From Candidatus Zixiibacteriota bacterium (GTDB lineage: Bacteria; Zixibacteria; MSB-5A5; GN15; JAAZOE01), in assembly GCA_030668485.1 (NCBI GenBank), contig DAOUTW010000034.1, forward strand, positions 1 to 43,485: a DNA stretch of 43,485 bases. Reading direction: 5' to 3'. Positions within the stretch are counted from its first letter, which is position 1, and each line of letters opens with the position of its first letter. Below, piece by piece: positions 1-43,485 of the stretch. A program made the position numbers and the translations under genes. Below the pieces are notes generated by a model, which did no database searches, was not told the origin of the DNA, and saw nothing but the letters and a program-made list of their open reading frames with translations.

Positions 1-486
1 CCGCCGAAATTCGGCTTGGAGTATTGAGCTATCTGATTTATCACCTCCCCTCGAATGCTTTTGTGACGATGTCTTCCGACATATCAGTATCGCATATAAT
101 TCTCTATGTATGGTTTTCCAGAAGAGTTAAGAAACACCCTACCATTTTCCCGGATGCCAGGAATTTTCGCAATGATACCGTGCAGGTTCCCTCCCGCTCG
201 AGTAATAGATTTTGTTGATGCCTTTGATGCTCAATTTCATTTTATGATATTATGCGGTTTATGTCAAGAGATAAATCAAAAAGCGGAATAATTTCTCCAA
301 ATTAATTGAGTCATCATCCTCGAATCGTCGCAAACGTCATCAAAATTGGCTTGATAACAGTTTAGATTATTTTTACATTGTATCAGGAATCATTTCACAA
401 CCAGTTATTGTCGGCAATTTTAATTTAATCCATCCCGCTTACGCGCTCGAGGTCGTCTCTGAGCAAGACGGCAAAGGATCGATCTT
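1..486. other. Intergenic region, no gene recognised
   Basis: Only short open frames of about 60 residues are present, with no ribosome binding site and no recognisable protein. The stretch is AT-rich towards its right end, which presumably contains the promoter of the methyltransferase gene. The left end may be truncated, so a feature outside the window cannot be excluded. Confidence 0.5.
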
Positions 487-1422
487 ATGGGCAAAAACAA
501 CAAACCAATCGACTGGTCGGATAAATGCTGGAAAGAGATGCTTGTGTACCAGCGAAAGATGTTGTGGACCGAGGGTACCATTGACAATCTGGCATCATGG
601 TTGGGCTTGCGGCAGGGAATGACCGCCGTCGATATCGGCTGTGGCCTGGGATATCTCGGTTATACATATTGGCCCTATTTCGGCCGGGGTGGTCATTATA
701 TCGGCATAGATAACAACCTCGACAATCTCAAACAGGCTGGTGAGGCCTCGCCCGAATGGACCAAAGGCGGCCGGACCGACTTTGTAAATGGCAGCGCCTA
801 TCAATTACCCTTCCCCGACAATTATGCCGATCTGGTTATGTGCCAGGTAGTTATGATCCACCTGGCCGAGCCGGAAAAAGCTCTGGCCGAAATGGTCCGG
901 GTGGCTAAACCGGGCGGGCTGATTATGTGCAAGGAACCGGACAATTTATCAGCCTCGTTGACACAACATTGCTGGTCATTACCGGATTTTGATGTCGAGA
1001 CCCAGCTTCTGATGAAAAAGATTCATATCATCTCCAATATCGGGCGAATTAAACTCGGACTGGGAGACGCCTCATTCGGCCGCAAAATCCCTCATGTCCT
1101 CAAGACTCTCGGCCTGGTCGATATCGGAATCCGCAACAACGATAAAGTGCACTATCTGGACCCGCCTTATGACACGCCGATGATGAAAAACGCTATTGAA
1201 CGAGTAGGAAAGGATATCCTCGATAAGAATCGCCGGGACAAATTGTCCGCATGGGAGAGAGAACAATTCGTGGCCGGAGGCGGCGACCCCGCTGAATATG
1301 ATAAGATGAAAATAAAGGCCGATGACGTGGTCGAGGAAATGCGGACTCAAATCGAGCAGGGCAGGTATCATGCCTGTGCCGGAAGTATGTTTTTTGTTAT
1401 CAAGGGACGCAAAAAAAGTTGA
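487..1422 (+). CDS. Class I SAM-dependent methyltransferase
   Basis: A 311-residue protein with the class I methyltransferase motif I VDIGCGLGYLGY at about residues 48-60, an acidic residue after beta-2 (GIDNN), and the post-I to motif IV pattern LPFPDNYADLVMCQVVMIHL, followed by a P-G-G loop (VAKPGGLIMCKEPDN). These belong to the Methyltransf_11/25 group, which moves a methyl group from S-adenosylmethionine to a small molecule or lipid. The C-terminal 120 residues do not match a domain I know and may bind the substrate. There is no signal peptide or membrane segment, so it is probably cytosolic. The start follows an AAAGGAT ribosome binding site. It stands alone upstream of the HAO-like gene with its own terminal gap, so the substrate cannot be inferred from neighbours. 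Confidence 0.85.
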   Translation: MGKNNKPIDWSDKCWKEMLVYQRKMLWTEGTIDNLASWLGLRQGMTAVDIGCGLGYLGYTYWPYFGRGGHYIGIDNNLDNLKQAGEASPEWTKGGRTDFVNGSAYQLPFPDNYADLVMCQVVMIHLAEPEKALAEMVRVAKPGGLIMCKEPDNLSASLTQHCWSLPDFDVETQLLMKKIHIISNIGRIKLGLGDASFGRKIPHVLKTLGLVDIGIRNNDKVHYLDPPYDTPMMKNAIERVGKDILDKNRRDKLSAWEREQFVAGGGDPAEYDKMKIKADDVVEEMRTQIEQGRYHACAGSMFFVIKGRKKS

Positions 1423-1432
1423 GCCAAACCAA

Positions 1433-1461
1433 TTGACATTGCGCAGTAGCTTCTTTAAGAT
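1433..1461 (+). promoter_or_regulatory. Candidate sigma-70 promoter upstream of the HAO-like gene
   Basis: TTGACA (1433-1438) and TAAGAT (1456-1461) are separated by 17 bases. This is a near-consensus housekeeping promoter pointing at the cytochrome gene about 200 bases downstream. Confidence 0.45.
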
Positions 1462-1500
1462 GGTATAAGATCGGGACGGGGTTTAATCACTAATACGGAA

Positions 1501-1514
1501 TTGACATAAGTCAA
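1501..1514 (+). promoter_or_regulatory. CRP/FNR-family operator candidate
   Basis: TTGACATAAGTCAA is a perfect inverted repeat, TTGAC-N4-GTCAA. This is the form recognised by FNR/DNR/NnrR-type regulators (known family consensus TTGAT-N4-ATCAA and relatives). A weak -10 (GATTAT) at 1537-1542 would put the site near -41.5, the class II activator position. Alternatively, downstream of the promoter at 1433-1461 it could act as a repressor site. Confidence 0.45.
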
Positions 1515-1658
1515 GGTATAGCTGTGCCGGAAGTACGATTATTCACTATTCGGACAACAGGATATGCAGGGACTTATGATAGTCGGAGATTGATAACTTC
1601 AGTCATGCTCGATAAAAGCCATGATAATTTGCAGAAAAGGAAAAACGGGAGAATTACC

Positions 1659-2987
1659 ATGAAAAGCGCCGTTTCTTTATTGGTAGCAATACTGTTTTTG
1701 GCAGGATTTGCCGGGGGTGCCCCATCGGCGGCTGACCCCCAGACTGCCGGTAAATGTATGACCTGTCACAAGGAAATCTCACCGGGATTGTATAACCAAT
1801 GGGCCAAATCCAATCATGCCGAAAACGATATCGGCTGTATCGACTGCCATAGCGAGGAAGCCGGCGAACCGGACGCATTCACGCATGAAGGCGCCCTCAT
1901 TGCAACCCTCGTGACTCCCAAAGATTGCGGGACCTGCCATGACCAGGAAGCTCAGGAAGTGGAAAACTCATACCATGCCACCGCCGGTGAAATTCTCGAT
2001 TCAAAAGATGCCTACCTGGCCCATGTCGCCGGCGGAGAACCAGTGGCGATTACCGGATGCGAAAACTGTCATGGCTCCAAAATTGAGATCGACCCCTCAT
2101 CCCCCAACATGCTTTCGCCAAAGAATTGGCCCAATTCAGGCATCGGACGCCTGAATCCGGACGGATCCAAAGGCTCCTGCACCGCCTGCCACACGCGGCA
2201 TTCTTTCTCCAGGGCGCAGGCCCGGCAGCCGGAGGCCTGCTCCAAGTGTCACCTCGGCCCGGACCATCCGCAAAAAGAGGTTTTCGAGGAATCCAAACAT
2301 GGCAATGCCTATTACACCCACATTGATGAAATGAATCTTGATGCCGATCCGTGGATAGTCGGTGTCGATTATTATGAAGCCCCCACCTGCGCCACCTGCC
2401 ATATGTCGGCGACGAGTTCGATGGGGGTTACCCATGATGTCGGCCAGCGGATCAGTTGGACTTTGCGTCCGATCGTATCCAAGAAAAAAGAGAACTGGCA
2501 GGCCAAGCGAACCAATATGAAAAATGTCTGCAATGCCTGCCATAGCAACACTTTTGCTGAGGGGCATTATTACCAGTTCGACGCCACCGTCGACCTCTAT
2601 AACGAGAAGTTCGCCAAGCCGGCCTCGGCGATAATGAAAATCGTCAAAGATAAGAAATTAATGGAGAACCCGGCCAGCTTCAGTAACAAGATTGAATGGA
2701 CTTTCTGGGAATTATGGCATCATGAAGGCCGCCGGATGAGGCATGGCGCCTCCATGATGGGCCCGGATTACACCTGGTGGCATGGCGCTTATGAAGTCGC
2801 CCAGCATTTCTATTTCAAGCTAATACCCGAAGCACGCAAATTTAAGGACCCCGACCTTGATAAGTACCTGGATGACCTGCTCACCAACGACCCTATGCAC
2901 TCCTGGCTCGGTAAATCGACCGAAGAGCTGAAAGAGGGAATCCGCTCCGGGAAAATGCAGGAAGTATATAAGCAGATGTTCGAATAA
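1659..2987 (+). CDS. Octaheme c-type cytochrome, hydroxylamine oxidoreductase-like
   Basis: I start the gene at ATG 1659, which follows a GGGAG site and begins a clear signal peptide (MKSAVSLLVAILFLAGFAGG). The upstream in-frame ATG at 1524 has none of this. The 442-residue product has eight CxxCH heme sites (CMTCH, CIDCH, CGTCH, CENCH, CTACH, CSKCH, CATCH, CNACH) and the HAO-family stretches EACSKCHLGPDHPQKEVFEE with SKHGNAYY, and PTCATCHMSATSSMGVTHD. Family members act in the periplasm and oxidise hydroxylamine or hydrazine, or reduce nitrite or hydroxylamine. The direction depends on whether a tyrosine cross-links the catalytic heme. Tyrosines lie in the C-terminal PDYTWWHGAYEVAQHFYF region, but I cannot say whether one aligns with the cross-linking residue. 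It converges on an operon with an NrfD/Rieske/cytochrome b complex, its likely electron partner. Confidence 0.88.
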   Translation: MKSAVSLLVAILFLAGFAGGAPSAADPQTAGKCMTCHKEISPGLYNQWAKSNHAENDIGCIDCHSEEAGEPDAFTHEGALIATLVTPKDCGTCHDQEAQEVENSYHATAGEILDSKDAYLAHVAGGEPVAITGCENCHGSKIEIDPSSPNMLSPKNWPNSGIGRLNPDGSKGSCTACHTRHSFSRAQARQPEACSKCHLGPDHPQKEVFEESKHGNAYYTHIDEMNLDADPWIVGVDYYEAPTCATCHMSATSSMGVTHDVGQRISWTLRPIVSKKKENWQAKRTNMKNVCNACHSNTFAEGHYYQFDATVDLYNEKFAKPASAIMKIVKDKKLMENPASFSNKIEWTFWELWHHEGRRMRHGASMMGPDYTWWHGAYEVAQHFYFKLIPEARKFKDPDLDKYLDDLLTNDPMHSWLGKSTEELKEGIRSGKMQEVYKQMFE

Positions 2988-3062
2988 GGGGTAATTACAA
3001 TTAAGGGCGGCCGGTACAAGCCCGCCGCCCCTGATATCCGAGATCAATTATTCCGGAAAGTC

Positions 3063-4325
3063 TTAAGCCCGATTCCTGGGTTGCCTCTCGATACGCCTGA
3101 TTTTTATCCAGATTATCACCGCCAAAAGAGTAATGATGACGGTCGATATGCCGAGACCTTTTCGTCGGAAAAAATAATTATCGATAATTCCCAGGCCGTT
3201 GATGCGAGTAACGTCGGCCAGTGCAATACCCTTCTCCAGTTCTGGGCGGATTTCATCAAGACTAAAACTGTGCACCAAGGATCGGGATTCCACCAGCGAG
3301 GATCGCACATCTTTGAGCGCAAAACGCTCATCATCGATTTCCATCCCCTTTATTTCCGCCTCGTCGATGACTTCGATCGCATTCTGTTCCGAGCGTACCA
3401 GAGAATCGAGAAGAGTTGAAATAACAGACGCGGTTTCAAAGCCCTTATTCCCGTCATCTTCGCTGTGGCATTCGATACAGAAGGAGTTCTGCTCCGTGCC
3501 GACCATATTGTCCAACGGCTTGATAATGTCATGATTGGAATGACAGGTTTCGCATTGAGGGAAACCGTTTTCCTCAAACGCCGCCCGGTGTGGAGAATCG
3601 GCAAACAGGGAGGCGACTTTGGCGTGACAAGATCCGCAGACGGCCGAGATATTTTCGACGCCGGGTGGAACCGCTCCATGGTTCCCATGACAATCGTTAC
3701 AGGCGGGAGCTCCGATATCTTCATTAACCAGCAAAGCATGTCCATGCACCGACGAAGCAAACTTTTCATACTGGTCGGTGGGAATGCCATATTCGGCCAT
3801 ATATTCGGCATCGGAATGGCAACCGGAGCATACCGCGGGCAGGTTCAACGGATAAACCGACGACATGGGACTGCTGGCCGGACTCGTATTATGAGCCGAA
3901 TGGCAGGATATGCAGGTGGCGACTTTGTCATCGCCCGTGCCAAGTAAAACTCCGTGCCTCGATGTTATGTATTTCGCAACCTGATCCACCGGTAGAGCCG
4001 GATTGAATTTTTTCATATAGGTGGCATCGGAATGGCAGCGACCGCAAAATTGGGGAATCTGCGCAGTCGAAGGTAAGCCTCGATATCCTTTGGAATTCCT
4101 GACATCATCCATATCATCGAGAGTCGGGTCCCCGCCGTGGCAGTCGGCACAGGTGAGACCGACCTGATTGTGAATATCGTATGTCCACTTTTGGGTGGGG
4201 GAATTTTCCCCGTCTTCCCAATCCGTATGGCAGTCAAGGCAATTATCCTGGGCGGACGAAATGATCGAAAAGCAAAGACCGAGGATTAAAACGAACACTG
4301 CTGTAACGGGTATCAACCTTTGCAC
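3063..4325 (-). CDS. Nonaheme c-type cytochrome with C-terminal membrane anchor
   Basis: A 420-residue exported protein. The GTG start at 4325 follows an AGGAGG site and opens a signal peptide ending near SSAQ. Nine CxxCH sites are visible (CLDCH, CADCH, CGRCH, CISCH, CSGCH, CNDCH, CGSCH, CETCH, CIECH). After them comes a heme-free helical stretch of about 100 residues and a C-terminal membrane helix (STVIITLLAVIIWIKI) followed by basic residues. The hemes would face the periplasm, held to the inner membrane. It is the last gene of the redox operon, 10 bases after cytochrome b. It probably replaces cytochrome c1 or f as the electron acceptor of the Rieske/cytochrome b module. The exact multiheme family is not recognised. 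Confidence 0.88.
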   Translation of the reverse strand: MQRLIPVTAVFVLILGLCFSIISSAQDNCLDCHTDWEDGENSPTQKWTYDIHNQVGLTCADCHGGDPTLDDMDDVRNSKGYRGLPSTAQIPQFCGRCHSDATYMKKFNPALPVDQVAKYITSRHGVLLGTGDDKVATCISCHSAHNTSPASSPMSSVYPLNLPAVCSGCHSDAEYMAEYGIPTDQYEKFASSVHGHALLVNEDIGAPACNDCHGNHGAVPPGVENISAVCGSCHAKVASLFADSPHRAAFEENGFPQCETCHSNHDIIKPLDNMVGTEQNSFCIECHSEDDGNKGFETASVISTLLDSLVRSEQNAIEVIDEAEIKGMEIDDERFALKDVRSSLVESRSLVHSFSLDEIRPELEKGIALADVTRINGLGIIDNYFFRRKGLGISTVIITLLAVIIWIKIRRIERQPRNRA

Positions 4326-4335
4326 CGGGCGCCTC

Positions 4336-5448
4336 CTACTCGAGTATATATCCCAAAATAGTCATGACCAGAATAAAAATCACCGCCGCCAGGCCGATGA
4401 TAACAAAGAGCCTGCCCTTCTGACCGTGTCTGGTCTTGCGGTCAAAAAACGGAACCAGCGTCCAGAAAATTCCCCCCAGCCCGAATCCGAAAATACCGAT
4501 CAGTTCTCCCTCGATATGCATAACCGTGGCCGGAAGCATTTTCAAAGTTTGAAACGCGAACATAAAATACCACTCCGGTCTGATAACCGGCGGCGGAGGT
4601 ACGAAAGGATCCGCTTTAACCCCCAATAACCAGTGGAAAGGGCCTACGCCATACGGAAAGAAGACCGCCAGAATTGCCAGAACATTGAGGGCGATCAGCC
4701 ACAAAAGAAGGTCGCGCAGAATGAAATTGGGGAAAAACGGCATAACCGTCTTCTCGGACGGTTTCTTGGCGTCCCAGTCGACCGGCTCCGACATTCCCTG
4801 ACGCTGAACCAGAATCAGATGAACCGTGAGGACGACGGTAAACAACGCCGGCAGAATCGCCACGTGCCAGCCGAAAAATCGAGTTATGGTAGCCCCGGTA
4901 ACTTCCGATGAGCCGCGCATAAGATTCAGGAAAAAGTCGCCCACGAAAGGCAGCGCTCCCACCATCCCGGTCCCGACCTTGGTCGCGAAGAAAGCCAATT
5001 CATTCCAGGGCAGGAGATATCCTGAGAAACCGAAAAACATCGCCAGGCCCAAAAGCCCCACGCCGGTTAGCCAGGTCAACTCACGGGGTCGCCGGTAGGC
5101 TTTGGTAAAGTAAACTGAGAACATATGGATAAACGCCGCCAGGATCATCAGGTTGGCCGACCAGGAATGGATCGCTCGTATCAGCCATCCGAATTCGACT
5201 TTGGTGATAATGAATTTCACCGACTCATAAGCGGTATCCGCCCCCGGACGATAATAAAGAAGAAGCAGAATTCCGGTCGCCACCTGAATGATGAAAAAGA
5301 ATAGGGATATGCCGCCGAAATAATACCAGATCGAATGACGGTGTTTAGGAACGGACTTATGAGCCATATAATCGACGAAAGCCTGGATTTTTACCCGCTC
5401 GTCAATCCATTTATAGAGCCTGCCGCCCACGCCGTTGACTTGATTCAT
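4336..5448 (-). CDS. Cytochrome b of a bc/b6f-type complex (b6-like spacing)
   Basis: A 370-residue integral membrane protein with about seven helices, equivalent to cytochrome b6 joined to subunit IV. Heme-ligand pairs are seen in RAIHSW/FIHMF (13 residues between the histidines) and GWHVAIL/VHLIL (14 between). The 13/14 pattern is the b6f-type rather than the mitochondrial bc1-type 13/13. The Qo-site PEWY motif is intact (RPEWYFMFAF). The protein oxidises quinol with the Rieske protein encoded just upstream and passes one electron across the membrane. The start ATG follows AGGAGG and lies 3 bases after the Rieske stop codon, so the two are translationally close. Confidence 0.93.
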   Translation of the reverse strand: MNQVNGVGGRLYKWIDERVKIQAFVDYMAHKSVPKHRHSIWYYFGGISLFFFIIQVATGILLLLYYRPGADTAYESVKFIITKVEFGWLIRAIHSWSANLMILAAFIHMFSVYFTKAYRRPRELTWLTGVGLLGLAMFFGFSGYLLPWNELAFFATKVGTGMVGALPFVGDFFLNLMRGSSEVTGATITRFFGWHVAILPALFTVVLTVHLILVQRQGMSEPVDWDAKKPSEKTVMPFFPNFILRDLLLWLIALNVLAILAVFFPYGVGPFHWLLGVKADPFVPPPPVIRPEWYFMFAFQTLKMLPATVMHIEGELIGIFGFGLGGIFWTLVPFFDRKTRHGQKGRLFVIIGLAAVIFILVMTILGYILE

Positions 5449-5451
5449 GGA

Positions 5452-5910
5452 TTAGGCCTCCTCTTCCTTGGAAACGAAGATATTATCCGAGGCCTTATCA
5501 TGATGAATTACCCACTGTTCCAAGGGCCGTGGCGGAGGACCGGCGATATTTCGCCCGGTCATATCGTATTGACCGTTATGACAGGCGCACCAGAGGATGT
5601 TCAAATCGGGCCGGTACTGGATGGTGCAATCAAGATGCGTACAGGTCGCCTCATAGGCCCTAATACTCCCGTCTGGAAGCAGCACGACTATCCCCAGTTT
5701 ACGGCCAAATTTGAAGGTCTTGTAATTCTGCTCGGTACTCTGCAGTTCCGCCAAAGTACAGGCCGTTACCTGAGACTGGACCGCTTCGGGGATTTCCGGC
5801 GGTTTCATGTACTTGAAGACAGGAAAAAGAACCGATGCCAGCCATGCCACCGTCCCTCCTCCAAGTAACAGGTTTAAAAAGGATCGGCGCTTGATCTTCT
5901 CCTTCGGCAC
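5452..5910 (-). CDS. Rieske [2Fe-2S] protein
   Basis: I place the start at GTG 5910 because GGAGG lies just upstream and the protein then begins MPKEKIKRRSFLNLLLGGG, a twin-arginine-type N-terminal anchor. A longer open frame to 6012 lacks a good start. The 152-residue protein has both Rieske cluster boxes, CTHLDC and CACHNGQYD, with the conserved GPPPRPL proline loop after them. It carries the high-potential cluster that takes the first electron from quinol at the Qo site. It lies between the NrfD gene (about 110 bases away) and cytochrome b (3 bases away). The lack of a cytochrome c1 gene suggests that the multiheme proteins take the electron. Confidence 0.93.
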   Translation of the reverse strand: MPKEKIKRRSFLNLLLGGGTVAWLASVLFPVFKYMKPPEIPEAVQSQVTACTLAELQSTEQNYKTFKFGRKLGIVVLLPDGSIRAYEATCTHLDCTIQYRPDLNILWCACHNGQYDMTGRNIAGPPPRPLEQWVIHHDKASDNIFVSKEEEA

Positions 5911-6021
5911 AACAACCTCCGTAAAAACAGACGTTTTCCCGATGCTAAATATAAGCTTGCCTAATATTGCTTTATGAACTATTGCGGCCTCCTGCTCTCG
6001 GAGACCGTCCAAATTTACAGG

Positions 6022-7242
6022 CTAACCCTGGGGGGCCGACATACTCTTGTCGGAATCAGACCATGGTGGCAAAACCTTGGTAAGTATATAGAGAATAACA
6101 AAAGGAAGCAACAACAGAAAGATCGTCATGAAGACACCCTCGAGCCCGAAAATCTCCAACTTATAGACGGTCAATCCGCGAAGGCTTTTGGAGAAAAGCT
6201 GCCCGCCGACAACCACATTCCAGCGCGTGCTAAAGATACCGACCTGAACCAGTATCGCCGCCAGGAAATAAAGAATCCGCCGCAACTCATCGGGGAGCCG
6301 CCCGAATCGGGCCATAATAATGGAAAACATCGGTACCAGTGAACCGAGAATGATTTGAGTAATGATCAGGCTGATAAACAATCGGTTGGAAACCATCTCC
6401 GAGAGTATGGCAATCGATTCCTCCGACTCATAGAGACGCTGAATAAAATCAAGCAGCTCCAGAGAAAAATCGACCAGCATGGCATACAATAAAAACTCGG
6501 CCAGCTTATTGACGCAGGCCATGTTGAGTTGTTTCCAACGCACCAGGGAAGTCACTATATAGATCAACAAAACCAAGGCAATCCCCGAAACAATCGCCGA
6601 GAACAAAAATACGATCGGCATCAGAACACTGCTCCACCACGGATTGGCCTTGACCGATCCGAAAATAAAGCCGACATAGCCGTGGAGCAAAAAGGCCGAT
6701 GGGATACCGATGATGGTTATCAGACGGCCCGCTTTATTGTCAAACTGAAGAGCCTTCTCCGACAGAGAAGTCGATCCCAGAGTGAGTATTTTATAAAAAT
6801 ATTTCTTGATACCTCTTTTTTCGCGGGACTTGATGACAATATCCTTGCGGTAGTCAAACCAGACCTCCAGCAAAAGGACCACCATAAGATACCAGGCGTA
6901 AACGAAGCCGAACATGGCCATAGCCGACTGGGAATGGGGCGTCAAAAACATTTCAAAGGACCGCTCGGGGTGTCCCAGGTGAGCCAGAAGCGGCAGCGGC
7001 GCCACCAGCATAAAGGCCAGCGCGGTAAGCAGGGAAAGGCGGTAAACGGGCATGATTACTTTGACATTAAAAACCCGTTCCAGAGAAGCCAGAATAAACG
7101 CCCCGGCGACAAGACCGGTCAGGTATGGATAAAGAACAACCAGGAGGCCCCAATGGAGTTCGAACTCATTGGGATAAATATACCCGGTAATACCGTGCGC
7201 TTCGGCGGCCATCACCCCAAAACTGAACAGGATACTGTTCAT
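6022..7242 (-). CDS. NrfD/PsrC-family quinone-interacting membrane subunit
   Basis: A 406-residue hydrophobic protein with eight or more membrane helices and the family segment LAHLGHPERSFEMFLTPHSQ, typical of NrfD-like subunits (PF03916 group). These anchor a periplasmic iron-sulfur subunit and exchange electrons with the quinone pool. Related subunits occur in Alternative Complex III, polysulfide reductase and Nrf nitrite reductase. Its start follows GAGGTAGG, 3 bases after the ferredoxin stop codon. Together with the downstream Rieske/cytochrome b genes, the operon has two separate quinone-reactive modules, which is uncommon. Confidence 0.92.
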   Translation of the reverse strand: MNSILFSFGVMAAEAHGITGYIYPNEFELHWGLLVVLYPYLTGLVAGAFILASLERVFNVKVIMPVYRLSLLTALAFMLVAPLPLLAHLGHPERSFEMFLTPHSQSAMAMFGFVYAWYLMVVLLLEVWFDYRKDIVIKSREKRGIKKYFYKILTLGSTSLSEKALQFDNKAGRLITIIGIPSAFLLHGYVGFIFGSVKANPWWSSVLMPIVFLFSAIVSGIALVLLIYIVTSLVRWKQLNMACVNKLAEFLLYAMLVDFSLELLDFIQRLYESEESIAILSEMVSNRLFISLIITQIILGSLVPMFSIIMARFGRLPDELRRILYFLAAILVQVGIFSTRWNVVVGGQLFSKSLRGLTVYKLEIFGLEGVFMTIFLLLLPFVILYILTKVLPPWSDSDKSMSAPQG

Positions 7243-7245
7243 AGC

Positions 7246-8019
7246 CTACCTCACCTCTCCATCGGCGCCGGCATAATATACTTTCGGCTTGGTATTGAGC
7301 CACGATTTCAGGACCGTTACATCATTGAGGCGTAAAAAACGATGCATAGGGCTGCTCCGTTGGCCAACTTCCCCGAAAACCCGGGCTTTAGTCGGGCAAA
7401 CCTCAACACAGGCCGGCAACAAACCTTCTCTAATCCGGTGATAACAGAAAGTGCATTTGTCGGCCACATGTTCTTCAGGATGCAGGTAGCGGGCACCATA
7501 TGGACAGGCTTGAATACAATAACGACAACCGACGCAGTATTCGCGATCAACCAGAACAACCCCGTCCGGGCTGGTAAAAGTAGCACCCACCGGGCAAACC
7601 TGAACGCAAGGCGCATTGGTACAATGATTACATAATTTCGGAACAAAAAACGAACGCATTATATCACGATCGTCCTTCACTTCCGGAAATCCGTCGATAC
7701 CTCCGTTGGGGCTGTCGACCCGTGCCTCTCCCTCACTGGGGATGGCGTACCTTTCGACCCAGGTCCGGAAAAATGTCGGCTCCCGGGGAACATCATTTTC
7801 TTTTTTGCAAGCATCGGCGCATCGGCCGCAACCGATACATTTATGGATATCGACCCCCATGGCGTAATTATGCTCCGATGGATCGTATTCTTTCCCTTCT
7901 ACTGCCGCCAGCAGTGCCTGCGTTCCCGGAGCCATAATAAAAAGTAATCCCCCCGGTATCAAACGAGATGCGGCCTTGAGAAAATCCCGACGAAGAATTT
8001 TGGTGTTTTTCTCACTCAT
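7246..8019 (-). CDS. Tat-exported ferredoxin-like subunit with four [4Fe-4S] clusters (NrfC/DmsB/PsrB type)
   Basis: The start is ATG 8019, preceded by GGAGG and overlapping the stop codon of the upstream cytochrome gene as ATGA. Upstream open frame is a shadow. The 257-residue product begins with a twin-arginine signal (RRDFLKAASRLIPGG) and carries four cysteine groups: CIGCGRCADAC, CNHCTNAPCVQVC, CVGCRYCIQAC and CTFC...PACVEVC. This is the standard electron-transfer subunit of DMSO-reductase-superfamily and Nrf complexes, here with no molybdopterin subunit nearby. It should sit on the periplasmic face and link the octaheme cytochrome to NrfD. Confidence 0.93.
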   Translation of the reverse strand: MSEKNTKILRRDFLKAASRLIPGGLLFIMAPGTQALLAAVEGKEYDPSEHNYAMGVDIHKCIGCGRCADACKKENDVPREPTFFRTWVERYAIPSEGEARVDSPNGGIDGFPEVKDDRDIMRSFFVPKLCNHCTNAPCVQVCPVGATFTSPDGVVLVDREYCVGCRYCIQACPYGARYLHPEEHVADKCTFCYHRIREGLLPACVEVCPTKARVFGEVGQRSSPMHRFLRLNDVTVLKSWLNTKPKVYYAGADGEVR

Positions 8020-8783
8020 CAATAGGCCTCCGGAGAATGGGGATAATGGCAATCCCAACACAGGTAACGCTGGCCATGACTCGCCATTTCGACCCTTGGA
8101 ATACCCTTGGAAGCGTCGGCATCGTCGGCATGGCATTTCCCGCACAAAGCCCTCTCTACCGGTTTTTGTGCCAGGGCCGACCGGGGATCGGTCAAATGCT
8201 CTGCAGCCACAACATGGCATTCCGTACAATCCAGAGTGGCGTGGTGAGACACCGCCTTCTGGTTGGCGATATCGCGATGGCAGGCGGAACATTCCTCTGG
8301 GGCATGAGGCAGCAAAGGATTGTGAGGGTCATGACAGAAAATGCAGGCATGGCCCGGATTGTGCAGGGCCGGTATGATTTGAGGAAACCCCGATGGCCGA
8401 GCCGGATCATACCCATGACACAGAGGGCAGAACCCCCTGTCTCGCGGCGCATCCGGAAGGTATTCGCTCGGATCTTCAATATGTTTAGCCGCCGGACCGT
8501 GACAGACCTCGCAGGCTACACCCCGATGATTGGATTGGTTCTTTAATTCCATCATATCATCATGACATTCATTGCAACTGTAATAACCGGCATAACTCAT
8601 TGGGTGAGCCAGATTATCCTCAATAGCCTGGGAGCGGTAATGACCGAGCTCGCCAAACGTCGGCGGCACCAAAAGATACCGGGCGACAATTAAAGCCGTT
8701 ATGACCAAAATAAACAGAATTCCCAGCGGGATAAGTTGTTGCGGGACATTGAATTTTATATTTGTGCGTTTTTTTATTTGCAT
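8019..8783 (-). CDS. Octaheme c-type cytochrome with N-terminal membrane anchor
   Basis: First gene of the redox operon. I use ATG 8783 rather than the TTG at 8792. The 254-residue product has one N-terminal membrane helix (LIPLGILFILVITALIVARYLL) and then eight CxxCH heme sites (CNECH, CEVCH, CPLCH, CIFCH, CSACH, CTECH, CGKCH, CWDCH). Several extra histidines (for example NQSNHRG, SHHATLD) could be distal ligands. It resembles membrane-tethered cytochromes of the NapC/NrfH or ACIII ActA type in topology, but with eight hemes rather than four or five. Its stop codon overlaps the ferredoxin start, so the two are translationally coupled and probably partners. Confidence 0.88.
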   Translation of the reverse strand: MQIKKRTNIKFNVPQQLIPLGILFILVITALIVARYLLVPPTFGELGHYRSQAIEDNLAHPMSYAGYYSCNECHDDMMELKNQSNHRGVACEVCHGPAAKHIEDPSEYLPDAPRDRGFCPLCHGYDPARPSGFPQIIPALHNPGHACIFCHDPHNPLLPHAPEECSACHRDIANQKAVSHHATLDCTECHVVAAEHLTDPRSALAQKPVERALCGKCHADDADASKGIPRVEMASHGQRYLCWDCHYPHSPEAY

Positions 8784-8815
8784 TTTTCTCAAAAGGCCGT
8801 ATTATTTAGTATGAA

Positions 8816-8843
8816 AGTATACAAAAAATGTCTTTCAAGTCAA
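8816..8843 (-). promoter_or_regulatory. Sigma-70 promoter of the redox operon
   Basis: On the minus strand, TTGACT (8843-8838) and TATACT (8821-8816) are separated by 16 bases, placing transcription start about 25 bases before the first cytochrome start codon. Confidence 0.55.
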
Positions 8844-8965
8844 CATATTTATGATTAAAAACTATTTTTTTTTGGTTATTAAAAAGTATACGAAGTTTTG
8901 AATCGGCGCGTTAGCTTTTTGTAATAGAAATACATTATCTCGCACCATTAACAGGGCAGGTTGTT

Positions 8966-9094
8966 ATGATTTCTGAATTTTATATCTTTCTGGCCGTAGT
9001 CGGTGTGGCAATCGTGTTAACGGGAGTGGTTGTTATCGCCATCGTTGTAGAAATGAAAAAAGGCCAACAGAACGTCGGCGAGCCCAGCGAATAA
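8966..9094 (+). CDS. Small single-pass membrane protein, 42 residues
   Basis: ATG 8966 follows an AGGGCAGG site. The 42-residue product has one strongly hydrophobic helix (FLAVVGVAIVLTGVVVIAIVV) and a short charged tail (EMKKGQQNVGEPSE). It diverges from the redox operon. Small subunits of this form are common in respiratory complexes, so it may be an accessory subunit, but I recognise no family. Support comes from a clean start site, a full membrane helix followed by positive charges, and a position in an otherwise empty gap. Confidence 0.55.
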   Translation: MISEFYIFLAVVGVAIVLTGVVVIAIVVEMKKGQQNVGEPSE

Positions 9095-9269
9095 GTTCAG
9101 CAACCAATCAATTTTCACCCGTTTATATGTGTACCTAATTATTGGATAACCCCATCCCCATTAAGACTTTGCCGGCAGCCTTGCGCACCCTTTATTCCAT
9201 AACATGTTCTCCAAATCGTCCGGTATTTTTAAGCTGGCATCTCACCTATTTTTATGTATTTTGCAGACG

Positions 9270-9893
9270 ATGGAAAAAAATATGAATCCAAAAGAGAAAA
9301 AAACTATCCAAATTGATGAAAAGGAATTGGTGCGGCTGGCTCAGTCCGGCGATTTCAAGGCTTTTACCACCCTTATTGAGGGTTACCGGCCCAAAATCTT
9401 CGGTCTGGCGCTGAAACTGGCTAAAAACCGCGAGGATGCGGAAGATATTTTTCAGGAGACTTTCTTGAAGGCAATTGATAACATAAAGAAGTTTCGCGCC
9501 GAATCGTCGTTCGGAACCTGGCTCTACACAATTGGTGTTAATGTCGTGCGAGCCAAATACGGCCGCGACAGCAAAGGCGAACTTCTGCCGCTTGAAGATT
9601 ATCTTCCCGCCAGTCACGACCATTCCGATGCCGCAGCGGCTCAATTGTACGACTGGAACGATCCCTTGTCCAAACTGACCAACGAGGAAATCAAGGGCAA
9701 ACTCGATAAGGCGATTCATGAATTGCCGCTCAAATATCGGCTTCCGTTCCTTTTGCGGTACACGCAGGAGATGTCGGTGCAGGAAGTGGCTGACACCCTT
9801 AATATCAAACTGGCCAACGCCAAATCACGAATCCTGCGAGCCCGGATGGCCCTGCGGCAAAATTTGAACGAATATTTTTCCGAGGATAATTAA
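9270..9893 (+). CDS. ECF-type RNA polymerase sigma factor
   Basis: About 207 residues with sigma region 2 (LVRLAQSGDFKAFTTLIEGY ... NREDAEDIFQETFLKAIDNI ... SSFGTWLYTIGVNVVRAKYG) and region 4 (LPLKYRLPFLLRYTQEMSVQEVADTLNIKLANAKSRILRARMALRQ, summarised here in parts). It directs RNA polymerase to a small regulon, probably envelope-related. The start is uncertain: ATG 9270 or ATG 9282 are both plausible and both lack a strong ribosome binding site; an earlier ATG at 9204 looks unlikely. It is followed directly by its probable anti-sigma factor. Confidence 0.92.
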   Translation: MEKNMNPKEKKTIQIDEKELVRLAQSGDFKAFTTLIEGYRPKIFGLALKLAKNREDAEDIFQETFLKAIDNIKKFRAESSFGTWLYTIGVNVVRAKYGRDSKGELLPLEDYLPASHDHSDAAAAQLYDWNDPLSKLTNEEIKGKLDKAIHELPLKYRLPFLLRYTQEMSVQEVADTLNIKLANAKSRILRARMALRQNLNEYFSEDN

Positions 9894-9894
9894 T

Positions 9895-10143
9895 ATGGGA
9901 CGCTGTGACGATTTAATAGGCAATTTGTCCGATTTCATAGACGGCGAACTCGATGCCGAAACATGCAGTGAACTGGAAAAACATCTGGCCGGCTGCAAAA
10001 ACTGCCGCCTAATGGTCGACAGTATGAAAATGACGGTGAAGCTATGCCGTGACGGTGTTCAAGAGGAGCTTCCGCCCTCTTTAAAGAAGAGGCTTGATAA
10101 AAAATTGGCCGAACGCTGGAAAAAGCAATTCGGGCATTTGTAG
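9895..10143 (+). CDS. Zinc-finger anti-sigma factor, short and soluble
   Basis: An 82-residue protein starting one base after the sigma-factor stop codon. It has the zinc-binding anti-sigma pattern HLAGCKNC (H-x3-C-x2-C) in its first half, after an N-terminal FIDGELD segment typical of this family. Unlike many relatives it has no membrane helix, so it may sense a cytoplasmic signal such as redox state rather than an envelope signal. It would bind and hold the adjacent ECF sigma factor. Confidence 0.82.
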   Translation: MGRCDDLIGNLSDFIDGELDAETCSELEKHLAGCKNCRLMVDSMKMTVKLCRDGVQEELPPSLKKRLDKKLAERWKKQFGHL

Positions 10144-10766
10144 AAGCTGGAACCCACCCCCGATTGTTTCGCCCTGTTTCCCGGCAGATCGAATCGGACA
10201 GGCCCCCCAGTCGATTATACATACACCCCGACGGTAATTCGCCTCCTATAGTTGGTTGCTGAGCTTGGGTTTGCACAAGATTTGGCTTTGTTTGCTCATT
10301 TTTTAAAAAACTTTTTTTTGCCTCCCATTTTCTGCCGCTAATTTTGTGCATGGCGATGTTTCGCATTGGGTTATGTCGAATTGGGTTCGTTTGTTCACTT
10401 TTTGGCATAATTAGGTTTCCTCCTGTCCGGCAGCCACATTCCGGCCCTTTAATAATAGGTGGTGAAGCCAGATTTAACAGCAAAGTTGTGGTGTTTTTGT
10501 CGGGGGATTAGATATGTATTGAAACCCGGAGCAAAGCTCCGGGCCACGCACCGCGTACTAATGCGCACCGATTCGCGTACCTTTCGCAATAACGTAACTA
10601 ATTACAATACCATGAGTTATTCAGCATAAGCTGCTTCGTGCGCACCACGTGCGTACCGTTCTGCGTACCTTACCATAAATCGATACCATCACATGCGACA
10701 TTGTGACCATTGCGCAATCGCTTATCCCCAAATATGTTATACGTTTATTAACACCGCACTGCGTTC
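10144..10766. other. Intergenic region with hairpin, decayed ORF and candidate activator sites
   Basis: No intact gene is seen. The minus strand at about 10260-10400 carries a fragment similar to the C-terminal tail of the protein encoded at 40902-41552 (a lysine-rich stretch followed by KNEQTKPN here, KMSDQSQ there). A perfect hairpin CCCGGAGC-AAA-GCTCCGGG lies at 10525-10543. From 10553 to 10668 the motif GCG(T/C)AC occurs six times (10553, 10563, 10575, 10640, 10651, 10663). These are candidate enhancer sites for the sigma-54 promoter that follows. Confidence 0.45.
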
Positions 10767-10783
10767 TTGGCATGGATGTTGTT
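10767..10783 (+). promoter_or_regulatory. Sigma-54 (-24/-12) promoter, copy 1
   Basis: TTGGCATGGATGTTGTT fits the sigma-54 consensus TGGCAYG-N4-TTGYW, with the GG and TG elements correctly spaced. The predicted start near 10793 coincides with the left edge of the sequence shared with copy 2. A sigma-54 activator is encoded nearby (13968-16112). Confidence 0.65.
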
Positions 10784-10792
10784 GGTCCTTCT

Positions 10793-11127
10793 CTGCGCAT
10801 TGCAGGATTCCTTACCTCCGTTGTTTTGGGGTGTGGCCGGCCCGCCTGATGCGGGCCGGCTGAAAATGTAGAACCTCTCTTATCTATCGCATGGCGGGCG
10901 ACCTGATGCCGTCGCCCGCCACCCAAAAGGGTGTTTTCGGGGACAGGTCGACTGCGCGAAGATGATTATGAACGTTGCGAGTGTTAGCAAATAATTATCC
11001 CGGGCCGGGTGGCGCTTGATACGAAGCTGAAGGGGGCTGCTGAAGCACAGCCCCGCCCGCCCTTCCGGTCCGGTTAAGAAAATTGCAGGTTGGGGAACAT
11101 CAGATACCGAATGGAAGGGGCAGCATC
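10793..11127 (+). ncRNA. Structured 5' leader, copy 1, with CTGAWGC-loop hairpins
   Basis: The leader shares long stretches with the one at 16367-16551. Hairpin 1 is GCCGGCCCGC-CTGAT-GCGGGCCGGC (10836-10860). Hairpin 2 is GGCGGGCGAC-CTGATGCC-GTCGCCCGCC (10893-10920). A segment absent from copy 2 (about 10925-11081) adds hairpin 3, GGGGCTG-CTGAAGCA-CAGCCCC (11033-11054), enclosed by an outer stem CCGGGCCGG/CCGGTCCGG (11000-11008 with 11065-11073). The CTGAWGC sequence recurs at the top of all of them. None is followed by a T-run, so they are not typical terminators. Confidence 0.6.
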
Positions 11128-11220
11128 ATGTGTCACCAAACCAGACCGATCCGCGACCCGCCGGAAATAATGTCAAACTGTCACCCATTGGACGATGGGG
11201 GGCTGACAAAATGTGGTTGA
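11128..11220 (+). CDS. Small leader ORF, copy 1 (MCHQTRPIRDPPE peptide)
   Basis: Encodes 30 residues beginning MCHQTRPIRDPPE, with a GGGG ribosome binding site (AAGGGGCAGCATCATG). The same 13 residues begin the small ORF at 16552. The three base differences between the two copies in this part (CAC/CAT, CCG/CCA, CCG/CCT) are all silent third-position changes. In the overlapping MEGAAS frame the same differences change the protein. After residue 13 the two diverge. It lies between the hairpin leader and the lipoprotein-like gene and could be a leader peptide or a secreted or intracellular signal peptide. Confidence 0.5.
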   Translation: MCHQTRPIRDPPEIMSNCHPLDDGGLTKCG

Positions 11221-11261
11221 CTAATCCAACAAAAGAAACTATGTAAAAGGAGGCAGTAATC

Positions 11262-12164
11262 ATGAAAAGGAGAATACTTATGCTGGCAACCATTCTGATG
11301 GTTGTGCATCTCTTTTGGGGATGCGAGGCGGTTGTTGATCCTGTTTCAATAGCATCATCTCAGAACCTTCAGAAAACGCAAATCATCGAAATTCCCGAAC
11401 AACTGGATGAAAACATTATCGCCACGGTTATGGGCGGAGGTACGCCCGATTTTATCGATACTCTGCTGAACAACAGCGTGGTTTCAATCTACGGCGTCGA
11501 CACTACCGGCGATGCCGTAATCGTCGCTTTTTCCTATACTGTTGATGAAGGTCCCGCTATCGAGCGCATTGTACAGATTGAGCATTCGCTGAAACATCTG
11601 ATCTTATATGATATCGCCGGAACGCCGCTTTCGGGATATAGTATAACGGCCAATGATTCCAAGATTGATCTTACGGTATTTTCCGGTGGCAATTTTATAG
11701 CCATGTCGCATTCTGATTCACCCGGGACGGAAGTCATCGCTGAAGTTTTGTACGATGGCCAGCTGTCCCAGGCAGTATTTGCCGACGATAATGAATTCGA
11801 TTCGGCTATGGCGCTTTATGATGCCGTTTATACCGGCGGATATGATCGCAATCTCCTGTCCCCCAATGAGCAGGCCATCATTGAAAAAGCGGAAGTTATT
11901 GCTCTTTGGACCGAGCTGAGTACGGAGCAGGAAACCGACATCGAAACTGCCGTACAGCTATCTCTTGACAGCGATTTCCAAGGCTTTATCGACGCCGGGT
12001 ATTCGCCGGATGAACCGGTTAATAAATTACCCGATTGGCTGAAAGCAATCTGCAAAATGATTCGTATCGTGAAAAAGATATGCGATATAATCTTTGGCGC
12101 CGTTGTTTGTGAATATGTCGAAGTGCTTGTTTTGTTATGCGATGCTGCGGAGGCAATCTTATAG
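11262..12164 (+). CDS. Lipoprotein-like protein with Cys-rich hydrophobic C-terminal tail, copy 1
   Basis: A 300-residue protein starting after AAAGGAGG. The N-terminus is a signal sequence ending in Cys21 (HLFWGC), a weak lipobox. The central domain is acidic and beta-rich and is not recognised. The last 40 residues switch character: WLKAICKMIRIVKKIC then a hydrophobic run with two more cysteines (spacing C-x9-C-x8-C-x9-C). The copy 2 protein at 16662 has the same plan, with Cys21 and a Cys-rich hydrophobic tail. Such a tail is reminiscent of bacteriocins carried at the C-terminus of a longer precursor (halocin C8 type), but this is only a resemblance. It is expressed from the sigma-54 cassette. 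Confidence 0.7.
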   Translation: MKRRILMLATILMVVHLFWGCEAVVDPVSIASSQNLQKTQIIEIPEQLDENIIATVMGGGTPDFIDTLLNNSVVSIYGVDTTGDAVIVAFSYTVDEGPAIERIVQIEHSLKHLILYDIAGTPLSGYSITANDSKIDLTVFSGGNFIAMSHSDSPGTEVIAEVLYDGQLSQAVFADDNEFDSAMALYDAVYTGGYDRNLLSPNEQAIIEKAEVIALWTELSTEQETDIETAVQLSLDSDFQGFIDAGYSPDEPVNKLPDWLKAICKMIRIVKKICDIIFGAVVCEYVEVLVLLCDAAEAIL

Positions 12165-12207
12165 ACCGAAATGGTGTAATTTAAACCTGATTGAATGCGA
12201 GGAATTT

Positions 12208-13239
12208 ATGCGACAAATAGTAATCCTTCACATTATTCTGGCGATTGTAATGATGACCTCGCCATTATTTGGAGACATGACCACCACTGATCGAACGTCC
12301 ATGCGGGCTATGGGGATTACTATTAGTGAAACAACCAATTTAACTTCAATCAAGGGTGACCGTTCAAGATCCGAGGAGTTGAACTCCTCGGATCAGTTTA
12401 TGATGCTTGCTCTCGATAATTGGAATGAAAAATCGCTTTCGATTAAACGCCTTGATTCGGGCGTCTGTTGGACGATCTATCCTGACGATTCATCATATGG
12501 TGAGGAATTACTTCGCTATACCCCGGACACCATTACGCGATTCCAGGCCAGCATGCCCGGTCTCGATGATGAGTTTAATCCAAAGCCAGAAATGCCTGAT
12601 TGGGTATTGCTTTCGAAAACTGAATATCATGATACCTGCCTCGGGTTCCCCTGTATGGTGATCGAGTCATCCGCATGCATTTCAGGCGAGAAAAACAAGG
12701 GCGACAGCATGATTGCCACATGTCAGTTTTGGGTGGTATCAGATGACGACTACTTCGATGAAGCGGCAACTCATGATCAAAAATTAAGGGACGTCGCCGG
12801 ACTACCGGAGGATTATAAATTCTCCATTTTCGGCGCTATTCTCAGCCAATTCAATATCACTTTTGCTGATCTGGCGTTGGATTCTCTTCAAGGTTTTCCG
12901 GTTAAGGCGGAAATTTCGATCCGTGCCGGGGTAATCGGTGAATACAAAAATGATCTCCAACCCGATATAATGGCCGATGAAATTGTCTCCGAAGAAATAC
13001 TTGAAAGTGAAGCGGCCCTTATGGAGGCTGACACAGGAATTACATCGGTTGAAACCGATCAGGCCCTCAAGGATTCCATGTATGACTTGCACAAAGAGTT
13101 TTTCGAACAGGTGAAGACAAAAGTCGAGACCGGCATAATGGAATTGACAGGTATAAAATACGAGGTAGTCAACATCGACACCACGACCGTTTTGCCTGAC
13201 AGTCTCTTCGAAATCCCAACGGGATTCACTAAGCGATGA
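12208..13239 (+). CDS. Secreted DUF4412-like protein
   Basis: The ATG at 12208 follows GAGG and opens a signal peptide (MRQIVILHIILAIVMMTSPLFG). The open frame continues upstream to 12094, but that overlaps the previous gene without a start site. The 343-residue product has features I associate with DUF4412: an N-terminal TTTDRTSMRAMG...KGDRSRSE stretch, a central beta-rich part, and the terminal DSLFEIPTGFTKR. Its role is unknown. It follows the copy 1 lipoprotein by 43 bases and is probably co-transcribed. The last 15 codons of a paralogue survive at 17649-17714, after the copy 2 lipoprotein. Confidence 0.7.
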   Translation: MRQIVILHIILAIVMMTSPLFGDMTTTDRTSMRAMGITISETTNLTSIKGDRSRSEELNSSDQFMMLALDNWNEKSLSIKRLDSGVCWTIYPDDSSYGEELLRYTPDTITRFQASMPGLDDEFNPKPEMPDWVLLSKTEYHDTCLGFPCMVIESSACISGEKNKGDSMIATCQFWVVSDDDYFDEAATHDQKLRDVAGLPEDYKFSIFGAILSQFNITFADLALDSLQGFPVKAEISIRAGVIGEYKNDLQPDIMADEIVSEEILESEAALMEADTGITSVETDQALKDSMYDLHKEFFEQVKTKVETGIMELTGIKYEVVNIDTTTVLPDSLFEIPTGFTKR

Positions 13240-13259
13240 AATAGAGTCATATTGTTCCA

Positions 13260-13294
13260 ACGGCCCATGCCACATCCGGATGGGCCGTCTTATT
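13260..13294 (+). terminator. Rho-independent terminator
   Basis: ACGGCCCA and TGGGCCGT form an 8-bp stem with a 13-base loop, followed by CTTATT. It closes the copy 1 cassette. Confidence 0.6.
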
Positions 13295-13645
13295 CATGAT
13301 CAAGTCGTCAAATCCAGCCGCTTGGCCGTGCCTGAAGTCTCAAATGACCAAATTATGATCATATGAACACCCCTAAAGTAATCCTATTTTCTGCTTGACA
13401 GACTTTTGTTAATCTATTAACTTTCCGATAGATAGAGTAAGAGAGGTGAGGCTGGGGAAAAGAATCATCTCGAAAAGGCATCGCTCACCAAGCGACATAT
13501 GAATTTTGGAAAGGCCTGAAACGCTACATAAGCGCCTTTTCTGGTTGGGATTATTTCGACAAAATAAACAGGCTTTTGTCTCCGGGCATTTTGTCTGACG
13601 ATGGATAGGTAAACTTTACACAACCTCTATTGCGGAGGTGATAAC
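13295..13645. other. Long 5' region before the small secreted protein gene
   Basis: A TTGACA at about 13396 with a weak -10 (TAACTT, 17 bases later) could be a promoter. The transcript would carry a leader of about 200 bases with a hairpin GAAAGG...CCTTTTC enclosing CGC...GCG at about 13508-13542. No known riboswitch was recognised. Confidence 0.35.
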
Positions 13646-14008
13646 ATGAAACGGATAATAATGGGGCTTGGCGTAGGGGTTATTTTACTTCTATGCTTTT
13701 CCACATCACTCCAGGCCTTTGATCGTGATATAAATCTCCCCAGCCCGAATGCTTCCGACCCAAAATGGATATTTCAGGCTATTGAAGGAGATGAAGGCGG
13801 TTGGGATGAACCTATTCATTCTCCGGGTATTATCCCTGATGATGGCTTTTGGTGGTTCCCGGTATGGGACGGTGTACTCATTCGACATTTATGGAATAGT
13901 TATATTCTCAGTGATATAAAGCATCCTATAGCAAATACCCAAATCGGAAATATTGGGACGGATGAAAATGCAGAGCCTACGGAAAATAGCAGCTTTACTG
14001 GAAGATAG
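13646..14008 (+). CDS. Small secreted protein, function unknown
   Basis: A 120-residue protein with a strong ribosome binding site (GCGGAGGTGATAAC before ATG) and a signal peptide (MKRIIMGLGVGVILLLCFSTSLQA). The mature part is about 95 residues, rich in Trp, Pro and Asp (DDGFWWFPVWDG). No family is recognised. Its last 41 bases overlap the start of the activator gene in another frame, so the two are translationally linked. It could be the sensory or signal partner of the TPR-linked activator; this is inference from position. Confidence 0.65.
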   Translation: MKRIIMGLGVGVILLLCFSTSLQAFDRDINLPSPNASDPKWIFQAIEGDEGGWDEPIHSPGIIPDDGFWWFPVWDGVLIRHLWNSYILSDIKHPIANTQIGNIGTDENAEPTENSSFTGR

Positions 14009-16112
14009 GAAATTCAAAGAAGCTGTAGAACAAACTAAGCTTCTGAATATTAGTGAATTTTCATCCGCTGATCGGGCCTATTTTCGTTTATTGGAAATCG
14101 AGGCGAAGATACTGTGTGGTGAGTACGATGTCGATGCTCAATTGGATGAAGTATTGGAGTATTACAAAAGTAGCACTGACACTTTTAAGTTTGCTAAAGC
14201 AAAATACTTGCATGGATGGTTATTGTCGCTACGCGGTGATTATCGAGACGCGAGAGAGAGTTTAATAGAGGCCTATGTTAGTTTCAAAAGATGTAGCGAT
14301 AATCTCTGGCAGGCAAGATCATTAAACAGACTCGGCTTTATTTGTTTCACTCTGGGAGATATCGATTCCGCAGTTGAGCATATACAGAGGGCAATTGGAT
14401 TATATCTAACATCAGACGAAGAAAAGCATGTTATTTCCTGTACTCTGAACCTCGCGACTATTTTAAGCTTTGCAGGCAAATTATGCGATGCAACAAAGGC
14501 TTTCCTAAATCTTCATGACTCAATAAAAGTGCTAAAGGAAAAAAGCCTTTGCATCTACCACGCTCAATTTTCGGTGGTTTTGGCTATCACCGGTCATATA
14601 GAGGCTGGCAAAGAAGAGCTTCGCAAAATAAATAGTTATATAAAGGATTTCCCCCGCGAGCGTGCCATCTACTACGAAAACCTCGGATGGATTCATCTGC
14701 TTGAGGAAGATTATCAAAGCGCCGAAAAAGCTCTGCTCGAAGGCTTGAAAATATCCCTCGAAATCGCACCCAAATCGGCCCTGATATCGCAAATCAAAAG
14801 ACGCCTCGCCGACGCCTGCTTCGGACTCGGCCAATTCGAAAAGGCCAAAAAATACGCCGACGAAGCGATGGTCGTCGCCGAAAATATCAACGAACGCGTC
14901 GAAATCGCCGCCTGCTGGCGCGTCTATGCCCAACTGGAAGCAAGGGACGGCAACGAACCGGCCGCCCGGCAATGGTTCACCAAAGCGATCGACATGTTCG
15001 CCATGATCAGCTCGCGCTACGAACTGGCCGCCACCCGCTACCTCGCCGCCGTCTCGGGGATGTATCACAACGGCGAACGGCAGGTGCTGTTGTATCTGGC
15101 GCGTGAATATTTCGAAAGCGAAGATGTCCGTCACTATGTCGAAAAAATCGACCGCGAAATAAAACGAACCCGCCGCCTCCCGATGCCCCGCCGGGTCGAT
15201 GACAACGGCCAACCACCGACTATCATCACTGTCAATCCCAAAATGAAAAAGCTGGTCGAACTGGCCGAAAATGTCGCCCTCGCCGACATGACTGTCCTCC
15301 TCACCGGCCCCACCGGCACCGGCAAAGACCTGCTGGCCGCTTTCATCCATTACCATTCGGGCCGCAAAGGCCGGTTCATCTCAGTCAATTCCGCCGCCAT
15401 CCCCGACCAGATGATCGAATCGGAACTGTTCGGATACAAAAAAGGCGCCTACACCGGTGCCGACAAAGCCACCACCGGCCTGATCGAATGCGCTGAGGGA
15501 GGGACGTTTTACCTCAACGAAATCGCCGACGCCTCGCCCGAAATGCAAGCCAAACTGCTCGATGTCATCGAAAACCGCACCGTCCGGCGACTGGGCGAAC
15601 GGCAGTCGCGCAAGATCGATTTCCGGGTGATCGCCGCTACCAACCATGACCTGGAGCAGATGATCCGCGGCGGCAAGTTCCGCGCCGACCTTTATCATCG
15701 CCTCAACGAGATTCCGATCACACTTCCGGCACTGGCCGACCGCCTCGAAGATATCCCGGCGCTGCTCAAACATTTCCTGACGCAGGCCAAGGTCAGCCTC
15801 AACGGCGATTCCGATCATAAAGCGATCGACCGTCTGGCCGAGGTTTTATCCGGTCGCGCATGGCCCGGCAATGTGCGCGAATTCGAAGCCGGCATCAACC
15901 GCCTGGTTTTCACCTCCAAAGGCGACCTCAACCGCATGATCGCGGCGGCCTCCGACGGCGCGGCACTGACGGAGCGCGAGCAGTTGCAGGAGGCCCTGAT
16001 GCAAACCGGATGGAATCGCACCGAGGCGGCCCGCATCCTGGGCGTCTCCGAGGGCACCATCCGCAACCGCATCAAAAAGTACGACCTGACCGTCGCCGAA
16101 GAAACCACCTGA
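13968..16112 (+). CDS. Sigma-54-dependent transcriptional activator with TPR sensor domain
   Basis: I choose ATG 13968 (GGACGG upstream at good spacing); TTG 13953 and ATG 13962 are alternatives. The 714-residue product has tetratricopeptide-like helical repeats in residues 1 to about 400, an AAA+ sigma-54 activation domain (about 425-650), and a Fis-type helix-turn-helix at the end (NRTEAARILGVSEGTIRNRI). The AAA+ part shows Walker A GPTGTGKD (about 447), the sigma-54 contact loop as GAYTGA (about 493) instead of GAFTGA, and an arginine finger FRADLYHRLN. The Walker B aspartate is asparagine (GGTFYLNEI, N517), which may slow ATP hydrolysis. The first 225 codons are clearly richer in AT than the rest. 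It lies between two sigma-54 promoters, its probable targets. Confidence 0.93.
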   Translation: MQSLRKIAALLEDRKFKEAVEQTKLLNISEFSSADRAYFRLLEIEAKILCGEYDVDAQLDEVLEYYKSSTDTFKFAKAKYLHGWLLSLRGDYRDARESLIEAYVSFKRCSDNLWQARSLNRLGFICFTLGDIDSAVEHIQRAIGLYLTSDEEKHVISCTLNLATILSFAGKLCDATKAFLNLHDSIKVLKEKSLCIYHAQFSVVLAITGHIEAGKEELRKINSYIKDFPRERAIYYENLGWIHLLEEDYQSAEKALLEGLKISLEIAPKSALISQIKRRLADACFGLGQFEKAKKYADEAMVVAENINERVEIAACWRVYAQLEARDGNEPAARQWFTKAIDMFAMISSRYELAATRYLAAVSGMYHNGERQVLLYLAREYFESEDVRHYVEKIDREIKRTRRLPMPRRVDDNGQPPTIITVNPKMKKLVELAENVALADMTVLLTGPTGTGKDLLAAFIHYHSGRKGRFISVNSAAIPDQMIESELFGYKKGAYTGADKATTGLIECAEGGTFYLNEIADASPEMQAKLLDVIENRTVRRLGERQSRKIDFRVIAATNHDLEQMIRGGKFRADLYHRLNEIPITLPALADRLEDIPALLKHFLTQAKVSLNGDSDHKAIDRLAEVLSGRAWPGNVREFEAGINRLVFTSKGDLNRMIAAASDGAALTEREQLQEALMQTGWNRTEAARILGVSEGTIRNRIKKYDLTVAEETT

Positions 16113-16340
16113 TCCATCATTCAATAAATCAATTTACGAATTACGAATTTGGCTCGTAATTCTACGCATGCGTAATCCCTTATCACACAACACCATGTGA
16201 ATCCGTCTACGAAATTCGTAATTCCATTCGTAAATTTACGAATTAGCTACGCCTATGCGATGATGCTGTCGCATACTCCAAAACACACTAATCATTTACA
16301 CAGCAATCGGATACAACATAAATCACGCTTTTGTGCATGA
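16113..16340. promoter_or_regulatory. Candidate upstream activator sites for sigma-54 promoter copy 2
   Basis: The region is dense in palindromes: TACGCATGCGTA (16163-16174), the perfect 18-mer ATTCGTAAATTTACGAAT (16226-16243), and TGCGA-N8-TCGCA (16256-16273), plus repeated TTACGAA/TTCGTAA words. They lie about 70-180 bases before the sigma-54 promoter, the usual distance for enhancer-binding protein sites. No gene is seen. Confidence 0.5.
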
Positions 16341-16357
16341 GTGGCATGATTCTTGTT
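16341..16357 (+). promoter_or_regulatory. Sigma-54 (-24/-12) promoter, copy 2
   Basis: GTGGCATGATTCTTGTT matches TGGCAYG-N4-TTGYW with correct spacing, and corresponds to the promoter at 10767. Predicted start near 16367, at the left edge of the shared leader. Confidence 0.7.
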
Positions 16358-16366
16358 AAATGATTT

Positions 16367-16551
16367 ACTGCGTATTGCGGAGATTCCTTACCTCCGATGA
16401 TTAGGGTGCCGGCGGTCCGTCTGAAGCGGGCTGCCGGCTGATGTGGCTAAACCTCTCTTATCTATCGCATGGCGGGCGACCTGATGCCGTCGCCCGCCAC
16501 CCAAAATTGCAGGTTGGGGAACATTACATACCGAATGAAAGGGGCAGCATC
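16367..16551 (+). ncRNA. Structured 5' leader, copy 2
   Basis: Hairpin 1 (16408-16438) has arms GCCGGCGGTCCGT and GCGGGCTGCCGGC around a CTGAA loop. Its sequence differs from copy 1, but the arms still pair fully when G-U pairs are counted. Hairpin 2 (16471-16498) is identical to copy 1, with loop CTGATGCC. The third hairpin segment of copy 1 is missing here. Shared flanks include ATTCCTTACCTCCG, ACCTCTCTTATCTATCGCAT and TTGCAGGTTGGGGAACAT. Confidence 0.6.
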
Positions 16552-16623
16552 ATGTGTCATCAAACCAGACCAATCCGCGACCCGCCTGAATCGGTGAATG
16601 CTACTAATCCAAGAAATAATTGA
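16552..16623 (+). CDS. Small leader ORF, copy 2 (MCHQTRPIRDPPE peptide)
   Basis: Encodes 23 residues, MCHQTRPIRDPPE followed by SVNATNPRNN, with the same AAGGGGCAGCATC ribosome binding region as copy 1. It ends 38 bases before the copy 2 lipoprotein. An open frame extends upstream through the hairpins, but the conserved start and ribosome binding site favour this ATG. Confidence 0.5.
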   Translation: MCHQTRPIRDPPESVNATNPRNN

Positions 16624-16661
16624 CTAAAGGATAAGAGCAAATAATCTAAAATGAGGAGATC

Positions 16662-17456
16662 ATGAAACGCTTACCGATTATTATTATGTTGATCACCGCC
16701 CTGCTCAACCTGACAATAGGTTGTAGCACAGATGATAAGGCATTGACGTCCAGCGATCAAACTTCAACATTAGAGGGCGCAGCACAGCGAAGTTTTGAAG
16801 TGACCGAATGCCAGACAGGACAGATCATTCATGTGAGTTCACTCAACTTGTCAATTGATACGGAAATGCTGCCTGATATCGAACTGTCGCTGGCTAATGG
16901 TGAGATTCAAGCTACTATAGAGAAATTTTCGGATATGTATTATTCTTTGGATTTGGCAAATTCGTTTGTTATGGAAGGTATCGGGGTTCCAGAAGGAACC
17001 ACCGATTCAGTTAGCGTCAAGATCATTAATCTCATTATGAGATATGATCCAGACAGCCTGCACAGCTTAATCTGGATATCCCAGATTAGTTCTCCGGGTC
17101 GTGACGACCTATACAGTTATATCCAAACTTCGCAATGGAATTTTGTTATTCCCGAAGAGAATTCCAGCGATTTCGAAATGATTCACTTGGGGACTAACGA
17201 CGAAGGTCATGAGTGTTTTGTTTGGATCAAGGACCATATTTCCCCTTATTCACCCAAGGGTGATGCCTCAACGGCCCTGTGGAGTTGGAAATCCTGGGGG
17301 AAGTGCGTTGCCATTACAGCTGTTGCTGGATGTGTGGGATCCGTCACAAAGTGTTTGATTACGGGCCCGGCCTATGCACAATGTATGGCCGCGGGTTGCG
17401 GAGGCAGCGTGGCTGCGGGAGTAGTCGGGTGCGCTCTGAAAGAATGGTTTTTTTAA
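16662..17456 (+). CDS. Lipoprotein-like protein with Cys/Gly-rich hydrophobic tail, copy 2
   Basis: A 264-residue protein with a GAGGAG ribosome binding site. The signal sequence ends at Cys21 (NLTIGC), like copy 1. The middle part is acidic and unrecognised. The last 54 residues form a distinct Cys/Gly/Ala-rich hydrophobic block (SWGKCVAITAVAGC...KCLITGPAYAQC...GCGGSVAAGVVGCALKEWFF) with six cysteines. This is the sort of segment seen in disulfide-bonded or circular hydrophobic bacteriocins attached to a longer precursor. The genes after it encode a small membrane protein and a CPBP-family protein, a family often involved in bacteriocin processing or self-immunity. Function is inferred, not shown. 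Confidence 0.7.
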   Translation: MKRLPIIIMLITALLNLTIGCSTDDKALTSSDQTSTLEGAAQRSFEVTECQTGQIIHVSSLNLSIDTEMLPDIELSLANGEIQATIEKFSDMYYSLDLANSFVMEGIGVPEGTTDSVSVKIINLIMRYDPDSLHSLIWISQISSPGRDDLYSYIQTSQWNFVIPEENSSDFEMIHLGTNDEGHECFVWIKDHISPYSPKGDASTALWSWKSWGKCVAITAVAGCVGSVTKCLITGPAYAQCMAAGCGGSVAAGVVGCALKEWFF

Positions 17457-17472
17457 TTTATGAGGTGATTAT

Positions 17473-17646
17473 ATGAAAAGTAGTATGCTCACCGGGATAA
17501 CCTGTTCGGTCGTCGTTTTGGTCATTTTTCAGGTGCTGAACCTATGGGATAAGTCGTTTTTTATCTCTCTCATTATTGCTATTGTCATTGGTGGGATAGT
17601 GGGCACAGTATTCGGAATACGAGGCACCAAAGGCAAAACACCATAG
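17473..17646 (+). CDS. Small membrane protein, 57 residues
   Basis: ATG 17473 follows TGAGGTGATTAT, 16 bases after the copy 2 lipoprotein. The product has two hydrophobic helices (TCSVVVLVIFQVL and SLIIAIVIGGIVGTVFGI) and a basic end (RGTKGKTP). No family recognised. Position suggests an immunity or accessory membrane protein of the cassette. Confidence 0.6.
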   Translation: MKSSMLTGITCSVVVLVIFQVLNLWDKSFFISLIIAIVIGGIVGTVFGIRGTKGKTP

Positions 17647-17648
17647 CT

Positions 17649-17714
17649 GCCGCCTCGTCAATTGTCGGCAACGACAGTCTGATCGGCATCCCGGCCGGAT
17701 TCACCAAGCGCTAA
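17649..17714 (+). pseudogene. Remnant: C-terminal end of a DUF4412-like gene
   Basis: Twenty-one codons plus stop read ...GNDSLIGIPAGFTKR, matching the end of the 12208-13239 product (LPDSLFEIPTGFTKR) at 11 of 15 residues. No start or body remains. It sits at the place, after the copy 2 lipoprotein, where copy 1 has the full gene. It shows that the whole cassette was once duplicated and that copy 2 later lost this gene. Confidence 0.7.
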
Positions 17715-17758
17715 TGCTCGCGAATATCCACTCATGAACCAATAGACCTTACTTTATT

Positions 17759-17789
17759 TCATGGAGGTGAAATCAAATCACCTCCATGA
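17759..17789 (+). other. Perfect hairpin with SD-like and anti-SD arms
   Basis: TCATGGAGGTGA-AATCAAA-TCACCTCCATGA is a 12-bp perfect stem with a 7-base loop, 15 bases before the CPBP gene start. The arms carry GGAGGTGA and its complement. The gene's own ribosome binding site (AAGGA) is outside the stem. It may be a processing or regulatory element; no T-run follows. Confidence 0.55.
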
Positions 17790-17804
17790 TTAAGGACAGA
17801 ATAA

Positions 17805-18572
17805 ATGGCATTATCAAGTATTATCAAAGACAAACCATACAACTTGCCGTGGGTGAAAGACCACATTGACGCCATTTTCATCACCTTTTTCTTTGTTATT
17901 CCTCCCAATCCCATTCAATTCCCAATCGGATATATTTATGGAACTTGCGTCCTTGTCTATTTCGTTTTCTTTGTCAAAGGCCCCAATCAACTCGGCCTGA
18001 GTTTGAAACTTTCACGAAAAGCAATCAAATGGCTCCTGGGTATTGTGCTTGTATTCCTGACTATCAATATGGGGATGATTTTTCTGATAGATGCGACCAA
18101 AAACTATGCCGCCGAACATCCAGAAGAGGGCCCCTTCCTAGAGGAAATGATTGAATACGACTGGGGTTACTATTGGAAACCGGCCGAGTCTCTATACCAA
18201 TCGCTTTCGGATAAGAATATAGGCATGACAACAATTGCCTTTTTGAAGCCGTCCACTCATCTCATCATTCTGGCACCTCTATTTGAAACGGTTATTATTT
18301 TCGCAATTCTGCTCCCTGGTCTATGGAAAAGATTCGGATACTTGAAAGCGGTTCTAGTCGTATCTCTGGTATTTATTCTCCTACATTTCCCGAACATCCC
18401 TTTCATTTGGGCATTTTCTCTGTTTGCTTTTTCCCTACTATTGATATGGTTTTATAATAAAACCAACTCGATCTACCCATCCATAGTTTTCCATGCCTGC
18501 TTCAATCTGACTATGTTGATATTTCGCCTGGCACTGAACTGGGGCCTGCCATACAATCCGACAGGAGGATGA
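17805..18572 (+). CDS. CPBP-family intramembrane metalloprotease-like protein
   Basis: A 255-residue membrane protein with about six or seven helices. The family's motifs are partly present: APLFETVIIF in place of the usual EExxxR motif (one Glu kept), FILLHFP (FxxxH), and VFHACFNL (HxxxN). CPBP (CAAX/Abi) proteins process prenylated or peptide substrates in the membrane, and several act in bacteriocin processing or self-protection. The reduced first motif leaves activity uncertain. It ends in GGATGA, and a small membrane protein follows after one base. It sits downstream of the Cys-rich lipoprotein, which fits a processing or immunity role. Confidence 0.75.
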   Translation: MALSSIIKDKPYNLPWVKDHIDAIFITFFFVIPPNPIQFPIGYIYGTCVLVYFVFFVKGPNQLGLSLKLSRKAIKWLLGIVLVFLTINMGMIFLIDATKNYAAEHPEEGPFLEEMIEYDWGYYWKPAESLYQSLSDKNIGMTTIAFLKPSTHLIILAPLFETVIIFAILLPGLWKRFGYLKAVLVVSLVFILLHFPNIPFIWAFSLFAFSLLLIWFYNKTNSIYPSIVFHACFNLTMLIFRLALNWGLPYNPTGG

Positions 18573-18573
18573 C

Positions 18574-18717
18574 ATGAAAAACAAAATCTGGCAAATAATC
18601 GGTATCGCTGCGCTGTGGATCGCAACCATATGGCTTCTTGTAACCGGGCAATACCTGGCCCTTTCCATAGTCTTCATTTTCGCAGTTGCGGTAAGTTTGC
18701 TGTTGTTTAGAAAATAG
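18574..18717 (+). CDS. Small membrane protein, 47 residues
   Basis: ATG 18574 lies one base after the CPBP stop codon with AGGAGG inside the end of that gene. The product has two hydrophobic segments (IIGIAALWIATIWLLVTG and LALSIVFIFAVAVSLLLF) and short basic ends. No family recognised. It is almost certainly co-translated with the CPBP gene. Confidence 0.65.
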   Translation: MKNKIWQIIGIAALWIATIWLLVTGQYLALSIVFIFAVAVSLLLFRK

Positions 18718-19202
18718 AGTCTTTGTCTGTTCGCCCACGACGGACTCTGACCAGACCCCTATTTTATAGGGCATCCCCCCTATTTGCCTTGTCCGATAAG
18801 CCCCGGTTACGTATTATTACTGAACAACAACCGACAGGAATAATGCGATGCCGGAAAGCTCCAGCGCCAACGACAATCTGATCATCTTCTCCGATTTCGA
18901 CGGGACCATCTCGACCCAGGACATCGGCAACAACTTATAATCTAATTGACTAAGCAGGGGCCGTTCGTGACAGGCAGGGGCCTGGTTACGGCCCTTGAGG
19001 GCGGCTCCCGAGCCGCCCCTACAATCTGGCGGGAATTTGTCGCGAGGGGCGAGCCACCAAAGCCACCTAAGCCACCTAAGCCACGACACAACAACAACTT
19101 AAATTAATACCGAAAAATCTCCTGTTTTTTTTGAATCGTTTCAGCCAAATCTGCATCTAAATCGCCAATAAGCATAAAATCACCAGCATAAAGGGAAGTG
19201 AC
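18718..19202. repeat. Intergenic region with repeat elements
   Basis: Besides the HAD fragment, the region holds a copy of the genome's CAGGCAGGGGCCTG repeat (about 18972-18986), a GGGCGGCT-CCCG-AGCCGCCC hairpin (about 19000-19019), and a short tandem AAGCCACCT array (about 19060-19083). These are typical dispersed palindromic elements. The RND gene start at 19203 has a GGGAAG ribosome binding site. Confidence 0.5.
18848..18940 (+). pseudogene. Truncated N-terminus of a HAD-family phosphatase gene
   Basis: A 30-residue frame reads NDNLIIFSDFDGTISTQDIG, the first HAD motif (DxDGT) of MtnX/SerB-like phosphatases, and then stops (NNL-TAA). No continuation is found before the repeat-rich sequence that follows. 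The likely ribosome binding site ACAGGAAT is intact. The gene seems to have been cut at about 18935 and its remainder lost or moved by recombination at the repeats. Confidence 0.65.
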
Positions 19203-21557
19203 ATGAGAGAGTTATTAACGAAATTTTCAATAAATCATCCCCTGATGGTTATCGGGCTGGTCGTTTTAGTCACGGCCTTTTTCGCCTACCAGTTGACCGA
19301 CATCAGAATCGATACCGACCCCGAGAATATGCTTCCCGAAGATGAACCGGTCAGGTTATTCAATGACGCCGTCAAAGAAGATTTTGGCATTTCCGACTTT
19401 ATCGCGGTCGGAGTCGTCATTGAAGAAGGCGCTTTCACCCAGATTCAACTGGATAGAATATTCAATATAACTGAGGAAATTGCCGAGATCGAAGGTGTTA
19501 TCGCCGACGATATCATGGCCCCCTCAATGGTCGATGATATCCGCCAGGGCGGCGGCAATACTATGGTAGTCGAGCCGCTCATGGGCGAGGCCCCGAAAAG
19601 CGACGAGGAAGCTCAGTATATTCTGGGACGGATCAAGGACAATCCGATCCTCCGCGGAAAGCTGGCCTCCGACGACGGTAAGGCGCTGGCGCTTTTCATT
19701 CCGATCGAATCGAAAGACCAGTCCCACCGGATCGCCGGTGAAATTACTGCTATCACAGAAAAATATGGCGGCGACGAAACCTACCATATCGCCGGACTGC
19801 CGGTAGCCGAAGACAGCTTCGGCAAGGAAATGTTCGGCCAGATGATTTTTTCCGCGCCGATGGCCGGTTTGATCATTTTCATTTTGATGTATGTCTTCTT
19901 CCGCAATTTCCGGATTATCATACCGCCGATGATTGTCGCCGTGACCTCCATTATATGGACTATGGGCGCGCTGGTTATGACCGGCAACGCCGTCCATATC
20001 ATGAGTTCGATGATTCCGATCTTCCTTTTCCCGATAGCGGTACTCAACTCCATCCACATTATTTCGGAATTTCATGACCGTTTCGGGAGATACAAACATA
20101 AAGAGGCGACTATTCGCCACACTATCGGCGAACTGTTTCTGCCGATGCTGTTCACGACCGCAACCACCGTGGTTGGGTTCCTTTCACTCGTGACCAACAA
20201 TATTCCTCCGGTCCAGGTATTTGGAATCTTCGTCGCCTTCGGTGTCGCCGCGGCTTGGCTGCTTTCGATCACTCTGAACCCGGCTTTCGCCATGCTTTTG
20301 CCCGACAAAGCGCTACGTAATTTCGGCGTTAAAAGCGAAGACGATTCACACTCGCTACTCGCCACGGTCCTGCAAAGCATTCGCAAATTCACTTCCCGCC
20401 GCTACCGCGCTATTCTCTTGACTGCCGCTTCGGTCGTGATTGTCGGGGCAGTCGGTCTTTCGATGATGACTGTCAACGACAATCCGGTCAAATGGTTCAA
20501 AGCCGATCATCCGATGCGAATCGCCGATCAGGAATTGAATAAGCATTTAGCCGGGACCTATATGAACTACCTCGTAATCGACGGCGGTGAGGCCGACGCC
20601 ATTAAAAATCCCGAACTGCTCGCCTATATCGACAAATTGCAGCGCCACCTCGAGAAGAACGAGATCGTCGGCGCCACCGCCGGTATCACCGACATTGTCA
20701 AAAAAGTCCGCTTCGAGCTTTATGGCGGAGTTGACCGCACCAAGTATTCTCTTCCCACTGATCAGGATGAAGTCGGGCAGAATCTGTTTGTTTATGAAAT
20801 GTCCGGCGGCGACCCCGATGACCTCTTCAAGTTGGTCACCGATGATTACTCGATGGCAAACGTCTGGGTCCAGATGACCGCCGGCGACAATCAGGCTGTT
20901 TCCGGAGTCGTTGCCGACGCCGAAGAGTATATGATCAATAATCCTTCTCCGGTCGCATTCGAACATCATTGGGCCGGTCTCCCCTATGTCAATGTGGTCT
21001 GGCAGGACAAAATGGTTAGCGGTATGAGGCTGTCGCTTCTGATATCGTTCGGAATCGTCTTCCTGATGATGGTCGCCCTGTTCCGCTCGCCGATTTTCGG
21101 CCTCATCTCAATGCTACCCCTGACCATTACAATTGTGGCCATCTACGGCGCTATCGGATACATCGGAAAACCATACGATATGCCGGTGGCGATATTGTCA
21201 TCTTTGACGCTGGGACTTTCGATTGACTTCGCCATCCATTTCATCCAGCGCGCAAAAACGATTCATAAACGAACCGGTAATTTCCGAGAGACTTTGACTG
21301 GAATTTTCGAGGGACCCGGCCGGGCTATCAGCCGCAATGTGCTGGTCATCGCCATCGGTTTTGTCCCGATGTTTTTCTCGAACCTGGTGCCGTATATCAC
21401 GGTCGGAACTTTCTTCTTCGCCATCATGACCGTCTCCGGCGCCGTTACTCTGCTTCTCTTACCCGCTATTTCGATTGTTTTGAGAAGGAAGCTGTTCCCG
21501 ACCACCGTCGGGCGTAAAGATAAGTCCCAAATTAAGGAAGGAGCTCTGCAGTCATGA
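19203..21557 (+). CDS. RND/MMPL-superfamily exporter
   Basis: A 784-residue transporter with the two-fold RND layout: one helix, a periplasmic loop (about 30-200), five helices including the sterol-sensing-like segment, a second helix and loop (about 400-600), then five helices. Family stretches include the N-terminal DTDPENMLPEDEPVR and the paired membrane cores. Size and form match MMPL/HpnN-like transporters, which move lipids or hydrophobic compounds out of the inner membrane using the proton gradient. Its stop overlaps the start of the LolA-like gene (ATGA), and an outer-membrane protein gene follows. The three probably form one lipid or lipoprotein trafficking system. Confidence 0.9.
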   Translation: MRELLTKFSINHPLMVIGLVVLVTAFFAYQLTDIRIDTDPENMLPEDEPVRLFNDAVKEDFGISDFIAVGVVIEEGAFTQIQLDRIFNITEEIAEIEGVIADDIMAPSMVDDIRQGGGNTMVVEPLMGEAPKSDEEAQYILGRIKDNPILRGKLASDDGKALALFIPIESKDQSHRIAGEITAITEKYGGDETYHIAGLPVAEDSFGKEMFGQMIFSAPMAGLIIFILMYVFFRNFRIIIPPMIVAVTSIIWTMGALVMTGNAVHIMSSMIPIFLFPIAVLNSIHIISEFHDRFGRYKHKEATIRHTIGELFLPMLFTTATTVVGFLSLVTNNIPPVQVFGIFVAFGVAAAWLLSITLNPAFAMLLPDKALRNFGVKSEDDSHSLLATVLQSIRKFTSRRYRAILLTAASVVIVGAVGLSMMTVNDNPVKWFKADHPMRIADQELNKHLAGTYMNYLVIDGGEADAIKNPELLAYIDKLQRHLEKNEIVGATAGITDIVKKVRFELYGGVDRTKYSLPTDQDEVGQNLFVYEMSGGDPDDLFKLVTDDYSMANVWVQMTAGDNQAVSGVVADAEEYMINNPSPVAFEHHWAGLPYVNVVWQDKMVSGMRLSLLISFGIVFLMMVALFRSPIFGLISMLPLTITIVAIYGAIGYIGKPYDMPVAILSSLTLGLSIDFAIHFIQRAKTIHKRTGNFRETLTGIFEGPGRAISRNVLVIAIGFVPMFFSNLVPYITVGTFFFAIMTVSGAVTLLLLPAISIVLRRKLFPTTVGRKDKSQIKEGALQS

Positions 21558-22360
21558 AGAAAATTATAATCACTCTGGCAATATTTATTCTGGCCTCGGT
21601 GGCCGGATACAGTGTCATCAATGCTCAAACCGACGCTGCCGAAATCATGCAGAAGTCCCACATGGCATACTTCTACGCTGCCGACGACGGTGTCGCCGAT
21701 GTCACCATGAAGATTATCAATAAGAAGGGCAAAGAACGGATTCGCGAATTCACCATGCTTCGGATCGATCTTGTCGAGGGCGGCGAGCAGAAATACTACA
21801 CTTATTTCAAGAAGCCGTCCGATGTTTCCCGCCTGACCTTTATGGTCTGGAAAAACCCAAATGCCAGCGACAATCGCTGGATTTATGTTCCTGCTGTCGA
21901 TCTGGTCAAACAGATTTCGGCTGACGACAAAAACTCCTCCTTCGTAGGTTCCGATTTCACCTACGAGGATGTCTCCGGCCGCCATTGGTCCGAAGACAGC
22001 CACAGGCTGATTTCTGAAAGCGAAACGCTTGATGGAAAAGAGACCTACCTAGTCAGTTCGACCCCGGTTGAGAAGTACAAAGGCTTCGCCGAAAAGAAAA
22101 CCTGGATTGACAAAACCAGCTTCCTGCCCCTCAAGGAGGAATATTATAACGACAAGGGCAAACTGGTTCGTGTTTTTACTTCCGACAAAATTGAAACTAT
22201 CGACGGGATCGAAACGGTAACTCAGCGGACGATGGAAAACGTGAAGAAGAAGCAGCATACAACGATCTATTTCAACGAGATCAGCTACAATACCGGCCTC
22301 ACCGACGATATCTTCACCGAACGTTATCTTAAAACTCCGCCGCGCAAATACATTAAGTAG
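21554..22360 (+). CDS. Periplasmic LolA-like outer-membrane lipoprotein-sorting protein
   Basis: A 268-residue protein with a signal peptide (MKKIIITLAIFILASVAGYSVINAQ). The remainder matches the uncharacterised LolA-like group often encoded beside RND exporters: RIREFTMLRIDLVEGGEQKY, SRLTFMVWKNPNASDNRWIYVPAV, GSDFTYEDVSGRHW, KKTWIDKTSFLPLKEEYYND. It probably forms a half-barrel that carries a lipid or lipoprotein across the periplasm between the exporter and the outer membrane. Its start overlaps the RND stop codon by four bases. Confidence 0.88.
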   Translation: MKKIIITLAIFILASVAGYSVINAQTDAAEIMQKSHMAYFYAADDGVADVTMKIINKKGKERIREFTMLRIDLVEGGEQKYYTYFKKPSDVSRLTFMVWKNPNASDNRWIYVPAVDLVKQISADDKNSSFVGSDFTYEDVSGRHWSEDSHRLISESETLDGKETYLVSSTPVEKYKGFAEKKTWIDKTSFLPLKEEYYNDKGKLVRVFTSDKIETIDGIETVTQRTMENVKKKQHTTIYFNEISYNTGLTDDIFTERYLKTPPRKYIK

Positions 22361-22380
22361 GAACCGGGAGGGATTTGAAT

Positions 22381-23688
22381 ATGAACCGAATGATTAAGCT
22401 TACGCTGGTGGCTCTTACGGCCGCGATGATCCTGGGTGGAGGATCGTCGCAGGCCCAGGAGCTGTACCTGAACGGATTCGTCGAGGGACTGTGGAGCGGC
22501 GGCCTGGATGACCGTAATCCGACCGACCGCGACTACCCCGCTGCCGAGACCCGCCTGCAGTTGCGGGCCGAATCCTACGGCGATAACGCCGAAGTTTTTG
22601 CCAAGGTCGATTTTATCCAGGACGGATTCGACTCGACCAGTTACGATTGGGAATTGCGCGAGGCATATCTCAAGTTTCGCCTCCCGATCGATATCGATTT
22701 CAAAATCGGCCGTCAAATCCTCACCTGGGGTACCGGCGACCTGCTCTTTATAAATGATGTTTTCGCCAAAGACTACCAGTCGTTCTTCATCGGGCGGCAG
22801 GATGAATACCTTAAAGCGCCGCAGACTGCCATGCGAGCCGAATGGTTCACCAAAGCCGGGACGTTTTCTTTGATCGCCATTCCTGACTTCGAGCCGAACA
22901 TCCTTCCGACCGGCGACCGCCTCAGCTTCTACAACCCGATGAATGTAGACATCGTCGGATCATCCGGGTATATGGCTCCGGTGGAACCCGACAATAGTTT
23001 TGACAATGCCGAAATCGCCTTCCGCTATAGCCGTTCGGTCAAAGGATTCAACGTGGCCGGTTATGCCTATCGCGGCTTCTATAAAGAGCCGCGCGCGGTG
23101 CGGATGATCGACTCCACCACTTCTGAATTGTACTTCCCTCGCTTGAATGTTTATGGCGCCTCGCTTCGTGGCCAGGTCGCCGGCGGTATTCTCTGGCTTG
23201 AAGGCGGCTACTATGATTCCCGAAAGGATCAGTACGGTGACGAATATTCCATCGAAAACTCCTCCACCAAAGCGTTCATCGGATTCGAACGGCAGGTTGC
23301 ATCCGATTTCACCGGTAATATCCAGTTCCAGGCTGAAATGATGTCAAGCTATGATAATTATGAGAAATCCTACGACGGTTATGTGGCGATGATGAACATG
23401 ATGCAGCCGGGCGCGCCGGTAACACCAAAGACAGACGAAACTCGCACCCTGATAACCTCGCGCTGGACCAAGCAACTGGCCTCGCAGACTGTCACCCTGT
23501 CGCTGTTCGGTTTTTATTCTCCCAGCGACGAAGACGCTTATATCCGATTTTCGACGGCGTACAAGTACACCGACGAATTGAGTTTGATGGTCGGCGGCAA
23601 CATCTTTGAGGGCAAGAATCCTCAGACGATGTTCGGTCAGTTCGATCACAATGACAACCTTTATGTCAAAGTAAATTACGGATTTTAG
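22381..23688 (+). CDS. Outer-membrane beta-barrel protein, DUF1302-like
   Basis: I start at ATG 22381, 8 bases after GGGAGGG; the TTG six bases earlier is too close to that site. The 435-residue product has a signal peptide ending at SSQAQE, then alternating beta strands with frequent aromatic ends and a final strand closing on phenylalanine (NLYVKVNYGF), typical of barrels. The region REAYLKFRLPIDIDFKIGRQ followed by TWGTGDLLFINDVFAKDY resembles DUF1302-type porins. It completes the RND/LolA-like/barrel operon and would be the outer-membrane part. Confidence 0.8.
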   Translation: MNRMIKLTLVALTAAMILGGGSSQAQELYLNGFVEGLWSGGLDDRNPTDRDYPAAETRLQLRAESYGDNAEVFAKVDFIQDGFDSTSYDWELREAYLKFRLPIDIDFKIGRQILTWGTGDLLFINDVFAKDYQSFFIGRQDEYLKAPQTAMRAEWFTKAGTFSLIAIPDFEPNILPTGDRLSFYNPMNVDIVGSSGYMAPVEPDNSFDNAEIAFRYSRSVKGFNVAGYAYRGFYKEPRAVRMIDSTTSELYFPRLNVYGASLRGQVAGGILWLEGGYYDSRKDQYGDEYSIENSSTKAFIGFERQVASDFTGNIQFQAEMMSSYDNYEKSYDGYVAMMNMMQPGAPVTPKTDETRTLITSRWTKQLASQTVTLSLFGFYSPSDEDAYIRFSTAYKYTDELSLMVGGNIFEGKNPQTMFGQFDHNDNLYVKVNYGF

Positions 23689-23698
23689 GAGATACAAG

Positions 23699-23887
23699 AT
23701 GTCAATCGAGAATATGATTCGAATTTTGGCCGGCAGTATGATCCTCCTCTCGCTGGCTCTGGGTTTGACGGTTTCGCAAAACTGGTTCTTACTGACCGGA
23801 TTTGTCGGGCTCAATCTGATCCAGTCGGCCTTCACCAAATTCTGTCCTGCGGAGATAATGATAAAGAAGGCGACGGGCAGAAATTAA
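23699..23887 (+). CDS. DUF2892-family inner-membrane protein
   Basis: A 62-residue protein with GGAGATACAAG before ATG, 10 bases after the barrel gene. It has two hydrophobic helices and the family's ending CPAEIMIKKATG after NLIQSAFTKF. DUF2892 domains also form the membrane tail of YgaP-like rhodaneses. Role here unknown; last gene of the exporter operon. Confidence 0.85.
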   Translation: MSIENMIRILAGSMILLSLALGLTVSQNWFLLTGFVGLNLIQSAFTKFCPAEIMIKKATGRN

Positions 23888-23920
23888 GATCGGCCTTCTT
23901 ATGATGTAGCTCCTCCTTGT

Positions 23921-24057
23921 CAGGCAGAAGCCTGTTTTTGGCTGTCGCCAGGCAGGGCCTGTTTTTGGCTGTCGCCAGGCAGGGCCTGTTTTTGGCTGTC
24001 GCCAGGCAGGGCCTGTTTTTGGCTTTCGCCAGGCAGAAGCCTGTTTTTGGCTGTCGC
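23921..24057. repeat. Tandem array of five 27/28-bp REP-like units
   Basis: Five head-to-tail units: 23921-23948, 23949-23975, 23976-24002, 24003-24029 and 24030-24057. The consensus is CAGGCAGRRGCCTG followed by TTTTTGGCTGTCGC; the inner three have a one-base shorter core (CAGGCAGGGCCTG). The core is a palindrome. Single or double copies lie at 40518-40572, 41632-41685 and elsewhere. There are no spacers between units. Confidence 0.9.
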
Positions 24058-24148
24058 TAGCATGACCTGAGACCATTGTCCGGTGAAGGCTAATGGCTTG
24101 TTTTTGGTCTAACAAAAAGTAACATTATGATCCCTCCTATGGATGAAG

Positions 24149-24178
24149 GGTCCCGCGTGAGCACCGCGGGGCCTTTCT
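24149..24178 (+). terminator. Probable terminator of the exporter operon
   Basis: CCCGCG and CGCGGG form a stem extended by GGT/GCC pairs, followed by TTTCT. The rest of 24058-24400 holds only repeat fragments, including a TTCGCGGGAATGACAGG element. Confidence 0.45.
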
Positions 24179-24400
24179 ATATGCAAGGGGTGGCAGAGGC
24201 CACATAGGTGGCAGGGGCCACATAAATAGAGAAAGATAATCCAGAATGGCCAGATTTATACGATAATATTGTAGGAGGTAGATTTCCGTCTTCGCGGGAA
24301 TGACAGGCCCTGCTAGCGCCAGCTTTTGGACAAGAAAATCACCCCGGAATCTTAAAAAGAGGTGTGATTATAGAAAGAGGTACCCTGGAATCATCCGGCG

Positions 24401-26281
24401 CTACTTCTTCACCATCGCGATATGGCTCGGGATCGCATCCTCTATCTTTTCCAGATAGGCAGCGTATTGCGGAAACTGTTCCGGCGACACAAAATAGGCA
24501 AAACACTCCCGATGGCAAACCACCGTCAATTGTTTTTCGACCAACGAAAATTCCACCCGCATCGTCCCGAATTCATCCTCAATATCAACCGGATCGGGCA
24601 GTTTCGCGATCTCCCAGCCACGCGGGACAGTAAAATGAACCGTATCGGCATAAGAAAAAGGGTATAGCAGATCCAAAGGCAACGTCCTTTTCTTAAGATC
24701 AACCTTCTCACGCTCCCGCAAAGGTAGAAAACAGGTCAGGTTGACATACTTTTTGGTCCCGGCCGTCTGAACCGCATTTCTGATAGTTCCCTCAACCACC
24801 ACGCGCCGCGCCCGCCCAGTAGTCGCATCACTTTCAATATAGGCGGTATCCGGTTTCATCTTCTTCGATAGTCCAAAATCACTGACCGTCAGGTATTTCT
24901 CCAGCTTGTCATGCTCCGAATAGCTGAGAAAACCCTGCAAGTTATGATAACAATTTCCGGTAGCACTCAATTCATATGCGACCGTCAACGTTTTCCCCTT
25001 GGCGGTCTTGATTTCGGCCTTGCGAACAATGCAATTATCATGTGCCGGTGATGGGGATGTTTTCACCAGCGATCCGCCCTCGGCATTGATCGACAGCGCA
25101 TAAATATCTTCATCCTGCCACGGTAAATCTCCCATTTCGCAAAACGAACAGGTCGGATCGGACCATAGCGTATCGCCATCGACCACTGCGTAAAAGATTG
25201 AGTGATTGAACCTCAGGCTGGGAAAATCCCGATCGGTCAGATTAAATCCCTTGGACTGAATCAGCACCGGCCAGGCATCAATCTCTGCATGACGCAGCAT
25301 CGAGACATACAATGTCGCCAGGTCCTTGCAATCACCGTACCCTCGCTCAAAAGTATCCGCCGTCGGCGTCGGACGCCACCCTCCGATACCGACCTCAATC
25401 GCCACATACCGGGTCGTTTTGGATAGCGCCTTATGAATTTGGTCGCATATTTCTCGCTGAGATGCCGCCCTGGAGGCAATCGAATCGACCAACGCTTTCT
25501 GCCGATCATTCAGTGTAAAACAGCCGTCCCACATCGCCTGACAATCGGAGCTAAGACTGGTCCAGTCGGCGCCGGTGAATTGATGGTCCCCCAGCATATA
25601 ATTATGCGGAGCAAACTTCAGTGTCAGCAGATTCTCTCCCAGCGAATAAATATATTCCTCATCCTCCACCGGCGGGATATCGGTCATCTGGTATACATAA
25701 ACGGTTTTGTCTCCCTTGTCTATGATCGTCGCCTCAGGAATATCTCCACTTTTGTCGGTGTCGAATTCAAAACCGGCAGGAGTAATAAGGGTCAGGATGG
25801 AGGATTTAACAGGAATGAGCCGTTGAGGAGACCAATTCGGCCAGAAAAAGAGCGAATTGTATTCCATCTTGTATTCGTATTCAAAAGTATACGGATAGGT
25901 CTGGGCATTGAGCCAGTATATCCAGATACAGACATCCTGATAAAGGGCAAAACCGGAATAGCCGCAAACTTCCGTCCCGTCACTTTTTTTGTAGGATTCA
26001 ATCTTATCCCCGGCGGCATTGAATGTTTTGGCCGAGAAACCTCTAAACCGGGCGAAGCTGCTTTCATTGATCGTCAACGCGGCATAGCCATCCCCCTCCG
26101 AAGTATATACTTTTATTTCCCGCTTGACGGTATATTCGGCTTTGCCGTCGTTATCTATTTTGAACGTCAATTCTTCATTGAGGACTTCTGCCGGGAAATC
26201 GCGTCCGGTTTCGGCAACAGTACCGGAACCGAGCACCATCAGGCCCAAAACTATTGGAATAATAAACAGCCGCCGTATCAT
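24401..26281 (-). CDS. DUF3857/transglutaminase-like exported protein, catalytic triad present
   Basis: A 626-residue protein with a signal peptide (MIRRLFIIPIVLGLMVLGSGTVA). Residues about 30-230 form the DUF3857 beta domain. The transglutaminase-like core has Cys318 in GYGDCKDLATL, His360 in RFNHSIF and Asp375 in LWSDPTC, so the protease/transglutaminase triad is intact. The C-terminal 200 residues resemble DUF2569/3858-type beta domains. Such proteins are exported and probably act on envelope proteins or peptides. Its start overlaps the stop of the upstream paralogue (ATGA). Confidence 0.88.
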   Translation of the reverse strand: MIRRLFIIPIVLGLMVLGSGTVAETGRDFPAEVLNEELTFKIDNDGKAEYTVKREIKVYTSEGDGYAALTINESSFARFRGFSAKTFNAAGDKIESYKKSDGTEVCGYSGFALYQDVCIWIYWLNAQTYPYTFEYEYKMEYNSLFFWPNWSPQRLIPVKSSILTLITPAGFEFDTDKSGDIPEATIIDKGDKTVYVYQMTDIPPVEDEEYIYSLGENLLTLKFAPHNYMLGDHQFTGADWTSLSSDCQAMWDGCFTLNDRQKALVDSIASRAASQREICDQIHKALSKTTRYVAIEVGIGGWRPTPTADTFERGYGDCKDLATLYVSMLRHAEIDAWPVLIQSKGFNLTDRDFPSLRFNHSIFYAVVDGDTLWSDPTCSFCEMGDLPWQDEDIYALSINAEGGSLVKTSPSPAHDNCIVRKAEIKTAKGKTLTVAYELSATGNCYHNLQGFLSYSEHDKLEKYLTVSDFGLSKKMKPDTAYIESDATTGRARRVVVEGTIRNAVQTAGTKKYVNLTCFLPLREREKVDLKKRTLPLDLLYPFSYADTVHFTVPRGWEIAKLPDPVDIEDEFGTMRVEFSLVEKQLTVVCHRECFAYFVSPEQFPQYAAYLEKIEDAIPSHIAMVKK

Positions 26282-28176
26282 AAATCACCGGCATTCTCTT
26301 CGACCGCTGTCGCCAGTACCTGATCCAGCGATGACTGACTAATGATATCGAACAGTTCCTTGACATCCTTGTACACCTTCGTTGGAAACGAGGCCCTTTT
26401 GATATCAAGTTCCGACTTGATATCCACGGCATTCCCATCGGTCAGGACTTTCCGGGTAAATTTGCCTCCCTGCATGGTCTGATACATATTCCGGGGGACA
26501 TCGGCGACCACCATATTTTCAGGCAAATAAACCTGGATATGATGTTTGCTGCGAAAGGTAAAATTGAAATCGACCGGGAAATTCCGAATATCACCGGCAA
26601 AGGGATTGTCTTCCACCGGCATCAGGCAGGGCGTCAGGAAGAAGTTGCCATCCATAATCGATGCGAATTCCGGCAGCTTCAAAACCAGGTCGAAAAGGTA
26701 GCGATCTTTCTCCAAATCCTCATTCAATACCGCGTTCAATATTTCGAATTCAACTTCCACGTCCTCAAGAAGATCTTCAGCCAGTTTTTCAGCCGAAAGC
26801 GAATCGAGTTGTTTCTCCCGCCACTTTTCCATCGAATATCCCTTGATGACTATCGTGGTGGAACATACCGCCGCCCCTTCGGCATCGACATGAATGGTCG
26901 ACATCAAATCGGTGCCGTTGATTCGCGGTCGATGAGGGATATCAAACAGCCGGGACTCCTCGCCGTCGATCAGCAGCGCCTGGTCGGCAAGATCATTGGC
27001 TTCCGGGTATGGATAAATGGCGCACCTGGCGCCGGGATCGAGAACATAGTTAGCGGTATCATGCTCCAGGTAGCATAGTACTCGATTAAACTGGCTCAAA
27101 TTGCGTATATCGACATTGATCTTGCCGTACTCTTTCCTCGTTCCGATATACAATGGCTTCGCCGGCAGATCCTGCGACTTGAGCAGTTCCACCAGCAGAA
27201 TATTCTTTTCGTAGGTTCTTCCCTTTTTCGCTTTCAGGATATCAGACGGTTTGTCAACCTGCTCCAGATCATCATCGGTCACGATTTCACACGCAACAAA
27301 ATCATACAATTTTTTGATTTTCTGCTCGGTATCCTCGATCCCGGCACAGATCGAGTCCGCCGCCTTTTTAAAATCCTTCTGGCTGGTATGGACTTCACTC
27401 TCTATATACTCATCGATCCATTCGCCGATATCGTTCCATCCGGTAACATAACCGGTATAACGGAATATCACCGCCATCATATTATCCATCCGGGCCCCCA
27501 TTAGCGGTTCCGGTTTGGCCGGCAGAAGGTCGGTTAGTTCCATACTGAAATCAATTACGGTGCCGTCATCGGTCTTAAGTTCCTCCTCCACCGCTTTTCT
27601 AATGTGAACCGGGATATTTATAAAAATCGGCGTGTGATTTTCATAATCATGCATCTCGACCGTATATGAGGATCTCTTGGTAAAAGTCTCGCTCTGGAAA
27701 TACCATGGTTTGATGCCATAATATTTTCGCTCGATCTTGTACTTATATTCCAGGATATAGCCGTCCTGAATCGTCGGAAAAGTGAAAGCCAGAACATCTT
27801 CCTGATCGACCGTCTTGTTGAAAAATTCCTTTACCTCATGTTTTTTGCCATCCGGAGTGATCGTGTGCGCTTTCAGGTTTTTTATTTTATCTCCCCGGAA
27901 GAGATCCACTTCAATCTCGGCCACATATTCAGATCCTTCCTTGCTGATGATCTTTATCCGGACATGACGATAGAAGGCACGCTTTCCAAGAACGTGAAGC
28001 CCCTCGTCGAATATTACGACCGCCTTTGCATCCGGATATTGATCGGGAGCCCCCATCGCCCATTCTTCATCCGATATTTCTCCGAACTTTGGTGTTTCCC
28101 CATGGATACTCGCCGCGCCAATCAGGCAGATAACCGCACTGGCTAAAATAATGCGATACACATAAGTTCTCAACAT
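26278..28176 (-). CDS. DUF3857/transglutaminase-like exported protein, catalytic Cys lost
   Basis: A 632-residue paralogue of the following gene with a signal peptide (MLRTYVYRIILASAVICLIGAASIHG). It keeps the DUF3857 domain and transglutaminase fold, but where the partner has GDCKDLATL it has GRTYEKNILL, so the catalytic cysteine is replaced. It is likely a non-catalytic partner that binds the same substrate or the active enzyme. The two genes overlap by four bases and should be made in equal amounts. Confidence 0.85.
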   Translation of the reverse strand: MLRTYVYRIILASAVICLIGAASIHGETPKFGEISDEEWAMGAPDQYPDAKAVVIFDEGLHVLGKRAFYRHVRIKIISKEGSEYVAEIEVDLFRGDKIKNLKAHTITPDGKKHEVKEFFNKTVDQEDVLAFTFPTIQDGYILEYKYKIERKYYGIKPWYFQSETFTKRSSYTVEMHDYENHTPIFINIPVHIRKAVEEELKTDDGTVIDFSMELTDLLPAKPEPLMGARMDNMMAVIFRYTGYVTGWNDIGEWIDEYIESEVHTSQKDFKKAADSICAGIEDTEQKIKKLYDFVACEIVTDDDLEQVDKPSDILKAKKGRTYEKNILLVELLKSQDLPAKPLYIGTRKEYGKINVDIRNLSQFNRVLCYLEHDTANYVLDPGARCAIYPYPEANDLADQALLIDGEESRLFDIPHRPRINGTDLMSTIHVDAEGAAVCSTTIVIKGYSMEKWREKQLDSLSAEKLAEDLLEDVEVEFEILNAVLNEDLEKDRYLFDLVLKLPEFASIMDGNFFLTPCLMPVEDNPFAGDIRNFPVDFNFTFRSKHHIQVYLPENMVVADVPRNMYQTMQGGKFTRKVLTDGNAVDIKSELDIKRASFPTKVYKDVKELFDIISQSSLDQVLATAVEENAGDL

Positions 28177-28556
28177 GGTATCCCCCTCGCTAAAATAATT
28201 GATATATCGGCTTTCGGTTTTTCATGCGAACGATGTGGCAAATTGTAGTTAAATGATTCAAAGAATATCCCACTCCCTTGCCTGCATATATATACGAAAC
28301 AACAAATTCCAAGTCAAGAGGGGCTATCTCCGATAAGGTTCTGTTCGGTAGTCGGCGAGGCATAATAGATATTTATTGCCCCAATCCCGGAGCGAAATAA
28401 CTATGGGGAAAGCACCGTAAACACAGCCTTCCGAGGCCTCTCTAATGTTTTAGGCGATAAAAATTACTAATATTTTTAATAGAGGAGTTTTTTTGTTGAC
28501 AATAATTGAGATGAAGAGCTTTTTGGGTCGTCGAGTCTAAAGAGCATAACTGAAGG
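28177..28556. other. Intergenic region, no feature supported
   Basis: AT-rich region between divergent transcription units. It must hold the promoter of the DUF3857 pair, but no convincing -35/-10 pair or repeat was found. Confidence 0.4.
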
Positions 28557-28832
28557 ATGGCTGAAATGAATCTGCCGTTTGGTGTGAAAACGGCTTCGCA
28601 TTCATCCCCAATCCACCCGGAGTTAGTTCAACTCTTCCATTCTGCCGCCACCGTTATATCATATTATCAACAATCCACCGGATACCAAACAGCTTTGCTG
28701 TGGATTCATATACTCCATGCACCTATGCTTGATCATTTTCGCGACAGCATAAAACAGGCCCCCGCCTGGATCTGCCGGAAACAATGTAAGCATCGGGACA
28801 TGGCAATAGTCTTTGCAGCATCATTGACATGA
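28557..28832 (+). CDS. Doubtful small ORF, 91 residues
   Basis: The ATG follows GAAGG, but the product has no recognisable domain, signal or composition bias and its codon use is unlike the neighbouring ppsA. It may be a chance open frame. Confidence 0.2.
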   Translation: MAEMNLPFGVKTASHSSPIHPELVQLFHSAATVISYYQQSTGYQTALLWIHILHAPMLDHFRDSIKQAPAWICRKQCKHRDMAIVFAASLT

Positions 28833-28916
28833 AACCGTGTTCGCTCGGGTTTTGACCTTTTAAAATTTCAAAAGCGGTAAACGAAGATCAACTTCTCAAA
28901 AAGTGAAGGATCTATC

Positions 28917-31328
28917 ATGTCCAACAACGGTAGCGGTAGCAGCAAAGAGAACCAGTTTGTTCTCTGGTTTGAAAAAATCGGAATGGATGACCTGCCTCTG
29001 GTCGGCGGCAAAAGTGCCTCTCTGGGAGAGATGTATCGTAAGCTGACGCTTTATGGAATCAAAATCCCCAACGGCTTTGCTGTCACGGTTGAGGGTTATT
29101 ACCATTTCCTGCGGTCGGCCGGAATCCAGGACAAAATCAAACAGATTATTAAAGGCCTCGACACCCACGACATCCGTGACCTCCAGAGGCGCGGGAAAAA
29201 AATCCGCCAGTTGATTTGCAGCCGGGACCTGCCCCTGGACCTTCAAAAAGCGATTGTCGCCAATTACCGAAAACTGGAAAGGCAATATGGCGGGAATGTC
29301 GATGTCGCCGTCCGTTCCTCCGGCACCGCCGAGGACCTTCCGGGAGCCTCCTTCGCCGGACAGCATGACACCTATCTCAATATTCGGGGACCGGAAGCGC
29401 TGCTTAATGCTTGTCAGAGATGTTTTGCCTCATTGTTTACCGATCGGGCAATTTCCTACCGCAAAGACAAACATTTTAGCCACTTTTCTATCGGTCTCTC
29501 CATCGCAATTCAAAAAATGGTCCGCTCCGACATCGCCTCATCGGGGGTGATGTTTTCCATCGACACCGAATCGGGCCACAAGGACATGGTCTTAATCAAC
29601 GCCGCCTACGGGCTGGGCGAGGGTATTGTGCAGGGAGCGGTGAACCCGGATGAGTTCTATGTCCACAAACCGACCCTGATCAAAAACTACCGCCCGATTG
29701 TCTCCAAAACCCTTGGCACCAAACGGACCAAAATGGTTTACGCCACCGGAAGAAAATCGATCAAATATGTTCCGGTGATGGTGCGCGACCAGAAAAAATT
29801 CTCCGTCACCGATGACGAGGTATTGCAACTGGCACGATGGGCCGTCATCATTGAGGAACATTATTCCCGCGAGGCGAATACATTTCGCCCAATGGATATG
29901 GAATGGGCCAAAGACGGCGAAACCGGCGAACTCTTCATCCTTCAGGCTCGCCCGGAGACTGTCGTATCGCAGCGTGACGGGAATGTCCTCGAACAATTCA
30001 TCTTGCTGAAAAAGGGCAAACATCTTGTCAGCGGCGCGCCGGTCGGCGTCAGAATTGGTATCGGTCGAGCCAATGTCATTAAAAATGTCAAAAGCGCCAC
30101 CAATTTCGCCAAAGGCGATGTCCTGGTAACACATATGACCGATCCCGACTGGGAGCCCTACATGAAACTCGCCTCGGCAATTGTCACCAATGAGGGTGGA
30201 CGGACTTCTCATGCCGCAATTATCAGCCGCGAACTCGGCATTCCCGCCGTAGTCGGCGCCGATGGCGCCACATCTAAGATCAAGCATGGGCAAACTGTTA
30301 CGGTCAGTTGCTCCGAGGGTGAAATCGGTCATGTCTATGCCGGCAAACTTCCCTTCCGGATCGACCGCACCAATCTCAAGGAAATTAAACGCCCCGACAA
30401 AACTGAGATAAAGATGATTTTCGGCACTCCCGAATTGGCTTTCCACACTTCCCAAATTCCTAACGATGGCGTCGGACTGGCCCGCGAGGAGTTTATCATC
30501 AGTTCCTATATCAAAATTCACCCGATGGCGCTGGTTAAATATCCCCGCCTCAAGGACAAGAAAGCTAAAAAGGAAATCGACCGCCTCACTCGCGGATACG
30601 ATGATAAGAAACAATATTATGTCGATAAATTGGCCTATGGCGTGGCGACTATCGCCTCGGCTTTTTATCCCAAAGAAGTCATCGTTCGACTGGCCGATTT
30701 CCGGTCCAACGAATACTCCGAACTGATCGGCGGACGCGAGTTCGAGCCGGAGGAGCGCAACCCGATGATCGGCTGGCGAGGAGCATCTCGATACTATGAC
30801 CCCTCATACCGCCCCGCCTTCAACCTGGAATGCAAAGCGCTGAAAAAGGTTCGCTATGAGATGGGGCTCGACAATATTCATGTAATGGTGCCATTCTGCC
30901 GCACCGTCGAGGAGGGAAAAAAGGTTATTCAGGCGATGGCCGATAATGGCCTTCATCAGAAAACCAACGGGCTTGAAATCTACATGATGTGCGAGATCCC
31001 GTCCAATGTCATTCTCGCTGACCTCTTCGCCCAGATTTTCGACGGCTTCTCCATCGGCTCAAATGATCTGACTCAGTTAACCCTGGGACTTGATCGAGAT
31101 TCCGGCCTGATCGCCCATGTCGGTGATGAAAACGATGAAGCGGTCAAAAGGATGATCGCCGATGTTATCCGGGTCGCCAAGAAATACAACCGCAAAATCG
31201 GCATCTGTGGACAGGCCCCGTCGGATTTCCCCGAGTTTGCCAAATTCCTTGTCGATCACGGTATTGATTCGATCTCCCTCAACCCCGACGCGATACTCAA
31301 AACAACCGTCGCGCTGGCAGAGATGTAA
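28917..31328 (+). CDS. ppsA: Phosphoenolpyruvate synthase (pyruvate, water dikinase)
   Basis: An 803-residue protein in the usual size range. The N-terminal ATP-binding domain starts GMDDLPLVGGKSASLGEMY and includes the VDVAVRSSGTAEDLPGASFAGQ glycine loop. The swivelling domain has the phosphohistidine motif GGRTSHAAIISRE (His432). The PEP/pyruvate barrel ends with the catalytic cysteine in GICGQAPSD (Cys764) and the SISLNPD ending. It converts pyruvate, ATP and water to PEP, AMP and phosphate for gluconeogenesis. It is a single gene closed by a strong terminator. Confidence 0.96.
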   Translation: MSNNGSGSSKENQFVLWFEKIGMDDLPLVGGKSASLGEMYRKLTLYGIKIPNGFAVTVEGYYHFLRSAGIQDKIKQIIKGLDTHDIRDLQRRGKKIRQLICSRDLPLDLQKAIVANYRKLERQYGGNVDVAVRSSGTAEDLPGASFAGQHDTYLNIRGPEALLNACQRCFASLFTDRAISYRKDKHFSHFSIGLSIAIQKMVRSDIASSGVMFSIDTESGHKDMVLINAAYGLGEGIVQGAVNPDEFYVHKPTLIKNYRPIVSKTLGTKRTKMVYATGRKSIKYVPVMVRDQKKFSVTDDEVLQLARWAVIIEEHYSREANTFRPMDMEWAKDGETGELFILQARPETVVSQRDGNVLEQFILLKKGKHLVSGAPVGVRIGIGRANVIKNVKSATNFAKGDVLVTHMTDPDWEPYMKLASAIVTNEGGRTSHAAIISRELGIPAVVGADGATSKIKHGQTVTVSCSEGEIGHVYAGKLPFRIDRTNLKEIKRPDKTEIKMIFGTPELAFHTSQIPNDGVGLAREEFIISSYIKIHPMALVKYPRLKDKKAKKEIDRLTRGYDDKKQYYVDKLAYGVATIASAFYPKEVIVRLADFRSNEYSELIGGREFEPEERNPMIGWRGASRYYDPSYRPAFNLECKALKKVRYEMGLDNIHVMVPFCRTVEEGKKVIQAMADNGLHQKTNGLEIYMMCEIPSNVILADLFAQIFDGFSIGSNDLTQLTLGLDRDSGLIAHVGDENDEAVKRMIADVIRVAKKYNRKIGICGQAPSDFPEFAKFLVDHGIDSISLNPDAILKTTVALAEM

Positions 31329-31356
31329 GCTATCGCTCTAAAAAACGATCAATAAA

Positions 31357-31385
31357 AAAAGGCCCCAGAGCGGGGGCCTTTTTTA
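31357..31385 (+). terminator. Rho-independent terminator after ppsA
   Basis: AAGGCCCC-AGAGC-GGGGGCCTT with flanking A and T runs. It can work in both directions and so may also stop the converging minus-strand gene. Confidence 0.85.
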
Positions 31386-31416
31386 TATTATGTCATTCGA
31401 CGTGAAATTTCATTGA

Positions 31417-32319
31417 TTACTGGCAATCAGGATCATCCCAGTCTGTCAACCCATCGCAATCATTATCGAGGGCATCGCCACATATTTCGGCCGAGGGCAT
31501 TACATCCTGCACACAGACTAACGATCCTCCCTGACAATGAAGAGTACCTTCGGCACAGACACCCTGTAATCCGGTATCACAGGGGCCGCTGCCCTCAGGA
31601 TCACCTTCATCGACAGAGCCGTCACAATCGTTGTCGAGCCCGTCGCATACCTCGGGAGACGGCATAACATCCTGTACACATACCAGGGATCCGCCCTGAC
31701 AATGCAGGATTCCCTGATCGCAGACACCCTGTTGGCCGGTACTGCAGAGAGCGCCGCCTTCAGGATCGCCTTCGTCGATAGATCCATCACAATCGTTGTC
31801 CAGTCCGTCGCATACCTCGGTGGTCGGTTAGCCACCAACAACGCTGCACTCGGTCCCGGTTCCGTCCTGCTTACACACCATGACACCGTGTTCCTCACAT
31901 TCGCCGATACCGGCGGAGCACGGCTCGCCTGCATTAAAACCATTATCGATTACGCCGTCACAATTGTTATCATATCTATCGCATATTTCATCCATGGGAA
32001 GCACGTCGCCGACGCAAGGCCCCCACTCCCCGTCGACGCAGGTCTGGATTCCGGCGGCACATTGGCCGATACCCTGAGTTCCTTCCGGACCGGTATAGCA
32101 CAATCGAGTAAATCCCTCGGAGCAACCCTCGCAGCAACCGGGCTCGGGTCCCGGACCGCCCTTGAAGACATAATTTATCATGAACACCGCATCGCCCACG
32201 TTTAGACTCCCATCGCCATTGGCGTCACCACAAACATAGTCGCTTTGGGCTATAATCGGGTGTGAGGCCGCCCCCACAAGCAAAATCAAAGTAACAACCA
32301 ATAGACTTTTTCTACCCAT
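31417..32319 (-). pseudogene. MopE-type Asp/Cys-repeat secreted protein, interrupted by in-frame TAA
   Basis: ATG 32319 follows GGAGGAG and opens a signal peptide (MGRKSLLVVTLILLVGAASH). A dockerin-like calcium repeat follows (CGDANGDGSLNVGDAVFMIN), then MopE-type metal-binding repeats (EICDRYDNNCDG, EVCDGLDNDCDG twice, EICGDALDNDCDG). A TAA at 31830-31828 interrupts the frame between the first and second repeat units. The frame is otherwise unbroken to 31417, giving 300 codons. Linkers at this place in such proteins usually read G-x-P-T-x-E, so one C-to-T change of a CAA codon would explain the stop. It may be a recent nonsense mutation, a sequencing error, or a read-through site. Confidence 0.75.
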
Positions 32320-32677
32320 GACAATACTCCTCCAAAATGATCAATCATTATATTATAGCTCTGGGGGGCATGTTCAGGAGATGATATTCAAAAGGCTATA
32401 TATTATATATAGACCAAAGAATCGATTTGTCAATGTTTAATCTTTCCAGGTTAGATGTCTGATAGGCCTTTGTTTATCCATATTGGAATTATTACTACAT
32501 GCCCTGTTTGACAAAGAGTGAGATTTATTCTAAGACTTAATACCTATGAAAAGAGGCCCGGAGACTGGGCCTCTTTTTTTACAGCAAGGTGAAACGGCAG
32601 GTAATGATAGAACCCAATATATAACAGCAGAGGTTTTCTTGTATGGCGGTGGTCAGACACCCACCGGCAATTTTATA
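32320..32677. other. Intergenic region with a terminator
   Basis: AT-rich promoter region of the MopE-type gene, then the terminator at 32549-32580. A short repeat-like piece (GGCGGTGGTCAGACACCCACC) lies near 32645. No gene seen. Confidence 0.4.
32549..32580 (-). terminator. Rho-independent terminator
   Basis: AAAAGAGGCCC and GGGCCTCTTTT pair around a 7-base loop with T-runs on both strands. It terminates the small minus-strand gene at 32678-32902. Confidence 0.8.
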
Positions 32678-32902
32678 TTAATTCTGTGACGCAAAGACGT
32701 TTTTGAATTCGCTGTAGAGTTCGTTCATCAACGGCCAGTCGCCGGTTTCGGCGGCGATTTCAATCTTTTTGTAAATCATCAAAAGCTGCAGGTCGCCGCC
32801 GACCTTATCGAAAATTTCCCCGATAAGCGGGTCCCGGTTATTTTTTCTCTTTGTACTGCAATCGTCGCCATAGCCGGCGGTCGCCGTTACCAAAATGGAC
32901 AT
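32678..32902 (-). CDS. Small hypothetical protein, 74 residues
   Basis: I choose ATG 32902, after GGGGAAATATT, rather than 32947. The product is MSILVTATAGYGDDCSTKRK followed by an amphipathic helical part (LQLLMIYKKIEIAAETGDWPLMNELYSEFK). There is no signal peptide or membrane helix. A strong terminator directly downstream supports expression. No family recognised. Confidence 0.5.
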   Translation of the reverse strand: MSILVTATAGYGDDCSTKRKNNRDPLIGEIFDKVGGDLQLLMIYKKIEIAAETGDWPLMNELYSEFKNVFASQN

Positions 32903-33167
32903 AATATTTCCCCTGTACGATAAAGCCAAACTTTCACTATATGTCACACCATCTCCAAGCCAGGTTTACATAGTCAAAAACCCTGCCAAAAAATAAAAGC
33001 CGGTTATTTGTTGTGTTTCAACAAAATAGCAAAAGGCGCCAGAAAATCTTTCTGTTCAGTCTATGATTTTGTTCAAATCCTGATCCAAAATACGGATCAT
33101 ATCCGATAGGCTGATTTCGCAATCGAGACGGAGGCTATTCAGTCGGCAAAAGTCATTGGAAAATTGA

Positions 33168-33196
33168 TTGACTGATTCCTAATGTGACTGTATATT
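33168..33196 (+). promoter_or_regulatory. Sigma-70 promoter
   Basis: TTGACT (33168-33173) and TATATT (33191-33196) are separated by 17 bases. It points to the secreted BACON-repeat gene 220 bases downstream. Otherwise 32903-33421 holds no supported gene. Confidence 0.5.
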
Positions 33197-33421
33197 AAAT
33201 ATGCACAAGCGGCAAGTTTTTGTTAAACATCACGATACACCTGATGTACTTATCCTTGATACCGCTCCGGCAGTATCGCAAATGGTTCTTCAAATTAAAA
33301 TTGCCCGCTTGACCAAAAACATATATTGTTGGCAATAATCGACAACGCGGCGAGCCGCATGATCTTTTCGGATTATCGGCCGGCGGGATGAGATTGAAAT
33401 TGACTAAATGGGAGGCATAAA

Positions 33422-35773
33422 ATGTTTAAGAGACTGACCGTATTATTGGCATTGGTATGCGCGCTTGCGATCACATCGCTGGCACCGGCGCAAACCAATC
33501 CCGAGGACATATATTCCGAAACCGGGCCGTTTATGGCTCCCATGGAACCCGATCCCGGCATCCCCGACACCGTGACCGCAGAATCGATGAACCTTTCCTA
33601 TCCATCGGCGACGTTTTCTCTTGAAATCAGCCTGTACAATGATGAGGAACTGGGCGGTTTCAATCTGCCGATAACCTGGGATTCCCCTGACATCAGTTGC
33701 GATTCGGTTTCCTTTGCAGGTTCGCGTATCGAATATGTCAATACCAAGCTTTTTTCAATCGACAATGCCGCTCAACGGCTCCAGGCCGGTATGATCATCT
33801 TCCTCGAACAGTACCTGCAACCCGGAAACGGAATGATTTATACCGCTTATTTTACGATCAATCCGGCTGCCAGTCCTCAGACTATCATCGTCGATTCCAC
33901 CTTTTATCCTCCGGGCGGAAATTTCGCACTAACCCTCACCAATGGCTTCAATGTCATTCCGCAGTATGTCGAGGGTGAAATCGTCTATGGCGAACCGGAA
34001 GCTCCGGAAATATCATATTCCCCTCCCGCCTTCGCTTTCAACGCTATCGAGGGTGCTGCCGATCCGGCGGCGCAGACTTTAAATATCTCGAATTCCGGAA
34101 CCGGAACCCTCGAATGGACCCTGTCGAATAATACCGGCTGGCTCAGCCTTGATCCAACATCGGGTACCGACGCAGGAGTTGTAGACGTCAATGTCGATCT
34201 GAGCGGAGTTTCCGCCGGAACCTATCGTGATACGATCGTCATCGCCGCCAATTCCGCCAATAGTCCCCAACGAGTTCCGGTTATCCTGACGGTCGATCCG
34301 CCTCCGCCGACGATTCAGCTCAGTCCCACCAGTTTTACCTTTACCATAGTTGAAGGTGATGCTCTGCCATCCGAACTGATCACCGTTACTAATATCGGTG
34401 GCGGCACTCTGAACTGGACGGCAACCAATCTGACCGGGTGGATAGCGCTCACTCCCGCCAGCGGCACCGGGGATGGAATCATCACGCTCGATTTCGATCT
34501 CATCGGGGTTACAGACGGGATTTATTACGACACGATAACCGTCTCCGACCCTGCCGCCACCAACGATCCGCAAAAAGTACCGGTGATGTTGACTATCGAA
34601 CCGCCCCCACCGACCATTCACCTTGATCCGACCACTATCGAAGTGACCGCCACCGAGGGCACCACCCCGCCATCCGAGCAGATCACCATCACCAATATCG
34701 GTGGCGGAACGCTCAACTGGACAGCCGGGAATTTTGACGTATGGATGACGGTCACCCCATCCAGCGGAGTCGGCGATGGCATAATCACCCTAGATTTCGA
34801 TTTGACCGGACTCGCTCCGGGGTCGTACCTTGACACGGTAGTCGTATCCGATCCGGCATCGACCAACGAGTTGGCGTTTGCCTATGTCACTCTGAATGTA
34901 GAAGCTGAAGCTGAACCGGATATCGTGCTCTCTCCGACGGAGCTTTACTTCAATGCCACCGAAGGCGGCGGAAACCCGCCATCACAAACATTCAGCATCG
35001 TTAATAACGGAGGAGGCAGTTTCAACTGGGACCTGAATGAAACCGCAGGCTGGCTTGACCTTGACCATTCCTCCGGAAGCGGCGATGTGACGGTCACGGC
35101 AAGTATCGACATCAGCGGCCTTTCTCAGGGAACCTATTCGGAAATGATAAGTGTCTCCATCACCGGAGATGCTAATATATCCCTTGCCGTCGATGTATAT
35201 CTCACCATTTCCGATTTCGCCTTTGGTACGGCGGTGATGATACCGGAGGTACAGCATATCATCCGCGCCAACGCTATCATCCCCAAAGCCAACACTATCT
35301 ATATCGGCAACTTCGGCGCCTCCTCGGTCAATGATATCGATCCGGCTTCAATCGTCATCAATGGCTCCCAGGCTCCGACAGCGGCAACGGTAATTCCTTC
35401 CCATCCTGATTTCACCGGCGAGGTGATGGAAATTCTGATCGAAGCGCGGCCGTTTATCCTCGGCTACGGCCTCATGTATGACACGACTGTCCAGGAATTC
35501 ATGGTTTCGGGGACCTTCACCGACGAAACCATTTTCGAGGCGGCTGGCGAGGTGACCTTTATCGGTCATATCTCCGGAGATGTCAATCGTGACGGAGTGG
35601 TCGATATCGGCGATCCGGTTCACATCATCAACTATGTCTTCCGTAGAGGCGCCGCCCCCGATCCGCTGGAGATCGGCGATGTCAACTGCGACGGCCTGGT
35701 CAATGTCGGCGACGCCAAATTCCTGATCAATTATATTTTCAAGCATGGCGCCAAACCTGATTGCCAGCAATAA
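33422..35773 (+). CDS. Secreted multidomain protein: cohesin-like, four BACON-like repeats, dockerin-like end
   Basis: A 783-residue protein with GGGAGG before ATG and a signal peptide ending SLAPAQ. Residues about 50-190 resemble a cohesin-type beta domain (SLEISLYNDEELGGFNLPITWD). Four tandem repeats of about 100 residues follow (about 195-595), each with a pattern like FxxxEGxxxPxxQxxxIxNxGxGTLxWT...WLSLxPxSGT, as in BACON-like domains that bind glycans or mediate adhesion. A further beta region leads to a dockerin-like pair of calcium repeats (GDVNRDGVVDIGDPVHIINY and GDVNCDGLVNVGDAKFLINY). There is no sorting tail like that of the next protein. It probably acts at the cell surface. Confidence 0.85.
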   Translation: MFKRLTVLLALVCALAITSLAPAQTNPEDIYSETGPFMAPMEPDPGIPDTVTAESMNLSYPSATFSLEISLYNDEELGGFNLPITWDSPDISCDSVSFAGSRIEYVNTKLFSIDNAAQRLQAGMIIFLEQYLQPGNGMIYTAYFTINPAASPQTIIVDSTFYPPGGNFALTLTNGFNVIPQYVEGEIVYGEPEAPEISYSPPAFAFNAIEGAADPAAQTLNISNSGTGTLEWTLSNNTGWLSLDPTSGTDAGVVDVNVDLSGVSAGTYRDTIVIAANSANSPQRVPVILTVDPPPPTIQLSPTSFTFTIVEGDALPSELITVTNIGGGTLNWTATNLTGWIALTPASGTGDGIITLDFDLIGVTDGIYYDTITVSDPAATNDPQKVPVMLTIEPPPPTIHLDPTTIEVTATEGTTPPSEQITITNIGGGTLNWTAGNFDVWMTVTPSSGVGDGIITLDFDLTGLAPGSYLDTVVVSDPASTNELAFAYVTLNVEAEAEPDIVLSPTELYFNATEGGGNPPSQTFSIVNNGGGSFNWDLNETAGWLDLDHSSGSGDVTVTASIDISGLSQGTYSEMISVSITGDANISLAVDVYLTISDFAFGTAVMIPEVQHIIRANAIIPKANTIYIGNFGASSVNDIDPASIVINGSQAPTAATVIPSHPDFTGEVMEILIEARPFILGYGLMYDTTVQEFMVSGTFTDETIFEAAGEVTFIGHISGDVNRDGVVDIGDPVHIINYVFRRGAAPDPLEIGDVNCDGLVNVGDAKFLINYIFKHGAKPDCQQ

Positions 35774-35795
35774 ATGATTTAGATTTTCAGAGTAT

Positions 35796-35826
35796 AAAGG
35801 GGTCGAGATTTTCGACCCCTTTTTTA
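35796..35826 (+). terminator. Rho-independent terminator, bidirectional
   Basis: AAAGGGGTCGA and TCGACCCCTTT pair around a short loop with a T-run. It lies between two convergent genes and probably serves both. Confidence 0.85.
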
Positions 35827-35837
35827 TTAGATGTTGA

Positions 35838-38012
35838 TTATTTCAGCAGAATCATTTTCCGGGCTTCGGTAAAATCCGATGTTTTGAGGCGGTAGAAATA
35901 CACACCACTCCCCGCTCTATCGCCATCAGCATTGAGACCATTCCAGATCACGCTATGTTCGCCCGCTGCCATCTGACAAGAAACCAAATTCGACACTTTC
36001 TCACCGATGGCGTTAAATATATCCAGGGTCACGTATGTTGAGCGCGGAAGATTGAAACCGATTTCCGTAACCGGATTGAATGGATTGGGATGATTCTGGA
36101 GCAGTCGATAAGTACCGGGGATCGGTTGTTCATCGTCCTCATCGACATCCGAATAGAAATCAACGTTGACAATATTTCCATAGAAGTCAGCAGCCCGGGT
36201 TTCCTTCAGGACGCCATGCCCCTCATATCGAAGTAACCGGCACATATGAAACCCGCCCTGATCGGGACTGCACTCGGGATGAACGAGAACCACCGTCTGT
36301 CCTTCATGGCGGTAATATTGCAATGAAAAACAGGCGGTATCGATGTCGAGCTCCGGGATAATTTCGCCATCGAACAGCAGCCACACCGCCGCCAGTTCAT
36401 TATAGGGCGAACCAACATGAACCTCACGATAGTAACCATCCCACATGAAATCGGCTGTGATTGTACCCTGAACGCAATCAGTCGAGCACGGTTCCGCGTC
36501 GCCACTGAATATCCGGAACATATAAACCAGATCTTCCAATTGTAGATGAGTACCATCGTGGTTAATATCCGATGCTTCTGTCATTCTCAAAATGTCTGCA
36601 GAATCGGTAGTGATTTCATAAAACGCCTCGAGGCCTATCAGCATATAATTTCTAAACAATACCCAATCGGCAATTTCATATGGAACGCCATTAAGATTTA
36701 TGTCACCAATGAGAGTGATTGTATCGCCTTCGATCCTGATACCGCCGCTTATAAAATCGACATAGCGAAGAGGTCTCACCCGGTCCCCTGCCATACAGGT
36801 ATCCGGCGCCCCGGCCCATCCCGGAAATTCGGGAGGATCGGTGATCAATTGCCCATAACTGTCATAAACCTCCCGCGAGATCGCCAGAGTATCGCCGCTT
36901 CTGACCGCTATCGAATTATCGCCGCAGTCGTCCCAATAAAACCCGATCGGATGAAACCGTCCGGTAACTGAAATATCGTTGGAAACATAAAATGTCATCG
37001 TCGCCAGAGGCGTCGGCATCTCCCGCTCATCGACTATATAACAACTGGGATGAAATGGACCATTGTTGGTTTCGGCCATCGCGATCAGGCGTATCAATCC
37101 CGAGGGGCAATCCTCGCCGCAGTCTCCATTCCAATTATAACGATAAGTGAAATACTCCCAATCGCAATCCACGAAATCTTGCCCGAGGGCAGCCTCCGTA
37201 AATGCCAGAGCATTCGCATTATAACCGATCAGAAGGTCAAGCCCCCCCATTTCTTCAGATCCCCGGCTTATCAGGACATCGACATCGACGAAATTTCCCC
37301 GCTGAACATTGTCCAATTCTTCTATCATCAGTTTATATGGATGAGGATTTATGACTTCGACGGTAAAACCGCAGCTGCGCGAATCGTAACCATCGGTGAC
37401 CGCCACTTCAATATGGTGCCGCCCCACCTCTCTCACATCAGGTGTCCATGAATAAATTCCATGATTGTCGATACTGCCGGGACCGGATTCGATCCACATA
37501 AACGAAGCATCACAATAATCCTGATCATTGGCAAGGTAAATGGTTTTTCGAAATTCATAACCGGCATAAATTTTATAAAAGGTAGTCCCGCAATTGATCT
37601 GCGGAGGATTGTTGGTCAACAGAAACTGCACCTCGCATTTATCGATGGCACACTTGTCCTCATGACAGACGTCGACAACAATGCTGACAATCGAACCCGC
37701 CTCACCGAAAGCGGGATTGTAATACAGATGGCCCGTCATCGGATCGACCGTTGCCGATCCCTGTCCCGAACACTCGAGAATCGAATAAATTACCGGGCAG
37801 TTTTCATCTCCTTCAAGATTGGCGTCGAGATCGTAATAGGCCGTCCGGCAATGATCCACCGGAATTATCGTGTCAGGGCAGTTGACAAATTTGGGCCGGC
37901 AGGCATGGCTGTCGGTACTCATAGCCATCAAGACAAACAGCATTAGGCAAAGGCCGATAATTTTCGGATAGTGACCCCTATGCCGGCGAAATGAGATACT
38001 CTTCTTATCCAT
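35838..38012 (-). CDS. Secreted multidomain protein with cohesin-like and dockerin-like parts and a C-terminal sorting-type domain
   Basis: A 724-residue protein starting after GGGAGGGAAAT. An N-terminal hydrophobic segment (IIGLCLMLFVLMAMSTDSHA) is the signal peptide. It has Cys-rich Ig/cadherin-like domains (about 40-230), a cohesin-like part (about 235-400, GGLDLLIGYNANALAF), a degenerate dockerin-like pair (GDINLNGVPYEIADWVLF and SDINHDGTHLQLEDLVYMF), a beta region, and a FlgD-like C-terminal domain from NHPNPFNPVTEIGF to FYRLKTSDFTEARKMILLK. Such tails are common in FCB-group surface proteins and may direct type IX-like secretion or anchoring. The ligand is unknown. Confidence 0.85.
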   Translation of the reverse strand: MDKKSISFRRHRGHYPKIIGLCLMLFVLMAMSTDSHACRPKFVNCPDTIIPVDHCRTAYYDLDANLEGDENCPVIYSILECSGQGSATVDPMTGHLYYNPAFGEAGSIVSIVVDVCHEDKCAIDKCEVQFLLTNNPPQINCGTTFYKIYAGYEFRKTIYLANDQDYCDASFMWIESGPGSIDNHGIYSWTPDVREVGRHHIEVAVTDGYDSRSCGFTVEVINPHPYKLMIEELDNVQRGNFVDVDVLISRGSEEMGGLDLLIGYNANALAFTEAALGQDFVDCDWEYFTYRYNWNGDCGEDCPSGLIRLIAMAETNNGPFHPSCYIVDEREMPTPLATMTFYVSNDISVTGRFHPIGFYWDDCGDNSIAVRSGDTLAISREVYDSYGQLITDPPEFPGWAGAPDTCMAGDRVRPLRYVDFISGGIRIEGDTITLIGDINLNGVPYEIADWVLFRNYMLIGLEAFYEITTDSADILRMTEASDINHDGTHLQLEDLVYMFRIFSGDAEPCSTDCVQGTITADFMWDGYYREVHVGSPYNELAAVWLLFDGEIIPELDIDTACFSLQYYRHEGQTVVLVHPECSPDQGGFHMCRLLRYEGHGVLKETRAADFYGNIVNVDFYSDVDEDDEQPIPGTYRLLQNHPNPFNPVTEIGFNLPRSTYVTLDIFNAIGEKVSNLVSCQMAAGEHSVIWNGLNADGDRAGSGVYFYRLKTSDFTEARKMILLK

Positions 38013-38205
38013 ATTTCCCTCCCGAGAGGCTTAGAAATATCATCGAATAATCATATGTTGAGTAATCATAGTGTCCAGATTAAAGATAATTGATATCAGG
38101 GATTTGTCAACGGAGATTTTCGCCCCCGGCAATAATCGAAATTCTGCTTTCCGGAAAAAATGCCATAATACGAATCACTAAACCGAACCCATTACTGATG
38201 ACAAT

Positions 38206-38877
38206 CTATCCCCGCTGCTTCTTCCGTTTCACCATATCGACCAGCCATGCATACCAGGCTTCAAGACCTTCGCCGGTGCGGCAGGACAACTCCAATATCT
38301 TCAAATCGACGTTGATACTCCACGCATTCTTTTTCACTCGCTCAATATCGAAATCGGAATATTCCAGCAGGTCGGTTTTGTTGACGATCATCGCCGATGA
38401 GCGCCGGAACATCGACGGATATTTCAGCGGCTTATCGTCCCCTTCGGTGGTGCTGATCAAAACGACCTTCATATCCTCACCCAGATCGAAGCTCGATGGG
38501 CAAACCAGGTTGCCGACATTTTCGATAAACAGCACCTCCACCCCGTCGAGGTCCATCTCGTCGAGCGCCTTGGTGACCATATTGGCATCGAGATGACAGG
38601 CGCCACCGGTTACTATCGGCCGCACTATCCGGCCGCCTGCCTGCATCAACCGACGGGCGTCGTTTTCGGTTTGCACATCCCCCGCCATCAGCGCCATATT
38701 CAATTTGTCATTCATTGCCGCGAGAGTTTTTTCCAGCAGGCTGGTCTTGCCCGACCCCGGAGAACTGACCAGATTGAGCGCTACGATTTTCTTGGCATTA
38801 AGAAGCCGACGAATATCAGCCGCCAGTTCGTCGTTCTTGTTGAGAATCTTCTTTTTTATCGGAATCTTTTTATCCAT
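38206..38877 (-). CDS. hypB: Hydrogenase nickel incorporation GTPase HypB
   Basis: The start is ATG 38877 with GGGA at good spacing; a TTG four codons earlier is less likely. The 223-residue protein has the P-loop SSPGSGKTSLLEKT, the nickel/GTP region GGACHLDANMV, the ENVGNLVCPSSFDLGED segment, and the NKTDLL guanine-specificity motif. It lacks the N-terminal histidine-rich nickel store of some HypB proteins. It delivers nickel to [NiFe]-hydrogenase with HypA, encoded 16 bases upstream. No hydrogenase genes are in the window. Confidence 0.96.
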   Translation of the reverse strand: MDKKIPIKKKILNKNDELAADIRRLLNAKKIVALNLVSSPGSGKTSLLEKTLAAMNDKLNMALMAGDVQTENDARRLMQAGGRIVRPIVTGGACHLDANMVTKALDEMDLDGVEVLFIENVGNLVCPSSFDLGEDMKVVLISTTEGDDKPLKYPSMFRRSSAMIVNKTDLLEYSDFDIERVKKNAWSINVDLKILELSCRTGEGLEAWYAWLVDMVKRKKQRG

Positions 38878-38892
38878 ATTATTTCCCAATAT

Positions 38893-39234
38893 TTATGATC
38901 CCACCAGGTGATCGATGTCCAGTTCCTCGCCGGTAATAACGTCCAGATCGGTTGATGAACAATGCGAGCAGAGAAACATAAATTCGGCGACTTCGAAATC
39001 TTTGCCGCATGATCGGCATTTTCCTCTGATCGGGACTTCTTCGATTATCAGTTCGGCGCCGTCCAGATTAGTGTCAACCACTGACGCCTCAAAGCCGAAC
39101 GACAGGGCATCGGCATTAATCCCGGTCAGCGCTCCAAGGCGGATATTGACTGCTTCTATTTTCGTCAGGTTCAGATTATTCATCTCATCCTGAACGATAG
39201 CAATAATTTCCCTGGCGATACTCAGTTCATGCAC
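38893..39234 (-). CDS. hypA: Hydrogenase maturation nickel metallochaperone HypA
   Basis: A 113-residue protein with the invariant N-terminus MHELSIAREI (His2 binds nickel); its GTG start follows GGAG. The zinc site is CRSCGKDF...CSHCSS. It passes nickel to HypB and the hydrogenase large subunit. Length and motifs are normal for the family. Confidence 0.95.
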   Translation of the reverse strand: MHELSIAREIIAIVQDEMNNLNLTKIEAVNIRLGALTGINADALSFGFEASVVDTNLDGAELIIEEVPIRGKCRSCGKDFEVAEFMFLCSHCSSTDLDVITGEELDIDHLVGS

Positions 39235-39667
39235 ACTACTACTCCGCTATAAAGACGCCGATTAAGATATCTGATTATTTGAAAAACACAAGCGGTGCCT
39301 GGGCCAAATCCGACAAAAAACAGACAGAGCCTTTCGGCCCTGCCTGTAATCGCGTCGACACACCCTCCCCGATTTATTTTAAACGCCGGAATATTTGTTG
39401 AGCAGGACACCTCCTCGGACACCGAGTCGAATTTGAGGCACGCAGGCCCTCATCCTTCCCCTCCCCTTCAAAACGAGTATATCCTTCGCACAAGTAAGCT
39501 CAAATCATAAAATCATCAAATATGCTGTCCGAAAATAAATGCCTGTCTAGAAGTAATACTTCTAAACCTATCAATTCGTTCAAAACATTCTTATATTTTA
39601 TTTTTCAGATTATTCTCTAATCTCTTTTTCCTTTGACAAATCTCTTTTCATCCATACCATTAGCAGG
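39235..39667. other. Intergenic region, no feature supported
   Basis: Promoter region of hypA and of the divergent TauE/SafE gene. An imperfect inverted repeat, GGCAGGGC/GCCCTGCC-like, lies near 39330-39350. No gene seen. Confidence 0.4.
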
Positions 39668-40423
39668 ATGGAATGGTACTTGTACCCCGCAGTTATCGCC
39701 GCAGGATTTGCGTGCGGCTTTATAAACACCCTCGCCGGCAGTGGATCGCTGATTACGTTGCCGCTTCTTATCTTTCTCGGCCTCCCAGCCAATGTTGCCA
39801 ACGGGACCAATCGGGTCGCCATTCTGTTTCAGAATATCGTTGGCGTCAGCAGTTTTCGTCAGCAAAAAGTTCTGGATTTCCGACGCGGAAGTTTGCTCGC
39901 CATTCCGGCCATTATCGGAGCTATTATCGGCGCTCAGATCGCGGTCAACCTCGATGAGGAAACGCTGCGGCGTGTAATCGGCGGCCTGATGGTAGTTATG
40001 CTGATTGTTCTGCTGGTCCGTCCCAAACGATGGCTGGTCGGTCGTCCGGAGATGCTCGGCAAGCATCCGGGATGGATGCAGCTTCTGATCTTTTTCTTCA
40101 TCGGCGCCTATGGTGGATTCATCCAGGCCGGGGTCGGGATATTTCTTCTGGCCGGTCTCGTATTGATATCCGGTTATGATCTCGTTCGCGCCAATGCGGT
40201 CAAGGTTCTGATCATTCTCTTTTTTACCGCCTTTGCCCTGATCGTTTTTGTCCTCAATGATCAGGTCCGCTGGTTTGTCGGATTGATCCTTGCCATCGGA
40301 AATATGTTCGGTGCCTGGGTCGCCTCTCGCATGGCAGTCAAACGCGGCGCAGGATTTGTACGCTGGTTACTGATCGCCGTCGTGGCAGTTTCAGCCGTCC
40401 TCCTCCTCGGAAACATTAGATAG
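39668..40423 (+). CDS. TauE/SafE-family sulfite/anion permease
   Basis: A 251-residue membrane protein of seven or eight helices in two repeats. The family's signature is visible at GFINTLAGSGSLITLPLLIFLGLPANVANGTNR (given in parts: NTLAGSGSLITLP and GLPANVANGTNR) and in the second half at GAYGGFIQAGVGIFLLAG. Members export sulfite, sulfoacetate or related anions. No sulfur genes adjoin it, so the substrate is not determined. Confidence 0.9.
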   Translation: MEWYLYPAVIAAGFACGFINTLAGSGSLITLPLLIFLGLPANVANGTNRVAILFQNIVGVSSFRQQKVLDFRRGSLLAIPAIIGAIIGAQIAVNLDEETLRRVIGGLMVVMLIVLLVRPKRWLVGRPEMLGKHPGWMQLLIFFFIGAYGGFIQAGVGIFLLAGLVLISGYDLVRANAVKVLIILFFTAFALIVFVLNDQVRWFVGLILAIGNMFGAWVASRMAVKRGAGFVRWLLIAVVAVSAVLLLGNIR

Positions 40424-40901
40424 CAGGCAGGCAGAGGCCGGCAAAAGCCGGATTTCTGCTATCGCCAGAATGATCTTAGGCTCTATATAAATTATGGGGT
40501 TCGGGTCATACTCCCATCAGGCAGGGGTCTGTTTATGGCTGTCGCAGGCAGGGGTCTGTTTATGGCTGTCGCGCGGATGACCAGAGTTTGACAGGTATAA
40601 GCCTGATCGAGTACACGTTAGTGTCATGCTCGTGAAAACGGGCATCCAGTCTTTGCAAGTCATGGATTCCCGCATCCGCGAGAATGACAATCCGCAGACC
40701 CAATAGTGATTCGATGTTTCGTGCCCGGCAAATGTCCACATCTGCCGGGTGATCGGGCATGTGGGCATGTGCCGGACACACAATGCCCGGCAGGGGCCGG
40801 ATTTTGGCTGTCGCGAGAATGACCCAACAATGGATTTCCCAACATAAATGATGGGTTATGCTTGCAACAAGCAGGTGTATGTATTTTACATACACCCGGT
40901 G
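40424..40901. repeat. Cluster of dispersed REP-like repeats
   Basis: Two tandem units CAGGCAGGGGTCTG/TTTATGGCTGTCGC lie at 40518-40572, a related element at 40431-40470, and another at 40786-40830 (CCGGCAGGGGCCGG...GGCTGTCGCGAGAATGACC). A TTCCCGCATCCGCGAGAATGACA palindrome-type element, seen also near 24290, lies about 40669-40690. No gene is seen. Confidence 0.75.
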
Positions 40902-41552
40902 TCATTTTATATCCCATAATGGATTGTCGCGCTTGGGATTGTACGGGATTTGGCTTTGGTCGCTCATTTTTAAAGAATTTTCTTTTTCTCCCTCGGCTTC
41001 TTTGGCTTTGCGATGATATTGGATCCGGTAAAGCGTTTTCAAGGCGCGAGATAACTCACGATTAAGGCGCAATTCGTAACGCAGCAAGTTGGTCGCGATA
41101 TTTTCACAAGGTATGGCATTCTTGCCGATGCAAGTTTTGCGCAGACGCTCCATATATTCCGGAGAAGGTTCTTCATCGGTTTGGTCGATATAGCTGGATA
41201 ATCCGATATGGATGCGGACATCACTGTCTATACCTTCCAGTTGGCGTTCGATTTGGGCGGTTTCGGCAAGGGTAACGCGGCGGGAACGCCAGATACAATT
41301 GGCGATGGTTCGGACGAGGGTATTTTCGAGTACGCCCTCCGGGGTGAGTTCCTTTTCAAGATCGAGGACGAGGTTGAGGTATTCGGTTTGGTCCTCCTTC
41401 AAATTCGGTGAGTTGAGGATGAGGGCGTGGGTATAGAGGCCATGTTTGACGCCGTTTTGTGAGACGGTTTGTTTGCCTTCTTCGGTTTTTGGTCCGGTTG
41501 ATTTTTGGGCGTTTTGGCGGTTGGCCTGTTTTTTCTGTTCGGATACACGCAC
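40902..41552 (-). CDS. STGPKT/KHGL-motif protein of unknown function
   Basis: A 216-residue protein. The GTG start at 41552 follows AGGAGGAT. The N-terminus RQNAQKSTGPKTEEGKQTVSQ followed by NGVKHGLYT is a signature I know from large families of short proteins in Acidobacteria, Planctomycetes and related genomes; they have no assigned function. The middle is helical, and the C-terminus is basic and low in complexity (KEAEGEKENSLKMSDQSQ). The gene lies among REP-like repeats, and a fragment resembling its tail is found at about 10260-10400. Confidence 0.7.
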   Translation of the reverse strand: MRVSEQKKQANRQNAQKSTGPKTEEGKQTVSQNGVKHGLYTHALILNSPNLKEDQTEYLNLVLDLEKELTPEGVLENTLVRTIANCIWRSRRVTLAETAQIERQLEGIDSDVRIHIGLSSYIDQTDEEPSPEYMERLRKTCIGKNAIPCENIATNLLRYELRLNRELSRALKTLYRIQYHRKAKEAEGEKENSLKMSDQSQIPYNPKRDNPLWDIK

Positions 41553-41932
41553 AGGAATATCCTCCTCTTACACTATCGTGTTTTACTATTGGGGAGGCGT
41601 CGGAATCTACAGCGATTTACTATTGATTTTGCAGGCAAAAGCCTGTTTTTGGCTGTCGCAGGCAGGGGCCTGTTTATGGCTGTCGGGGGGGCGGGAATAC
41701 TGATAAATCACACTGCTAAAGCAGTGCGGCACCCGGCGACAGCCAAAACGTGGCCTCTGCCGGTACTGTCCTAATTTGCTTTCCCACAACTCTACCCTCC
41801 CTTCTTGCTCTTGGTAACAGAATAGCCACATTCGGCCGGTAAAATTATTTTTACAAAACCACATTTTTGGCTTGTTTTCCTGTTTTAATTTCTTATATTT
41901 AAGTGTGGCTAACATAAAATTTGGAGTCAATT
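41553..41932. repeat. Intergenic region with two REP-like units
   Basis: Units at 41632-41658 and 41659-41685 (CAGGCAAAAGCCTG and CAGGCAGGGGCCTG, each followed by a TTTTGGCTGTCG-type end). A partial inverse copy (GACAGCCAAAACGTGG) lies near 41737. The region before 41933 should hold the promoter of the next gene. Confidence 0.7.
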
Positions 41933-42379
41933 ATGGCTAACGGAATATCTGACAAACACTTAAGAATTGCTCTGGCTGGATTGGACGATCAAATTTCACA
42001 GTTAAAAGAGAAGATTGTGGAATTAGAAGAAGCCAAACAAGCCTTACGAAGCCAATTCCTTGACGGCGATAACGCCCAATCCCTGAAGACTACGACATCG
42101 AAAACTCGCCTCCGACCCGGTGTCGCCAACAAGTGGGTTGGGGAAGCTCTTAAGGCTGGAAAACCTTTAAGTATCGTCATGATAATGGATTACACTGAGG
42201 AGCATAAGAACCTCAGATTGAAGGATGCGCCGATCAGGCGCGCGCTCTATAAGTTTAGGGATGATGGAAAGGTTAGATCACACGAAGATGGAACATGGGA
42301 ATGGATTGAGCATACTATAGACCCAGAGCCTCCGCACGAAAAAACAGTTGTTGACAAGGATGATGATTTGCCCTTTTAA
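41933..42379 (+). CDS. Small protein with coiled coil and winged-helix-like domain
   Basis: The start is ATG 41933, after TTGGAGTCAATT; the TTG twelve bases earlier overlaps that site. The 148-residue product has an N-terminal coiled coil (LDDQISQLKEKIVELEEAKQ), a basic linker (KTRLRPGVANKW), and a C-terminal part that looks like a winged helix (APIRRALYKFRDDGKVRSHEDGTWEW), then an acidic tail (DKDDDLPF). It may bind DNA or regulate the next gene. No family recognised; the gene is richer in AT than its neighbours and may be acquired. Confidence 0.6.
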   Translation: MANGISDKHLRIALAGLDDQISQLKEKIVELEEAKQALRSQFLDGDNAQSLKTTTSKTRLRPGVANKWVGEALKAGKPLSIVMIMDYTEEHKNLRLKDAPIRRALYKFRDDGKVRSHEDGTWEWIEHTIDPEPPHEKTVVDKDDDLPF

Positions 42380-42391
42380 TGATTAAGAAAA

Positions 42392-42422
42392 GGACCGAGA
42401 GTACTGTGAATACTTTCGGTCC
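42392..42422 (+). terminator. Hairpin after the coiled-coil gene
   Basis: GGACCGAGAGTA and TACTTTCGGTCC pair over 12 bp with one G-U pair. No clear T-run follows, so it may be a terminator or part of the structured region that extends to 42750. Confidence 0.45.
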
Positions 42423-42753
42423 AAACTTAGTACAATTGCGTTGAGGCGCAAACTCGTATGGAGTTCGCATTGCGAATATACCAAGCGTTAAAACTTTTCG
42501 CAAGCAAAATGTTAATAAACCTGCTTGCCAGACCGCCACCAACCTAATAAGTCAAATTTTAATCTGGATACTCAGGCGGGTTATTATGCCCGCCTGAGCG
42601 AAATAGCACTGACACCCGCCCGATGCGGAAACATCGAGACGGGATAAACTATAGATGCGGCAAAGCGGTATGCCAGCTATAAGTCAATATAGTGGCTGTC
42701 GGCCCAACCGCAAGAAAATTATAAGGGGGCAATGGCCCCTTAGGAGAATAATT
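42423..42753 (+). other. Hairpin-rich leader before the PD-(D/E)XK-like gene
   Basis: It has several stems: CTCAGGCGGG-TTATTATG-CCCGCCTGAG (42571-42598, perfect 10 bp), a CCGATG...CATCG hairpin (about 42620-42637), GCCAGCTATA...TATAGTGGC (about 42670-42696), and TAAGGGG-GCAATGG-CCCCTTA (42722-42742), the last touching the AGGAG ribosome binding site. It may be a regulatory RNA structure. No known riboswitch was recognised. Confidence 0.45.
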
Positions 42754-43170
42754 ATGTTTTCAACAAATCAAACTGGAAAGAAAATTTCCGGTGAAAGCAA
42801 GGAACACAGAGACCTCATTGAAATGATGGCTAGTCATTTCAAGAAACAGGGGTATACTTATATTCGCGCCGATCTTCTCGGATATACGAAACCCGATTCC
42901 GTCACCGATGCCTATGGGAACAAGTATATTCCCGATCTAACCTGCGATAAGAATGGCTTCGGGGGAACCCGAATTATTCTTGAAGCAGAGACTTGCGGAA
43001 CCATTAATGATTCTCATACCGCAGACCAATGGCGCGCATTCTACAATGCGCAAGGTGAGTTTCATGTTGTTGTACCGAAGTTATGTGGCGGGCAGTCCGG
43101 ACGAGACAAGGCACGCGCTCGGCTGCAGGAGCTCGGGATATCGGCCGATGTGGTCTGGATTCCAGAGTAA
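42754..43170 (+). CDS. PD-(D/E)XK nuclease-like small protein
   Basis: The start is ATG 42754, after AGGAG, rather than the upstream ATG at 42655. The 138-residue product has a helix with an early glutamate (SKEHRDLIEMMASHF), the strand IPDLTC, and RIILEAETCGTIND, matching the E...PD...ExE layout of small restriction-endonuclease-like folds. The C-terminal part HVVVPKLCGGQSGRDKARARL would complete the fold. It may be a nuclease or an inactive relative. No methyltransferase or other defence gene lies beside it within the window. Confidence 0.55.
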   Translation: MFSTNQTGKKISGESKEHRDLIEMMASHFKKQGYTYIRADLLGYTKPDSVTDAYGNKYIPDLTCDKNGFGGTRIILEAETCGTINDSHTADQWRAFYNAQGEFHVVVPKLCGGQSGRDKARARLQELGISADVVWIPE

Positions 43171-43485
43171 TTAATTGCATAGGCTAATATTTTCGTTGTT
43201 GGTGTACGTTATAGTGCGCCAACAGACCAGCCGGCGGACGTCGCGTCCGCCGGTCAAAACACACGACGGGTGGCCCATCATTCATGATGGGAAATCGAGG
43301 CGGGAGAGGATTCCTGGCCGCGCAGTGAAATCAAATAACAGCAGAATTCTGGGCATAGATCGCCACGTCGGCCAGGCAGGGGCCTGATTTATACTGTCGC
43401 CAGAATGATCCGAATTGTGAGAATGAGGGGGGAGAGTGACACTATGGGGAAATCCGGTTTGTCCGCCAGCGTGGACCGCGATTAG
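43171..43485. repeat. End region with hairpin and REP-like unit
   Basis: A perfect hairpin CCGGCGGACG-TCG-CGTCCGCCGG (43231-43253) and a CAGGCAGGGGCCTG-ATTTATACTGTCGC repeat (43373-43400) followed by CAGAATGATCC. No gene supported. Confidence 0.6.

Follow-up and report, generated by a model that had tools for sequence, protein, structure and literature searches.

What signal governs two similarly arranged gene cassettes that flank a single transcriptional activator, and what do these cassettes produce? The window analyzed here, a 43,485-nt stretch of DNA from a Candidatus Zixiibacteriota genome, raises this question, and both cassettes were located in it at the positions given in the initial annotation (Table 1). 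Each runs in the same order from promoter through hairpin leader and mini-ORF to a lipobox protein whose hydrophobic tail is rich in Cys. Their description as two diverged copies holds for promoter, leader and mini-ORF, but not for the Cys-tail proteins, which are no close homologues and belong to different families (F3 and F25/F40). The small secreted ORF and the TPR-AAA+-Fis activator do lie between the copies, and the protein following copy 2 is indeed CPBP/Rce1-like (Pfam, E 9.5e-14). The explanation that we consider best, and hold with scarcely more than even confidence, is that a peptide-controlled sigma-54 switch governs the locus.

Table 1. Features of the cassette region (positions in the window).
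Feature	Position	Strand	Remarks
Sigma-54 promoter 1, TGGCATGGATGTTGTT	10768..10783	+	Joint top score in window; one of 13 exact genome sites
Structured RNA, copy 1	10792..10934	+	CCUCC element, GC hairpin, hairpin with UGAUGCC loop
Mini-ORF 1, MCHQTRPIRDPPEIMSNCHPLDDGGLTKCG	11128..11220	+	Window only
Cys-tail lipoprotein 1	11262..12164	+	F3 family; tail a twin C-x9-C, predicted helical hairpin
343-aa secreted protein	12208..13239	+	Homologue also beside the L060 activator (F24)
Small secreted protein	13646..14008	+	Trp-acidic motif GDEGGWDEP; overlaps activator start by ~40 nt
Activator	13968..16112	+	TPR (residues 1-400), AAA+ sigma-54 activator, Fis-type HTH (Pfam: TPR-Sigma54_activat-HTH_8)
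Second palindrome, TACGAAATTCGTA	16208..16220		128 bp upstream of the -24 element
Candidate activator site, ATTCGTAAATTTACGAAT	16226..16243		Centre 107.5 bp upstream of promoter 2
Further dyad, TATGCGA-N8-TCGCATA	16254..16275		
Sigma-54 promoter 2, TGGCATGATTCTTGTT	16342..16357	+	Top-scoring in window; one of 13 exact genome sites
Structured RNA, copy 2	16367..16512	+	CM R1 match, fold z (see text)
Mini-ORF 2, MCHQTRPIRDPPESVNATNPRNN	16552..16623	+	Window only
Cys-tail lipoprotein 2	16662..17456	+	F25/F40 type
57-aa membrane protein	17473..17646	+	F26
Fragment matching C-terminus of the 12208-13239 protein	17649..17714	+	
CPBP/Rce1-like membrane protein	17805..18572	+	F12, also in L046 and L060
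47-aa membrane protein	18574..18717	+	

The two best-scoring sigma-54 sites of the window are TGGCATG-N4-TTGTT sequences, one at 10768 and the other at 16342. Both are among the 13 exact matches to TGGCAYGN4TTGYW in the 4.5-Mb Zixibacteria genome, where the backward pattern, used as a control, gave 0. At 24 of 44 loci, a sigma-54 site lies 50-400 nt downstream of the activator gene, compared to 0.41 expected. Palindromes centred at -102 to -112 were detected at 11 of 69 promoters (two of them repeats of one locus) versus 21 of 2360 random positions. These palindromes, which precede several cassette promoters by about 107 bp, are candidate activator sites; copy 2 has one, whereas no clean palindrome was found upstream of promoter 1 at copy 1. 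The 16-bp core of the copy 2 site is unique in the genome, even when one mismatch is allowed. That one activator drives both cassettes, as proposed initially, is plausible: promoter 2 has its unique palindrome, but promoter 1 offers no such clean site.

The hairpin leader is, judging from base changes among its copies, a covarying structured RNA. The two leaders of the window match at 84% over 136 bp (E 2e-34) and at 93% over 88 bp (E 2e-31), with copy 1 carrying ~150 additional bases (10929-11078). It has four copies in the window's genome, every one after a sigma-54 promoter. The covariance-model search suggested in the initial annotation gave no additional copies in the loci of relatives, so that the family as modelled is confined to the window's genome among the loci searched. 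BLAST with the leader in 59 relatives gave no match beyond this genome, and an Rfam search of the region no significant match; other genomes have only the architecture in common with the window's leader. Copies 1 and 2 match the model (CM R1) with E 5.5e-39 and E 1.1e-40, each sequence itself having been used in model building, and have fold z values of -2.9 and -3.5. Helix 5 is paired in 100% of cells, and 6 of its 11 pairs are doubly changed across the four copies. The copy at C8 stands alone and bears CCUCC (anti-Shine-Dalgarno) stretches; as read from its sequence, a sigma-54 promoter is followed there by a terminated structured RNA (fold z -4.75) with a terminator hairpin and T run. CCUCC occurs in 12 of 28 leaders (3.4 expected). 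The leader RNA family also occurs where no Cys-tail gene is present.

Downstream of each leader, the mini-ORF MCHQTRPIRDPPE is present twice in the window, the copies differing at three synonymous third positions. A search for its pattern in 129 phylum genomes returned nothing except these two copies; wider conservation can therefore not be used to judge it, and given the three synonymous changes we weakly favor that it is coding. The 17649-17714 fragment after copy 2 (ending in DSLIGIPAGFTKR before the stop codon) matches the end of the 12208-13239 protein (ending in DSLFEIPTGFTKR before the stop codon), and the repeated unit may therefore once have been longer.

Relatives of the activator adjoin Cys-tail genes at other loci (L046, L049, L051, L053, L067, L071, L300 and L302), in line with the initial annotation, which had inferred a regulated bacteriocin-like or envelope-peptide system. 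In a bacteriocin-type system the Cys-rich tails would be released as antimicrobial peptides, a view that concerns the output and is compatible with a peptide-controlled switch. One carrier domain indeed bears differing, modular Cys tails, some in tandem pairs (L295, L297), and near the sigma-54 promoter of L073 a peptide of 45 aa is encoded whose leader resembles the double-glycine type. The Cys-tail proteins, however, have no meaningful family match in Pfam or NCBIfam, Foldseek with the carrier gave only weak lipocalin/FABP-like matches, and no maturation protease or immunity gene was identified. Moreover, the carriers' lipobox signals would anchor them, and some targets (C19, C8 and C99) are RNAs only. 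We consider a bacteriocin-type output unlikely.

The peptide-controlled switch centers on the activator, a protein of 714 aa with matches to TPR_12 (E 1e-22), PF00158 (E 1.3e-61) and PF02954 (E 1.4e-11). Its N-terminus is formed by the TPRs, with no receiver domain, and the AF2 model (mean pLDDT 89) is all-helical over residues 1-400. The closest PDB relatives of the TPR profile are peptide-binding TPRs, namely those of GPSM2/LGN and kinesin light chains; conserved basic and acidic positions stand at 10:5 on the concave helices and at 5:8 on the convex ones. As in NtrC-type activators, the AAA+ domain with its GAFTGA-type loop is combined with a Fis HTH, and RpoN, on which the initial annotation depended, is encoded in the genome (PF04552, E 4.6e-56). 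The loop is present as GAYTGA, with G493, A494, T496, G497 and A498 invariant or nearly so. Walker B of family A reads FYLNEI, in which the Glu of the Asp-Glu pair is retained and the Asp replaced by Asn. In a Foldseek search with the activator, AAA+ matches dominate. A first scan of the genome contigs with one protein as query gave no match; the alignment-based scan yielded mostly ordinary NtrC-type activators, which were used as controls. At E 1e-110, no member of the activator family was found in ~254 sampled genomes from outside the phylum.

Gene neighborhoods identify the small secreted protein as a conserved partner of the activator. It measures 120 aa in the window and 74-134 aa in its family. 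A signal-peptide ORF (called by rule, with an SD site, and not by SignalP) lies just 5' of the activator in 31 of 37 family-A relatives and in 18 of 20 members of another, widespread family of TPR activators (B), and the pairing extends to a third, the TPR-GAF type C. Within the window's own genome, such an ORF accompanies 6/6 testable TPR activators versus 0/23 non-TPR activators, and 0/38 activators outside the phylum have one; these controls reject gene-caller noise as the source of the ORFs. The Trp-acidic motif [DE]x[GP]W[DEG] occurs in 38 of 45 A peptides (8.4 ± 2.5 in shuffles) and in 17 of 18 B peptides (1.9 ± 1.2 in shuffles). Two or three peptide genes stand in tandem at L049, L053, L189, L199 and L201. 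Within the order, peptide similarity follows TPR identity and not AAA+ identity (partial rho 0.30-0.35, p < 0.001; hand-cut 15-mers), a covariation that fades and is no longer significant (partial 0.10, p 0.10) once the comparison includes distant loci at class level. The peptides have no evident protease site or fixed mature peptide, and for re-import, which in RRNPP systems depends on an oligopeptide permease, the one candidate found is an SBP_bac_5 peptide-binding protein at 45 bits, just over the cut-off of 32. The initial interpretation as a whole is partly supported; the small secreted protein and the leader, which it undervalued, are the most informative parts. It also missed the conserved peptide-activator pair, the covariation and four copies of the RNA, and the palindromes ~107 bp upstream, as well as the protein fragment after copy 2.

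The same pairing could serve to monitor export: the small protein would act as a leader or arrest peptide of the SecM/MifM/VemP kind, or else bind the TPR domain while still an un-exported precursor, and the activator would report the state of Sec export or the envelope instead of the presence of neighbors. Such a role would suit an ORF directly 5' of the activator start, often overlapping it, and targets that are envelope lipoproteins and membrane proteins. The position of the motif, however, varies between residues 30 and 126 and is mostly far from the stop, unlike that of known arrest motifs; only the last of the tandem peptide genes abuts the activator (L053 has three), and motif similarity follows the TPR domain. 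This makes export monitoring rather improbable. We give as little credence to an activator that senses a protein partner or metabolite, with the small secreted protein merely co-transcribed and working in the envelope. TPR domains have many partners, peptide binding is here a prediction, and 6 of 37 family-A loci have no detected peptide, but the pairing is TPR-specific within one genome and recurs across families A, B and C, and the motif is common to peptides whose remaining sequence is unconserved. That this is an ordinary sigma-54 operon whose promoter-leader segment has been duplicated, its peptide ORF and RNA being due to chance or repetitive sequence, is hardly credible: although this is MAG sequence and leader and mini-ORF were not found outside the window's genome, the pairing, motif, palindrome and promoter enrichments are far from chance, as is the RNA covariation, and cross-genome pairing and covariation contradict this reading.

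The peptide-controlled switch is best read as a fusion of an RRNPP-like pair of peptide and TPR receptor with sigma-54 control, its LuxO-Qrr-like output being RNAs and Cys-tail lipoproteins. Sequence comparison gives good support to the regulatory wiring: Zixibacteria genes for TPR-AAA+-Fis activators come immediately after that of a small, predicted Sec-exported protein carrying a Trp-acidic motif, a predicted sigma-54 promoter commonly follows the activator gene, and several of these promoters have palindromes upstream at a constant spacing. The transcripts would start with structured RNA, often with anti-Shine-Dalgarno stretches, and at some loci run on into Cys-tail lipoproteins, small membrane proteins and the CPBP protein. 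As its ligand, the TPR groove would accept either the whole exported protein or the part of it that surrounds the Trp-acidic motif, taken up again from outside or still in precursor form before export. Once this ligand is bound, the AAA+ ring would be freed to melt the sigma-54 promoters. The presumed outputs are Cys-tail surface proteins and a regulatory RNA, which would act in cis on the cassette; where the RNA stands alone, it may act in trans on ribosome-binding sites.

It is conceivable, if somewhat doubtful, that this represents phylum-wide peptide communication in diderms, independent of RRNPP, with exported Trp-acidic pheromones, kinesin-light-chain-like TPR receptors fused to sigma-54 activators, anti-Shine-Dalgarno RNAs and Cys-tail surface or antibacterial proteins as outputs, and several orthogonal pairs per cell. 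If true, the logic of intracellular-TPR peptide signalling, described from Firmicutes, would extend across the bacterial tree to an uncultured diderm phylum, Zixibacteria would have a candidate communication system, and an unexplained class of TPR-fused sigma-54 activators would gain a role.

As the initial annotation had supposed, the papers searched contain no prior description of this set, of the TPR/sigma-54/peptide combination or of Zixibacteria quorum sensing; a literature query on halocin C8 found nothing. Halocin C8-like precursors are exported and end in a Cys-rich hydrophobic peptide, whereas the proteins studied here have a lipoprotein signal, another carrier domain and no Pfam or NCBIfam family match. 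Alphaproteobacteria possess CCUCC-bearing trans-acting sRNAs (PMC3927594), and the leader RNAs resemble these structured small RNAs in the anti-Shine-Dalgarno stretches, differing in phylum, sigma-54 promoters and adjacent activator. Kinesin light chain TPRs bind tryptophan-acidic peptides (PMC6224480); they are sequence relatives of the TPRs described here, whose putative ligand likewise has a Trp flanked by acids, but they belong to a eukaryotic motor adaptor and the resemblance may be convergent.

In Vibrio LuxO-Qrr, as proposed here, a sigma-54 AAA+ activator with a Fis-type HTH drives small structured RNAs, and C8 appears to have the same order of sigma-54 promoter and terminated structured sRNA. 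Regulation by cell-cell signals would be a further analogy; LuxO has a phosphorylated receiver domain where a TPR domain and peptide gene are found here, and Qrr and leader RNAs, compared via Rfam only, gave no significant match. RRNPP quorum sensing has been described from Firmicutes, with receptors of 250-500 aa and propeptides of 10-100 aa (PMC10075063). The system proposed here differs in its Candidatus Zixiibacteriota host, its larger receptor (~714 aa) with sigma-54 AAA+ and Fis HTH, and its longer propeptide (74-134 aa, 120 aa in the window), which is encoded upstream and carries a Trp-acidic motif. It shares with Rap-Phr, PlcR-PapR, NprR, AimR and ComR the adjacent genes (31/37 and 18/20 loci) for a small protein, Sec-exported in RRNPP and predicted by rule to be so here, and a cytoplasmic, transcription-controlling protein with TPRs of the peptide-binding type, as well as tandem peptide genes and paralogous pairs within one genome.

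The window corresponds to contig C29 of a 4.5-Mb genome in 139 contigs. The order proposed in the initial annotation, a duplicated cassette around a TPR-linked activator, was confirmed, and rpoN, on which that proposal depended, is encoded in the genome. Among the sigma-54 sites of the window the two promoters rank highest, and they belong to 13 exact sites genome-wide, where the reversed pattern gave none. A fragment at 17649-17714 (AASSIVGNDSLIGIPAGFTKR) matches the C-terminus of the secreted 343-aa protein of copy 1, suggesting that the duplicated unit formerly contained that gene. Nearby, a short ORF at 18848-18940 (MPESSSANDNLIIFSDFDGTISTQDIGNNL) resembles a HAD-type phosphatase gene truncated after its start. 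Just upstream of the cassette, at 9204-10143, a zf-HC2 anti-sigma-like protein is encoded behind a sigma factor of the ECF type with sigma-70 regions 2 and 4. Elsewhere in this genome, exact sigma-54 sites are followed directly by genes for two PEP-CTERM proteins (L230 on C17, L239 on C108).

Features of the duplicated sigma-54 cassette, in window coordinates
Feature	Position	Remarks
Sigma-54 promoter 1	10768	
Structured RNA, copy 1	10792-10934	followed by mini-ORF
Cys-tail lipoprotein 1	11262-12164	followed by secreted 343-aa protein (12208-13239)
Small secreted protein	13646-14008	overlaps activator gene
TPR-AAA+-Fis activator	13968-16112	
Sigma-54 promoter 2	16342	
Structured RNA, copy 2	16367-16512	followed by mini-ORF
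Cys-tail lipoprotein 2	16662-17456	followed by small membrane protein, CPBP protein, small membrane protein

The small secreted protein noted between the copies is present and is, in addition, the recurrent partner of the activator. Two families of TPR activators were compared: family A, to which the window activator belongs (~715 aa, patchily distributed, with several copies per genome; neighbourhoods taken from other genomes), and the near-universal family B (~755 aa). A peptide ORF was defined as 45-160 aa with a basic start, an acid-free hydrophobic core and a Shine-Dalgarno site, on the same strand and just upstream. Such signal-peptide ORFs precede 31/37 family-A and 18/20 family-B loci. 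Under a similar rule, the own genome has them at the TPR activators of the window, C19, C99, C50 and C93 and at the TPR-GAF activator of C17 (that of C124, at a contig edge, lies outside this count), and at none of its 23 non-TPR sigma-54 activators; none occurred at 38 activators from other phyla. The peptide genes stand in tandem, two or three together, at L049, L053, L189, L199 and L201. At L052 (G045:C54), the full activator is preceded by truncated TPR-only copies in tandem, alternating with peptide genes.

Outside the signal peptide, nearly the sole common feature of these proteins is a Trp with acidic neighbours, in the form [DE]HPWGG[DE] in family B (17/18 peptides; 1.9 ± 1.2 in same-residue shuffles) and D[DE]x[GP]W[DEG][DEP] in family A (38/45; 8.4 ± 2.5 in shuffles). 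Small exported proteins also lie upstream of a third activator type, represented by L250 (G000:C17, where it is TPR-GAF-AAA+), L085 and L093, the latter two likewise with N-termini of >650 aa; the motif there reads GDHPWNED, GEHPWNDD or GENPWDSD. The more alike the TPR domains are, the more alike are the 15-mers surrounding the Trp, which does not hold for the AAA+ domains (partial Spearman 0.35, p 0.0005, n=21; in a larger set 0.30, p<0.001, n=33). With the inclusion of six distant loci the trend is lost (0.10, p 0.10). We regard this covariation as suggestive, not decisive.

AlphaFold2 predicts residues 1-400 of the activator as an all-helical TPR stack (mean pLDDT 89 for the activator). In profile searches, the closest solved sequences of this domain are GPSM2/LGN/Pins and kinesin light chains, which are peptide binders. 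The concave face of kinesin light chains binds tryptophan-acidic motifs (PMC6224480). In the activators, conserved basic and acidic positions number 10:5 on concave and 5:8 on convex helices. We regard the kinesin parallel as a lead to peptide binding, not proof. At E <1e-110, TPR activators occur in 89/386 genomes, all within the phylum (132 genomes), and in none of the ~254 genomes outside it. At Walker B (residues 513-518 of the window activator), family A reads FYLNEI, with Asp replaced almost invariantly by Asn; ordinary activators and the one family-B example checked retain Asp-Glu.

A strong same-strand sigma-54 site lies 50-400 nt past the activator stop at 24/44 family-A loci (0.41 expected). 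Palindromes with arms of ≥7 whose centre lies 102-112 bp upstream of the -24 element were found at 11/69 scored promoters, two of these entries repeating one locus (L189, L302), versus 21/2360 random positions, and are candidate activator binding sites. That of copy 2, ATTCGTAAATTTACGAAT, is centred at -107.5 and its 16-bp core is unique in the genome; copy 1 has no clean palindrome upstream. Others occur in L053 (AAACTCGCAGTACTGCGAGTTT), twice each in L060, L067 and L189, and in L076. L060 shares with the window the arrangement of an activator between two cassettes, and there the conservation of the upstream regions is mostly confined to palindromes and promoter. Some sites (L053, L060) have a second dyad 31 bp farther upstream.

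The hairpin leader of the initial annotation holds for both window copies, and the RNA also occurs without a Cys-tail gene: the C19 paralogue has the same RNA after its sigma-54 promoter, with no such gene behind. When these three were aligned, one hairpin retained 11/11 pairs, five changed on both sides. Their covariance model found a fourth copy on C8 (E 0.0011 over 1.2 Mb), directly 3' of one of the 13 sigma-54 sites. Across the four, pairing in this hairpin reaches 100% of cells, 6/11 pairs are doubly changed and the loop UGAUGCC is invariant; sliding the hairpin partners abolished the covariation signal. With a fold z of -4.75 and a terminal GC hairpin and T run, the C8 copy is, judged by its sequence, a stand-alone small RNA. 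This RNA (L271 = G000:C8, 3169-3430) contains CCUCC stretches and an intrinsic terminator, is remote from known TPR activators and has a WD40 gene further on; it is a possible trans target.

The covariance model found no copies near relatives' activators; the leaders there share the architecture, 5/8 of those folded having z < -2.6. CCUCC occurs in 12/28 leaders (3.4 expected), often ~45-50 nt past the promoter start. Since CCUCC forms the core of the anti-Shine-Dalgarno sequence, a natural reading would be that it pairs with ribosome-binding sites, either in cis or in trans. The leader after the L201 activator (G124:C24) contains a hairpin, ACCTCCCTCGG...CCGAGGGAGGT, in which CCUCC is paired directly to the Shine-Dalgarno site that precedes an ATG, an apparent translation lock.

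The F3 family, that of Cys-tail lipoprotein 1, is present in 10/129 phylum genomes, and several matches adjoin a TPR activator (twice in G005, and in G008, G054, G089 and the own genome), as had been expected of the activator's relatives. In G125 (L300), one F3 gene follows a 19.6-bit sigma-54 site and has a family-B activator as its neighbour. By alignment, the tails joined to one carrier domain differ: some are of a hydrophobic multi-Cys type, others, as in copy 1, of a twin C-x9-C type, predicted to form a helical hairpin; fold searches with the carrier gave only weak lipocalin/FABP-like matches. Both types stand in tandem at L295 and L297, resembling a two-peptide pair. Short bacteriocin-like peptides with double-glycine-like leaders lie near F34-family proteins at L073 (~906-1043, minus strand; MNKLQNVSFEELGERELLKGGAWW..., also near a sigma-54 promoter) and L046 (upstream of the activator).

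The best supported reading is a sigma-54 switch in which the activator is paired with an exported peptide dedicated to it. The pairing, motif, promoters, candidate binding sites, RNA family and recurrent target genes can be read from the DNA itself. Beyond these, we infer that the exported peptide would be the ligand of the TPR domain and might act between cells, that the leader RNA could pair with ribosome-binding sites, and that the Cys-tail proteins may have an antibacterial, structural or stress role. No earlier description of such a peptide-partnered TPR/sigma-54 switch was found in the open-access papers searched. The peptide/TPR-activator pair resembles RRNPP systems in its working, but falls outside their definition in receptor size, propeptide size and taxon (PMC10075063). 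Likewise, the activator has no receiver domain and is thus not a LuxO, whereas the output of the switch resembles that of Qrr in LuxO-Qrr systems (PMC10162802 and others).
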